Below are positions 1 to 64,000 of a DNA stretch of 64,000 nt, piece by piece. The position numbers and the translations under genes were made by a program. How positions within the stretch are numbered: the first letter of the stretch is position 1; each line of letters begins with the position of its first letter. Origin of the DNA: Neoarius graeffei (lineage: Eukaryota > Chordata > Actinopteri > Siluriformes > Ariidae); NCBI RefSeq assembly GCF_027579695.1, contig NC_083582.1:30704964-30768963 (forward strand), written 5' to 3'. The notes under the pieces are model-generated. The model was not told where the DNA came from and did no database searches. It saw only the letters and a list, made by a program, of their open reading frames with translations.

Positions 1-852
1 CATGACAGGCATGTTGTGACACAGTTTTCTATGGTCTACATTGCACTCACTTTCAAAATGACCCGAAGTGGCAGCTTTGATGTTCATGAACGTCCCCAGC
101 AAATAGATACATTGTAGATAATAACAATATCTTTGCGTTCTATCAGCAGGGATGCAAACAGCGCGCCTTTTGGCGGATGCCACCTTTTTCACGGCCGATT
201 TTTTTTTTTAGGGGGGGCGTTGGAGTGTCTGATTATAATTTCAAAGTAAATTCTGTATTAAAATGACTAAATAAGCAAATCCGTTACAGTCCATGAAACA
301 GGAAGTATAAGGATGAGAAAAAAAACAGTTTAAATCGGAAAGCTGCGCACAATGTGAACTGCGCCATCAGAGCAAACTGTTCATTTAGTATTCATGTATT
401 TTAGTGATTTTCGAGTCACTGTCCATTTAATCCGGAGGGAGAGAAACATCACAGCAACGCGACAAGCAATGCGAACTTTGTTGTGTGTTAGTGTTCGTGT
501 ATTTAGTCAGAGAGATAGGAAGATGAATTTACCATCTCTGGTTTAGTGTTCGTTTTCATTTAGTGTTATTCATTTGATATCATCGGATGTTATTGAGCTG
601 CTATTGTTACCTTAATTTTGTGACGTTTCATGATAAAAAAAAAAACATCCCCCCTTCTGTTTTTTTGACAAATCGCACCCTGGACACGCCCACACTTAAA
701 TATTTTTCAACAATTTTAAATTTGTAAACCACAAGAAAAAACCTGTAACATGATGAACTGTCCCAAGTCTCCCTATCTGGCCATTCTGGGGGGGGGGGGG
801 GGGGGGGGGGGGACCCAAAATTTTTTCACCAGAATTTAAGTTTAATAAATAA
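1..852. other. AT-rich non-coding sequence, no gene recognised
   Basis: No reading frame with a recognisable domain is present. The stretch has several A and T runs and a C/G-homopolymer (separate entry). A segment around 165-720 has the look of an old interspersed repeat, but I do not recognise a family or find termini. Confidence 0.5.
788..812. repeat. Poly-G run of about 25
   Basis: An uninterrupted run of about 25 G residues follows CCATTCT and precedes ACCC. Its length may be imprecise because homopolymers are hard to sequence. G-runs of this length can form G-quadruplex DNA. Confidence 0.9.
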
Positions 853-1251
853 TACTAGAGCAGCGGCTACAATTATCGACAGTCCATAATTATTGACACC
901 TTTTCAGATTTACCAATAAAAAAAACAATTTTACAAAGGTGAGTTTCAGTTACAACAGTTATCATTGGCTAATTAATCAACCGGAAGACCCGCCTTGCTC
1001 TTTGAGCTTGTCGTCTGATGACACAGCTCGTTACCTGAGATGGAATTTTTTTTTTTTTGCACAATCAGCAATTTGAGGAAAACCCGGACGTTATCATCGC
1101 AGGTAAGCATGGTGGAAAGATCATGGACATGTTTTTACTGATCAAATTCACTGATATTTCATGATCTCCTTGTCGAAACCTACCTTGTTTCTTACTCTTT
1201 CATTTGACAGCCGCCATTTTGTATCTAAACGTGCGTTTGAGAAGTCACGTG

Positions 1252-1305
1252 AGGTGTTGATAATAGTGATCACTTTCACCGGTGTCCACTATTATCAACA
1301 CCCTG
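1252..1305. repeat. Short perfect inverted repeat
   Basis: GGTGTTGATAATAGTG is followed about 22 bases later by its exact reverse complement CACTATTATCAACACC. It lies inside the mariner-like element and may mark the ends of a nested insertion or be an internal hairpin. Confidence 0.7.
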
Positions 1306-1369
1306 TGGGGTTAAGTGACATTTACAACTGTTACGGATCGATCTTTGTGTAACATTGTTGAAGTAGATG

Positions 1370-2139
1370 AGGCCACGCCAATTTAATTAGTTGGTTCTCA
1401 GATTTTTTTCAGGAAAAATATGAAGCGAGCGCGCGAAATAAAAATAAAATTTAAAAAATCCTCTGATGGTAAAATTAGCGGTGGAAATAGAGGGCTTTCA
1501 TAATAGAGAAACAAAACAAAGACAATACATTATTGTTACACATTTCATATGGCTCTTTTAATAGCTTATCTTATTTCCACCCATATGCATTAAGGGCTAG
1601 CTCCGGCTGCACGTCTTTTATCAGGCAAACCAGTAAACAGATAGGCTAAATAAACGATTGAATTACAGTCAATTGAGCATCTACAATGCACAGAAAAAAA
1701 GATCTGACCAGGAGTAGGCTACTTCTGATGGCTAAATACTTTGAATGATTTTTTTTGTTTGCCCCTCACATCAATCAATGAAATATATAAATCAAACCCA
1801 CCTCCACAGAGTCGTAGTCCAAGTTGGCACATCGCAGGGTAACAAGCTCACGGCATCTTGAGTGCAACTGTGCAAAGTTTTCCCCCTCTTGAATTTCGAC
1901 ACACCTGTCAAAGATTTTACGCTTCTGTTCGCTGAATATCCTAACAATCACAAACAGGCTTTGCAGGATTCCCCTCCACAGGCATGTTTCTTCCACAAGT
2001 CTTTATATAAAGTGAAAGGGGCGATTTGATTGGTTTTCGACGTCACGTGACCTCAACCTGCAATCGATTTCGATTTTTTTTTTCCCCATTTTCTTCAAGC
2101 AGCGATTCCGAGAACCAACTAATCGAATTGGTGTGGCCT
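1370..2139. mobile_element. MITE nested in the mariner-like element
   Basis: The left end AGGCCACGCCAATTTAATTA is matched in inverted orientation by the right end (reverse complement AGGCCACACCAATTCGATTA), and the match continues through GTTGGTTCTC. GAAGTA is present just outside both ends (1360-1365 and 2140-2145), but on the left four bases separate it from the TIR, so the target duplication is uncertain. No coding sequence is recognisable. Superfamily not assigned. Confidence 0.6.
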
Positions 2140-2309
2140 GAAGTACTTAAAAAAAAATGAAACTGCTGTGATTTATAATCTTTTTTTTTCTGATTCATAA
2201 CAGAATGGAATGTTTATAGAGTATTTGGAATCTTGTCATGTAAATATTTTAGATTACATCAGAAGTTTGATGTTGCCCCTGAGAGTAACCTACTTCCTTT
2301 GGAGCCATT

Positions 2310-2310
<1 letters not shown>

Positions 2311-2382
<72 letters not shown>
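2311..2382. repeat. (AGAT)n microsatellite, copy 1
   Basis: About 18 uninterrupted AGAT units at the start of the first 530-bp repeat unit. Confidence 0.95.
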
Positions 2383-2841
2383 CAGTAAATAAAAACTGTT
2401 TTATTAACATAATACCACATACCAATTATTTTTTAAATAATCTGGATGTCAATAATTGTGGAACGGTGTCGATAACTGTAGACAAGATGTCAATACTTGT
2501 GGAACGGTGTCACGTGATCTGATGCTCTAAGTAATCGGGAATCAACTCATTTTTTTCCAGTGGAAGTTTGAGTAATTATTCATGCCCAATTTTGTATTGA
2601 AAGTCTTTTCTACTTTTGCAACGGCCAAAAGATCGTTAAGGTGTCAATAATTGTAGCTGCCACTCTACATTTAATTTATTATATAAAGAAACCAGCTGTG
2701 GTGGAAAACGCCAAAAGTAACTGTATAGAGGAGACTAGGACAGTTTGTATTCGCATAAATTAATTTCAATCAATCAGGTTTTAGATTACATCAGAGTGTT
2801 TGAATGTTGCCCGAGAGTAACCTACTTCCTTTGGCGCCATT

Positions 2842-2842
<1 letters not shown>

Positions 2843-2899
<57 letters not shown>
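2843..2899. repeat. (AGAT)n microsatellite, copy 2
   Basis: About 14 AGAT units at the equivalent position of the second 530-bp unit. Confidence 0.95.
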
Positions 2900-2900
<1 letters not shown>

Positions 2901-3368
2901 GTAAATAAAACCTGTTTTATTAACATAATACCACATACCGATTATTTTTTTAAATAAATAATAATCTGGATGTCAATAATTGTGGAACGGTGTCGATAAC
3001 TGTAGACAAGATGTCAATACTTGTGGAACGGTGTCACGTGATCTGATGCTCTAAGTAATCGGGAATCAACTCATTTTTTTTCCAGTGGAAGTTTGAGTAA
3101 TTATTCATGCACAATTTACGTATTGAAAGTCTTTTCTACTTTTGCAACGGCCAAAAGATCGTTAAGGTGTCAATAATTGTAGCTGCCACTCTACATTTAA
3201 TTTATTATATAAAGAAACCAGCTGTGGTGGAAAACACCAAAAGTAACTGTATAGAGGAGACTAGGACAGTTTGTATTCGCATAAATTAATTTCAACCAAT
3301 CAGGTTTTAGATTACATCAGAGTGTTTGATGTTGCCCCTGAGAGTAACCTACTTCCTTTGGCGCCATT

Positions 3369-3369
<1 letters not shown>

Positions 3370-3430
<61 letters not shown>
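3370..3430. repeat. (AGAT)n microsatellite, copy 3
   Basis: About 15 AGAT units at the equivalent position of the third 530-bp unit. Confidence 0.95.
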
Positions 3431-3431
<1 letters not shown>

Positions 3432-3778
3432 GTAAATAAAAACTGTTTTATTAACATAATATCACATACCGATTATTTTTTTAAATAAATAATAATCTGG
3501 ATGTCGATAATTGTGGAACGGTGTCGATAACTGTAGACAAGATGTCAATACTTGTGGAACGGTGTCACGTGATCTGATGCTCTAAGTAATCGGGAATCAA
3601 CTCATTTTTTTTTCCAGCGGAAGTTTGAGTAATTATTCATGCACAATTTACGTATTGAAAGTCTTTTCTACTTTTGCAACGGCCAAAAGATCGTTAAGGT
3701 GTCGATAATTGTAGCCGCCGCTCTAGTATATTATGTTCCACTGTCTTTTGAAAATCTTCCTTCTTCATGTAAAACTTT

Positions 3779-4126
3779 CTCATCTCATCTCATTATCTCT
3801 AGCCGCTTTATCCTGTCCTGCAAGCTGAAGCCTATCCCAGCTGACTACGGGGGAAAGGCGGGGTACACCCTGGACAAGTCGCCAGGTCATCACAGGGCTG
3901 ACACATAGACACAGACAACCATTCACACTCACATTCACACCTACGGTCAATTTAGAGTCACCAGTTAACCTAACCTGCATGTCTTTGGGGGAAACCGGAG
4001 CACCCGGAGGAAACCCACGGGGAGAACATGCAAACTCCGCACAGAAAGGCCCTCGCCGGCCACGGGGCTCGAACCCGGACCTTCTTGCTGTGAGGCGACA
4101 GCGCTAACCACTACACCACCGTGCTG
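3779..4126 (-). mobile_element. tRNA-derived SINE, near full length
   Basis: On the minus strand the copy starts with a tRNA-like head carrying an A-box-like TGGTGTAGTGGTTAGCGC and a B-box GGTTCGAGCCC, followed by the conserved body with CATGCAGGTTAGGTTAACTG and CAGCTGGGATAGGCTCC-like segments, and ends in the ATGAGATGAG tail. This SINE family recurs at least ten more times in the window and is the most useful dating marker here. It resembles the family called Mermaid in fish; the name is from memory. Confidence 0.9.
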
Positions 4127-4865
4127 ACGATATGAATATTCAAATGAGGTTATGATGTCATTCGGCGACTTCTACCGACATTTTGAGGAGAGAAATGTGT
4201 CCTTACTTTCCCCTGAAAAGACTCGGCAAGACTGGCTGACTTGTATCATAAGAAACGTTTTATATTCGAACAGTACTTTGTATGTGTTTAACTGGGTGTA
4301 AACTGCAATGTTGACGTTATTAAGTGGAGTAAACTGGCAGTGTACCTCTAAACCAGTGACTAAACCTCTGGGTGTCCCAGTGGGAGACAGCTGTGAGTGA
4401 AACCCTCCAGCTGTGAGGACAGTAAACACAGGTAGTGCTGTAACTTCCACACGGCAGGAGAAAGGGAGTGAATAAAGAGACATCTGAAAGGGTTTCACTG
4501 CTCACTATCCGGTTTAGTGGAGACAATAATGTCAGGACGACTGGCTTCCAATTCATGATTCATTACTGTGGATGCTGCAGTAAAAACAATAAAGAATAAT
4601 TCTCTAAATTAGCTCAACTACTCACCATCTGCTGTAGATTACTGGACTGGCCCGTTTCACAGCGCTGAGATTCATATCATTTTAATACATATATATATTT
4701 TTTTATTTAACACTTGAATCCTGGTCACTTAAAAAAAATAGTCCTTCTTCTTTAGTCTTTTCTGGCCGTTGGTGAATCAGGAGTTGGACTCAATATCGCT
4801 ATCTACTGGGCTGAAGTGTGGAGACAGTGGAATAAGTCTGTCCTCATGACAAAAAGAAAGGCTTC
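4127..4865. other. Unclassified non-coding stretch
   Basis: Open frames here are short, overlap on opposite strands and show no recognisable domain. No repeat family is recognised. Confidence 0.4.
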
Positions 4866-4937
4866 TTCTTTAACTTCTCCCACTAGGGGTCGCCACAGCG
4901 TATTACATATTTAGTTTGGCATAGAGTTTTACACCAG
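4866..4937 (+). repeat. Old interspersed repeat, left part (continues at 6798)
   Basis: CTTCTCCCACTAGGGGTCGC and the following CACAGCG...TTTGGCATAG...TTTTACACCAG are a common fish repeat. The sequence resumes after the Harbinger-like element as ATGTCTTTCCTGACACAAGC. A second copy of the same junction, uninterrupted, is at 13277-13310. Confidence 0.6.
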
Positions 4938-5153
4938 GGCCCTGTACTACGAACGGAGGTTAACCTACCCAGAAGTAACCCAGGGTTCCCCTGCTAAACC
5001 GGGGTTGACAAAACCTGGTTATCTTGTTTGGGGTTAAACGGTACTACGACGCCAGTTATGAAGTTGATTTGTTGAACCTGTGTTAACCTAATCAGGGTTA
5101 ATGCGCGTTCACGTTAAAGGGAAGGTTATCAGCGCAAATCCCCACTGTTCACA

Positions 5154-5717
5154 ATGGCACGGTCGCCGTACTTCACGGAGGAAGAATGCGCCGTCATAAT
5201 GCAAAGCTACGAGGAGTTCAAAACAACATTAAGAGCAAAATCTAACACAGCGGCTGCCAGTAAGGAGCGGCAAGCATGTTGGCAACGAATTGCCGATCGG
5301 GTAAATGCGTAAGTACATTCTCCCCTCTACATGTTCCAGAACAGAAGTATAGGATGAGAGAAAGCTTCATGATCAATCACAAGTCACAGAAAATGGTCCT
5401 TCGACGTGGCCCCAGTCATATATAGCTTGTTTAATGTCCGAAAAATCCTGAATAAAATTTGGTATGGTAAATTCATGGAGTAGCCTACTTAAGCTGATAT
5501 GTGCACAGAGTCACATGAATTAGGATGACTGACTGTTCAGTCCCTTTGACTAAGTTGGTGTCGGTCCTGTGAACATTTCAGAGGCAACAGCAGTGCCAAA
5601 CGCACCTGGCAACAGGTGAAAATGAAATATAAAAACATCATTCATAATGGTGTGTGTGCGCGTGCAAGCAAGCATTCATTTGCCTTTTATTTATTCAAGT
5701 TGTATCTGTTTGCCTAA
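5154..5717 (+). CDS. SANT/Myb-like DNA-binding protein of the Harbinger-like element, two exons
   Basis: Exon 1 (5154-5308) begins at an ATG and encodes a segment with YFTEEECAVIMQSYEEFK and CWQRIADRVN. It stops at AATGC|GTAAGT, a near-consensus donor. Exon 2 starts at 5582 after CATTTCAG, and joining restores the frame (GC + A) into a segment with KRTWQQVKMKYKNI. That order matches the trihelix SANT/Myb-like fold of the accessory protein of PIF/Harbinger transposons, which in known systems binds DNA and helps the transposase enter the nucleus. The frame then runs to TAA at 5715-5717 through unrelated sequence, so a second intron or decay probably lies just after the core. About 96 codons in all, shorter than intact relatives. 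Splicing is inferred, not shown. Confidence 0.6.
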
Positions 5718-6452
5718 TAGTTCAAATTGTTTTGTATATAGTTTATAATGTTGTTGTGTGATATTAATGATAATATTGTGGGGAAACTACTTTGCACGGA
5801 CGTTCATTTAATTTATTCTATCGTCATTTTGTTTGTTCTATTTTTGTGTATTTTATTTATTTATCTGTTTGTCTAGTTGTATCTATTTTCTAATAATAAT
5901 ATATTTTTTGCATTAATAGTTTGTTTTTTCCTATTAAAATAATCTTGTTCTTGTTATAACTTTATCTATTTATCTGACTGTTTAGTTGTATCTGTTTTTG
6001 TTACAATTTCAATATTTTTAATGTAGAAAGTTTGTTTTTTTCTATTAAAATGTTCTTGTGTGATAACTAGTTCTTGTGTTATATTTATTGTAGTTGTATC
6101 TATTTTGTATTTTTGTAAAACAAGTGTTTTTCTATAAAATATTCTTGCGTTCTTGATAACTATGTTCTTGAGTGTCTTCTTCTTCTTCTTCTTTTTTTTT
6201 TTACAGAAAAGCCGTCCTGCATGGACATTCATTGAAGCCCTCATTGTTTTTTAATGGTTATTTATGAGTGTTTAGGGGTTACAATAATGTAAGTCTAGGT
6301 TGCTTTATATAAAAGGTATTTCCAGAAATATTGATGTCACTGTCTAAGCAGAGGGATCTGGCTTCTTTAGACGCTGTCTTCTTAAAACTGAATAAATATT
6401 TAAAAAGAGCCAAATGAGCCAGGCTTTTGAACGGCTCTTTTCAAAGAACGGA

Positions 6453-6542
6453 TCACAAAGATGCGGATCCCATCAAAGAGCCATAAATCCCATCTCTAAT
6501 CTGCGCTCCGATATCGCACGGGTCATCCAGGTACGCTGGCAT
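6453..6542 (-). pseudogene. Possible N-terminal scrap of a Harbinger transposase
   Basis: On the minus strand an ATG at 6542 begins MPAYLDDPCDIGAQI, which resembles the acidic start of fish Harbinger-type transposases from memory. The similarity is lost within about 20 codons, and the following sequence (6370-6490) looks like another inserted repeat. No catalytic DDE region is present. Confidence 0.3.
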
Positions 6543-6861
6543 TGTCTCTAGAGGAAATGTCGGTGGAGAGGTGGTGTTTAAAAAGGGTGTGGTTAATCGG
6601 AAACCTCGGGTTAACCAAGAACATAACCTGAGACGAGCAGGTTTGAGATGCAGCGTAAGTTGCCATGGCAGCATACCTCGGTTTGAACATAGCCAACTTT
6701 CGTAGTATGGGTTAATCGGGAAGTTACGCTGCAGTTGATCAAGTTACTCTCAAAGTTACCCTGGTAAGCCAGAAAACCCGCTTCGTAGTACAGGGCCCAG
6801 ATGTCTTTCCTGACACAAGCTTGTTTCCTTGGCTGTTTACGGATTGTTGTTATTTCAACAA

Positions 6862-6933
6862 GTGGTGTCGTGGTTAACGCTGTCACCTCAGAGCAAGAAG
6901 GTTCTGGGTTCAAGGCCGACAGGGACTTTTCTG
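6862..6933 (+). mobile_element. SINE head, piece 1 of 3 of a split copy
   Basis: GTGGTGTCGTGGTTAACGCT and GGTTCTGGGTTCAAGG are the A- and B-box regions of the tRNA-derived SINE. The copy breaks off in CTTTTCTGT and resumes at 12289 with the next expected SINE bases (TGTGTGAGTTTG), then breaks again at 12437 and resumes near 13142. Confidence 0.8.
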
Positions 6934-7236
6934 TTACCCCTTTTCCACCAAATCAGTTCCAGGGCTGGTTCGGGGCCAGTGCTTAGTTTGGAACCGGGTT
7001 TTCTGTTTCCACTGACAAAGAACTGGCTCCGGGGGCAGAAAAACCGGTTCCAGGCTAGCACCAACTCTCTGCTGGGCCAGAGGAAAGAACCGCTTATGTC
7101 AGCAGGGAGGGACGGAGTTATTAAGACCAACAACAATAGCAAGACCGCGAAAGGTCGTCATTTTTAAGCGACGAGAAGCAGCAGCTGTACAAACGTGGAG
7201 TCATCCATTATTGTTGTTGTTGTTGCTGGTTCTTCT
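6934..7236. mobile_element. hAT-like MITE half-copy with CCCTTTTCCACC ends
   Basis: Begins with CCCCTTTTCCACCAAATCAG and runs into TCCATTATTGTTGTTG. The same sequence occurs inverted at 11347-11640. It is the outer half of a MITE whose full-length version is split around 7522/11347. No coding sequence. The superfamily is a guess from the GC-rich TIR. Confidence 0.55.
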
Positions 7237-7522
7237 TCTCTGTTACCTCTTTTCCACCAAATCAGTTCCAGGGCTGGTTCGAGGCTGGTGCTGGTTCACA
7301 ACTCATTCAACTTGCGAGCCAGCTGAGAACCAGTTTGCTTTTCCATAGCTCGCGGTGCTAAGCGAAGCCACGTCATTACGTCACTGTATACGTCAGTTAC
7401 GTCGCTGTATACGTCATTACGTCGCTGTATACGTCAGTTACGTCGCTATGTTTGCATAAACCTTGGCGCGAATATCGAAGCAAAAACAATGTGGAAGAAG
7501 CAGCAGCAGCAACAACAACAAT
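7237..7522 (+). mobile_element. Left half of a CCCTTTTCCACC MITE (right half at 11347-11640)
   Basis: Starts with CTCTTTTCCACCAAATCAGT, passes GAGAACCAGTTTGCTTTTCC and several CGTCATTACGTCACTGTATA-type units and ends in CAACAACAACAATAAT. The matching right half starts AATAATGGATGACTTCG at 11347. The two halves are separated by a 3.8-kb insertion at the TAA-rich centre. Confidence 0.6.
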
Positions 7523-7710
7523 AATTAAAGCCGCAAGCGGCCTCGACGGGCCCTCGCGCCAGCGGCCAAGGGGGGCGGGGGCATGCGTCCCCGCGAAATA
7601 ACTTCCACAGCTTCTTCGGCAAGAGACATTACTCCCACAATGGCGACAAAGCACAGAATTGGACACATGGTAACAATAGGGTCCCGCACTGTACGGTGCT
7701 CGGGGGGCGC

Positions 7711-9864
7711 TATAGAGGCCCTGAGGCCCGCCTGGATCTGGGCTTCTGGTTCTCAGTAGCGGTGGCAGTCTAAGAAAAAGGAGCCAAATTTCGTGCGTTG
7801 TCGACCAAGGCAAGCGCCCCAATAAGGGTCTTGTAAAGAGTTTGCTTGCCAAGTTTGACAAATCAGAAGCTGCAATATCATATTTGCCATAACCAGCACC
7901 CCCAGGGGCGAAAGTGCACAAAATTTGGCGTATATGTCAGGTGAGCTATGAAGAGTTTGCGTATGAAGTTTGATGACAATTGAGTAAACAGAAGATGAGA
8001 TATAGATTTTTGAAGAATAAATTTTTTGGTTTTTCCCATGTCAGTAGGTGGCGCTATGCTGTACACGAGCAATTATGAGTTGGAAAAATAAGTGTCTACA
8101 ACAGCAACGTACTGTCACAAGGTAGTGGTGTGAAGGAAAAGCATTATGGAATAATTTACCAAAAACCCGTTTTGGAGCAATTGCATCGGCCAAAAACAGC
8201 GCCCCCCATGGACGAAAATTCCCAAAATGTGGTATACATGACATGGGAGGTAGTAAGAGGGTGGCCGTGAAGTTTGACCAAATTTGAGGAAAGATTGGAT
8301 TTTTTGCCCAAAAATAGCGCCCCCAGTGGCGAAATATCACAGAAATTGGGTAACATGTCAGAAGCCCAATGAGTGATTTGCGTGTGAAGTATGAGCCGTT
8401 TTGAGCAATGAGAAGATTTGTTATGAATTTTTAAGCATGTAAAATTTTGCATCAAAAATTGATTGACGTGTAACTTCTGAACGGTTTATCCTACGTGAAA
8501 CGTATTTAGTAACTTTTGTCAGCCATGTCTGTAGATGATGTGTATCAATTTTGGTGACATTCCTATGAACGGTCTAGGAGGAGTTGAGCCGTCTTCGTGG
8601 CCATGCATTTCGCACAAAAGTGAAATTACCTCACTTCCTGTTGGGCGTGGCTAATGCATTGGCATTACATTTTTGTCCGGCTTAGCGAGATACATATGCG
8701 TACCAAATGGCATGCCACTACTCCAAACTACATGGCAACCAGGCACCTTAAAGCGGGAGGCCAAAATCACAACGACTTAGGGGGCGCTATAGAGGCCCTG
8801 AGGCCCGCCTGGATCTGGGCTTCTGGTTCTCAGTAGCGGTGGCAGTCTAAGAAAAAGGTGCCAAATTTCGTGCGTTGTCGACCATGGCAAGCGCCCCAAT
8901 AAGGGTCTTGTAAAGAGTTTGCTTGCCAAGTTTGACAAATCAGAAGCTGCAATATCATTTCCGCCATAACCAGCACCCCCAGGGGCGAAAGTGCACAAAA
9001 TTTGGCGTACATGTCAGGTGAGGTAGGAAGAGTTTGCGTATGAAGTTTGATGACAATTGAGTAAATAGAAGATGAGATATAGATTTTTGAAGAATAAATT
9101 TTTTGGTTTTTCCCATGTCAGTAGGTGGCGCTATGCTGTACATGAGCGATTATGAGTTGGAAAAATAAGTGTCTACAACAGCAACGCACTATCACAAGGT
9201 AGTGGTGTGAAGGGAAAGCATTATGGAATTATTTACCAAAAACCCGTTTTGGAGCAAGTGCGTCGGCCAAAAACAGTGCCCCCCATGGACAAAAATTCCC
9301 AAAATGTGGAATACATGACATGGGAGGTAGTAAGAGGGTGGCCGTGAAGTTTGACCAAATTTGAGGAAAGATTGGATTTTTTGCCCAAAAATAGCGCCCC
9401 CAGTGGCGAAATATCACAGAAATTGGGTAACATGGCAGAAGCCCAATGAGTGATTTGCGTGTGAAGTATGAGCAGTTTTGAGCAATTAGAAGATTTGTTA
9501 TGAATTTTTAAGCATGTAAAACGTTGCATTGAAAATTGATTGACGCATAACTTCTGAACGGTTAATGCTACGTGAAACGTATTTAGTAACTTTAGTCAGC
9601 CATGTCTGTAGATGATGTGTATCAATTTTGGTGACATACCTATGAACGGTCTAGGAGGAGTTGCGCCGTCTTCGTGGCCATGCATTTCGCACAAAAGTGA
9701 AATTACCTCACTTCCTGTTGGGCGTGGCTAATGCATTGGCATTACATTTTTGTCCGGCTTAGTGAGATACACATGCGTACCAAATGGCATGCCACTACTA
9801 CAAACTACATGGCAACCAGGCACCTTAATGCGGGAGACCAAAATCACAACGACTTAGGGGGCGC
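7711..9864 (+). repeat. Two tandem copies of a 1,077-bp unit
   Basis: The landmark TATAGAGGCCCTGAG starts at 7711, 8788 and 9865, exactly 1,077 bp apart each time. The copies are nearly identical throughout. Each unit contains diverged shorter sub-repeats around 7899, 8203 and 8318, with a shared pattern GCCCCC..TGG.CGAAA followed by AAATTTGG and GTGAAGTTTGA-like segments. Confidence 0.9.
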
Positions 9865-10362
9865 TATAGAGGCCCTGAGCCCCGGCCAAGTTTGGGCTTT
9901 TGGTTCTGAGTAGCGGTGGCAATTCTCGGAACTGGTGCCAAATTTCGTGCGTTTTCGCCCATGGCAAGCGCCCCGAAAATGGCCCAACAGCGGAGAAAAA
10001 TAAAGAAGAAGAAGAAGAAGAAGACGGAAGACTAATAATAATATGCCGCTTTTCCACTACAAACGCGGCTGAGCCGTGCCGTGCCGAGTCGAGCTGAGTC
10101 GAGCTGAGCGGGGCTGTTGGAGTTGCATTTCGACTACAACCGCGCTGAACCGTGCTGGCTGGAAGTGGGTGGACACATTGGGTGGAGTTAGTGAAAGTGG
10201 GTGGACGTCAGGTGATGTCGTTAAGCAGCGCAAACAGTGACATCAGTGACAGTGGCGGAACAAGTCAGAGCCGGGCCGGGGGCGGGGCAAATGACCGGGC
10301 CCTTTATTAAAGCTTATCATAACATCATTTTAGGCTACAAAATGTCCGCAACTGTGGTGTTT

Positions 10363-10755
10363 ACCAATTTCAACACTACGGGGTGCAACTATGTTATTTA
10401 GTACATCAAGTCCTTCAAACGAACATGTAACTCAGAAACAAAAAACATTAGGATACTGTACATGGCTCATAATAAAACATCAATAGCCTATACTGCGCAC
10501 ATTATTTGAAGGGCATACGAATGAGCGCTCAGAGTGGTGACAGGAAGAGTCAGAAATAAAAGGAGGACGGTGCAAACCTCACTGAATGCACTGTGTTTAC
10601 CAATTTCAACACTACGGGGTGCAACTGTTATTTTGTACATTAAGTCCTTCAAACGAACATGTAACTCAGAAACAAAAAAACATTAGGTGACATACTGTAC
10701 ATGGCTCATAATAAAACATCAATAGCCTACTGCGCGCATTATTTGAAGGGCATAC
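10363..10755 (+). repeat. Internal duplication in the transposon
   Basis: CAATTTCAACACTACGGGGT through GAAGGGCATACGA occurs at 10363-10520 and again at 10593-10755, with a few substitutions and small indels. The intervening stretch carries ATGAGCGCTCAGAG. Confidence 0.85.
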
Positions 10756-10858
10756 GACGAGCCTTGCGCTCCGCGAACTCGTGCACGATGCTCTGTATGT
10801 CACTGATTCAGTGAGCTTTTAAGCGGTAGTCTCACGACCCGGATAGTAAACAATAAAC

Positions 10859-10987
10859 ATGGAGGACATGGAGTCGTTAGTGTTGCTGGTCTTGGTGCTG
10901 TGGCTTGTTGTCACCGACAACGCCAACAGATACTGGCAAGAGCGTATAGATGAGGCGAGGCGCATAAGGCTTCAGAAATATTCGTAA
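10859..10987 (+). CDS. Small frame, possible transposase first exon
   Basis: A 42-codon frame begins MEDMESLVLLVLVLWLVV and ends in an arginine-rich segment, ERIDEARRIRLQKYS. A hydrophobic start followed by RR-rich sequence resembles the N-terminus of some fish Harbinger-type transposases, from memory. Nothing further of a transposase follows. It may be a remnant or chance. Confidence 0.25.
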   Translation: MEDMESLVLLVLVLWLVVTDNANRYWQERIDEARRIRLQKYS

Positions 10988-11346
10988 TTCTTCTCCTTCC
11001 GGGTTTACAGTGTTTACAGATCCCAGCGCGCTCGCGGGGCGTGTGTGGGCATGTGAGGACACTCCTCCTCACCAATCAGTGCACAGGGGAGTGTCTGCTC
11101 ACGCCCCCAACCTCAGTCGGCACGGTTTGGCTCGCTTCAGCCCCACTCCAAAACGGTGCGAGTTTTAGGGGCTAAGCAGGGCTGAAACGAGCTGAGTCGT
11201 GCTGGTTTTTGGTAGTCGAAACGCAAGCCGTGTCGGGCTGAAGCGAGCTGAAGCGAGCTGAAGTGAGCTGAAAAAGGGTAGTGGAAAAGGGCCAATAGTG
11301 AACTCTTACAAGAACAATAGGGCCTTCGCCCATAGGGCTCGGGCCC

Positions 11347-11640
11347 TAATAATAATGGATGACTTCGTGTTTGTACAGCTGCTGCTTCTCGTCGCTTAAA
11401 AATGGCAACCTTTCACGGTCTTGTTATTGTTGTTGGTCTTAATAACTCCCCCCCCCCCCCCCCCCCCACTGACATAAGCGGTTCTTTCCTCTGGCCCAGC
11501 AGAGAGTTGGTGCTAGCCTGGAACCGGTTTTTCTGGCCCCAGAGCCAGTTCTTTGTCAGTGGAAACAGAAAACCTGGTTCCAAACTAAGCACTGGCCCCG
11601 AACCAGCCCTGGAACTGCTTTGGTGGAAAAGGGGCATGTG
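11347..11640 (+). mobile_element. Right half of the split CCCTTTTCCACC MITE
   Basis: Runs from AATGGATGACTTCG through CGTCGCTTAAAAATGG to GGTGGAAAAGGGG. It is the complement of 6934-7236, and together with 7237-7522 it forms one full-length MITE. A C-homopolymer of about 17 lies at 11450-11467. Confidence 0.6.
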
Positions 11641-12288
11641 TTGTTGTTGCTTCGATGTTCGCACCAAGGTTTACGCAAACGCAGCGACGTAACTGACGTA
11701 TACAGCGACATAATGACGTGGCTCCCCTTAGCACCCTGAGCTATGGAAAAGCAAACTGGTTCTCAGCTGGCTCGCAAGTTGGACGAGTTGTGCACCAGCA
11801 CTGGCCCCGAACCAGCCCTGGAACTGATTTGATGGAAAAGGGGTACTTGCGAACCAGCTGAGAACCAGTTTGCTTTTCCATAGCTCGGGGAGCCACGTCA
11901 TTACGTCACTGTATACATCAGTTACGTCGCTGCGTTTGCATAAACCTTGGCACGAACATCAAAGCAACAACAACACGGAGAAGAAGAAGAAGCAGCAGCA
12001 ACAACAACAATAATGGATGACTGCTGCTTTACTGCATCCATGATATCTTGTCACTTATTTAAAAATGGCGCCCTCTTGCGGTCTTGCTATTGTTGTTGGT
12101 CTTAACAACTCCGCCCCCCCACTGACGTAAGCAGTTCTTTCCTCTAGCCCAGCAAAGAGCTGGTGCTACCCTGGAACCGGTTTTTCTGGCCCAGAGCCAG
12201 TTCTTTGTCAGTGGAAACAGAAAACCCGGTTCCAAACTAAGCACTGGCCCAGAACCAGCCCTGGAACTGATTTGGTGGAAAAGGGCTA
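11641..12288 (+). mobile_element. Two further MITE copies, head to head
   Basis: 11641-11850 is an inverted left half ending in GATGGAAAAGGGG. 11851-12288 is a nearly complete copy that lacks its left TIR, starting GCGAACCAGCTGAGAACC and ending GGTGGAAAAGGGC. The block ends where the interrupted SINE resumes. Confidence 0.55.
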
Positions 12289-12437
12289 TGTGTGAGTTTG
12301 TATGTTCTTCCCGTGTCTGCATGGGTTTCCTCCGGGTGCTCCGGTTTCCCCCACAGCCCAAAGACATGCAGGTTAGGTTAACTGGTGACTCTAAATTGAC
12401 CGTAGGTGTGAATGTGAGTGTGAATGGTTGTGTCTGT
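12289..12437 (+). mobile_element. SINE body, piece 2 of 3
   Basis: Continues the SINE begun at 6862: TGTGAGTTTGTATGTTCTTC, then CATGCAGGTTAGGTTAACTG and GTGAATGGTTGTGTCTGT. It stops at the left TIR of the 0.7-kb MITE. Confidence 0.8.
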
Positions 12438-13141
12438 GGCCAAGTTTACATTAGACCGTATCTGTCTTGTTTTCTTCACGGATGCACTGTCTGTTTACAT
12501 TAAAACGCCGGGAAACGGGAATCTGCCAGGGTCCACGTATTCAATCCGGATCGTGTCTGGTCCGGTGCTGTGTAAACATTGAGAATACGCGGATACGCTG
12601 TGCTGAGCTCTAGCTGGCGTCATCATTGGACAACGTCACTGTGACATCCACCTTCCTGATTCGCTGGTGTTGGTCATGTGACGCGACTGCTGAAAAACGG
12701 CGCGGACTTCCGCCTTGTATCACCTTTCATTAAAGAGTATAAAAGTATGAAAATACTGCAAATACTGATGCAAATACTGCCCATTGTGTAGTTATGATTG
12801 TCTTTAGGCTTGCCATCCTTCCACTTGCAAGTGGTAAGTGACGCGCATGCCCGATATGCACTGGGATCACACACACAGTGGCTCAGTCCCGAATCACTGC
12901 TCGTGCGCTTCACTCACGCGCTCTGTGAGCTACACAGGGCCGGAGTGCGCACCCTCCAGAGGGCACTCGCTGTTCAGGGTGGAGTGATTTGGAGTGCAGG
13001 ATGCCTGCGGAGCCGAGTGTATCCGTGTATTGACGTTGCTGTGTGCACGCGAATCCTGTATTGGCATTGCTGTGTGCACGCGAATCGTTTTAAAAACGTT
13101 AATCTGATGATCCGCTGATACGGTCTAATGTAAACCCCACC
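12438..13141. mobile_element. 0.7-kb non-autonomous DNA transposon in the SINE
   Basis: GTTTACATTAGACCGTATC at 12444 is repeated inverted at 13116-13134, a 19-bp perfect TIR. The SINE sequence is continuous across the two borders apart from a few bases. No transposase is encoded. The target duplication is not clear. Confidence 0.75.
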
Positions 13142-13265
13142 TATTATATGTCAGCCCTGCAATGATCTGGCGACTTGTCCAGGGTGTACCCTGCCTCTCG
13201 CCCGTAGTCAGCTGGGATAGGCTCCAGCTTGCCTGCGACCCTGTACAGGATAAGCGGCTACAGAT
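13142..13265 (+). mobile_element. SINE tail, piece 3 of 3
   Basis: ATGTCAGCCCTGCAATGATC through TCCAGCTTGCCTGCGACC and GATAAGCGGCTACAGATAAT is the expected 3' part of the SINE that began at 6862. Confidence 0.8.
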
Positions 13266-13276
13266 AATGGATGGAT

Positions 13277-13567
13277 AGATTTTTACATCGGATGTCTTTC
13301 CTGACACAAGTTTGTTTTTTTGGCTGTTTACAGATTGTTGTCACTTCAGCAGGATGGTACGGTGGTGTAGTGGTTAGCGTTGTCACCTCACAGCAAGAAG
13401 GTTCTGGGTTCAAGCCCGGTGGCTGGCAGGCCTTTCTGTGTGGAGTTTGCATGTTCTCCCCGTATCTGTGTGGGTTTCCTCTGGGTGCTCCAGTTTCCCC
13501 CACAGTCCAAAGACATGCAGTTAGGTTAACTGGCTACTCTAAATTGTCCATAGGTGCGAATGTGCAG
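13277..13567 (+). mobile_element. Second copy of old repeat plus 3'-truncated SINE
   Basis: 13277-13345 repeats the sequence at 6798-6861 (GATGTCTTTCCTGACACAAG). From 13351 a SINE head with GGTGGTGTAGTGGTTAGCG and GGTTCAAGCCC follows, and the copy stops at about 13567. The pair suggests that the repeat plus SINE was duplicated as one unit. Confidence 0.7.
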
Positions 13568-14156
13568 AAAAGAACTGGCCACCCTACTGCTGCAATTCTG
13601 GCCAAGTCAACCAAACATGGTTTGCCTAGATCAGGTTCGGCAGTGGTGACATTACTTCAACAGAATATTACACTAGGTCAAGGTCTTTTATTTGTCATTT
13701 CAACCATATACAGTTAGTACAGTACACAGTTAAAATGAAACTACGTTTCTCCAGGACCATGGTGCTACATTAAACATCACAGGACTACGGTCTACATATA
13801 ACAACATAAAGTGCAAGAGTACAATGAGTGCAACACTGCAGACAATAAATGACACAATAGACGGACAATAAACGACACAAACAATATAAAGTGCAGACAC
13901 AAGCAACATGAGGTGCAGAGTTGAGTTTGTATATTGAGGTAGTATATGAAAGGGAATAAATGTAAACCTTATGTGTGCAAGAGACACTGTAAACATTGTA
14001 AGGCAAAAGTGCATTATTGTCCAATGTGCAAAAGATTGCAGTGTGAGTGGTGTGTTCAACAGTCCGTGAGAATCAGTCTAGTCCCTCAGAGTTGAGGAGT
14101 GTGATGACATGAGGAATTGAGATAATGTATGAAAATGGAATAAATAGATGTAAACC

Positions 14157-14157
<1 letters not shown>
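13568..14157. repeat. Unclassified fish repeat
   Basis: CTCCAGGACCATGGTGCTAC and AACAACATAAAGTGCAAGAG-type phrases recur in fish genomes, but I cannot name the family. The segment around 13942-14060 is repeated in modified form at 14110-14300 (AAATGTAAACCTT, GTGCATTATTGTCCA, GAGTGGTGTG). Confidence 0.4.

Positions 14158-14226
<69 letters not shown>
14158..14226. repeat. (GT)n(GA)n compound microsatellite
   Basis: About 20 GT units pass directly into about 14 GA units. Confidence 0.95.
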
Positions 14227-14229
<3 letters not shown>

Positions 14230-14304
14230 TGCAACCACTGTAAGCAATAGTGCATTATTGTCCACTGTGCAAAGACTGCAACGTGAGTGGTGTGGTGTGA
14301 ACAT

Positions 14305-14990
14305 GAACCTTCATCCCAGTCTCAAACCTCTGGCCGACTCAAACAGGTTTTCCTCCAGAATTGCCCTGTATTTACTGCCATCCATCTTTCCTTCAGTCCT
14401 GAACAGCTTTCCTGTTCCTGCAAATGAAAACTATCCCCACAGCATGATGCTGCCACCACCATGCTTCACTGTAGGAATGGTGTTCTCAGGGTTTTGGGTT
14501 TGCACTACACATGGGACTTCCCCTGATGGCCAAAAAGATCAATTTTACTCTTATCTGACCAGAGAATCTTCTTCCATGTGTTTGGAGAGTCTGCCACATG
14601 CTATTGGGCAAACTCCAAACATGTTTTCTTTAGCAATGATTTTTTTCTGGCCACTCTTCCATAAAGCCCCACTCTGTGCAGTGTACAGCTTAAAGTGGGT
14701 CTATGGACAGATACTCCCATCCCCACTGTGGATCTTTGCAGCTCCTTCAGTGTTATCTTTGGTGTCTTTGTTGCATCTCTGATTAATGCCCTCCTTGCCC
14801 GGTCTGTGAGTTTTGGTGGGCGGCCTTCTCTTGTCAGGTTTGTAGTGGTTCCATATTCTTTCCATTTTGCTATAATGGATTTAATGGTGCTCCCTGAGAT
14901 ATTCAAAGTTTGGGAAATTTTGTATAACCCAACCATGATCTATACTTCTCCACAACTTTGTCTCTGACCTGTTTGGAGGCTCCTTGGTTT
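14305..14990 (-). pseudogene. Tc1-like transposase pseudogene
   Basis: A frame of 111 codons (14936-14601) carries the paired-like helix-turn-helix start (KISQTLNISGSTIKSIIAKW) and the GRPPKL linker. It then meets a stop, but homology continues in frame as segments such as HVADSPNTWKKILWSD and [13 protein letters not shown] with more stops. The catalytic D-N-D and the final E block are absent. Transposases of this group cut and paste the element at TA sites. Confidence 0.8.
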
Positions 14991-15392
14991 TCATGTTGCT
15001 TGCTTAATAGTGTAGCAGAGTCAGGGTCCGTCCAGAACAGGTTGATTTATACAGACATCATGTGACAGATCATGTGACACTGTGACTGCACACAGGTGGA
15101 TCTTAATCAGCTAATTATGTGACTTATGAAGTGAATTGGTTGGACCAGCTCTTATTTCGGGGTTTCATATGAAAGGGGGTGAATACTTATGCACACTCCA
15201 GATTTCGGATTTTTTTTCATCTTAATTATTGCTTGTGTCACAATAAAACAACAATTTGCACCTTTAAAGTTGTCAGCATGTTGCGTCAATCAAATAGTGC
15301 TAACCCCCCAATAATCCATTTTAATTCCAGCTTGTAATGCGACAAAACAGGACAAACACCAAGGGGGATGAATACTTTTGTAAGACACTGTA
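14305..15392 (-). mobile_element. Tc1-like transposon, 5' end on the right
   Basis: The right end, CACCAAGGGGGATGAATACT through AAGACACTGTA at 15392, is a typical Tc1 TIR. Reading leftward comes an untranslated leader and then a broken transposase (14305-14990). The opposite TIR is missing, so the copy is truncated. A separate short Tc1-end fragment (GGTGCGTCCAAACTTTTGAC) follows at 15393-15425. Confidence 0.8.
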
Positions 15393-15464
15393 GGTGCGTC
15401 CAAACTTTTGACTGGACATTGATAATGTGTTTGTTTCTTTAATAAACAATAAGATTCATGAGGT

Positions 15465-15466
<2 letters not shown>

Positions 15467-15516
<50 letters not shown>
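15467..15516. repeat. (CA)n microsatellite
   Basis: About 25 CA units ending in TAATAATAAG. Confidence 0.95.
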
Positions 15517-15518
<2 letters not shown>

Positions 15519-15717
15519 ATAATAAGCTGGGATGTGTGAATCAATGAGTTTTATTGCACTTGCATGTGACAATACTGGCTGTCTGCCTATCTAACTGGTA
15601 CAGAAGGAACAATGATAAAGCTCAAATACCATTATATGAAGCTATCACATCCTAAACACAATTAAACAAAATTCATACACCAAGCTTGACTGCTTTCGTT
15701 AGAATACACAGGGCACA

Positions 15718-16090
15718 GGGCGGCACGGTGGTGTAATGGTTAGCGCTGTCGCCTCACAGCAAGAAGGTCCTGGGTTTGAGCCCCATGGCCGGCGAGGGCC
15801 TTTCTGTGCGGAGTTTGCATGTTCTCCCCGTGTCCGCGTGGGTTTCCTCCGGGTGCTCCGGTTTCCCCCACAGTCCAAAGACATGCAGGTTAGGTTAACT
15901 GGTGACTCTAAAATTGACCGTAGGTGTGAATGTGAGTGTGAATGGTTGTCTGTGTCTATGTGTCAGCCCTGTGATGACCTGGCGACTTGTCCAGGGTGTA
16001 CCCCGCCTTTCGCCCGTAGTCAGCTGGGATGGGCTCCAGCTTGCCTGCGACCCTGTAGGAGGATAAAGCGGCTAGAGATAATGAGATGAG
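15718..16090 (+). mobile_element. Full-length SINE with 12-bp target duplication
   Basis: The copy runs from GGCGGCACGGTGGTGTAATG to GATAATGAGATGAG. ACACAGGGCACA is present directly before (15706-15717) and after (16091-16102), a perfect target-site duplication typical of LINE-mobilised SINEs. Confidence 0.95.
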
Positions 16091-16102
16091 ACACAGGGCA
16101 CA

Positions 16103-16901
16103 ATAATGGCTTATGGCCAATAGGGGGCGTCCAAGAGTTACTCCGTCCATCCAGTCTCTTCGAAAAAAAAGGGCAGGCTGACCTTTCCTCGTCACTGAGG
16201 TCTCCACTTTTGTAGCTTTAACAGGAGCAGAGCCAGGAAAATGGGAGGGAGGGGGAGGGGCATCAACCCAGCAAGGCTGGGGGTCCAGGGGCCACCAGAG
16301 GCCCCCAGAAACTCTGCAGTTTTAAATGTCTGGAGATACATTTTGAGCTGTCAGAGACATGTTGTAAATTAAATCTCTGAAAGAAAATTACCAGATCAAA
16401 AATGTTTTAAACATAGGAACTTTCAAAACCATTTTATTAGTCACTGAAAATGATATTGTCAGAGTTGCAGGTATATGTGTAGAACATAATTACAATTGAT
16501 ATATGGTAATATTTATGAAAGTTGTATTGTCATATAATGCATTACCACATGACACACTACAGTGTAGTACACTGACCACAAAACACCTTATATCAATAAA
16601 TTACTATTTTAGCAACTGCAATCTGAGCTCCTGCTCAGGACATTCAATGTACATATAAAAGACAGTGAATATACCCAGGTACACTGAGGGAATGTAAGTG
16701 GCCACTTAAGACAGAGCTTAACACCAAGATAACTACAATGCTCAAAAAACCGCATGTCCGATCGTCCAAGACGACTACAGTATGTGCAAGGATGAGTAAA
16801 ACTTTAATGGTAATCATCCGATCAGAAGACAAAAGTTAGTGCTGGCAACTTTAGCAACACAGGCAACCACTCTGTGATGCAGGTCTGAACTGTCAGTCTG
16901 G
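16103..16901. other. Unclassified non-coding stretch
   Basis: No domain or element end is recognised. A GGGAGGGGGAGGGG patch lies near 16248. Confidence 0.4.
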
Positions 16902-16912
16902 CAGTAGCATAT

Positions 16913-17025
16913 CTCATCTCATCTCATTATCTCTATCTGCTTTATCCTGTCCTACAGGGTCGCAGGCAAGCTGGAGCATATCCCAGCTGACTACGGGCGA
17001 AAGGCGGGGTACACCCTGGACAAGT
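16913..17025 (-). mobile_element. 5'-truncated SINE with 11-bp target duplication
   Basis: Only the 3' third of the SINE is present (minus strand). CAGTAGCATAT flanks it on both sides (16902-16912 and 17026-17036), so it was inserted in this truncated form rather than deleted later. Confidence 0.9.
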
Positions 17026-17040
17026 CAGTAGCATATTTCA

Positions 17041-17064
17041 ATTATTATTATTATTATTATTATT
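17041..17064. repeat. (ATT)n microsatellite
   Basis: Eight ATT units. Confidence 0.9.
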
Positions 17065-17568
17065 CTGCAAAGTGAATCACTTATCATGACATCTGACTCC
17101 TCAAAACAAAGTTCACCTGTGTCTATCGAAAATCTTGTTTTCCTGGATTGGTTCCTGTATAAAATTAATCCTACCAAGCGTCAGAGACATTGACTGTATG
17201 CTCACTCTGCACTAAGAGAGAAGGGAACCAGTCGTCTCGTTTCACGCGAAATGTGTTCAAAAGTTTTATTCATCAACATGACAATATATAAAAGTACAAA
17301 AAATATTTTGAGGAAATCATTCAAATTTCCTTGTTTTTGGTTATAATTCGTAGAAGTATGCATGTGTTCGAGTGTACTGGAAAAGCTGGGCTCAGAGGGG
17401 TCCACGTAATGACGTAGTTATACCAATTGGGTCAGGGCAATGAGGGTCAAGGACAACGTGTGCTAGCAGCGCGGTTGAAGTGGGCAGGTGTCAAACTTGG
17501 AACTTTTATATCACAACTGGAGTTAACAATAAACGACATCACTGAATAATGTTCCTTACCTCTAACCA

Positions 17569-17643
<75 letters not shown>
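17569..17643. repeat. (GT)n(TA)n microsatellite
   Basis: A short GTGTGTGT start passes into about 32 TA units. Confidence 0.95.
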
Positions 17644-17644
<1 letters not shown>

Positions 17645-18275
17645 TAGAAAAGCACTCAGAGAGTGCAGACCTCCGCCAAGAATCCTTTAAAAAATTCAGG
17701 GATCCAGAAGGTGATCCAGATCACCGCCAAAATTTAATGGATTGTTACTTGTGCCAGGCAGCACGGTGGTGTAGTGGTTAGCGCTGTCGCCTCACAGCAA
17801 GAAGGTCCGGGTTCGAGCCCTGTGGCCGGCGAGGGCCTTTCTGTGTGGAGTTTGCATGTTCTCCCCGTGTCCGCGTGGGTTTCCTCCGGGTACTCCGGTT
17901 TCCCCCACAGTCCAAAGACATGCAGGTTAGGTTAACTGGTGACTCTAAATTGACCGTAGGTGTGAATGTGAGTGTGAATGGTTGTTTGTGTCTATGTGTT
18001 AGCCCTGTGATGACCTGGTGACTTGTCCAGGGTGTACCCCGCCTTTCGCCCGTAGTCAGCTGGGATAGGCTCCAGCTTGCCTGCGACCCTGTAGAAGGAT
18101 AAAGCGGCTAGAGGTAATGAGATGAGATGAGAGATGTTACTTGTGCCCAGTCACACCTCTGGAAAAAATTTCAGAGCAATCCGTTCATAACTTTTTCTGT
18201 AATGTTGCTAACAGACAAACCAACAAACAAACAAACCAACGCTACCGAAAACATAACCTCCTTGGCGGAGGTAAT
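17645..18275. mobile_element. Repeat with ACCTCCGCCAAG inverted ends, split by a SINE
   Basis: ACCTCCGCCAAG near 17670 is matched by CTTGGCGGAGGT at 18261-18272. Interior phrases (GGTGATCCAGATCACCGCC, CAGAGCAATCCGTTCATAAC, GTTAGCAACATT-like) belong to a widespread animal repeat that I cannot name. A SINE sits inside at 17756-18134. Confidence 0.55.
17756..18134 (+). mobile_element. Full-length SINE with 13-bp target duplication
   Basis: TGTTACTTGTGCC occurs directly before (17743-17755) and after (18135-18147). The interrupted repeat is continuous once the SINE and one duplicate are removed. Confidence 0.95.
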
Positions 18276-18492
18276 AACTATTTTTAATTGTTTTTGATGA
18301 TTTCATATATTTCGTAATGATGTAATTTTTTTTCTAAATATTTATCAACATACCGCCATTGTGGCACGGGAGCCTGTGATTGGTGGACAGCTGACAAAGG
18401 GTGTCTCCCATTGGTTGTAAATCGTGACATAAAAATTGTAAACACATAAAGGACCCACTGATTGGCTGTTCACATACTGAAGCCAAGCAGAG

Positions 18493-18838
18493 ATGTCTGG
18501 TATCTGTTGCTGTTGTTTGAAGAAAACTACAGCTAAAAAAGCTCTACTACCTGATTACTTGGACAATCTTAGTCAGAAAGAAGCAAAGGATAGATATACA
18601 TGAAAATTAGAGTTTATTAGCGGTTATGATCCATACAAAATTCCTCGAAATGACTAGAGTGACGGTGCAGATTTGTGGCCTAGCATTAGCTACATGTTGG
18701 AATATACATTTTTTCCCCCAAAAAGTCCCGACACGGAAGAACAGTTTAAAAAAAAAACTACAGAAGCAAGAAAACCTTCTTTGTGTAAAGACTTTTCCCT
18801 GACATCAGCTTTTGGGAACATAATGTTGTGAAAGCCAA
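18493..18838 (+). pseudogene. Broken conserved ORF, fish mobile-element type
   Basis: From ATG 18493 one frame reads a cysteine run (GICCCCLKK), then KKALLPDYLDNLSQKEAKDR, GYDPYKIPRND and DLWPSISYM. It is interrupted by two in-frame stops (TGA after DRYT, TAG after PRND) but has no frame change for about 115 codons. The DPYKIP...LWPSISY pattern resembles an uncharacterised fish protein family that I associate, tentatively, with YqaJ-nuclease-bearing transposable elements. No catalytic region remains. Function unknown. Confidence 0.45.
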
Positions 18839-18997
18839 AGCATTTACTCTCATAGGGCTCTGACCTAAACTGTGGGCTAGATGGTATCCCCACCCCTCCA
18901 TGTCTCATCAACCCCAAGGACATGTAGTTACAGAACTATTTGCACTCTGTCATTTAAACAGTGATGCTTATTATTGTTAAAACAATATTTGATAGAA

Positions 18998-19041
18998 CAG
19001 GATAAAGCGGCTACAGATAATGAGATGAGATGAGATGAGAT
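18998..19041 (+). mobile_element. SINE tail scrap
   Basis: AGGATAAAGCGGCTACAGAT followed by AATGAGATGAGATGAGATGA is the 3' end of the SINE only. Confidence 0.7.
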
Positions 19042-19879
19042 AACAAAATATCTTGCTCTAGACTTTCAAACAATATTGTAAAATTTTATTTTAATTTTAT
19101 CTAATCGTGGATGGTGCAATTATTACAAACACTAACAGAATCAGCACATTCCCATTGTAGCTGTAGTCAAATAACAACTATAATTACCCTTGTAATAATA
19201 ATTTCAATAAATGGTTAGTGTTCAGTTCCCTTTTCATTTATTCTCGATTCAAAGGCACAGCTGAGTCACACAGGTTGATCAGTGTGTAACGGACGATAAC
19301 CATTTTATCCAAAATAGTTTTTCCTGCCTGAATTGATTTATTTCCATTTCACATGCGTGCAGCTGTTGTAAAGTTCAGTGTGTTTGTGTAGAACTCTCTT
19401 GAACTGTAGGCTCATTACTACACTCTGGCTCCACGGTGACATTTTGCACAGGACTATGTTTCTTTGATAACAGAAACAAAGCTCCAGCATTATTATTATA
19501 CTCATTTAAAACTCTCCACAGCATAATATACCCTAAATTATTCATTCCTCTGCTACTAGAACTTCTTTCTTTCTTTCTGAATGTGTCTGCATATATTAGT
19601 GTTATGGTTTTGTGGATTTATCATAATTATTAAAAAACTATTAAAAAAACAAAAACAAAAAACACTGCATTCTGTCCTCTCCAAAATAAAATAAAGCTCT
19701 GGACAAATGGAATTGTTTTTCGGGCAAGTATGTTTTGGGTACTGCTTGTCCATTGGGCAAGTAAGGCTCGGAGATTTATTCGAGGACTGAACTATGAACA
19801 AAGACTGCAGGAGTTGCATGTCTATAATACAAAGTCAGTAACTGCAATCTGAGCTCCTGAGTCTAATAGACTGAGATAA
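19042..19879. other. AT-rich unclassified stretch
   Basis: No domain, RNA gene or element end is recognised. Confidence 0.4.
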
Positions 19880-19884
19880 CTATA

Positions 19885-20191
19885 TGTAGCAAGTGTTCTA
19901 GGTGGGTGGAGCACAGAAGCACGGCAGGCCAGAACTGAGTTCTCAAAACTTGTTTATTGTAGCTTTTCAGCTTTTAACTACACACATACACACACGCGCA
20001 CACACACAAGTATCCAGGTTGGGGAGTAGCTCCCTTCCTCCACTCTCCCTCTCCTCTTATAGGGTGCGGTCACTGGGGAAGACACACAAACACAGATTAA
20101 TTCCCATCAGGTGCAGTGATTCCGCCACTTACCTTCCCTGACTCCGCCCTCCATTCACAGACTGACGTTTGACCACACCCCTGCTGCCACA
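19885..20191 (-). repeat. 3' LTR of the Gmr1-like element
   Basis: Starts TGTGGCAGCAGGGG and ends AGAACACTTGCTACA on the minus strand. CTATA follows outside at 19880-19884. Confidence 0.95.
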
Positions 20192-20653
20192 TACCCCCAC
20201 TGCCTGACTCAGGCTGGGGAGCCGTCCGGCCTGCAGCCGACCCCCCCCCCCTTGATGGGAGAGGAAGTCCGCCACAACCATCTGCGCCCCCGGCCTGTGG
20301 ACCACCTTGAACTTAAATGGCTGAAGTGCCAGATACCAACGGGTGATCCACGCATTGGCATCCTTCATGTGGTGGAGCCACTGCAGGGGCGCGTGGTCTG
20401 ACCAGAGGGTGAAAGGGCGCCCCAGCAGATAGTAGCGGAGGGCGAGGACCACCCACTTGATGGTGAGGCATTCCTTCTCTATGGTGCTGTACCTGCCCTC
20501 GCACACCGACAGCTTGCGGCTGATGTACAGCACTGGACGGTCCTCCCCCTCCACCTCCTGGGACAGAACAGCCCCCAGCCCTCTGTCCGATGCGTCCGTC
20601 TGTAAAACAAAGGGGAGAGAAAAGTCAGGGGAGTGTAACAGTGGCCCCCACAC
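20129..20653 (-). CDS. RNase H part of Pol
   Basis: A 174-codon frame with LPFVLQTDASDRGLGAVLSQ, IEKECLTIKWVVLALRYYL and FTLWSDHAPLQWL, the usual D...E...D RNase H signature of gypsy elements, ending just before the 3' LTR. It overlaps the RT frame because of a frameshift near 20640. This is the last domain of the element, which confirms that integrase is not downstream of RT. Confidence 0.85.
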   Translation of the reverse strand: MWGPLLHSPDFSLPFVLQTDASDRGLGAVLSQEVEGEDRPVLYISRKLSVCEGRYSTIEKECLTIKWVVLALRYYLLGRPFTLWSDHAPLQWLHHMKDANAWITRWYLALQPFKFKVVHRPGAQMVVADFLSHQGGGGRLQAGRLPSLSQAVGVCGSRGVVKRQSVNGGRSQGR

Positions 20654-21740
20654 AGTGCAGCCTTCACCTTAGAGAAAGCCCACTGGCATTGCTCCATCCA
20701 CTGGACCGGATCTGGTGCCCCCTTTTTAGTGAGATCAGTCAGCGGGCTGGTGACATCCGAATAATCAGGTATAAACCTACGATAGTAGCCAGCCAGCCCC
20801 AGGAACTGTCTCACCCCCTTTTTGGTCTTGGGCCTCGGGCAGGCCGCAATTGCTGCTGTCTTATTGATTTGGGGACGCACCTGTCCATTGGCCAAGTGGA
20901 AGCCCAGATACCGTACTTCCACCCACCCAATCGCACACTTCTTCGGGTTGACTGTGAGCCCCGCTGGCCTCAGCGACCTCAGGATGGCCCTCAGGTGTTT
21001 TAGGTGCCGCGGCCAGTCATTACTATAAATAATAATGTCATCTAGGTATACGGCCGCAAAGGTGGCGTGGGGGCGGAGGACCCTATCCATAAGCCGCTGG
21101 AACATAGCGGGTGCCCCAAACAGCCCAAATGGAAGTGTGATGAACTGGTGTAAGCCAAACAGTGTGGAAAAGGCCGTTTTCTCTCAGGATAGTGGAGTCA
21201 AGGGGATCTGCCAATATCCCTTTGTCAAATCCAGTGTCGAATAAAAACGAGCCGTGCCTAGTCGATCGAGCAACTCGTCAATACGAGGCATTGGGTACGC
21301 ATCAAATTTAGACACCACGTTGACTTTTCTATAGTCCACACAGAACCGGACCGACCCGTCGGCCTTGGGAACCAAGACCACCGGACTGCTCCAGTCACTG
21401 TGGGATTCCTCGACGATGCCCATTTCAAGCATGGCCTTGAGTTCTTCCCGAACCACCTTTTTCTTGTGTTCGGGCAGTCTGTAAGGGTGGCTGTGCACTA
21501 CTACCCCGGGGGTGTCTCAATGTGGTGTTCTATGAGGTGGGTGCAGCCAGGCAGGGGCGAGAACATGTAGGAAAATTCTGTTTGCAACCAGGCGACTTCC
21601 GCGAGCTGGGTCGGGGAGAGGTGGGCTCCACAGGGGACCGGAGCGGTGGTTGATGCCGATTTTCCCTTTTGAACCTCTGGCCCCAGCTCCTCCTTCTCTG
21701 GAACCACCGACACCAGCGCCACAGGGACCTCCTCGCTCCA
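20479..21740 (-). pseudogene. Reverse transcriptase, two frameshifts
   Basis: Fragments in order: 21722-21501 (linker), 21498-21184 with WSSPVVLVPKADGSVRFCVD and STLDLTKGYWQIPL, then after a shift near 21183 the frame 21105-20479 with FAAVYLDDIIIYSND (intact YLDD active site) and VRQFLGLAGYYRRFI. The missing bridge, ...FGLHQFITLPFGLFGAP, is readable in another frame at 21110-21180. RT copies the element RNA to DNA. Confidence 0.85.
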
Positions 21741-21918
21741 ACGTTTTAACAGATTGAGGTGGTATATCTATAATGCCTCACCCCTGTCCGTTCACCTTAC
21801 CTCATAGTCAACATCCCCGACTCGCCGTGTGACCTCAAAGGGTCCTTGCCACCTGGCGATTAATTTAGAGCTCGACGTGGGCAACAACACAAGTACTTTG
21901 TCTCCCGGTGTGAATTCC

Positions 21919-22740
21919 CTAAGGCACATGCCTGTTGTACAGGCGGACTTGACGTTCTTGAGCCTGCCGCAAAGTCTCCTGGGTTAGGTGTGTGAGTGTG
22001 TGGAGTTTTGTGCGCAGGTCAATATCATATTGAATTTCATTTTTGCTTGGGGAAGGTCCCTCCTCCCAGTTTTCCCACAGCACATCTAGGATGCCATGCG
22101 GCTTACGCCCATATAATAATTCGAATGGGGAGAACCCCGTGGAGGCTTGTGGGACCTCTCGCACTGCGAAAAGCAGGGGCTCGAGCCATTTATCCCAGTT
22201 ATGCGCGTCCTCGCTTACAAATTTTTTAATTATGTATTTGAGGGTGCGATTAAACCGTTCGACTAAGCCGTCCATTTGTGGGTGATAAACGCTGGTGCGG
22301 ATCGGCTTGATTCCCAGTAACCCATACAGTTCGCGCAGTGTGCGTGACATAAACGTAGTGCCCTGATCAGTCAGAATCTCTTTGGGGATTCCGACTCGGG
22401 AGATGACGTGAGAGAGTGCTTCCGCAATACTACGTGCGGAGATATTGTGAAGCGGCACTGCTTCCGGATATCGCGTTGCATAGTCCACCAGAACTAAAAT
22501 AAAGCAATACCCTCGTGTTGACCGATCGAATGGCCCAACGAGATCCATCCCAATTCTTTCGAACGGGGTCTCAATTAATGGTAGAGGGCGCAAAGGCGCT
22601 TTTGGGATGGCTGCTGGATTTACTAACTGGCATTCGCGGCATGCCGTACACCACCTACGGACATCGCCGTGAATCCCTGGCCAATAGAACCGGGCCATTA
22701 TTCGGGCTAGTGTCTTATCCTGCCCTAAGTGTCCAGCCAT
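21919..22740 (-). CDS. Integrase part of Pol
   Basis: A 273-codon frame in the same phase as the protease frame. MAGHLGQDKTLARIM...CTACRECQ is the HHCC zinc-binding part. The catalytic triad is visible as D66 (GMDLVGP), D125 (LTDQGTTF) and E161 (GLVERFNRTL), with 35 residues between the last two. FELLYGRKPHG follows as usual. After RLYNRHVP the frame is lost, but the next frame carries FTPGDKVLVLLP and ARWQGPFEV, the C-terminal DNA-binding part, so there is a 1-base shift near 21925. The integrase inserts the cDNA into the genome. Confidence 0.9.
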   Translation of the reverse strand: MAGHLGQDKTLARIMARFYWPGIHGDVRRWCTACRECQLVNPAAIPKAPLRPLPLIETPFERIGMDLVGPFDRSTRGYCFILVLVDYATRYPEAVPLHNISARSIAEALSHVISRVGIPKEILTDQGTTFMSRTLRELYGLLGIKPIRTSVYHPQMDGLVERFNRTLKYIIKKFVSEDAHNWDKWLEPLLFAVREVPQASTGFSPFELLYGRKPHGILDVLWENWEEGPSPSKNEIQYDIDLRTKLHTLTHLTQETLRQAQERQVRLYNRHVP

Positions 22741-22758
22741 GGGATTAAAGTGAGCTGC

Positions 22759-23784
22759 CTAGAATACCAATTCCCGGCTGTGCTTTGGGATCAAAAGTTG
22801 GGTTATTTGTTCCTTAGTCTGAGTGTCCTGCGTCACTCGGTATAACTTATCCTTAATAATGGAAAAATAGGGGAAGGACGGGGTGGCATTTGGCTGGAGC
22901 GTTTGACCATCGATTACTCTCACTTGGTCAAATGCATGCCACAGAGACTCGTCTTGCAATTGCTCTAACGGAAAATCCGCGAGGGATTCCCCAAGAGAGG
23001 GAAGAGGGGCCTGCTGCTCCTCACTCTGACGCAGTGATGACGTAGACGGCTCTGTGACAGCTGCTCCCGCCAATGCCACACCGGGACCTCCCCCCGCTGA
23101 ACTACGGCAGGACCCACTCTTCACTAAGTGCGTCATTAAATCCTGAAATCCCGGCCAATCAGTCCCCAAAATTATCGAGTGGGTAAGGCGAGGATTAACC
23201 GCCGCCTGTACTCTAAATTTCTCCCCTCGAAACAGAATGTGGACTGACACTAAAGGGTAGTTGTGAACATCCCCATGCACACACAACACCTTCACCAACT
23301 GTGCTCTCCCCAATGCCTCGTCTTGCACCAGGCTTTGGTGGATTGAGGTCTGATTACAGCCGGAGTCCACCAAAGCCTGATACGTATCCCCTTGGATACT
23401 CACCGGTATGTGATACGCTCCGGCCCGATCGAGGGCGGTTCCTGGCGCGTCGGGGATCCGGACCACCGCGCCCACTTCCATCGCCGAGCACTGATGCTGG
23501 AGGTGCCCCGGCTCCCCGCAGCGCCAGCACACCGGCCCAGGCTCTCTCTCTGCACCGGTGTTCTGGATATCACTCACCTGAGGGGGGGAAGACACGGACA
23601 CGGTAGTAGGAAATGGTAGGACACCGCAGGTGCGGCGGGCTGGCTGGGGTGGAGCTGGCCCCTGCCTCCACGGTGGGGGAATGGGGTGAGGGCGAGGAAC
23701 AGAAGGGGAGAGAGAGGGGAGGGGAGAAGGGTAGATGCTGTCCTGCTGTTGGAACGGCTGCCATATGGTCCTCCGCCAGCTCAA
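22759..23784 (-). CDS. Zinc knuckle and aspartic protease part of Pol
   Basis: A 341-codon frame. Residues 1-80 are proline-rich. CWRCGEPGHLQHQC (about 86-99) is a CCHC zinc knuckle for RNA binding. ALVDSGCNQTSI (about 137-148) is the protease D-S-G site, and SIILGTDW follows about 60 residues later. The frame ends at TAG (22756-22758) directly before AAHFNPMAGHLG, the first part of the integrase zinc-binding region, in the same frame. A single nonsense change therefore separates protease from integrase. Confidence 0.8.
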   Translation of the reverse strand: MSWRRTIWQPFQQQDSIYPSPLPSLSPSVPRPHPIPPPWRQGPAPPQPARRTCGVLPFPTTVSVSSPPQVSDIQNTGAEREPGPVCWRCGEPGHLQHQCSAMEVGAVVRIPDAPGTALDRAGAYHIPVSIQGDTYQALVDSGCNQTSIHQSLVQDEALGRAQLVKVLCVHGDVHNYPLVSVHILFRGEKFRVQAAVNPRLTHSIILGTDWPGFQDLMTHLVKSGSCRSSAGGGPGVALAGAAVTEPSTSSLRQSEEQQAPLPSLGESLADFPLEQLQDESLWHAFDQVRVIDGQTLQPNATPSFPYFSIIKDKLYRVTQDTQTKEQITQLLIPKHSRELVF

Positions 23785-24433
23785 TGGCCTGATCCAGCGA
23801 TGCCGGGCGATGGCACTGGACCCACTCCGCGGTTCCTTCCGGAAGTCGAGCGCCGAACTGCTCCAGCGCCACCAGATCGATGATTTCCTCGGCGTAGCGG
23901 TTGTCAGCCCTCAGCCACCGGCAGCAGGCGTCCCGGAGTTGCTGGCCAAATGCGAACGGCCAGCCAACCTCCTCCAGGTGCAGTGCGCGGAAGTGCTGCC
24001 GCTGCTGCTCCGGAGTGCGACCCACATGCTGCAGGACGGCCCTGCGGAGGTCCGCGTAGACCAGCTGGCTGTCGGCGGGGAGCTGTAGCGTGGCCAGCTG
24101 TGCCTCGCCCGTGAGCAGGGGGAGGAGGCGTGCCGTGCGCTGTTCCACCGGCCAACCCCACGCCTCTGCTGCCTGCTCAAAGAGAGCGAGGAAGGCCTCG
24201 GGGTCATCGTACGGGCCCATCTTCGTTAGGGTGAGGTGGAGAGGGCCCGTGGAGGTGGTGGACCCTGCCGACGTGAGTAGGTGCCGGAACGCCTGGTGAT
24301 CTTCCTGCTGTGCCAGCACCAGGGCCTCGAACCTTTGCTCCTGTTCCTTCCAGAGAACGACCAGCGCCTGGTGCTGGCTCTGTTGGGCCATGGCGAGGGC
24401 ATGGATCAGGTCCTTGAAGGAGGAGGACTCCAT
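23570..24433 (-). CDS. Gag with SCAN-like domain
   Basis: A 287-codon frame starting MESSSFKDLIHALAMAQQ about 45 bases inside the 5' LTR. Residues 1-60 are Q/E-rich and probably coiled coil. Residues 70-130 look like a capsid N-terminal part (YDDPEAFLALFEQAAEAWGW). Residues about 140-226 (PEQQRQHFRAL, FGQQLRDACCRWL, EQFGARLPEG) resemble the SCAN dimerisation domain, which is known to derive from Gmr1-like gypsy gag. The product would assemble virus-like particles. The end overlaps the next frame by about 215 bases, so a frameshift, programmed or mutational, separates gag from the zinc knuckle. Confidence 0.8.
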   Translation of the reverse strand: MESSSFKDLIHALAMAQQSQHQALVVLWKEQEQRFEALVLAQQEDHQAFRHLLTSAGSTTSTGPLHLTLTKMGPYDDPEAFLALFEQAAEAWGWPVEQRTARLLPLLTGEAQLATLQLPADSQLVYADLRRAVLQHVGRTPEQQRQHFRALHLEEVGWPFAFGQQLRDACCRWLRADNRYAEEIIDLVALEQFGARLPEGTAEWVQCHRPASLDQAIELAEDHMAAVPTAGQHLPFSPPLSLPFCSSPSPHSPTVEAGASSTPASPPHLRCPTISYYRVRVFPPSGE

Positions 24434-24477
24434 GGGGCTGTTCTCTCCTGCGCTCCGTTCCCGGGTTTTGGCACCAC

Positions 24478-24782
24478 TGTAGCAAGTGTTCTAGGTGGGT
24501 GGAGCACAGAAGCACGGCAAGCCAGAACTGAGTTCTCAAAACTCGTTTATTGTAACTTTTCAGCTTTTAACCACACACATACACACACGCACGCACACAA
24601 GTATCCAGGCTGGGGAGTAGCTCCCTTCCTCCGCTCTCCCTCTCCTCTTATAGGGCATGGTCACTGGGGAAGACACACAAACACAGGTTAATTCCCGTCA
24701 GGTGCAGTGATTCCACCACTTACCTTCCCTGACTCCGCCCTCCATTCACAGACCGACGCTTGACCACGCCCCCGCTGCCACA
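24478..24782 (-). repeat. 5' LTR of the Gmr1-like element
   Basis: On the minus strand it starts TGTGGCAGCGGGGG and ends AGAACACTTGCTACA, TG...CA as expected. It matches 19885-20191 along its whole length. Confidence 0.95.
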
Positions 24783-24787
24783 CTATA

Positions 24788-25061
24788 CAATGATTGCGTG
24801 AGTTGCAGATGAACAAGTCCTAGAATAAGTCTTAGTTCCCAAGACTCAGGGGATTTCAAGCAGATTTTCTTCAGAGCCATTGCAAAAATCAACATCTCTC
24901 ACAGACCTATCCAGCCACTGTTGTCAAAATCAAAGTGAGACTCACTCCAAACAGCACATGTACCATGTACATACACAGGGTATAGTAAGTACAGGGATAC
25001 CCTATTAATGAATACAAGCAGTAGCCAGACAGTCAGCATGTGTGTGTACGCAGTAAGTCTG
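24788..25061. other. Spacer between two retrotransposons
   Basis: No gene or element end is recognised. Confidence 0.4.
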
Positions 25062-25683
25062 TGTCACAGTCTGGTCCAGTCCATCCATGCCTTAGATTGT
25101 GGGACTTCCATGCCGGCTCCAGGCTGGCTCCAGGACAGGAATTCAGTCCTGTCTTGCTGAAGGCCATTTCCTGAAGTGGCACTCCCACACTTGCTACCAC
25201 TCCTCTCCCATCAGCCAGGGCTTTTTAAGAACTGTTTGGAGCTACTCCATTTGCCAGACTGTCTCTTGTAGACTTTCCTCGCCTTGCTACAGCTTATTGG
25301 TAATGTGTCTTCTTGATTCCCCCACCTGAATTTTTCCTTGTTTTTTTTTGTCAAGTTTTTCTGTCCAGTTTTTGTCCCTCTTTTTTGCCTGCCTGTTCTT
25401 TTAAATTGTGTCTTTTGCTACCTCTGCCTGGATTTCCCTTGTCCCTGTGTTCATCAGTTTTTGCGAAGATTTTTCTGTCCTGTTTTTTGTCCCTGATCGT
25501 GTCTACCCGCTCCTGTGTTTTTTGACCTTCTGGCCTGTTTTTTGACTACCGATTTTTGCCTGAGCCCCACTGTACCTTTGCCTTTCTGCCATCTACTTCA
25601 TTAAAGAAGTTTTCTCTTTACACTGCCTATTTTCTGAGTCTGCTCTTGGGTCCTCACTTCACCTCAGCTCGCCACTCGTGACA
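25062..25683 (+). repeat. 5' LTR of the chromovirus
   Basis: TGTCACAGTCTGGTCC ... CACTCGTGACA, about 622 bp. It carries a short GGCTCCAGGCTGGCTCCAGG duplication absent from the other LTR. ATTAAAGAAG near 25600 could serve as a polyadenylation signal region. Confidence 0.95.
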
Positions 25684-25699
25684 GTACAGTCTGGCCAAC

Positions 25700-26600
25700 A
25701 TGGACCCAGCAGATTTCGCCCTGCTAAGAGCAGCAGTGCAGAAACAGGGAGCTCTCCTTGGGACCCACCAAAAGGACATCCAACAGGTAAATCAAAACCT
25801 TGTCGCCATCTCTGACACTCTCAATCTTCTTGCCACTCAGCTACAACAGCTTCAAGTAATGTCTGCTCCTACACAGCCCCCTCCACCTACCGCTCCTCCA
25901 GCTCCTGCTCCAGCCCTCTTCAGAGAGCTGAGACTTCCTGCCCCACAGCCATATGATGGAGAACCAGGTACCTGCAGATCATTTTTATTTCAATGCTCAC
26001 TAACTCTTGAGCTTCAACCACTGGCCTTCCCTACAGAGCATTCCCGAGTGGCCTACACCATCACTCTCCTCACTGGCAAAGCTAGGGAGTGGGGAACAGC
26101 TATGTGGGATGCCAATGCACCATGCTGCACCAGCTTCAAGGATTTCACAGAGGAGATGAGGGAAACCTTTGATCGCTCTCTGTCTGGCAGAGAGGCAGCA
26201 AGAGAAATCATGGGGCTGTGGCAGGGTACTTGGTCCGCTTTTGACTATGCGATTGAGTTTCGTACTTTGGCGGCATATTGTGGCTGGAATGAGTGCCTTG
26301 TTTGACACATTTTTGAACGGGCTATCAGACTCCATCAAGGATGAGCTGGTCTCATGAGAACTGCCACCTGATCTCATGGACCTCGCCAGTCGTATTGACT
26401 CCTGGATCAGACAGCGGGTAAAAGAGAGAACTCGGACTAGTCTTGCTCCCACTCAGCCTCCCATTCCTTCCACTGAGCCAACGTAGGTAGACCGAGTCTG
26501 CATCTCACCTGAGGAATGACAGCACTGTCAGGATATGAGGGCATGTTTTTATTGTGGACAGCTGGGGCATTTCTGCCAATCTTGCCCTTTAAAAGGAAGA
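25700..26600 (+). pseudogene. Gag of the chromovirus
   Basis: ATG 25700 opens a 201-codon frame with MDPADFALLRAAVQKQGALL, a proline-rich linker and the capsid-like FRSFLFQCSL/ARVAYTITLLTGKAREWG pattern. The frame ends after AAYCGWNE. Homology continues in another frame (LFDTFLNGLSDSIKDEL, SWIRQRVKERTRTS), interrupted by stops. CFYCGQLGHFCQSC at about 26545-26590 is the CCHC zinc knuckle. Confidence 0.85.
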
Positions 26601-27010
26601 ACCTGCCAGTGAGTTTAGAGGCCCTGGTGGGCAATGTCCAGATTCAGCCCCCTACCAATCGACTGCTACTCCCAGTGGTCATTATCCATGGCAATCAGCC
26701 CCACAACCTCCAGGCACTCATTGATTCAGGGGCTGACAGAAACCTGATCTGCTTGACCACCGCCAAGCACCTGGGGATTCCACTACTGGCTCTGAACCCA
26801 TCCTTCACTGTCCTGACCCTTAACGGTACTGGTCTGACCACCATCACCCATAGAACAGCCCCAGTCACCTTAAGAATTTCTGGCAACCACTCTGAATCCA
26901 TCCAGTTTTTTGTTATGAGTAATCCCCATGTGCCCATAGTTCTTGGTCTGCCCTGGCTAACTCTAAATAACCCTCATGTCAACTGGACTAACAACACCAT
27001 TTTAGGATGA
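26600..27010 (+). pseudogene. Protease of the chromovirus
   Basis: ALIDSGADRNLI is the active-site D-S-G and VPIVLGLPWLTLNNPHVNW is the typical flap and end. The frame stops at 27008, directly after the domain, although the sequence that follows ([19 protein letters not shown] in other frames) is the normal protease-RT linker. Confidence 0.85.
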
Positions 27011-28440
27011 AGTAAATTCTGTTTATCGTCATGCCTGAGATCTGCCCTCCCTCACACTCAGCTGCTCCAGCCCACCATTGGTGAATATCCTGACCTCTCT
27101 AATGTGCCTCCTGAGTATAATGACTGAAAACCTGTGTTCAGCAAGTCTCAAGCTGTTTCCCTTCCTCCCCATAGACCCTATGACTGTGGAATTGACCTTC
27201 TCCCTGGGACTGCACCACCTAAGGGGCGACTTTACTCTCTCTCTCCTTCTGAAAGGCAAGCCATGGATAAATACATCACCTAGTCCTTAGCAGCTGGAAT
27301 TATTCATCCCTCCTCTTCTCCTGCAGGGGCAGGATTCTTTTTTGTGGAGAAGGACAAATCCTTGCGCCCTTGCATTGATTACCATGGGCTAAATGACATC
27401 ATCATCAAGAACCGTTACCCCCTACCTCTCATGTCTATGGCGTTTGAGTTACTCCAAGGAGCCCAGACTTTCACCAAGCTAGACCTACATAACACTTACC
27501 ACCTCATGAGGATCAGGGAAGGGGATGAATGGAAGACGGTGTTTAACACCCCCACGGGCCACTACGAATATCTTGTGGTTCCATTCGGCCTGACTAACGC
27601 TCCCGTGGTTTTCCAGGCCCTTGTTAATGATGTCCTGACGGACTACCTTAACGTTTTTGTTTTTATTTTTGTTTATCTGGACATTATATTTATTTTTTCC
27701 CACTCCCTTGATGAACACCGCATCCATGTCAGGCAGGTCCTTCAGTGACTCCTGGAAAATAAACTCTTTGTTAAGGCCGAGAAATGTGAGTTCCATAGAA
27801 GTTTTGTCTCCTTTCTGGGTTTCATTATCTCCTCCGCACAGATTCAGATGGATCCCCTGAAACTCAAGGCAGTTGCTGACTGGCCCACCCCATCCTCTTG
27901 GCAAGAAGTCCAGCGGTTTCTTGGGTTTGCGAATTTCTACAGGCGATTCATCAGGAACTTTAGTACGGAGGCTGGGCCCCTCATGGCTCTAACTTCCACC
28001 AAGGTCCCTTTCAGCTGGGAGGAAGGGGCCAAGAAGGCGTTCTCCAAGCTCAAACGAAGGTTCATGTCAGCACCTACTGTATACTCACCATTCCAGATCC
28101 ATCCCAGCAGTTTGTGGCTGAGGTCAATGCTTCGGAGTCAGGGGTGGGGGCCATATTGTCCCAAAGATTGGCTCGTGACAACAAGCTTCATCATTGCTCC
28201 TTCTTCTCTCATTGCCTTTCCCCCTCTGAGAGAAAGTATGACATTGGCAATAAGGAACTGTTGGCCATTAAACTGGCCTTGGAAGAATGGAGACATTGGT
28301 TGGAAGGGTCAGACCTTCCCTTCATCGTTTGAACAGATCACAAGAACCTCGAATACCTCAGGACTGCCACTTCAAGTTCACACTTTCCTTCTGCCCAGGC
28401 TCTAAGAATTGTAAGCCTGATACCTTGTCCAGAATGTTTT
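27011..28440 (+). pseudogene. Reverse transcriptase and RNase H of the chromovirus
   Basis: [34 protein letters not shown] and [19 protein letters not shown] mark the RT. The active site reads VYLDIIFIF, so the second catalytic Asp of YLDD is Ile. [18 protein letters not shown] and RNase H pieces ([32 protein letters not shown]) follow in several frames. The enzyme cannot be functional. Confidence 0.85.
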
Positions 28441-29903
28441 CTCCCCTCCAGGAGAAATCGACCTCCCCTGAGACCATCCTTCCTCCATGGTGCCTGGTGA
28501 GGGCCGCTCTGTTAGAGGTGGAAACCCTGGTCCAGAAGGCCCATGAGCAGGACCCAGGGCCCAGTAATGCACCTCCTAACCATCTTTTTGTTCCTGTTTC
28601 TGTGTGGGCACAGGTGTTGCAGTGGGGGCATGGTTCCAGAATGGCATGCCACCCAGGAGCAGCCCAGACTCTGGCACTCATCCAACAATGTTTTTGGTGG
28701 CCATCCATCAAGGAGGACATCCAGAGGTTCGTGGCAGCTTGCGACATCTGCGCCAGGAACAAGACTGGCAACAGACCCCCTGCCGGCCTGCTGAGACCCC
28801 TTCCTGTTCCCCACTGGCCCTGGTCACACATAGCCCTGGATTTTGTCACAGGACTCCCCAATTCAGGTGGCAATACTTATATCCTCACTGTTGTCAACCA
28901 TTTTTCTAAAGCTGTTCATTTTATCCCTCTGCCCAAGCTTCCCACCACCAAGGAAACCACCAAATTACTGATATTCCATGTTTTCCATCTACACGGACTC
29001 CCCTCAGACATCATATCAGACCGTGGACCCCAGTTCTCTGCCCAATTCTGGAAGGCTTTCTGTAAACACATTGGTGCTTCTCGTAGTCTGTCTTCAGGTT
29101 TTCACCCTCAGACCAATGGACAGATGGAACAGGCCAACCAGGAGCTGGAAGTGGCTCTCAGGTGCATGGTGTCCAAGGATGCTGCCTCCTGGAGCAAGAC
29201 CCTTCCTTGGATAGAGTACGCTCACAACTCCTTACCCACCTCTGCTACGGGTCTTTCCCCCTTCCAGTGCTCTTTGGGTTACTAGCCACCACTCTTCTCC
29301 ATCCAAGAAGAAGTCATCACCATGCCCTCTGCTCAGATGTTTGTGCGCTGCTGCAGGAGAACGTAGGCATTGACCAGGAAAAAGCTCCTACATTCTGTCA
29401 AGATGTTTAAAGATCAAGCCAACAAACACCGCTCGGCAGCTCCCATCTATTGGGTGGGGCAGCGGGTAATGCTCTCCACTCACCACTTGCCCCTCAAGAT
29501 GGTCTCCCACAAATTGGCTCCCAGGTTCATAGGACGTTTCCCCATCTCCAAGGTAATTAATCCATGCTCTGTAAGACTGTCTCTGCCCTTAACCATGTGC
29601 CATATTCACCCAACTTTCCATGTGTCCCAAGTCAAACTCCTTGTCTCCAGTTCCCTGTCACCACCCTCCAAACCCTCTCCTCCTCCCAGGTTCATAGATA
29701 GTGGTGAGGTCTTCACTGTCAGGAGGTTGCTGAAGGTACAACGCCAAGGCAGAGGACTCCAGTACCTGGTTGATTGGGAGGGTTATGGTCCTGAGGAGAG
29801 GAGCTGGGTTCCTGCCAGGTTCATCATTGATCCCACCCTCATCATGGACTTCCACCAACAACACCCTGAGGCACTTTCTAAAGCACCTGGAGGTGCCCAT
29901 TGA
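28287..29903 (+). pseudogene. Integrase with C-terminal chromodomain
   Basis: The frame 28287-29285 has HPGAAQTLALI...CDICARNK (zinc-binding), IALDFVTGLP, IISDRGPQF and NGQMEQANQELE (D, D, E; the E is retained). A break at 29283 is followed by the frame 29370-29903 with [26 protein letters not shown] and a chromodomain, [20 protein letters not shown] then [15 protein letters not shown] chromodomain defines chromoviruses and is thought to steer integration to particular chromatin. Confidence 0.85.
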
Positions 29904-29914
29904 AGCAAGGGTAC

Positions 29915-30523
29915 TGTCACAGTCTGGTCCAGTCCATCCATGCCTTAGATTGTGGGACTTCCACGCCGGCTCCAGGACAGGAATTCAGTCCTGCCTTGCT
30001 GAAGGCCATTTCCTGAAGTGGCACTCCCACACTTGCTACCACTCCTCTGCTATCAGCCAGGGCTTTTTAAGAACTGTTTGGAGCTACTCCATTTGCCAGA
30101 CTGTCTCTTGTAGACTTTCCTCACCTCGCTACAGCTCATTGGTATTGTGTCTTCTTGATTCCCCCTGCCTGAATTTTTCCTTGTTTTTTTTGTCAAGTTT
30201 TTCTGTCCAGTTTTTGTCCCTGTTTTTGCCTGCCTGTTCTTTTGAATTGTGTCTTTTGCTACCTCTGCCTGGATTTCCCTTGTCCCTGTGTTCATCAGTT
30301 TTTGTGAAGATTTTTCTGTCCTGTTTTTTGTCCCTGATCGTGTCTACCTGCTCCTGTGTTTTTGACCTCCTGGTCTGTTTTTTAACTACTGATTTTTGCC
30401 TGAGCCCTATTGTACCTTTGCCTTTCTGCCATCTACTTCATTAAAGAAGTTTTCTCTTTACACTGCCTGTTTTCTGAGTCTGCTCTTGGGTCCTCACTTC
30501 ACCTCAGCTCGCCACTCGTGACA
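29915..30523 (+). repeat. 3' LTR of the chromovirus
   Basis: Same termini as the 5' LTR, about 609 bp, with scattered substitutions and small indels relative to it. Confidence 0.95.
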
Positions 30524-30805
30524 AAACCGTGGACATGTCCTCTGTTATTCTGTGTGCTGTGGGATTAGCTAACTTAGCTAGCATTAGTTAATATTTGCAT
30601 TAGCCAGACATGTAATTACACATGAAGTTAATGCGTGATTAATATAATTACATGGAAATTACTGCTGTTAATAGAAAATGACCTGTGAAAAAGCAGCTGT
30701 AAGAACCAGAGCTCACAAATGTGAAAAAAGCATTTCAGTTGGAGAACTTACTGAAAGATTCAGAATTCTGCTTCAGATCTTTTGTCTGGAAGCGCGCGCG
30801 CATGT

Positions 30806-30850
<45 letters not shown>

Positions 30851-31070
30851 ATGATGATCATGAAAAACTAAACTGACTAAGTGTTCAAGTTGTGAGAGCT
30901 TTTGTGGTAACAAGCACTACATTTTTTTTTTTTTTGAAATATGCAAACAAAACTACCAGGCATTGCTCCTCTGTGCAGGTGCAGTACAGAGGTCTGTCAG
31001 TTTACTCAGGTCTAAATTGTGTGGTTTACTCAGGTGTGTTAAGTATTGGATCTCTTTAATGTAAAACAAG
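30524..31070. other. Spacer with CA microsatellite
   Basis: No coding sequence recognised. A (CA)n tract lies at 30806-30848. Confidence 0.5.
30789..30848. repeat. (GC)n and (CA)n microsatellite
   Basis: AGCGCGCGCGCATGTG followed by about 21 CA units. Confidence 0.95.
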
Positions 31071-32692
31071 TACAGTTAGGTCCATATATATTTGGACACT
31101 GACACAAATTTTTTTTTTTACCTGTTTACTGAAACATATTCAAGTTATAATTATATAATGAACATGTACATAAAGTCCAGACTTTCAGCTTTCATTTGAG
31201 GGTATCCACATTAAAATTGAATGAAGGGTTTAGGAGTTTCAGCTCCTTAACATGTGCCACCCTGTTTTTAAAGGGACCAAAAGTAATTGGACAATTGACT
31301 CAAAGGCTATTTCATGGGCAGGTGTGGGCAATTCCTTCGTTATGTCATTCTCAATTAAGCAGATAAAAGGCCTGGAGTTGATTTGAGGTGTGGTGCTTGC
31401 ATTTGGAAGATTTTGCTGTGAAGAAAACATGCGGTCAAAGGAGCTCTCCATGCAGGTGAAACAAGTCATCCTTAAGCTGCGAAAACAGAAAAAAACCCAT
31501 CTGAGAAATTGCTACAATATTAGGAGTGGCAAAATCTACAGTTTGGTACATCCTGAGAAAGAAAGAAAGCACTGGTGAACTCATCAATGCAAAAAGACCT
31601 GGACGCCCACAGAAGACAACAGTGGTGGATGATCGCAGAATGAAGAGAAACCCCTTCACAACAGCCAACCAAGTGAACAACACTCTCCAGGAGGTAGGCA
31701 TATCAATATCCAAATCTACCACAAAGAGAAGACTGCATGAAAGTAAATACAGAGGGTTCACTGCATGGTGCAAGCCACTCATAAGCCTCAAGAATAAAAA
31801 GGCTAGATTGGACTTTGCTAAAAAACATCTAAAAAAGTCAGCACAGTTCTGGAAGAACATTCTTTGGACAGATGAAACGAAGATCAACCTCTACCAGAAT
31901 GATGGAAAGAAAAAAGTATGGCGAAGGCGTGGTACAGCTTATGATCCAAAGCATACCACATCATCTGTAAAACACAGCAGAGGCAGTGTGATGGCTTGGG
32001 CATGCATGGCTGCCAGTGGCACTGGGTCACTAGTGTTTATTGATGATGTGACACAGGACAGAAGCAGCCGGATGAATTCTGAGGTATTCAGAGACATACT
32101 GTGTGCTCAAATCCAGCCAAACTGATTGGTCGGCGTTTCATAATACAGATGGACAATGACCCAAAACATAAAGCCAAAGCAACCCAGGAGTTTATTAAAG
32201 CAAAGAAGTGGAATATTCTTGAATGGCCAAGTCAGTCACTTGATCTCAACCCAATTGAGCATGCATTTCACTTGTTAAAGACTAAACTTCAGACAGAAAG
32301 GCCCACAAACAAACAGCAACTGAAAACCGCTGCAGTAAAGGCCTGGCAGAGCATTAAAAAGGAGGAAACACAGCGTCTGGTGATGTCCATGAGTTCAAGA
32401 CTTCAGGCCAACAAAGGGTTTTCAACCAAGTATTAGAAATGAACATTTTATTTACAATTATTTAATTTGTCCAATTACTTTTGAGCCCCTGAAATGAAGG
32501 GATTGTGTTTAAAAAATGCTTTAGTTCCTCACATTTTTATGCAATCATTTTTGTTCAACCCACTGAATTAAAGCTGAAAGTCTGAACTTCAACTGCATCT
32601 GAATTGTTTTGTTCAAAATTCATTGTGGTAATGTACAGAACCAAAATTAGAAAAATGTTGTCTCTGTCCAAATATTTATGGACCTAACTGTA
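31071..32692 (+). mobile_element. Complete Tc1-like transposon with TA target duplication
   Basis: The left end is TACAGTTAGGTCCATATATA and the right end reads as its complement (...TATTTATGGACCTAACTGTA). The inverted repeat continues for about 30 bp and TA lies at both outer borders. It carries one transposase gene with two frameshifts. The copy looks fairly recent. Confidence 0.95.
31429..32436 (+). pseudogene. Tc1-like transposase with two frameshifts
   Basis: ATG 31429 opens MRSKELSMQVKQVILKLRKQ, the first helix-turn-helix. A 1-base shift near 31505 moves the frame to GVAKSTVWYILRKK, GRPQKTTVVDDR and the catalytic core with FWKNILWTDETKINLYQ (first D). A second shift near 32115 restores the first frame for FIIQMDNDPKHKAKA (second D) and SLDLNPIEHAFHLL (E, DD34E type). 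The stop is at 32434-32436. No in-frame stop lies inside any of the three parts, so only two indels inactivate it. Confidence 0.9.
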
Positions 32693-32742
32693 CATTAATA
32701 AAATTCTATGAGTTAAAACACTAGGTCAGCATGAAATAAGTA

Positions 32743-32985
32743 TACTAGAGTGGCAGCTACAATTATCGACACCTTAACAATCTTTTGGCCATTGCAAAAG
32801 TAGAAAAGACTTTCAATACATAAATTGTGCATGAATAATTACTCAAACTTCCACTGTAAAAAAAAATGAGCTCATATGCTAACTAATCGGGCATCAAATC
32901 ACATGACACTGCGCCACAATTATCGACACATTTGTCCAAAGTTATCGACTGTCAGCAAACCTGTTGAAAACGAACAAACTACAAA
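32743..32985 (-). mobile_element. Fragment of the 853-3728 mariner-like family
   Basis: CTAGAGTGGCAGCTACAATT through CAATCTTTTGGCCATTGCAA and AATAATTACTCAAACTTCCA is the inverted counterpart of 3620-3728. It is cut at its right side. Confidence 0.85.
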
Positions 32986-32992
32986 CATGGAC

Positions 32993-33494
32993 TGTTATGG
33001 GTGGCGAGATGTGGTGAGTTTGGATCCAAAAGCAGAACACAGATCAGAAAATCCAATAAATAAAAAATTATTTAATTGAAGTCAAAGAGTAAATGAACAA
33101 AAATAGCAAAATAATCCAGACAAAAAACGACACAGGCAAGGACAAAAATGCTAGCATGAAAAAACATGAAAAATAGTCCTGACAAAAAACTGGAGACAAA
33201 AAACGTAGCACAAAAAAACATGAAAAAATGACAAGGCGTGAGTGCAAAAAACTGTGGCAATGAACAGGCAAAACAGAGAGCAAAAATCCAAGAAGCAATA
33301 AGGGCGCAGAGATGACGTGAAAAACCAACGAGGCGTTCTGGCAAAGTCCTCTTCTGAGAATGGTGTTTAAATACACAGCATAGAAAACCAGGAAGTGAAT
33401 ACAGGCCAGATGGAAGTCCCATCCCGGATCCGGATTAGCGCTGAACTGGGAGATAATAAATCTCTGGAGTGGATGTCCGGGGCGGAGCATGACA
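32993..33494 (-). mobile_element. Solo LTR with TGGAC target duplication
   Basis: On the minus strand the sequence runs from TGTCATGCTCCGCC to CGCCACCCATAACA (TG...CA). TGGAC flanks it on both sides (32988-32992 and 33495-33499). No internal retrotransposon sequence is attached, so this is a solo LTR left by recombination between two LTRs. It does not match the other LTRs in the window. Confidence 0.85.
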
Positions 33495-33872
33495 TGGACA
33501 CCTTGAACTACAGTTCCCATGAACCACAGTGCCACCTGTGTCCATCCTATTGAACTCAGCTCTCACTCATTTCCCTAATCACCTGTCCCTCTATTTAAGC
33601 TCTCCTCTCACACACACACCAGTGCGAAGTGTTGTTCTACTATCTCAGTTCATACTGAGCCTTGTATCTTTCTGACTGCCTCTTATATTTCTGACCCTTT
33701 GCTATTTCTCTCACGTTGTCACTCTTTGTCTTCCCTCTATTACGTTGTTCACCAATCGCCTGACCCTTGCTAGTTTACTGACTCCGATTCCAGTCTCTTG
33801 TCTTGGTTTTGTTGATAGTTTGTATCCCGCTCTCCTCTGCACATACATCCGTAAGTGCCTGCATTCTAACAG
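33495..33872 (+). repeat. Probable 5' LTR of the third gypsy element
   Basis: TGGACACCTTGAACTACAGT begins a stretch with a TATTTAAGC promoter-like box near 33592 and many T/C-rich segments, ending about CATTCTAACA before the gag ATG at 33888. No 3' LTR is left for comparison, so the borders are approximate. Confidence 0.55.
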
Positions 33873-33887
33873 GATACTTTGCCTAAC

Positions 33888-34600
33888 ATGGATGTAGTGG
33901 AGGACATGAAACAGACTGCTCTGAACGTGCAGGGGCGTTTGCTAGGAGAACATCAACAGATGCTCGCTGACCTCAACACTCGGATGACACAACTTGCAAC
34001 TGTGATGTCGCAGGCCCGCCTAGCATGCCCTGAGTCTCCTCCTAGTCCAGCGCTGCAGCTCTCCACACCGGAGAAGTTCGCCAGAGACACCATCGCATGT
34101 AAAGGTTTTCTACTTCAATGTTCCATGTATTTCACTACCATGCCTAATCTATCTGACGAGCACAAGCTTGCTAAGTTCCTATCCTTTCTCTCGGGCAAAA
34201 CACTCCAATGGGCAACTGCCATTTGGGACAAGGACGGTGAGCAGACTACATCATACGAGCAGTTCCTCACTCTATTTAAGTGAGTATTCAACCATGAACC
34301 GACTGAGATTGGTGAAAGTCTACTTGCCAGCTCTTAAGGTTCTAGAAGTGTGACTGAGTATGCCATGGACTTCAGGACATTAGTGGCTGCCAGTGGCTGG
34401 AACAATCCTGCCCTGAAAGCAGTTTTTTGCCAAGGTCTGTGCCCTGAGATCATTAGTGAACTGGCCTGAAGAGATGAGAACCTCACACTTGACTCCCTCA
34501 TTGACTTAGCTATTTGTCTCGACCAGCTGTTAAAACACCATCCCTCTATCCAAGAAAGTGCCAGGTCTGTTCAGCCTTCTGAAGATAGTTCACCCATGGA
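33888..34600 (+). pseudogene. Gag of the third gypsy element
   Basis: ATG 33888 opens MDVVEDMKQTALNVQGRLLG, followed by STPEKFARDTIACKGFLLQ and KFLSFLSGKTLQWATAIWDK, a Sushi-type gag. The frame stops at 34281-34283. Homology continues in other frames ([33 protein letters not shown]) up to the zinc knuckle. Confidence 0.8.
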
Positions 34601-35480
34601 GGTGTCATGCATCCGGTTAGCCCACGCTGAGCATGCGAGACAACATAAGCAGGGTTTGTGCTTCTACTGCGGGAATGCTGAGCATAACATCAGGCACTGT
34701 CCTATCCATCCAACCCATGTGGCTCCAGCAGAGACCCCAGCAAGATCTACGAGTCCGGTAAGAAATTTCAACTCAAAATCAGTTAAGGTTCCAGTTTTAT
34801 TAAAGGTGGCATCTTCCACGTATGTCCTTTCTGCTTTTGTTGATTCAGGGGCAGAGGGGAACTTTATCAGTAGTACCATTGTTCAGAGGCTCAACCTGCC
34901 TACCACCCCTCTGCACAGTGCACTCTGTATTAGGACCATCGACGGAGGACCCATAGGAGACGGTCTCATCACCACATGTACCAACCCAGTTCAGATCCAA
35001 GTAGGAGCATTACACAAAGAACTAATTTCCCTGTACGTGACCGCAACCATGGATCATGATATCATTCTTGGTTATCCCTGGCTACAGCTGCACGACCCTC
35101 TGATCTCATGGCAAAGTAAGGAAATTCTTCAATGGTCACCTACATGCTTTCAGAGTTGTCTCTCTCATCTCCAGGTCATTGTATCTTCCACCTCAGTGGA
35201 GAGTCCACAACCAGACTCCATGGGTAATGTTCCTGACTGTTATGGGGACCTTTTGGAGGTCTTTAGTAAGGAGAAGGCCTGCGGGCTACCACCACACCGG
35301 CCATATGACTGTGCGATTGACCTACTGCCAGGTATGGCACTGCCACGTGGTCATATTTATCCCCTATCCCAAAAGGAACATGCAGCCATGGAGGAGTATA
35401 TTCAGGAGGCCCTCAAGCAAGGATATATCCACCCTTCCAAGTCTCCTGCATCTGCTGGTTTCTTTTTTGTGGAGAAATGA
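34596..35480 (+). CDS. Zinc knuckle, protease and RT start of the third gypsy element
   Basis: A 294-codon open frame. [16 protein letters not shown] is the CCHC knuckle. [13 protein letters not shown] is the protease site, with [20 protein letters not shown] after it. [15 protein letters not shown] and [10 protein letters not shown] lead into the RT. The frame ends at TGA 35478-35480 just where the RT continues in a neighbouring frame. Confidence 0.85.
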
Positions 35481-36480
35481 GGAGGTGGACTAAGACCTCG
35501 CATCGATTACAGAGGTCTAACCAGGTCACCATTAAATACCCTTATCCTCTTCCCCTTGTTCCAGCAGCCCTGGAGCAACTCAGATCTGCTAGGATCTTTT
35601 CTAAACTTGACCTCCGCAGCGCATATAACCTGATCAAGATAAAAAAGGGCGATGAATGGAAGACGGCCTTCAGCACTACCACCAGCCATTTTGAATACCG
35701 GGTAATACCTTATGGCCTTTCTTCAGTGCCCAGCGTGTTTCAGTGCCTAATTAATGACATGCTACGGGACATGCTAGGTAGATATGCCATCACTTACATT
35801 GATGATATCCTGATATACTCCCCAGATGAAAAATGTCATTAGGAACACATCAGAGCTGTTCTCAAACATTTACTGGAGAATCATGTCTAGGTTAAGGCAG
35901 AGAAATGTGAGTTCCATCAAAGCCAAATCTTCTTCCTTGGATATATCATCAGTGCAGAAGGGGTAAGCATGGACTCATCTAAAGTGTCTGCTGTTACTTC
36001 CTGGCTGACACCCAAATCCATAAGAGACCTTCAGTGTTTCTTGGGCTTTGCGAACTTCTATCGCCAGTTCATTCGAGGTTTCAGCACTATTGCGGCTCCC
36101 TTAACAGCATTGCTGAAGAAGGGACCTAAGTGCATCCAGTGGAACCCAGAGGCAGAAGAAGCTTTCAGTTGGCTCAAGCTAGCCTTCACTTTGGCCCCAT
36201 ACTCCAGCATCCTGACCCAACAAAGCCTTTCATCGTAGAAGTGGGGGCAATCCTTTCTCAACATTTTGGGGAGAAACAGAAGCTATACCCAGTAGCTTTC
36301 TTTTTGAAGAAACTATCTTCAGCAGAGAGGAATTTTGGTATGGGTAACAGAGAGCTGCTCACCATTAAACTGGCCCTCGAGGAGTGGTGATATTGGTTAG
36401 AGGGAGCTACTCACCCCTTCATAATCCTCATGGATCACAAAAACCACGAATATCTCAGGAAAGCCAAAAGGTGAAATCCA
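35477..36480 (+). pseudogene. RT and RNase H of the third gypsy element
   Basis: [40 protein letters not shown] and [10 protein letters not shown] (intact YIDD) are present in 35477-35842. A stop follows. [18 protein letters not shown] (35969-36238) and RNase H parts ([34 protein letters not shown]) come in shifted frames. Confidence 0.85.
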
Positions 36481-37158
36481 TGTCAGGCCAGGTGGGCACT
36501 ATTTTTCACCCAATTCGACTTCACAATTTCATTCCGTCCAGGTTCCAAGAATACAAAAGCAGATGCCCTATCCTAGGCCTTTGGTCCATCTCACTAAGAT
36601 TCAGTTTCCCATCCCATCCTTCCACCACAGTGTTTTGTACGATCTATCACCTGGGAACTGGACAAGGAAATAAGGAAGTCACAACCACAAACCAACCCCA
36701 TTCATCTCCCACCTGGTCTTCTCTACGTACCTAAGCATCTTTGCAGCAGACTCATCACCTGGGCCCATGCATCTCCCGCCACAGGGCATCCTGGCAGTCA
36801 ACGCACACCAAATGTTAAAGAACAAGTACTGGTGGGAGAACATGCTCACTTTTTGTTTGTTTGTTTGTTTGTTTTTGTGTATACACTTTTTATCTGTTTT
36901 ATACTATGAGAGCTAAGTGAAACCGGAGTCAAATTCCTCGTGTGTGTCCACATACCTGGCAATAAAAGTGTTTCTGATTTTCTGATTCTGAAATCAACCA
37001 ATTCATCGCTTCATGTTTTGAATGTGCCCAAGTAAAGGTTCCTAGACACCCCCCTGGGAAATTGTGCCCTCTTCCTATTCCTCAGAGACCCTGGTCACAC
37101 ATAGCCATTGACTTTATCACGGATCTCCCTCTCTCGCAAGGCAACACCACAATGATGG
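36481..37158 (+). pseudogene. Integrase start of the third gypsy element, truncated
   Basis: Scraps of the RNase H-integrase linker run to about 36840. A LINE tail is inserted at about 36845-36990. Integrase sequence resumes with [20 protein letters not shown] and [17 protein letters not shown] (first catalytic D) and is cut by the Tc1 TIR at 37159. The rest of the element, including its 3' LTR, is not in the window. Confidence 0.75.
36845..36995 (+). mobile_element. LINE-type 3' tail
   Basis: GAGAGCTAAGTGAAACCGGA, TCAAATTCCTCGTGTGTG and CAATAAAAGTGTTTCTGATT followed by TTCTGATTCTG form the 3' end and short-repeat tail of a common fish LINE. Only the tail is present. Confidence 0.6.
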
Positions 37159-38076
37159 TACAGTGGTGCTTGAAAGTTTGTGAACCCTTTAGAATTTTCT
37201 ATATTTTTGCATAAATATGACCTAAAACATCATCAGATTTTCATACACGTCCTAAAAGTAGATAAAGAGAACCCAGTTAATCAAATGAGACAAAAATATT
37301 ATACTTGGTCATTTATTTATTGAGGAAAATGATCCAATATTACATATCTGTGAGTGGAAAAAGTATGCGAACCTTTGCTTTCAGTATCTGGTGTGATCCC
37401 CTTGTGCAGCAATAACTGCAACTAAATGTTTCCAGTAACTGTTGATCAGTCCTGCACACCAGCTTGGAGGAATTTTAGCCCATTCCTCCATACAGAACAG
37501 CTTCAACTCTGGAACATTGGTGGGTTTCCTCACATAAACTGCTCGCTTCAGGTCCTTCCACAACATTTCAATTGGATTAAGGTCAGGACTTTGACTTGGC
37601 CATTCCAAAATATTAACTTTATTCTTCTTTAACCATTCTTTGGTAGAATGATTTGTGTGCTTAGGGTCGTTGTCTTGCTGCATGACCCACCTTCTCTTGA
37701 GATTCAGTTCATGGACAGATGTCCTGACATTTTCCTTTAGAATTCGCTGGTATAATTCAGAATTCATTGTTCCATTAATGATGGCAAGCTGTTCTGGTCC
37801 AGATGCAGAAAACAGGCCCAAACCATGATACTACCACCACCATGTTTCACAGATGGGATAAGGTTCTTATGCTGGAATGCAGTGTTTTCCTTTCTCCAAG
37901 CATAACGCTTCTCATTTAAACCAAAAAGTTCTATTTTGGTCTAATCCATCCACAAAACATTTTTCCAATAGCTTTCTGGCTTGTCCACGTGATCTTTAGC
38001 AAACTGCAGATGAGCAGCAATGTTCTTTTTGGAGAGCAGTGGCTTTCTCCTTGAAACCCTACCATGCACACCATTA
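37159..38076 (-). mobile_element. Tc1-like transposon, truncated at its 5' side
   Basis: The left end TACAGTGGTGCTTGAAAGTT is the 3' TIR of a Tc1 family. The transposase reads leftward (minus strand). At 38077 the element is replaced by a MITE-like sequence and the opposite TIR is not found. Confidence 0.85.
37381..38070 (-). pseudogene. Tc1-like transposase, C-terminal half open
   Basis: The frame 37821-37381 (146 codons) contains RRWVMQQDNDPKHTNHSTKE (second D) and SQSPDLNPIEMLWKDLKRAV (E), with the normal C-terminus. Upstream pieces on the minus strand, with stops and shifts (SYWKNVLWMD-like near 37950), represent the first D region. The helix-turn-helix part is missing. Confidence 0.85.
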
Positions 38077-38330
38077 GGGCCAATTTATGATGACAACCCA
38101 GTCCTTGCAGACAGCGTCGCAGATGGCGTCTGTGTAGCCCCCCCCCGCTTTGCAGACGCTCTGCGCGCACCTCCTGAAGGTGTATCCTGGACAACCCAGC
38201 CATTTCCTCCCCTTACCACCCAGAGCAGAACCACAACCAGACAGGCACGAAGACACACAGCCACATGTGGTGTTTCCTGGCAGGGCTGCAGGGCTCGCAA
38301 CGCTTTAATGCGGCCTCTTTAATGATGGAA
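38077..38330. mobile_element. MITE-like repeat, same family as 58921-59655
   Basis: GGGCCAATTTATGATGACAA, GCAGACAGCGTCGCAGATGG and GCTCTGCGCGCACCTCC are shared with 58922-59020. Copy borders are approximate; it ends near GCGGCCTCTTTAATG. Confidence 0.6.
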
Positions 38331-38339
38331 AATTAAAGT

Positions 38340-39165
38340 GCCTTATTACCTCACCCGGGATGGAGTCCACCAGGAGGTGAGGTATTGTTTTCGGTGGGGT
38401 TTCTTTTGTTTCTTTGTTTTTTTTTTTTGTTAGCAACATTGCAGGAAAACGGCTGCACTAATCTTCATGAAATTTTCAGGATCAATGGGCACTGATCTCA
38501 AATAGAACCTCCAACATTTTGAGGGTCATCCAGTCAAGATCACCAAAAAGGTCAAAATAATTTTTTTTTCGCAATATCTTCCTTCATATTCATCATATTT
38601 ACTTCAAACCATTTCCAAAATGTTCATCTTTCAATTCTGCTTCCATTAATATGCTACATGATGGGGCATCTCTCAGTTTTGTTTCAAACTTTCATTTGTT
38701 TGTTTGTTTGTTTGTGTGTGTGTGTGTGTGTGTCTGTCTGTTAAAAATCTAGCGTCTAGACGGTTTGCACCGATTGACTTCAGATTTTCAGGGTAGGTGG
38801 GCAATGGTCCATAGATTACCTGATTACATTTTGGGGGTAATTGGGTCAAGGTGAAGGTTAAGGTAACCGGAAAGGTCAACCTTTTGGTGAAAATAACATA
38901 TTTTCGATAATAACTCAAACAGTTGCCAATAGACAGATGTTTACTATTATGAGCATATAGGGACTCCCATATGGCCTTTCATTTGGCACCATGATCTTTG
39001 ATCTTGAATGACTTTGAAACATCAAACTCAAGGTCATGGATTTTCATAGGACTATAACCTGACAGCTGATGATTGAGAAATATTACCATTATCAACATAT
39101 AGATATAAAATAAGTCCTGCCAGGCGAGGTTTGTTTTGCCTGGCAACACTTGTTTCAACATTTAT
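38340..39165. repeat. Widespread animal-type repeat, unclassified
   Basis: GGAGGTGAGGTATTGTTTTC, TTAGCAACATTGCAGGAAAA and many GGTCAA-type phrases resemble the 17645-18275 repeat in organisation. No protein domain is seen. The right end may be GCCAGGCGAGGTTTG. Confidence 0.4.
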
Positions 39166-40406
39166 ACTGAATAAAGTTGTGAAATAATCCATATACTTTT
39201 CCTTATGGGTTTATCTTAACTTTTTTGAAGCAAATAACACACACTTATTTGTGAGGACGTTCAATAACTGTTTCAGTGTTTAATGTTTTCTATTCCTTTG
39301 CAATTTCCTTCACTACGTCCAGGAGAGCCAGCTGATTTTGTCCAACCTTGTCGGTTAGAAAGTGGGCATGACGATGAGATTCCATGAAGGAGGACTGGGA
39401 AGTGGACTGTGTGGCTGGCGCTGGGAACTGGGAGTGAGTGGTAGACGAGTGCACTTCATCATCTGCTCCTACATCATGTAGGCCTTTCACTTTGAAATGT
39501 GGATACAGTGTACAAAAAAGCTCACAATTCACATAATTACTTTAGAATAAAGTTTTAAAGATACTCTGAATGGACTTTCTAGGTAAAAGATAAACAATAG
39601 AGGTACAAAAGGGTCAACCAGGTGGCAAGGAATGATACAGTACCCTTTTTTCTGACAATGTAGGAAGAAGAAGCTAATAAAATATACTGGGTACTAGAGC
39701 CTATGTATCACAATCAGTTAAAAGAGAAGAGGTCCATTTAAAGTTCCTTATTAGTACTTGTTCATAGTTATCCTGCAATTCAGGCCTATGCTGATGTTCC
39801 CTTCATCATTTCCCTGTCTTCTTTATAGACAATCAATTATTTTATTAGCTGTATTATAAGAGAAGTTTGTTTGATGACTCTTTGGAAGCGCGAGGGCATT
39901 GATCTATATCAGTGCAGTCTTCTAGAACAGAACTTACTTCTAGAACATCAATCACTTACACTGCGAGCTGACAATTTCATTTATGGGAAAAAAAATGATA
40001 GATAGAAACTGTTATGTAAGCCTGACCAATTAAAAAAAAATACTTTGAAAGAACTGACATTTTAAAATATATGATTTGATATGCTACTTTCAAATGGGTT
40101 TATAAATCAAACTACTCCATCTATTTAACACTGCTATTCATATAACTTTCACTTTGTTTACTTTGAGTGTTAGGAAACTTATGTTTGGGTAAGAAACGTC
40201 TGTTTTATGTAATTATTTTATCCTTTCTTTAAGGTCAGTTGAAATCAAAAGCAGTTCACCATAATATAAATGTAATGTACAAATTACAAAGGAAATAATT
40301 TTGTTCATGTTCATGGTTAATAATGTGGATAAATGTGTTCCTACTGTATATTCTGCTCCTTGTCTGCCTTTCCTACCCTTGTTTGACAAGTGGCCACTTG
40401 TGTGAC
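39166..40406. other. Unclassified stretch with one small minus-strand frame
   Basis: An 80-codon frame at 39532-39290 (-) is S/T/H-rich in the middle and ends NQLALLDVVKEIAKE. I do not recognise it. It could be the end of an element-borne protein. The rest is AT-rich without landmarks. Confidence 0.3.
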
Positions 40407-40560
40407 ATACATTGTTGTCCAAAAGTCTGAGACCACACTGAAAATCTGGGATTTTTTTTCATTTACAATGAGAAATAAACAGAAGGTTTGTATAATTTCA
40501 GTCTATTTAAAACAAAGTGTAGGGGCCATTGGTCTTAAGTGATCAGTCTCATTAAATCAT
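40407..40560. mobile_element. Tc1-like end fragment
   Basis: TACATTGTTGTCCAAAAGTC followed by TGAGACCACACTGAAAAT is a typical Tc1-family terminal sequence. No partner end or transposase is recognisable. Confidence 0.5.
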
Positions 40561-40650
40561 TAAATCATTAAATCAGTCTCATTAAATCATTGAATCAGTC
40601 TCATTAAATCATTAAATCAGTCTCATTAAATCATTAAATCAGTCTCATTA
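40547..40650. repeat. 22-bp tandem repeat
   Basis: TCTCATTAAATCATTAAATC plus AG is repeated four to five times with one G/A variant and one longer first unit. Confidence 0.85.
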
Positions 40651-42004
40651 ATAATACCATTAACTTTGGTGCTTAATAATAAATTACCAAACAGCTAAAT
40701 TATGGTATATTCCAAATTATTATAACCACTTCCAATGCAGCAAAAATGTATCACTTACCGAATTACATAAATACTACAGCCAATGGCACACTGAAGGCAA
40801 TTTGGAGGTCTTTTGAGATTGTGTGACTTCCAGGATATATCAGCAAAACAGACAATCACAGGTTCAGAATAACTGAATTTATTATAACAATGATAAAAAT
40901 GGGTAATAGTAGTTTAATACATTATATACAATATGGTCATATACTTGATGAGCGTGTGTGTGTGGGTGTGTCTGTGTGTGTGTGTCTGTGTGTGTGTGAG
41001 GGAGAGAAAGGTGTGTGTGTGTTTCAGGGATTGGAATTTTATCTATGTGTTGAGGGAGGTGTCACCACATGGGGTTTGAGGAGAACAAAGGATTAGCTCA
41101 GATTTGCTAATTCACTAGCTTATAACATTACCAAATCCACTGAAACCTTGATGAGGTCAAAATATGTGTAATAATGAAATTAAAAGTGTTAGGAAGGATA
41201 GAGAAGCATGCAACAGCCTATCTATTAAACAACTGAGAGAACATAGAACAATGTAGAACACAAAGTCAGTGTGCACAATTAAACAGTTCCTGAGTTTAAA
41301 TTCACACTACTTCATAAAGCTAATTCCTAAGACTAGTTTGCCCAAAATGTCAATCTTACTCTCCAGTATCTTGCTTCCAGTGCAAGATTATAGAGATGTT
41401 CCGAGACTTTTGGAGTCCACAGGAGCACGTGAGTCGATTCCGTGGAAGCGCAGAGAATTCTTGGTCCGACGCTTTGTCGTTCGTGAAGAAAAGTCTCTGA
41501 TCAAACAATGTGCACAGCGATTTAGTCAGAAGGAATCCGGTCGCTTCTAACTTTTAATTAAACTGCTTTGGGCGGCAGTCGTAATGTTACTTATAATAGA
41601 CAAACAAACCAGTTGTAGCTCAACCAAGAGAGAGAGCGCAACTCAAGTAGTTCTACCATGGCCAATGGTAAACGAAAGCACGCTAAATATCTCTTCTTGC
41701 AAGAAAGAAGTCATGATTTCGGACAGGCCGGATAGAGTCTCTTTATGTCTGTTACCGCATGGTCCCAGCCCCAAAAGAGGAAGAGAGTAGCGTGCCTTAG
41801 TTACTTATGGAATCATGGAGGAAGTGACATAGGTGATCTCGCCCAGGCGTGACGTAGGTCATCGTGGAAGTAGGTTGATGGGATCTGTAGTTCTTAGATG
41901 GACTGTGTTACTTACAAAAGTATATATTCAATATCTTAAATATTCAATATTCTGCACTATTTCTAGGTCTTTATTTAAAGATAAGCACAGTTCTGATATG
42001 ATGA
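40651..42004. other. Unclassified stretch with GT-rich patch
   Basis: A GT-rich segment lies at about 40952-41020. The part 41370-41900 is less AT-rich and has LTR-like wording (GGGATCTGTAGTTCTTAG), but no paired ends or domain are found. Confidence 0.3.
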
Positions 42005-42075
42005 TAAGCTGGCATAGTGACTAGCATGTCCACCTCTCGATTAGGAGCTTGCGAGTTCTACTCACAGTTGGGTCA
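42005..42075 (+). mobile_element. tRNA-like head of a SINE or tRNA-derived repeat
   Basis: CTGGCATAGTGACTAGCATG resembles an A box and GCGAGTTCTACTC, about 40 bases on, a degenerate B box. The sequence is repeat-like up to about 42960, where a 5S-like fragment is found. It is too diverged to be a functional tRNA gene. Confidence 0.45.
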
Positions 42076-42902
42076 TACCAAAAACCATTATCAAAATGGT
42101 ACCTACTACCATCTATTAGTCCTGGGTATGACTTTACACTGCAACCGGTGGTGAGTCTCAGGTCTGGGAGGACTTGAGTATTGGGGAAAGTGGAGTTACC
42201 CCTTAATCACCATTGCTCCCAGGTCTGCTGTGACCCGGAGTGGTAGCACCTGCCTGGGTTCCAGCTATGGGTTAAATAGTACATCACCAATAAGGCGCTG
42301 GCAGCAGGGTGCTTTTCGGTGCAGTGTGGCAGATGAACCCAACAGGGTCAATGGCACACCACCTGATGGCATGCCGAAGAGCCACTCAAATAGCCAATGG
42401 ATGGCATCACTCAGCAAGTCAGTTGTCACTGCTGGGCAACTTCCATACCCATCAGGTCTGTGGCACTTTTGTGCACCACTTGGCATCAGGTCTGGAGGTC
42501 CAGAGAGACAACACAATGGGGGCACGACATTGTTTGTCTTACTTTACTGTGCAAGGTGCTTTTGTTAGGAAAGGAGAATAGTATGCAAGAGCTCACAAGA
42601 CCAGGCATTCCGTGGTGGCTCAGCCGGGCCATTTGTGCCGCTGCTGCGGGCGACTCTGTTGCACTGGTGTGGGCATCGTGGCCCATCTGTGTTTCTGCAC
42701 ATCATAATGAAGCAGTCATCATCACTAGTGATGGACAGCCGATGATGACGACTGCTATCTGGCGTGGCACACCACAATACAGATGCGAGTAGGGAGTCAA
42801 ACTCTTGTGGTTACAGAGGGCCAGCCCCCCACTGTAACCCCAGCTATGTAATAGATGAGAGGCCGAGGGCTACTGAAATGGAGATTGGTGCCACCCAATG
42901 TG

Positions 42903-42953
42903 CCTTAAGAGCCTGGTTAGTACTGGGACAGGAGACTGCCTGGGAAGATCAGA
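42903..42953 (+). repeat. 5S rRNA-derived fragment
   Basis: GAGCCTGGTTAGTACTGGGA followed by CAGGAGACTGCCTGGGAA matches the 3' half of vertebrate 5S rRNA (internal control region side) with a few changes. The 5' half of 5S is absent. It may belong to the same repeat as the tRNA-like head at 42005. Confidence 0.6.
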
Positions 42954-42960
42954 TCAGGTC

Positions 42961-43639
42961 ATGTTAGGGGAAGGGACTTTGGACTTGGACATCTCTGATA
43001 TTGACCATGTTAACTGCTTCTTTTTACAAAAGGTCAGACTGTCCTCATACCTATTGAAGCATCTGTTCAGACAATACTCAGACAGATTTGATCTAAAATG
43101 GGCCATAAGGTTTTGCACAAACTTGTGCAGTCCATGCCATCTCAGGTGCACACTGTCATTAAAAACATTTTAAATGCCAAACTTGTTTCCAAAACACCAA
43201 ACTTTCCTGGAATGCCAGTGACCCCTTCTGCTCTGCAGAACTACCTGCTCCATCTATCCTGACAACCTTCTTCTGGTTTGAGTTCTCATCACTTCCTAAA
43301 ATACCAGTGATCCCTTCAGCTCTCTGGACTTGCCTGATCCATGCTGATGCTCTACTTCTGGTTGGAGTTCTCATCACCTTGCTCCTGCTGAGGTTGGCCT
43401 AATATGGATAGATGCACCTAGAAACTGTGAAGATGGCTTTGGACTGCAGTTGATACAAACAGTTTTGCTATGATGTCTTAGGATTACAATTGTCATGAAC
43501 AAGCTCGCACTCTAATCTCCATCAGTGAACAGCTGATAACGTCACCAAAATAGACTTCATGTTAAAACTATAATGAAATTCCAGGCTACATGACTGCACT
43601 TTTAACTACATAACGCATTGTTATGAGGAGGAGTTCCCT
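42961..43639. other. Unclassified non-coding stretch
   Basis: A direct near-repeat of about 60 bases occurs around 43190-43270 and 43290-43380 (AATGCCAGTGACCCCTTCTG against AATACCAGTGATCCCTTCAG). No gene recognised. Confidence 0.4.
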
Positions 43640-44210
43640 TTTGAGCCCGGTTCCTCTCAAGGTTTCGTCCTCATGTCATTTCAGGGAGCTTTTCCTTGCC
43701 ATTGTCACCTTCTGGCTTGCTGAATAGGGATAAATTTAATAATTCATATATGTAAACTTTATCTGTTTTTTTATAGTTCTGTAAAGTTGCTTTGTGACAA
43801 TCCATCCATTATCCTTAACCACTTATCCTGTGCAGGGTTGCAGGCAAGCTGGAGCCTATCCCAGCTGACTATGGGCGAAAGGTGGGGTACACCCTGGACA
43901 AGTCGCCAGGTCATCACAGGGCTGACACATAGACACAAACAACCATTCACACTCACATTCACACCTATGGTCAATTTAGAGCCACCAATTAGCCTAACCT
44001 GCATGTCTTTGGACTGTGGGGGAAACCGGAGCACCCGGAGGAAACCCACGCAGACATGGGGAGAACATGCAAACTCCACACAGAAAGACCCCAGTCGGCC
44101 ACTGGGCTTGAACCCAGAATTTTCTTTCTGTGAGGCGACAGTGCTAACCACTACACCACCGTGCTGTCCCTTTGTGACAATGTCAATTGTTAAAATTGAA
44201 TTGAATTAAA
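43640..44210 (+). mobile_element. Fish LINE-type 3' end with AATTGAATTG tail, split by a SINE
   Basis: CAAGGTTTCGTCCTCATGTC, GAGCTTTTCCTTGCCATTGT and GTTGCTTTGTGACAATGTCA with an AATTGAATTGAATTAAA tail form a very common fish repeat end. A SINE is inserted at 43802-44169. Confidence 0.7.
43802..44169 (-). mobile_element. Full-length SINE with 12-bp target duplication
   Basis: CTTTGTGACAAT flanks the copy at 43790-43801 and 44170-44181, and the LINE end reads through once the SINE is removed. The SINE is on the minus strand. Confidence 0.95.
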
Positions 44211-45462
44211 GCACAAAGGGGACAATATAAAATACTAAAACTCTAAAATTCATGGAAATATTTCAAAAGATTCTACGTTTCATTCAAGTTGTTGTCAGTA
44301 GTATAATTTATAATGAAAAGTGTTGTATTAAATTAGAACAGAATGCAAACTTGAAGCATTTTCACTAGTGGTGCACTCCCAAGTTGGAAGGGGAAGGGGA
44401 TGAAGGCATGGTAGAAAGAGGCGCACTTGCAATTTCAAGTGAAGTCAGGCAGAACAGGACTGTTGAGGCAAAAGGTGAAATCTGCTGCCACAACCAGACA
44501 TAGTGCATAATAATAGAGTGAAGTCACCATTTAAAGACTTTGGAAAGAGCCTTTCTCTACCATAGCCAAACCATAAGAAAGCAATGCTCGTAGCAAATCC
44601 CTGACTGGCAGACGTAGAATTCAAAACCAATTCAAAACCACAGAGACAAGAGCCTAACTCTATCCACTTGGCTACATCCATGGCCTTGGGAGTGGTGACT
44701 AGGGCTGCCAAGAACATGAGAATCAAAAATCAAACCCATGTGTTTTGGGAAGATTGTATATAAGAAAGCTGAAACCATAGCCACATCTGGTGCTGTTGAT
44801 TTCTAAAAATTCTTCTCCTCTTATCTGATCTGGCATTCAGCTGGCGTATAGTTTACAGGTTAGGTTTAGTAAAATCAACAACTGCAGTCAAGTAGGCCTG
44901 TAATCATACTGCTGGTTAGTATGTTTTTCATGCTTCTTATTTTCTCAGCTCATTTTCTTAACTGAGAGCTCAAGGAGTATGCATACTGTCCTTTCTCCTT
45001 TACATAAAGTTAGCATTTTGCATTCATGAGTGTCAGCATCATTATGAGAATTTATTAATTAGCTAATGTCAGAACAAAAGGAAATACTTCTGGTCAAGTG
45101 GTGCATTGAAATCACAAGAAATTACAAGATATTGAGAAGAAAAAGCTCGTTCACCAATATGTATATCTTTCTTGTACCATGTAAGCAAAGAAAGAGATGC
45201 AAAGCATCCACATCGTCACTGTTAAAGCATGAAAAGAGGTGTGTTACCATCTCAGACTCTCAGTGCTAGTCATTTGTCTGAGCCATTCCTCTCAATGTAT
45301 AACTATTACATATGGAATGAAATACATTCTTTAAACATATACATAAAGGGTATGTTTAGAGTCATATGCGGTAGGAAGTAAATCAGTATTGTTTTATTTG
45401 GGATTCTAGCAGGTGAGCAGATGCTATTGGTGCTCTTTTTTTTTTGCCGTGAACACCATCAG
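44211..45462. other. Unclassified non-coding stretch
   Basis: The 93-codon minus frame at 44726-44445 has no recognisable domain. No repeat ends found. Confidence 0.4.
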
Positions 45463-45720
45463 TACTAATGCATCTCAAACAGAACATCATGAAAAACTTT
45501 GGCCCTCAAACACCTTGGATTCTGTGCCTCTCCACTCTTCCTCCAGACTCGAGGACCTTGATTTCCAAATGAAATGCAAAATTTACTTTCATCTGAAAAG
45601 AGGACTTTGGACTACTGAGCAACAGTCCAGGTCTTTCTCTCCTTAGCCCAGGTAAGATGCTTCTGATGTTAGCTCTGGTTCAGAAGGGGCTTGATATTAG
45701 GAATGTGACAGTTGTAGCCC

Positions 45721-46100
45721 ATCCATCCCATCCATTACCTGTAGCCGCGTATCCTGTCCTACAGGGCTGCAGGCGAGCTGGAGCCTATCCCAGCTGACTA
45801 CGGGCGAGAGGCAGGGTACACCCTGGACAAGTCGCCAGGTCATCACAGGGCTGACACATAGACACAAACAACCATTCACACTCACATTCACACCCACGGT
45901 CAATTTAGAGCCACCAATTAGCCTAACCTGCATGGCTTTGGACTGTGGGGGAAATCGGAGCACCCAGAGGAAACCCACACAGACACAGGGAGAGCATGCA
46001 AACTCCACACAGAAAGGCCCTCGTCAGCTGCTGGGCTCGAACCCCCAGGACCTTCTTGCTGTGAGGCGACAGTGCTAATCACTACGCCACCATGCCGCCC
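45721..46100 (-). mobile_element. SINE inside the Tc1-like element
   Basis: Flanked by ACAGTTGTAGCCC (45708-45720) and ACAGTTATAGCCC (46101-46113), a 13-bp target duplication with one mismatch. Confidence 0.9.
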
Positions 46101-46103
46101 ACA

Positions 46104-46367
46104 GTTATAGCCCCTTTCCTGAAAATGTCTGCGCGCGGTGGCTCTTGATGCACTGACACCAGCCTCAGTCCGCTCCTTGTGAAGCTCCCCTAAGTTCTTG
46201 AATTGACTTTTTTTCTTGACAATCCTCTCAAGGCTGCGGTCATCCCTGTTGCTTGTGCACCTTTTCCAGCCAGCCTTTTCAGCAGTGACCTTCTGTGGCT
46301 TACCCTCCTTGTGGAAGGTGTTGATGATCGTCTTCTGGACAACTGTCAAGTCAGCAGTCTTCCCCAT
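46104..46367 (-). pseudogene. Tc1-like transposase N-terminus
   Basis: MGKTADLTVVQKTIINTFHK then WKRCTSNRDDRSLERIV and LGELHKERTEAGVSASRATA is the double helix-turn-helix part of a Tc1 transposase. The frame enters the SINE at 46100. Only scattered scraps of the catalytic domain remain further left (45480-45700). Confidence 0.85.
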
Positions 46368-46464
46368 GATTGTGGTTGCGTGTCCTGAACTGGACCAAGA
46401 GATACACGGTATTTATACTATTTTACTCAAACTCAAAATGAAATATTCTAATATTTTGAGATGT

Positions 46465-46827
46465 CATCTCATCTCATTATCTCTAGCCGCTTTATCCTGT
46501 TCTACAGGGTCGCAGGCAAGCTGGAGCCTATCCCAGCTGACTACGGGCGAAAGGCAGGGTACACCTTGGACAAGTCGCCAGGTCATCACAGGGCTGACAC
46601 ATAGACACAGACAACCATTCACACCTACGGTCAATTTAGAGTCACCAGTTAACCTAACCTGCATGTCTTTGGACTGTGGGGGAAACCGGAGCACCCAGAG
46701 GAAACCCACGTGGACATGGGGAGAACATGCAAACTCCACACAGAAAGGCCCTCGCCGGCCACGGGGCTCGAACCCGGACCTTCTTGCTGTGAGGCGACAG
46801 TGCTAACCACTACACCACTGTGCCGCC
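46465..46827 (-). mobile_element. Second SINE inside the Tc1-like element
   Basis: Near full length with tRNA-like head on the right (GGCACAGTGGTGTAGTGGTT on the minus strand). It lacks one 28-base piece of the usual GTGAATGTGAGTGTGAATGG segment. Target duplication not clear. Confidence 0.9.
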
Positions 46828-46994
46828 TGACATAAATATTAAAATTAAAATAGAAAAATGCTTGAAATGTTTTAGTTTACATGTAATGAGTCTCGAATAT
46901 ATTACATTTTCCCTTTCTTAAATAACTGATGGAAAATATTGAACTTTTTCATGATATTCTAATTGTTTGAGATGCACTAGTATGTTTAGCATGC

Positions 46995-47440
46995 CTGTCA
47001 CAGAGAGTTCATTGCCAAGCTGCCAGAGGGCACCTTCCATTGAGTTTTGAACTTTTTCCTTGGTTGTCATTTCAATTTTCTGTTACCAATGTATATAAAG
47101 TACAAGAACACTTACTGTAATTGTGAAGCCTTACTGTTGGCGAGTTCAACTGTATGAGTTCTGAGCTGGTGACTTATCTTGTTTGCTGTGCTGTGTATGG
47201 CTTAGTCCTATATTTATACCTCTTTAATTTGTCCTCTGGATTTGTCTGCATATCTAATCAACTTTGTACTGACTCTTCTGGTGTTTCTCACTTTGTCATT
47301 TGGAAATTATTTCGTACCTGACCAAATCTGTGATTATTGTGTCTTTGACTTAGACTGGTATTTTTTTTTAGTTTAGTTATTGGGATTGTCATTAAACTTC
47401 TTGCATATGGATCCTCCACTTGTCTGAATCATCAGCTTTT
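46995..47440 (+). mobile_element. Candidate solo LTR
   Basis: TGTCACAGAGAGTTCATTGC to CATCAGCTTTTACA has the wording of a Sushi-type LTR (CTGCCAGAGGGCACC, ATTAAACTTCTTGCATATGG, ATCCTCCACTTGTCTG). No flanking duplication and no internal sequence are seen, so this is tentative. Confidence 0.35.
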
Positions 47441-47765
47441 ACAGCTGCTTTAGGGCTGTGTTATGGCTTTTGGGGGAAATGGGACACTTACAAAAATTCA
47501 CTGACACATCGAATGTACAATGAGCCCACAGAATGAAGCAGCAATATGCTATATCCTTGTTTCTGAAAGCCAGAGATCAGACATGCAAGCAGAACTTGTT
47601 TGCATACAGATGCAACATTGTGGTCTGTTTATGCAGAAGTAATTACCATACGTTAAAGTTAATAAAATGCAATATTGCAGCATGCAACAGGTTCTAAGGA
47701 GAACAGAACATCTGTTGGTGTGAAGCCACATATTGATAATAGGCTTTGATTTGCTGATTTGAATC

Positions 47766-48175
47766 TCAAAGCCTCAAAAAATGTTTTGGAATTGATGTGT
47801 TTGTAACAGGCTGGATAAAAGGGTGATACTTATCTAGCGTCTGTGGGTTAACTGCTGAAAAAGTTAATGCTGACACTTTTCTGTTGGAGCCAACATGAAC
47901 TTTTTCACTAGTTTGTGCTACAGTAGCTCTTCTGTGGGATTGGACCATATGGGCTAATCTTTGTGTGCCATGTGAATCAATAAGCCTTCAACACTCATGA
48001 CCCTGTCGCCGGTTCACTGGTTGTCCATCATTGGACCATTTTTGGTAGGCACTAACAACTGCATACCAGGAACACCCCACAGGATGTGCCATTTTGTTCA
48101 ATGCTCAGACCCAGTCATCTAGCCATCACAATTTGGTCCTTGTCAAAGTTGCTTAGGTCCTTACGCTTGCCCATT
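47766..48175 (-). pseudogene. Tc1-like transposase remnant
   Basis: On the minus strand, from about 48172, MGKRKDLSNFDKDQIVMAR is followed by several stops, then VNRRQGHE-like and RRATVAQTSEKVHVGSNRKV. This is the N-terminal DNA-binding half of a Tc1-family transposase. Catalytic residues are lost. Confidence 0.7.
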
Positions 48176-48275
48176 TTTCTTGCTTCCAACACATCAACTT
48201 CGAGAACTGACTGTTCTCTTGCTGTCTAATATATCCTACCACTTGACAGGTGTCATTGTAATGAGATAATCATTG

Positions 48276-48306
48276 TTATTAATAATAATAATAATAATAA
48301 TAATAA
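48276..48306. repeat. (AAT)n microsatellite
   Basis: About nine AAT units. Confidence 0.9.
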
Positions 48307-48995
48307 GTTGAATTTATATAGCGCCTTTCAAGAAACCCAAGGACGCTTTACAATTATAAACAAAGAAAAAAAAAAAGAAAAAAAATTTAATGAATAAATA
48401 ATAAAAAATAAAAAGTAAAAAGTCCACCAAGTAGGGGTCAGGATGTGATTCCCGTGGTGTAGCAACCACAGTCCCACCAAAAGGCGCATGAAAACGAGTC
48501 CCACATCTCCAGCACTGCCGCTGTGACGCCGTCAGCCACATTGCTAGAACACCACGCCGTGGCTCCACAAAGTGAGCAGAGAAGTTCCGCCACGCAGAGC
48601 GCTGGTGTGTCCCAAACCGCCTGCACAGCCGCCGCGACGCCACCGAGCAACATTGCTCGGAACATCACGCCAAGCATTAAAGCGCAGAGCGCTGGACAAC
48701 CACGATGTTAACATGAGCAACGAGCTCACTGCAGTCCATAGCTGGGAGCACAGGCATCACCCACAGCGAATCAAGGCCTGGAGGGAACCGACGCCCAAAA
48801 CTGGGTCCAGAGCTACACCACAACCGGCGGACAAAACACTCAAACAAACACCAAACTACACAAACACACAGAAAAAAAAAAGAAAATTGAAAAAGAAAGA
48901 AAATAAAATTAAAAAAGCTCTGGTGAGAAGCGGCAGCCAGAACGCGCACGACGTACTCTCAACCAGAAACGGAAACGAAAAAAAAAAATTAGTTA
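48307..48995. repeat. Unclassified fish repeat with A-rich segments
   Basis: Begins GAATTTATATAGCGCCTTTC, a phrase common at fish repeat ends. CAGAGCGCTGG with CACGCC and AACATTGCT occurs in two similar blocks (48535-48605 and 48645-48700). No gene. Confidence 0.4.
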
Positions 48996-49361
48996 TTCAC
49001 TAAACCTCTCAGTGGTTTTAATATTATGGCTGATTTGGTGTATATTCTAGCTCATATTGATGAGGTTTCCATAATACCTCACCAGTAGGCATGTTACAGA
49101 TGCAGTCTCAGTTGTAATGAATGTGAAAGAAGCGGATTATTTCCTCTATCTTTATTTTTCCGTTTAAATATATTTGGAGGAGAAACTGAAAGTTGATAGA
49201 CTGAGCATACATTATCTTATCAAAGTACAAATTACACAAAATGACAGATGACAAAAGGGTTATAATTTTTCGGTGTACCACGTTTGTTATTCAGATAAAG
49301 CACAGTTCAGATTCAAATAGCAAAAGTTATAAATAAACTTTTAAATTATATGTTAATGATG
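48996..49361. other. AT-rich stretch, nothing recognised
   Basis: No domain, RNA gene or element end seen. Confidence 0.4.
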
Positions 49362-49738
49362 GGGCGGCACAGTGGTGTAGTGGTTAGCGCTGTCGCCTCA
49401 CAGCAAGAAGGTCCGGGTTCGAGCCCCGTGGCCGATGAAGGCCTTTCTGTGCGGAGTTTGCATGTTCTCCCCGTGTCCGCGTGGGTTTCCTCCGGGTGCT
49501 CCGGTTTCCCCCACAGTCCAAAGACATGCAGGTTAGGTTAACTGGTGACTCTAAATTGAGCGTAGGTGTGAATGTGAGTGTGAATGGTTGTCTGTGTCTA
49601 TGTGTCAGCCCTGTGATGACCTGGCGACTTGTCCAGGGTGTACCCCGCCTTTCGCCCATAGTCAGCTGGGATAGGCTCCAGCTTGCCTGCGACCCTGTAG
49701 AACAGGATAAAGCGGCTAGAGATAATGAGATGAGATGA
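49362..49738 (+). mobile_element. Full-length SINE
   Basis: GGCGGCACAGTGGTGTAGTG to GATAATGAGATGAGATGAG, close to the family consensus in this window. Target duplication not clear. Confidence 0.95.
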
Positions 49739-50552
49739 GTATTGGTATATTCATGATATGCCCCTCCCCCCAGAAAAAAACCCATAAAAGAATAAGAAAA
49801 AAAATTAAAAATAGGAAAATAAATGCAGAAATAAAATAATAAATAAAAGAATGCAAGCTGATGTCAGAGGCGATGACTACTGTATATCCAGTATGCTAAG
49901 CAGTCGCTTTTTTGGCCCTGCAAAAAAAAAAAAAGGCAAGCAATATGGAAAAAAGAAAAAGCAATAAAGAAATGCATTTATTTTCTTATTCTTTTTTTTA
50001 ATTTATTTTAATTAAAAACTATGAAATCATAGGAATGTCATTTAAAAAAGACTAAATCTGCAAAAGAATAACAAAATAAACGCTTGTACTTATTGCTCTT
50101 TATTTTTCCCTGTTGCTTTTTCGTTTGCTCGAGGGGCCAAACTGTCAATCAATAAGTAGTGGGCGGGTCTTCCTGCCCAGGCTGAGTCGTCACTTCCTGT
50201 ATACAGCGACTCCTGTTCTGCACAGTGTGAGTGTTGTAGTAGTTTGAATTGAGATAGATGGAGAGGATTTTTTTCCTCTCTTTGTACACTGGCCTTTATT
50301 TATTCTTTTACAGTTTTAGTCTTTTCTTTAATGTCGCTCCTGCAGTGTTCCGTTTCCCTTACATTATTTTCTCATTTAAAATGACTAGTTATTTCCTTCC
50401 ATGTAAATAAGTGGCTGTGTAGCGTAGTGGGTCGTGCCACTGCCTCGTTTTTATTTGTTTATTTATTTTCAACATGTATTTGGTTATTCTTTTGTTGATT
50501 TATGTTTTTATGGCACTCCTTTTTTATGACTCCATTAAAAAACATTTATCAA
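49739..50552. other. AT-rich stretch, nothing recognised
   Basis: Several long A and T runs. A short tRNA-like phrase, TGTGTAGCGTAGTGGGTCG, occurs near 50417 but lacks a B box. Confidence 0.4.
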
Positions 50553-51079
50553 TACACTACCGGTCAAAAGTTTGGGGTCACTTTGAAATGTCCTTATTTT
50601 TGAAAGAAAAGCACTGTTCTTTTCAACGAAGATCACTTTAAACTAATCAGAAATCCACTCTATACATTGCTAATGTGGTAAATGACTATTCTAGCTGCAA
50701 ATGTCTGGTTTTTGGTGCAATATCTCCATAGGTGTATAGAGGCCCATTTCCAGCAACTCTCACTCCAGTGTTCTAATGGTACAATGTGTTTGCTCATTGC
50801 CTCAGAAGGCTAATGGATGATTAGAAAACCCTTGTACAATCATGTTAGCACAGCTGAAAACAGTTGAGCTCTTTAGAGAAGCTATAAAACTGACCTTCCT
50901 TTGAGCAGATTGAGTTTCTGGAGCATCACATTTGTGGGGTCGATTAAATGCTCAAAATGGCCAGAAAAAGGTCTTGACTATATTTTCTATTCATTTTACA
51001 ACTTATGGTGGGAAATAAAAGTGACTTTTCATGGAAAACACAAAATTGTCTGGCTGACCCCGAACTTTTGAACGGTATA
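50553..51079. mobile_element. Tc1-derived MITE with CACTACCGGTCAAAAG ends
   Basis: The left end TACACTACCGGTCAAAAGTT and the right end (reverse complement TATACCGTTCAAAAGTTCGG) are a well known fish Tc1-family TIR. The 0.5-kb interior is non-coding. The extreme right end has lost a few bases. Confidence 0.85.
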
Positions 51080-51109
51080 GAAAAAAATGATTTAGATATA
51101 GTTAAAAAA

Positions 51110-51275
51110 GGTGCAGCGCTCACTTTAAGGTTGCCAATGGTTACAGCTTCCGTGTCAAAGAGGCGAATTGACGTCAATGGCAGTGTTGGATTGGTTTCGG
51201 CCATTTCCGGTGCAGCAGAGAAACCGTTCGACAGTTGAAGAGAAAATAATAAGACGCAAAAATCCGAGGTAAAAG
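51110..51275 (+). promoter_or_regulatory. Promoter-like patch, possible upstream exon
   Basis: A perfect cAMP response element TGACGTCA lies at 51169-51176, CCAAT at 51134-51138, inverted CCAAT (ATTGG) at 51190 and an ETS/YY1-like GGCCATTTCCGG at 51199-51210. After about 60 bases AAAATCCGAG|GTAAAAGG looks like a splice donor near 51270. It lies about 7.2 kb upstream of the prkar1a-like coding exon in the same orientation, so it could be its first non-coding exon. No direct evidence links the two. Confidence 0.35.
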
Positions 51276-52140
51276 GACTTTAGTTTGGTAAGGTTGGGTG
51301 TTGGCTTTTTGTTGTTCCAGTTTAGTGTCGGTGTTGCAGTAAACTGAGGTTGAACTAACCTGTGTTCAGGTAGCTGAATGGCTAACTGCTAACCTGTGCA
51401 GTGAGTGTGATTGTGGCTGCTTCCCAAATCGCTGCCCACTTCTGATGGGAATGCACTAACGCAGGGTGTGAAACAGTAATAATAATAATAATAATAATAG
51501 GATCTGCAACACGTTGAGTGCACTACTGTCCAATCGGGAGCTGTTTGGGATTCGGCCAGTCTGTCTTGTTTATGAGACAAATAAAAAGATGGCGTCGCTT
51601 CTGTGGGCCAAACACTGTATTAAAGTGTGTATTGTATATGTTCTGATTCCTCCAAGAACAGGATGTTAAACTAAATCTCGTGCAACATGTTCAAGTTTCC
51701 GTCTGTCTTTTTTTTTTGTGTGTGTAAAGTGAGAAGCTGTGATGTATTCCTAAACCAGGAGAAGATGACTGTCAGCTGGTCCCTTATATTTGTCTATTAC
51801 TTATTTCCACCTTGGTTTACGGTGGTTTCCCCCCCAGTGGTTTATTCCTCCCGGAATGTGTTTCTTAGAACGACGGTCCCCTCTTTACAATGCGCTCTGA
51901 AACTGCTCTGCAGAGATTTAAATATGCAAACCCTTGATTTGATCCAGGGAGCTAATCAGAGTTTCTTGAGCTACTTCTAGTTTACAGAAGTCAAATGAAA
52001 AGTCCAGTCAAAAACTTCAAGTTCAGACTTTCCTTTAAAAAGCTCTGTTCTCTTTAAATCTAGAATGATCAGTAAGAGATGCATGTTCTCGAATGATCAC
52101 CCTAGAACATGCTTCTCTGATTGATCATTCTCGAGCCTGC
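51276..52140. other. Unclassified stretch
   Basis: Contains an (AAT)n tract at 51475-51499. No recognisable gene. Confidence 0.4.
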
Positions 52141-52149
52141 GTCTATGGT

Positions 52150-52754
52150 CCTTCTAGAGCCTGCGCCCGTGGCTGAGCTCGGGCCTGCGCCCGTGGCTGA
52201 GCTCGGGCCTGCGCCCGTGGCTGAGCTCGGGCCTGCGCCCGTGGCTGAGCTCGGGCCTGCGCCCGTGGCTGAGCTCGGGCCTGCGCCCGTGGCTGAGCTC
52301 GGGCCTGCGCCCGTGGCTGAGCTCGGGCCTGCGCCCGTGGCTGAGCTCGGGCCTGCGCCCGTGGCTGAGCTCGGGCCTGCGCCCGTGGCTGAGCTCGGGC
52401 CTGCGCCCGTGGCTGAGCTCGGGCCTGCGCCCGTGGCTGAGCTCGGGCCTGCGCCCGTGGCTGAGCTCGGGCCTGCGCCCGTGGCTGAGCTCGGGCCTGC
52501 GCCCGTGGCTGAGCTCGGGCCTGCGCCCGTGGCTGAGCTCGGGCCTGCGCCCGTGGCTGAGCTCGGGCCTGCGCCCGTGGCTGAGCTCGGGCCTGCGCCC
52601 GTGGCTGAGCTCGGGCCTGCGCCCGTGGCTGAGCTCGGGCCTGCGCCCGTGGCTGAGCTCGGGCCTGCGCCCGTGGCTGAGCTCGGGCCTGCGCCCGTGG
52701 CTGAGCTCGGGCCTGCGCCCGTGGCTGAGCTCGGGCCTGCGCCCGTGGCTGAGC
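52150..52754. repeat. 24-bp minisatellite, about 25 identical copies
   Basis: The unit GCCCGTGGCTGAGCTCGGGC plus CTGC repeats about 25 times with no visible variant. Because 24 is a multiple of 3 and the unit lacks stops, frames stay open on both strands; the plus frame (52121-52765) would encode about 25 repeats of GPAPVAEL. Upstream, diverged related units with TCTAGAGCCTGC and TGATCATTCTCGAG are present (52080-52150), and CTCCCTAGAGCCTGC follows the array. Confidence 0.95.
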
Positions 52755-53095
52755 GACCTCCCTAGAGCCTGCTTGATCAACTTTATTCACATTTAATCAT
52801 GGGGCTAATGTACTTGGGGCTAAACCACCGGACACCGAACCTATTAACTAACTTTCACCTTTTATATAAATATAAATGTGGATAAAAATATAACTACTGG
52901 CTTTGTATATTGTAAATCAGGTCATGTTTATGTTACACAATTACAACACAATTTAGTATGAAAAGTTATAGAGTAAGCCCACGAGGTAATCCTGCCATCC
53001 ATCAAGCATAACATAATGTAACGGTATATTGATCTCTGGTTTGTTTGTCATTTATTTAACAATTGTTCGCCAAAGGTGAGGTGAATAATCATTCA
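52755..53095. other. AT-rich stretch, nothing recognised
   Basis: No gene or element end recognised. Confidence 0.4.
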
Positions 53096-53475
53096 CTGAG
53101 CCTGAGGCGGGTAATTGTTTTCGTATAAATACACAGGTGATTTATTTTAAAAATAAATAAAAATAATTTATTTCAAACTTCAAAAGCAGCATGTAAATGT
53201 AATAATGGTGTGGCACAGACTTGTCCCTTATCTCTGTGGACTTGCATAAAATACTTTGTTTTGAAATCAATAAAATAAATCCCAGTCCCACCTTCCCTTT
53301 GAATAGTTTTAGCCCAAACTTCATAGCATCTTTAGTGCTTTTAGGAACAGCGTTTTCTTTCATCATTTGTGATTCTTTCTCCCTTACGGTGACGAAGTGA
53401 TTGGCCGCCAAGTTGCTTGATTATCGAGAAATACTCCGAATCTCTCGACCAGTGTGTGCGTTTCCCTACGATCAC
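53096..53475 (-). mobile_element. Left arm of an inverted pair (partner 55490-55905)
   Basis: GCCTGAGGCGGGTAATTGTT with TTTCGTATAAATACACAGGT and the small exon described below recur inverted at 55490-55905. The arms are diverged by indels. Between them lie two Tc1 elements. The source element is unknown. Confidence 0.7.
53300..53411 (-). CDS. Small exon, copy 1 (MAAN family)
   Basis: ATG 53411 opens MAANHFVTVREKESQM then KENAVPKSTKDAMKFGLKLF, and the similarity to copy 2 ends at KLFKG where a GTAAGG-like donor is expected (here AAAGGGAAGG, donor damaged). The pattern of a short N-terminal segment followed by STKDATKFGLKLFKG resembles N-termini of fish DUF3504/Crypton-related recombinase proteins, from memory; that is tentative. 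Confidence 0.4.
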
Positions 53476-53610
53476 TTGCGTATTTATACTAATACTGTAT
53501 ATCCAATAGCTGCAGCTCTAGTAGCGTGTTAGCTATTAATGAATTAGACACAGATTCTGAAAAAGCAAATCAAAGACCATCTCAACAGTTACAGAGCGTG
53601 TTCAATGTTA

Positions 53611-54817
53611 TACAACCCCGATTCCAAAAAAGTTGGGACAAAGAACAAATTGTAAATAAAAATGGAATGCAATAATTTACAAATCTCAAAAACTGATATT
53701 GTATTCACAATAGAACATAGACAACATATCAAATGTCGAAAGTGAGACATTTTGAAATTTCATGCCAAATATTGGCTCATTTGAAATTTCATGACAGCAA
53801 CACATCTCAAAGTTGGGACAGGGGCAATAAGAGGCTGGAAAAGTTAAAGGTACAAAAAAGGAACAACTGGAGGACCAAATTGCAACTCATTAGGTCAATT
53901 GGCAATAGGTCATTAACATGACTGGGTATAAAAAGAGCATCTTGGAGTGGCAGCGGCTCTCAGAAGTAAAGATGGGAAGAGGATCACCAATCCCCCAATT
54001 CTGCGCCGACAAATAGTGGAACAATATCAGAAAGGAGTTCGACGGTGTAAAATTGCAAAGAGTTTGAACATATCATCATCTACAGTGCATAATATCATCA
54101 AAAGATTCAGAGAATCTGGAAGAATCTCTGTGCGTAAGGGTCAAGGCCAGAAAACCATACTGGGCGCCCGTGATCTTCGGGCCCTTAGACGGCACTGCAT
54201 CACATACAGTCATGCTTCTGTATTGGAAATCACAAAATGGGCTCAGGAATATTTCCAGAGAACATTATCTGTGAACACAATTCACCGTGCCATCCGCCGT
54301 TGCCAGCTAAATCTCTATAGTTCAAAGAAGAAGCCGTATCTAAACATGATCCAGAAGCGCAGACGTCTTCTCTGGGCCAAGGCTCATTTAAAATGGACTG
54401 TGGCAAAGTGGAAAACTGTTCTGTGGTCAGACGAATCAAAATTGGAAGTTCTTTATGGAAATCAGGGACACCGTGTCTTTCGGACTAAAGAGGAGAAGGA
54501 CGACCCAAGTTGTTATCAGCGCTCAGTTCAGAAGCCTGCATCTCTGATGGTATGGGGTTGCATTAGTGTGTGTGTCATGGGCAGCTTATACATCTGGAAA
54601 GACACCATCAATGCTGAAAGGTATATCCAGGTTCTAGAGCAACATATGCTCCCATCCAGACGACGGCTCTTTCAGGGAAGACCTTGCGTTTTCCAACATG
54701 ACAATGCCAAACCACATACTGCATCAATTACAGCATCATGGCTGCGTAGAAGAAGGGTCCGGGTACTGAACTGGCCAGCCTGCACTTTGTCCCAACTTTT
54801 TTGGAATCGGGGTTGTA
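53611..54817 (+). mobile_element. Tc1-like transposon with internal 3' deletion
   Basis: TACAACCCCGATTCCAAAAA at the left is repeated inverted at the right (...TTTTTTGGAATCGGGGTTGTA), with TA outermost. The transposase gene lacks its last part because a deletion joins the coding region directly to the right TIR. Confidence 0.95.
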
Positions 54818-54849
54818 AAATTTTGCTGCAGTGGATCTCTGAAGCCTAG
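53947..54849 (+). CDS. Truncated Tc1-like transposase reading into the TIR
   Basis: About 300 codons are open. [20 protein letters not shown] and [20 protein letters not shown] are the helix-turn-helix part, [17 protein letters not shown] holds the first D, and [20 protein letters not shown] the second D. After VLNWPAC the expected SPDL-PIEN block with the catalytic E is missing; instead the frame continues as [11 protein letters not shown], encoded by the inverted repeat itself, and ends 32 bases beyond it. No in-frame ATG exists near the start (an ATG at 53971 is in another frame), so a small N-terminal indel is likely. Not catalytically competent. Confidence 0.85.
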
Positions 54850-54959
54850 ACATCAACAGATGCACAAAACCAAAACTCAGTCCTGCTAAACTATATCGTG
54901 CCATGATGGCTGAGAAAACTAAACAGACACTGAAATGCACCTGAATAACCTGAAAATGC

Positions 54960-55375
54960 AACATGTGGCCAAAAGCTTGTGGACACCTGACCATCAAACC
55001 CATATGTGCTATTTGAAAATCCCATTCTAGATTATTATAATAAGCTCCATTCTTCTGGGAAGGCTTTCCACTAGATTTTGGGGCGTGGCTTTGGGGATTT
55101 GTGTTCATTCAGCCAGAAGAGCTTTCATGAGATCAGGCACTGATGTAAGGTGAGGAGGTCTGGGGTGCAGTCGGTGTTCCAGTCCATCCCAAAGGTGTTC
55201 AGTGGGGTTGAGGTCAGGGCTCTGTGCAGGACACTCGAGTTCTTCAACGTCAACCTTAACACACCATGTCTGAGCTTCCTAGAGCTCACTTTGTGCACAG
55301 AGGCATTGTCATGCTGGAATATGTTTAGACCCTTTAGTTCCAGTGAAGGGAACCTGTAACGCTACAGAACACAAA
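54960..55375 (-). pseudogene. Tc1-like transposase C-terminal remnant
   Basis: On the minus strand: GLNIFQHDNASVHKVSS (second D region), a TSTPLNTFGMDWNTDCTPDL linker and KSPKPRPKI plus WKAFPEEWSLL, matching the end of a fish Tc1-family transposase with stops and shifts. CTTGTGGACACCTGACCATC near 54975 is the adjoining TIR-side sequence. Confidence 0.7.
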
Positions 55376-55489
55376 GACATCCTGTACAATTATGTGAAGC
55401 AAATTGAGGTTTCCTGATCACACTATACTCTCCTACCCCTCTGCAAACCTGGTAAGTCAAAAATTCAAGATGAAAATACAGCAAGTTTA

Positions 55490-55905
55490 ATATAAATACG
55501 CAGGTGATTTATAGAAAATCGCACACGATCGATTGGTCAAGAGATTCAGATTATCTCTCGATAGTCATCTCGAGCGACTCGGCAAAATGGCAGCCAATCG
55601 CTTCATCACCGTAAGTAAGGAAGGATTACAAATGAAAGAAAATGCTGTTCCTAAAAGCACTAAAGATGCTACGAAGTTTGGGCTAAAACTATTCAAAGGT
55701 AAGGTGTTGTGATTTTATTTTATCGATTTCAAAACAAAGTATTTTATGTGAGTCGGCGTAGATAAGCAACAAGTCTGCGCCGTACCTTTATTACATTTGC
55801 ATGCTGCTTTTGAAGATTATTTAAAAAATATATATATTTTAAAATTTCAATCACCTGTGTATTTATACGAAAACAATTACCCGCCTCAGGCCCAGTGAAT
55901 ATTGG
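55490..55905 (+). mobile_element. Right arm of the inverted pair
   Basis: Matches 53096-53475 in inverted orientation, including the small exon and the ATACGAAAACAATTACCCGC / CTCAGGC end. Just beyond, TGAATATTGGTGAATAATAA and its complement GTTATTCACCAATATTCACT (55915-55955) form a hairpin. Confidence 0.7.
55587..55698 (+). CDS. Small exon, copy 2 (MAAN family)
   Basis: ATG 55587 opens MAANRFITVSKEGLQM then KENAVPKSTKDATKFGLKLF and ends at CAAAG|GTAAGG, a good donor. The protein sequence is conserved with copy 1 although flanking DNA is more diverged. It may be the first coding exon of a transposon recombinase (DUF3504/Crypton-like, tentative). No second exon is recognised downstream. Confidence 0.45.
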
Positions 55906-55960
55906 TGAATAATAACCTCGACGTAATCTGTTATTCACCAATATTCACTTCGCCTTTGGG

Positions 55961-57090
55961 AAATAATTGTTCAAATGTATGTAATGCCTGATTTCTAATG
56001 CTTTAAAATGAATATACATTAGTAACGACCAAAATTAATTAATAAAGTGGGGGAAAAATATAAATTATTTATTTTATCATCAAACACAAAACTATTGATA
56101 AATCTCAGCTTCTGGATCCTGGAAAAAGGCAGCCTTGCCTGAAGGCTAATCTTGCATGATGTCACGCGTGGAACTCTGGTTATCTGGGTCCTTTCCGTTC
56201 ATCTGACTCCGTGCTTGTTTACTCGCTGAAATTGGATATTGTTGTTGCACTCTTACAAAAATAACGATGTGAAAGCGTTGCGTTGGGTTTGGATGTTCAA
56301 ATCCATATACAACAGGACATTCCATTCACGAATTTCCGAGAAATGACACTACAGTGGGTGAGGTTTGTGCAAACGAAGCGGGCAGATTTCGTGTCGCCTA
56401 CTAATAATAAATCTGATTCATCAAGTGATCACCACCACCAGAACGACCACATGGGAATTACTGGAGCAAAAAAGAAACCCATTGATTTAATAAATGACAT
56501 TTGATCTGACATTTGGACAGTTCGTCGATTGACCAGTTATCACCCACTTCATATTTTCTTTCAATAATTACACTGTAAAAATTACGTGTATGTTTTAAAG
56601 ATTATATTTCTATATTTATTGAGGCACATGTAAATATTTTCTCTGTATCTTGCAGCGGCCGGCTTAGAATAAAAATCCACAAACCAGTCTGTGTTTCCAG
56701 TTCTCTCTGGCTGGTGGTGCGCTATCGGCGGTGAGCGGGACTGTCGTGAACTGGCATCCGTTTCTTATCTTGGGGGCTTGAAAGGATAACCATTTACTCC
56801 GGAATATCCTTGATAATCATCTGCTCCTTCGTCCGACATATAAGAATCCCAGTCACTATCAGAATTCTGTCTAAAACGTGATTCCATATCAAGACTGGTC
56901 TAACCACTGCTGCGCGCAGGAATGAAGTTAATGCCTGGATTGTTACACGTGTGACGTCACGCACCCCTTCGGGATCTTCCGGGTGAAAATCGGCTGATCT
57001 TATTGATTTTATGTTCATTTATGGACTCTTGGATCAGCTATGGTTCGAAAACACATGGTCACTCAACATTACGATTGTGTGGTTTAGAGA
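55961..57090. other. Unclassified stretch with THAP-like fragment and a second CRE
   Basis: A THAP-like fragment is listed separately. At 56946-56959 CACGTG runs directly into TGACGTCA, an E-box fused to a perfect CRE. The surroundings have no annotated start site, so its role is unknown. Confidence 0.4.
56286..56420 (+). pseudogene. THAP-domain-like fragment
   Basis: The frame reads GLDVQIHIQQDIPFTNFREM then LQWVRFVQTKRADFVSPTN. The LQWVRFVQTKRADF pattern resembles the middle of THAP zinc-finger domains, found in many fish transposon-borne proteins. The flanking Cys/His residues are not recognisable, so the domain would not fold. The frame ends at 56502-56504. Confidence 0.4.
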
Positions 57091-57097
57091 CATTAGT

Positions 57098-57562
57098 CTC
57101 GTCTCGTCGTCTTCCGCTTATCCGGGACCGGGTCGCGGAGGCAGCAGTCTAAGCATGGAAGCCCAAACTTCCCTTTCCCCAGACACCTCGGCCAGCTCCT
57201 CGGGAAGAACACCGAGGCGTTCCCAGGCCAGCCGAGAGACATAGTCCCTCCAGCGTGTCCTGGGTCTTCCCCGGGGCCTCTTCCCGGGGGGACATGCCTG
57301 GAACACCTCCCCAGGGAGGCGTCCAGGAGGCATTCGAAAAAGATGCCCGAGCCACCTCATCTGGTTCCTCTCGATGTGGAGGAGCAGCGGCTCTACTCCG
57401 AGCTCCTCCCGAGTGACTGTGCTTCTCACCCTATCTCTAAGGGAGCGCCCAGCCACCCTGCGAAGGAAACTCATTTCAGCCGCTTGTATCCGCGATCTTG
57501 TTCTTTCTGTCATTACCCAAAGCTCATGACCATAGGTCATGACATTAGTCATGACCTGAGAC
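57098..57562 (-). mobile_element. LINE 3' end with open ORF2 C-terminus
   Basis: A 148-codon minus-strand frame with RVAGRSLRDRVRSTVTREEL, HIERNQMRWLGHLFRMPPGR, RGRPRTRWRDYVSRLAWERL and a stop in PPRPGPG is the conserved end of ORF2 of a common fish LINE (L2/RTE-like, name uncertain). The tail GATAAGCGGAAGACGACGAG follows on the minus strand. Everything upstream, including reverse transcriptase, is missing by 5' truncation. Confidence 0.8.
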
Positions 57563-58475
57563 ATTAGTCACTTTAAATAATATCTATTATTTATTGTAAA
57601 TTATTCTATGAAAAAAAAAATCCTCAAATATTGTGTGACCATTTCTAAAACGTTTTCTGAATGAATGACTGACAGAAAATAGTAGAAAGCAGTTACGCTA
57701 AATCTCCAGGAGGTTCAATCCGAATTAACAGTTTGGAATGTTTGTAACTTCATGTTTGAGATTGAATTTGTGACGAGCCTTCTCCTAAATCATGCGAAAA
57801 TGTTCAAATCAACACCTTTAACCTTGTCACGTTGTGTGTTTTTAGTAACGTCTGGTGCTGGAGCACGGTAGCAGGACTGTGGCGGGATTGCACCCGTTAT
57901 TGACGTTTAATTATCGCTTTGGAGAAAAGCTCTAAAAACAATTGAACGTTAATGAATTTTTAAAGACGTCACAACCTTCCGATGTTCTCATATCGACCGT
58001 CTTGATTTTATTCAAAGTTCAGTAAGCTGGATCGAGCCAGCTGAGTGTGATCAGGCGATAAAACCATCTGGATGTTATAAGGGAAATATTTTCCTGGCAG
58101 CACACCGTGTTAGAAAGTAGAACACAGTCTGGCAGCGAGGCCATCCTGTCCATAAAAGTTAGATGTTTTTCGTTCAAGTTGTGAAAGTATCTGATTTCTA
58201 AAATATTTGTTGCAACACTAAACAGTCCCACAGGTTACTTTGCAGTGACGCATGCACAGTAAGGTGGTCTGTAAGATGCACGTGACTTTCGGTGACCTCG
58301 TTATGAACTAAGCAGACATTACGTCTGTTAGCTGTGTCTTCGTGCAAATTGACGTTGTGTCGTTTTTGTAAGGTATTCACCCGCTTTGTTTTCATCGTTG
58401 CGCTCGTATTTTCTTGCTGTGTTTTCTTCCACCTGCACTTAACTGGCTTTTTTTTTTTTTTTTTTGTGCCTGTAG
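57563..58475 (+). other. Presumed upstream intron of the prkar1a-like gene
   Basis: No repeat or exon recognised. It ends in a polypyrimidine tract of about 20 T (58449-58465) and the acceptor TGCCTGTAG at 58475. Confidence 0.4.
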
Positions 58476-58862
<387 letters not shown>

Positions 58863-58920
58863 TAAAGATTAGTCGTAAAAAAAAAAAAAATCCACCTTTC
58901 GGTGAAGTCGCTTCATCTCA

Positions 58921-59655
58921 AGGCCAATTTATGCTGACAACCCAGTCCTCGCAGATAGCGTCGCAGACAGTGTCTGCGTAGCCCCCCCCACCTTCGCAGA
59001 CGCTCTGCGCGCACCTCCCAAAAATTGTGACCACCGCAGAAGCCTCGCAGACAGCGTCGCAGACAAGAGGGCTCTGATTGGTCCACTCTACATCCGCTGT
59101 ACATGCACTTCCGCTTCCCTACTTTCCCGGTTTGGTTTGTTTTCACGACCGCCATTTTTTTTTTTTTAAAGATATTTTTTGGGCTTTTTGCACCTTTATT
59201 GGATAGGACAGTGTAGAGACAGGAAATGAGCGGGAGAGAGAGAGAGACGGGGAGGGATCGAGAAATGACCTCGGGCTGGAATCGAACCCGGGTCGCCCGG
59301 ATTTATGGTATGGCGCCTTATCCACCTGAGCCACGACGCCCCCACGACCGGCATTTTTAAAACCACGAGCGAAGATGGAGCAGCATGAAGAGCGGTTGAT
59401 TGAGGAAGTACGTACATCTATACGACTCCAGTTCTAGTCATTATAAAAAAAAAAAGTTCTAGTCATTATAAGTAACTGGAGGATAAACACTCCACTAACC
59501 ACACCCACCAACTACTCCTAGCGACTTCACGCCCCCTTGCGTTGTGCCGGCGAATAACATCGCGCACGCCTATTACTCCCCGCTCAACGATAAATTACAA
59601 CTGTCTGCGAAAAGCTGTCTGCGAAAGCCTTGTCGCAAGAGCATGCAGAGGCCTT
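58921..59655. mobile_element. MITE inserted in the left TIR of the Tc1-like element
   Basis: AGGCCAATTTATGCTGACAA at the left and CATGCAGAGGCCTT at the right are inverted ends, both followed inward by CTGCGA/TCGCAGAC repeats. The same family is at 38077. Probably PIF/Harbinger- or hAT-like. A SINE sits inside. TCA/TAA flank the ends. Confidence 0.6.
59160..59342 (-). mobile_element. Second tRNA-derived SINE family, with target duplication
   Basis: On the minus strand the head GGGGGCGTCGTGGCTCAGGT is followed by the B-box GGGTTCGATTCC and the tail GCAAAAAGCCCAAAAAATAT ending in poly(A). CACGACCGCCATTTTT (59144-59159) and CACGACCGGCATTTTT (59343-59358) flank it, 15 of 16 matching. It is unrelated to the abundant SINE of this window. 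Confidence 0.9.
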
Positions 59656-59849
59656 AACGCTGAAAAAATGAGAGAAATCCAACCTTTTAATTGAAATTTA
59701 TTCAAAGAAAAACACATCCCGCGTCAAGAAATAATTATTTTCAACACTATTATCAGCATCCTTGCCCTTGCATTTAACTTTATACACCCTCCTTTTGCCA
59801 ATAAAACAGCACCGAGGTTCTCCGATAACATTTCATAAGGCTGGTGATA

Positions 59850-60590
59850 CAGAGCAGGACATCTGAGACCGTTCCTCTTTACACAATCTCTCCAGATCAT
59901 CCAGGGTCCTCGGCCATCTCTTGTGCTCTCTCCTCTTCAGGTCAGGGGACTGAGATGGCCAGGACGGAAGCTTGATTCTGTGCTTGTCTCGAGTTAAACA
60001 AATGCTTCAGATCATTGTCCTGCTGGAAGCTCCAGTGACGACCCAGTTTTAGTTTCCTGGCAGAAGCAGACAGATTCTGATTTAAAATGTCCTGGTATTT
60101 CATAGAGTCCGTGATGCCGTGTACCCTGACGAGGTTTCCACGGCCTTTTGGAGGACAAACAGCCTCAAAACATCACAGAACCTCCACCATATTTTACAGT
60201 TGGGATCGGGTTCTTTTCATTACAGCCATTTTCTTTTTACACCAAACCCACCACAAGTGTTTATTGCCGAAAAGCTCCATTTTTATTCCATCAGAACAGA
60301 GAACACAGTTCCAGTCAAATTTTGTTGTACTGTTTCATAACTTCCGGTGCTTACGTTTGTGGTTAACTGACAGAAAAGGCTTTTTTCTGGCACACTTTCT
60401 CTAAATAATCTGTTGGCATGGAGGTGGAGTCTGATGGTGGTTTTGGAGACTTGGAAACCACAAGATTTTACATTTTCTTCTAATTTGCGAACAGTGAGCC
60501 TTGGGGACTTTTTGTACGTGGGGGCAAAATAAACTTGCATCCTTTTCCAGGTGAGTTTGTAACAGTTCCAGTTGGTGTCCACTTTTATTA
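59850..60590 (-). pseudogene. Tc1/IS630-type transposase pseudogene
   Basis: Minus-strand scraps in order include SPRLTVRKLEENVKSCGFQV and SKTTIRLHLHANRLF (DNA-binding part), KGRGNLVRVHGI, SMKYQDILNQNL and LGRHWSFQQDND (second D). Several stops and shifts separate them. The final catalytic E block is not recognisable. Confidence 0.75.
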
Positions 60591-60778
60591 TTTTTATTAT
60601 TATTATTGCCCTAACAGTAGAAATGGAAATTTTTCAGGTGAGTAGCTTTTCTTTTTTTTTTTTAAAATAGCCATTCCCTGACGTATGAAGATCAACACAC
60701 TTATCTTTCCCATGTTGATGTTGAGTGAATTTGGCCTCTGTGTCGCCTCATATTTGTTCCCCAGTTAATCAGGAAGTC

Positions 60779-61702
60779 TATGGAATCAATTTTGTGCCAA
60801 AATGTTCATACAATACTTTTGAAATATCAAACAAAAACGACAAATCAAAATACAGAAAAAGAAGAAAAAATTTTTTAGACTGGCAAACAAATTATTCATG
60901 TAATCGTGCAAAATATCAGTCTATTACTCTTCAGAAACCTTTTATTTTTGTTCCGCGTCTTTCTCAGTTTTGTTTGACGTAATTTATTTTGCTTGCGATT
61001 CCAGCTTTCTCGTTTGCGCTCCCTGACTTTTTGCTTGCAGTTTTGGCACAAACTTCACGTGTGGGTGGGCTGTCCAGGAATGCATTCCCATTGGCTAACT
61101 TGTGTTTGACTGACAGCTACGCTCAGCCATTTCCTACTCGGATTCTGGCGGACTGTTTGACGAGTGACCGATCCATTGACGGTAAACAAGGATCGAGTGG
61201 ACTTCAGTGGCGACTATGATATTGAATTTACACTTTGTTGAATTAATTCAGTATCATAGTCGCCACTGAAGTCCACTCGATCCTTGTTTACCGTCAATGG
61301 ATCGGTCACTCGTCAAACAGTCCGCCAGAATCCGAGTAGGAAATGGCTGAGCGTAGCTGTCAGTCAAACACAAGTTAGCCAATGGGAATGCATTCCTGGA
61401 CAGCCCACCCACACGTCAAGTTTGTGCCAAAACTGCAAGCAAAAAGTCAGGGAGCGCAAACGAGAAAGCTGGAATCGCAACCAAAATAAATTACGTCAAA
61501 CAAAACTGAGAAAGACGCGGAACAAAAATAAAAGGTTTCTGAAGAGTAATAGACTGATATTTTGCACGATTACACGAATAATTTGTTTGCCAGTCTAAAA
61601 AAAATTTACTTTTTTTTTTCTTTTTGTGTATTTTGATTTGTCGTTTTTGTTTGATATTTAAAAAGTATTGTATGAACATTTTGGCACAAAATTGATTCCA
61701 TA
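60779..61702. mobile_element. 924-bp near-perfect palindromic (foldback) element
   Basis: TATGGAATCAATTTTGTGCC at 60779 is repeated exactly inverted at 61702, and the two arms stay nearly identical for about 455 bases each, around a centre of roughly 15 bases near 61240 (TACACTTTGTTGAATT). GAAGTC flanks both ends (60773-60778 and 61703-61708). The Tc1-family sequence AATCAGGAAGTC | CTGGATTACAGC reads through when the palindrome is removed, so this is an insertion. The arms encode the same short frame (DWQTNYSCNRAKYQSITLQK) but no known domain. Confidence 0.9.
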
Positions 61703-62017
61703 GAAGTCCTGGATTACAGCTTGAAAGTTCCTACACACTCCAGTCAACTCAAAAATACTGCCCAGTTTAAATGGGAAACATGCTTCAGTTACATTCATAC
61801 TATAATTTCCAGGAGCGCCAATAATAGTTGCACGGCTTTTTTTTGTCATTGTTAAATAATAATTTCTTGATGAGGGATTTGTTTTTCTCTGAATAAACTT
61901 ATTTCAATTAAAAGTTGCAACTTCACCAAAAGGCGGATTTTTTTTTCCTAACCCTTTTTACTAATCTTTACGGGGGAAGCAGTAATCGTGGAGGGCACTA
62001 TCCATCCATCCATCCAC

Positions 62018-62743
62018 AGGGTTTCCGCGGAGTCTTAAGTCTAAAATTTGATAATCCTAATTTAAGGCCTTAAAAAGTCTAAAATACGAGCATATTTTGC
62101 ATTGTAGGTCTTAAACGTAATTTTGTGAAGTCTTAAATCCTTACGTCCATTTACCCCATTTGCTTTTTTTTGTTAAATGCGTTGGTGATATTCATAATTA
62201 GTCATATAGGCTAGGCCTACTTAGTATCAGTAGGCTACGCTGCAAACTACAAATGAGACACAGTGGAATCCGGCGTCTAGCCCGGTTGGCATGGTGATGC
62301 GCAGGGCATGGTACGCGCGCATTTGGACAGTAGAGCCTAAAAGAAGCGAGGGAGATTGTCACATTTTGTAGCAAAATGGGCAAATGCAAGTTTAACGACT
62401 GCTGGCTTGAACGCAATGATTTCGTAGACTGGTTAAAACGTGTACCCAACAATCCGTTTGAGGCGTACTGCACATTATGCAAAAGAACACTCAAACTCAG
62501 CACCCTGGGTGTAAAGGCACCGGAATCGCACGCGGAAGCGGAGAAGCACCAGGCTGCCCATAAAAGTCTGCAACAATCGCATGCCATCACTCAATTTTGT
62601 TCACCGTTGTCAGGTCCAAGCACATCTCAAGACGGTGTATCAGCTAACTCCATGCAAACTGTCACGTTACAACACAAACCGTACGGAATCGAATGCCTCA
62701 TCCTCAAGTGATTTGCGGGATGTCTTTGGCTCCACTGCAACTT
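62018..62743 (+). mobile_element. hAT-like transposon, left part
   Basis: CAGGGTTTCCGCGGAGTCTT followed by repeated CTTAAAAAGTC and GGTCTTAAA phrases is the 5' end of a common fish hAT family (from memory). It carries the start of a transposase gene and is cut at about 62744 by the next transposon. Confidence 0.6.
62376..62711 (+). pseudogene. hAT-family transposase N-terminus with zinc finger
   Basis: ATG 62376 opens MGKCKFNDCWLERNDFVDWL, then FEAYCTLCKRTLKLSTLGVK and ESHAEAEKHQAAH. CxxC followed by two His gives a BED-like zinc finger, as in the N-terminus of hAT transposases of this fish group. The frame becomes S/T/Q-rich as usual and is shifted near 62690; DLRDVFGSTATYA continues in the next frame up to the insertion. 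The RNase H-like catalytic domain is not in the window. Confidence 0.65.
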
Positions 62744-63961
62744 ATGCCATGTACACACGTAGCCGGGTATTTTTAAAACCGAACATTTTCCCCCCCTCCG
62801 TTTATAAAAATGTTTTATCCACACCACCTCGTCTTCGAAAAAAATCCCTTCCACACATAACCGAACATCTGCGTTTTCAATCACATTCATAAGCATTCCA
62901 AACCTGTAGATGGCTATTTCCCCAAATCCTACCCCCTAATCACATCGCCTGTGCTCTTGGAGCAGTAGTTGGGCTTCTAAAATTAAGCACCTGCACAATA
63001 ATTAACGCTTTCAAGGCACTACTCCGATCCATTACTCTTTAGCTAGCCGCACACTACGCCGATTTTCAGCGTACCGAGCCAACTGAAGTCGCGAGTCAGG
63101 CGTAAAGACTAGTTTTCGATGGTACCGACTCATCTCACAGCCGATTCGAAAAACTAATCGGGAGCCAGACTGATCGGCGAGAGTCGCTAGCAATAGCCAA
63201 TCATATCTTTCGCATATAACACGTGACATCATTAAACACAATTTCTAGCGCGAGAAATACGTGTTGGTAGCACCTAATGCAGGTATATACTGTAATTCCA
63301 TAGACTGAAGCTTTATCCATAGACACAGTGGGCTGGAAAGCCACTCTGCTCAAGTTGTGTGGCTGAATTCCAAGTCGCTTTAACTCCCCTATATAAGTGC
63401 ACTATTTAAGGTTGGGAATAATAGCTCATGCAGCCTAGATAGTGCGCTACATATTCCATGTTGTGTCATTTGTAATTCAGCCTGTAGCATCTTCAAGTGT
63501 TGGATTTAACAGTAACTATATCCAATAGCCAATCACAAAGCTATTAAGTTGTCACGTGTCGCTTCAATCGCGACTGCACTCGTCAACAGTCGGGGGATAT
63601 GTGCGTGCCCTGTCGGGAGTCGGCTCTGAAATGGGTCGGTTCGGTACCGCGTGGATCGCCGTGGTGTGCGGCTAGCTTAAGTCCATGCTTAATCTGGCTT
63701 CTGCAGTAAACAAAGGTCGCACGTTTGACGTCAGGGCAGATTTGTTGTCATTTTTTTGGCGCAGATTGTGACGTTCTAAAACGCAAACCTCCGGTTATCT
63801 CTGTCTACACGAAAAGGCATACACGGAGTTTTCAAAAATCTTCACTTTGCCCGGAGTTTTTTTAAATATTCGTTTTTGATGTGTTTTCATGTGGATGACA
63901 GGCCAAAACGTAGAAAAATATCTTCGATTTAGCAGATACCCGGCTACGTGTGGACGGGGTC
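62744..63961. mobile_element. DNA transposon with CACACGTAGCCGGGTAT ends
   Basis: TGTACACACGTAGCCGGGTA at the left pairs with CCGTCCACACGTAGCCGGGT (reverse complement of the right end near 63961). Poly-A/T-rich subterminal segments follow on both sides. The interior is non-coding and holds a further MITE (63042-63676). hAT-like is a guess. Confidence 0.6.
63042..63676. mobile_element. PIF/Harbinger-type MITE with TTA target duplication
   Basis: GCTAGCCGCACAC at the left and GTGTGCGGCTAGC at the right are perfect inverted ends, continuing as ACGCCGAT / ATCGCCGT. TTA flanks both sides (63039-63041 and 63677-63679), the classic PIF/Harbinger target. No coding sequence. Confidence 0.8.
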
Positions 63962-64000
63962 TGAGTTCCTCATTAATGCAAGGGCGCACCCTCGGGATGT

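Follow-up and report, generated by a model that had tools for sequence, protein, structure and literature searches.

A 924-bp near-perfect palindrome in the genome of Neoarius graeffei is a dispersed mobile element and most likely a non-autonomous, foldback-type member of the IS3EU superfamily

The palindrome and its insertion site

The window discussed here is a stretch of 64,000 nucleotides of the Neoarius graeffei genome (assembly GCF_027579695.1, contig NC_083582.1, positions 30,704,964 to 30,768,963), and all coordinates without a contig or locus label refer to it. On its forward strand, a PRKAR1A-like stretch at 58533–58670 encodes 46 residues with 96% identity to a segment of vertebrate PRKAR1A. 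A palindromic element of 924 bp, bounded by TATGG...CCATA, lies 2.1 kb downstream (60779–61702). The earlier note had placed this element in a presumed prkar1a intron; the upstream segment makes an intronic position plausible and confirms that proposal in part, but no later PRKAR1A exon was found within the window at E 0.001, a cut-off at which short exons may escape notice.

The element, delimited from the sequence, a repeat finder, arm alignment, and folding, consists of a left arm of 450 bp (60779–61228, forward strand; repeat finder and comparison of copies), an unpaired centre of 16 nt (61229–61244; repeat finder), and a right arm of 458 bp (61245–61702, reverse strand; repeat finder and arm alignment) that is the reverse complement of the left. 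By sequence and repeat finder, the arms are approximately 97% complementary around the centre, the repeat finder itself reporting 97% complementarity between 60848–61228 and 61245–61625 with 16 nt between them. Global alignment of the arms yielded 454 aligned columns (446 identities and 8 mismatches), gaps of 8 bases in an A/T run and 7 bases at the centre, and a single unpaired end base, with TATGG..CCATA at both ends. When folded as single-stranded DNA, the element is predicted to form one hairpin of −551.6 kcal/mol, whereas 20 shuffled sequences average −102.8 kcal/mol. Such a hairpin could, if transcribed, yield double-stranded RNA, as the earlier note proposed. There is no recognisable gene, and two arm reading frames, taken from a longer copy described below (L031), had no Pfam match; nor does the repeat-finder list contain a tandem array within the element.

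A 17-base motif, TCAATTTTGTGCCAAAA, occupies both termini (60786–60802, forward strand, corresponding to element positions 8–24; and 61679–61695, reverse strand), as found by repeat finder and motif search, and is a candidate transposase-binding site. It recurs once per arm, inverted in the left arm (61041–61057, reverse strand, element positions 263–279, with 2 mismatches in 17 and 1 in the 15-base core) and direct in the right arm (61416–61432, forward strand, element positions 638–654, with 1 mismatch in 17), so that there are four copies in all. Among 42 arms compared, 40 have the 15-base core of the internal motif (exact in 39), the two without it presumably being the shortened arms of copies L012 and L028. 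Other stretches of the arms are equally conserved, and conservation of the motif alone is no proof of function.

The hexamer GAAGTC stands immediately outside the element on both sides (60773–60778 and 61703–61708, both on the forward strand), as established from the sequence, by alignment, and by a test of duplications across the family. That test covered 28 copies—the window copy, the 20 best-scoring other copies, and seven from contig C1 picked by the spacing of their ends—and found an exact 6-bp duplication in 15 and a match of at least five of six bases in 24; among 9,500 control pairs, drawn at random with 925 bp between their positions within 19 of these loci, 48 (0.5%) matched at five or more of six bases. 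The four misses are L023, L026 (which has no right end and whose right boundary was also misplaced by the script), and L019 and L030, the flanks of which match in another register over 7 bp and 5 bp, respectively.

The sequence cut by the element (the parts of 60700–61810 that lie outside 60779–61708) is a dispersed host repeat, putatively of Tc1 type according to the earlier note. When the window flanks were joined with one GAAGTC kept (201 bases, junction at base 99/100) and used as a query, all 40 scored places, the best 40 of 1,928 candidates, matched from query base 1–23 to 178–201 and thus across the junction, which means that uninterrupted copies of the host repeat exist elsewhere. The account from which this work started—a 924-bp near-perfect palindrome with exact TATGG ends, without a protein, flanked by duplicated GAAGTC, and inserted as a unit into a sequence continuous across the site—therefore holds for the window copy, and the many palindromic copies with 6-bp duplications described below extend it to a family.

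A family of copies with one shared centre

The host genome (2.34 Gb in 38 contigs) was searched with one arm. All of the best 40 of 1,557 candidates, which were the ones scored, match over the full arm at 97–100% identity, the window copy ranking first. The 20 other copies that were fetched (ranks 2–21) are without exception palindromic and have TATGG at one end at least, although one arm is shortened in L012 and in L028 and the right end is missing from L026; as the best-scoring copies they form a favourable sample, and not every copy is intact. The first genome search had suggested one-armed copies through short partial matches to the second arm, a candidate class that was dropped when 20 of the other 39 scored places all proved to be palindromes.

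With at most two mismatches, the terminal 26-mer of the family (family end TATGGAATCAATTTTGTGCC) occurs at 3,923 sites, 1,960 forward and 1,963 reverse, and its control at none; at two ends per copy, this would be about two thousand copies. The first 100 end sites listed, all exact and all on C1, include 29 facing pairs within 6 kb (ten of 909–975 bp, eight of 1,003–1,155 bp, six shorter, and five longer) and 42 unpaired sites, which again indicates that not every copy is intact. The five longer pairs (1.3–2.4 kb) were considered as autonomous copies and rejected: all are palindromes with inserted or replaced DNA (four of the five were viewed in sequence, and open reading frames were listed for two). 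By eye, the insert of L032 looks Tc1-like, and an inserted stretch in L029 contains, at 630–755, a reading frame with what may be the start of a THAP domain.

The centre of the palindrome is asymmetric (GATATTGAATT / TACACTTTGTTGAATTAATTCA). A 33-nt pattern of this centre, with up to three mismatches allowed, was found at 1,039 places in the genome (527 on one strand and 512 on the other), with none for the control. The window copy and 18 of the 20 fetched copies have this centre exactly, L022 and L025 differ from it by one substitution each, and L065 and L066 have it exactly or with one change. Among the exact centres listed, C1 (131 Mb) has 10, fewer than C2 (30) and C3 (38).

The palindrome in the window is thus real and mobile and, moving as a unit, has reached about a thousand sites or more. 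Lack of other copies with the same ends had been named at the outset as a sign of an artefact, and the 3,923 terminal 26-mers and 20 palindromic copies out of 20 dispose of that concern. Near-perfect palindromes are a classic assembly artefact, but an assembly fold-back or a local inversion-duplication with no mobile element is for all practical purposes excluded by the dispersal of thousands of ends and 1,039 centres over separate sites, by the 6-bp duplications, and by the empty-site matches.

Because one asymmetric centre is common to the copies, the element transposes in its palindromic form rather than arising afresh site by site. Formation anew at each place, by hairpin-templated synthesis from a one-armed element, would accord with the near-identity of arms within copies and with some rare variants being common to both arms, yet it is very improbable given that 1,039 sites, and each of the 21 short copies compared, have the same asymmetric centre; moreover, a pattern for long arms leaving the palindrome at the GTAAGT boundary, an insensitive search, returned no one-armed copy (0 matches, control 0).

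The family also has a long form. In L031, both arms run approximately 65–75 bp past the centre of the short form, resulting in arms of approximately 525 bp around a short imperfect loop, and removal of 190 bp of the apex from L031 leaves exactly the short centre. A long-arm pattern with up to three mismatches occurs at 957 sites in the genome (control 0), which at two sites per copy would correspond to about 480 copies. With 209 bases from the centre of L031 as the query, all 40 scored places (the best 40 of 814 candidates) matched on both strands, and a pattern for the long-form loop matched L031 itself alone; the other long copies evidently differ from L031 in the loop. The simplest order of events is a long form, one apex deletion, and amplification of the short form, the direction being the inferred part: the 924-bp form would have had a single origin from a longer palindrome (arms of approximately 525 bp) that lost about 190 bp of its hairpin apex, and would then have been amplified to about a thousand copies. 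Five tip-only remnants of 35–51 bp, in which both element ends are joined and nearly all of the interior is lost (C10:5311292-5311326, C10:6006644-6006678, C12:41629353-41629403, C20:61348580-61348616, and C23:7023485-7023519; control 0), look like extreme apex deletions.

Superfamily assignment and the source of transposase

The IS3EU families of a 2025 publication (PMC12730594) are characterised by 6-bp target site duplications (TSDs), inverted repeats of over 30 bp, and TAYGG..CCRTA ends, and complete IS3EU families by invariable TA..TA termini and usually 6-bp TSDs in a 2023 publication (PMC10045372), which also places GingerRoot elements, likewise with 6 bp TSDs, in the same lineage. The element has a 6-bp TSD, ends that are an instance of this consensus (TATGG..CCATA), and inverted repeats of approximately 450 bp, and shares these features with the non-autonomous families of that lineage (IS3EU/GingerRoot) as they are outlined in those texts (PMC12730594, PMC10045372). 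Since its ends and duplication fit the published definition, we file it as, most likely, a non-autonomous IS3EU member; from among the three superfamilies that had been put forward for it (IS3EU, Dada, and Polinton), these same two features single out IS3EU. Unlike those families, it is almost wholly inverted repeat, carries no transposase, and has no partner found. No palindromic IS3EU family was found described in the IS3EU literature covered here, and an entry in Repbase or Dfam may exist.

Polinton and Dada elements also create 6-bp duplications, and Polinton/Maverick elements have AG-type termini and polymerase/integrase genes. Membership of the element in such a group (Polinton/Maverick, Dada, or hAT6, the last of which reportedly also has 6-bp duplications) would be compatible with the duplication length and with the lack of a partner enzyme found for it, but we consider this improbable: at 924 bp and with TATGG ends, the element does not resemble a Polinton/Maverick, and TATGG..CCATA is an IS3EU terminus as given in PMC12730594.

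In architecture, the element resembles the foldback elements (FB, Galileo, and Tetris): it is non-autonomous, has very long inverted repeats, and has no partner found, as PMC4079207 describes for Tetris. According to the same publication, Galileo has extra transposase sites inside its long inverted repeats, and most foldback elements are said to be Mutator. Long inverted repeats likewise make up most of the element, and its internal repetition consists of one copy of the terminal motif within each arm, with no tandem array listed; by analogy with Galileo (PMC4079207), the internal motif is possibly an extra transposase-binding site. It differs from foldback elements in that no tandem repeats or middle domain were found and in that its ends and TSD fit another superfamily.

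Palindromic miniature elements (MITEs) are known as well, among them the Angel elements of fish and human MADE1. The family shares with these the absence of genes, hairpin formation, and high copy number, but at 924 bp to about 1.1 kb it is much longer, and they belong to other superfamilies. Its two size classes are accompanied by shorter and longer pairs, and its length exceeds the usual range of MITEs. It is accordingly a foldback/MITE-like non-autonomous element, here assigned to IS3EU, that stands out by length, near-perfection, and copy number.

The element has no recognisable protein, and no transposase-bearing copy with these ends was encountered in the loci and pattern searches described below, from which we infer mobilisation in trans. 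A transposase encoded elsewhere in the genome would bind the TATGG ends, and perhaps also the repeated TTTGTGCCAAAA motif, excise the element, and reinsert it through a 6-bp staggered cut, which would create the GAAGTC duplication; the palindrome would transpose as one unit. To the reading as a whole—a non-autonomous foldback-type IS3EU DNA transposon, mobilised in trans, whose short form arose by one apex deletion and was then amplified—we assign a probability of about 0.85.

The Pfam family PF24764 (rva_4, integrase core), which is presumed here to mark IS3EU transposases, has 156 matches among the best 150 of 752 candidates in the host genome and none in 14 control genomes. One such protein matches PF24764 at 8.5e-68 and Pfam rve more weakly, and its likeness to retroviral integrase structures is weak (best E 0.0021), as expected of a DDE enzyme of the IS3/IS481 type. 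Loci L034–L064 comprise at least five groups of PF24764 loci (presumably IS3EU-like), several of them with copies 97–99% alike and partly with long open frames. A repeat of approximately 375 bp, by eye a tRNA-type SINE, lies in or near L036, L037, L041, L044, L045, L049, L053, and L058.

An intact partner gene would be expected to be flanked by the family end, TATGGAATCAATTTTG. By BLAST, the arm is absent from all 30 PF24764 loci searched (approximately 3.4 kb each, with flanks of approximately 1.5 kb, most of them not long enough to extend to element ends), the sole trace being one 20-base site at 5 mismatches in L042, and it is also absent from one further locus of 7 kb. Nor does any of the 30 loci contain an entire element with TAYGG..CCRTA ends between exact 6-bp duplicates. 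A genome-wide pattern for family ends that leave the palindrome, an insensitive search, revealed no second family, its 6 rows at 5 places comparing with 5 from a reversed-pattern control; by eye, three of the places are tip-only remnants, one on C8 is a family end with an indel, and one on C22 is a family end cut by other DNA. Of the follow-up that the earlier note had proposed, other palindromic copies and empty sites were thus found, whereas an autonomous relative with TATGG ends was absent from the 31, mostly too short, PF24764 loci. An arm-encoded peptide (DRVDFSGDYDIELIQQS and its neighbours) was considered as the first exon of a lost transposase and rejected, as it had no Pfam match and tblastn against the 30 loci gave nothing convincing.

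A living partner may not exist at all, the autonomous IS3EU source having been lost or having decayed and the copies being fossils. This has a serious chance of being correct, if the smaller one: the locus and pattern searches yielded no partner, and the right arms, which were not used in selecting copies, differ by 2.6% on average from the arm majority. Against it, the loci searched for a partner comprised one stretch of 7 kb and, for 30 PF24764 candidates out of 752, approximately 1.5 kb on either side, and the 97–99% likeness among copies in several PF24764 groups indicates that related elements spread recently.

Persistence and correction of the arms

In primate fibroblasts, replication is stalled by inverted repeats whose spacer measures 12 bp, and arms become more recombinogenic the longer, the more similar, and the closer they are (PMC7999016). 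About a thousand centres are present in one genome here, and the copies read have arms of approximately 450 bp around a 16-nt centre. Because close, long inverted repeats are considered recombinogenic (PMC7999016), a family with about a thousand such centres, near-perfect in the copies read, merits study even though elements of this kind are known: it constitutes a natural series in which to study the tolerance, deletion, or correction of long palindromes by vertebrate cells. The assignment proposed here would also bring foldback architecture into IS3EU, for which Repbase had only 45 families, 17 of them autonomous, as of 2022 (PMC10045372).

Unit transposition alone gives no excess of rare variants shared between the arms of a copy, whereas arm-to-arm conversion would. 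In 21 copies, ten rare alleles are found on the two arms of the same copy, whereas permutation gave a mean of 2.35 and reached ten in none of 5,000 trials; in a rerun, the mean was 2.42 and 3 of 5,000 reached ten. The A/T run (alignment columns 86–111) was excluded from both the first run and the rerun. In the rerun without CpG sites, seven shared alleles compare with 1.36 (6 of 5,000), and for non-CpG transversions three compare with 0.68 (134 of 5,000); under other limits, a previous count had found 11 where 4.4 were expected. Six copies contribute the ten shared alleles: L018 (three), L012 and L025 (two each), L013, L017, and the window copy. Doubletons occur three times in the same copy and 27 times across copies. 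Mean arm distance within copies is 2.66%, against 2.83% when permuted (5 of 10,000 permutations were as low), and so small a gap argues against a strong role for conversion. Likeness to the left arm of the window copy was the basis on which copies were selected, and divergence between left arms (1.55%) is accordingly biased low relative to that between right arms (4.85%). The evidence for arm-to-arm conversion is therefore suggestive, coming as it does from a small, biased sample in which assembly polishing could mimic the signal.

On these comparisons of copies, we raise only tentatively the idea, which we regard as doubtful, that the near-perfect palindrome is actively maintained, its arms being corrected against each other in a hairpin or cruciform during replication or transposition while apex deletions would give ever shorter forms, from about 1.1 kb through 924 bp down to, in the most extreme case, the tip-only remnants of 35–51 bp. 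If this were true, a class of sequence deemed too unstable for vertebrate chromosomes would persist at a thousand or more sites. A last observation concerns C3:8340363-8342028, where the distance between two facing inner long-arm sites is 1.6 kb, against the usual approximately 0.18 kb, and which is either a nested insertion or a relative that has lost less sequence.
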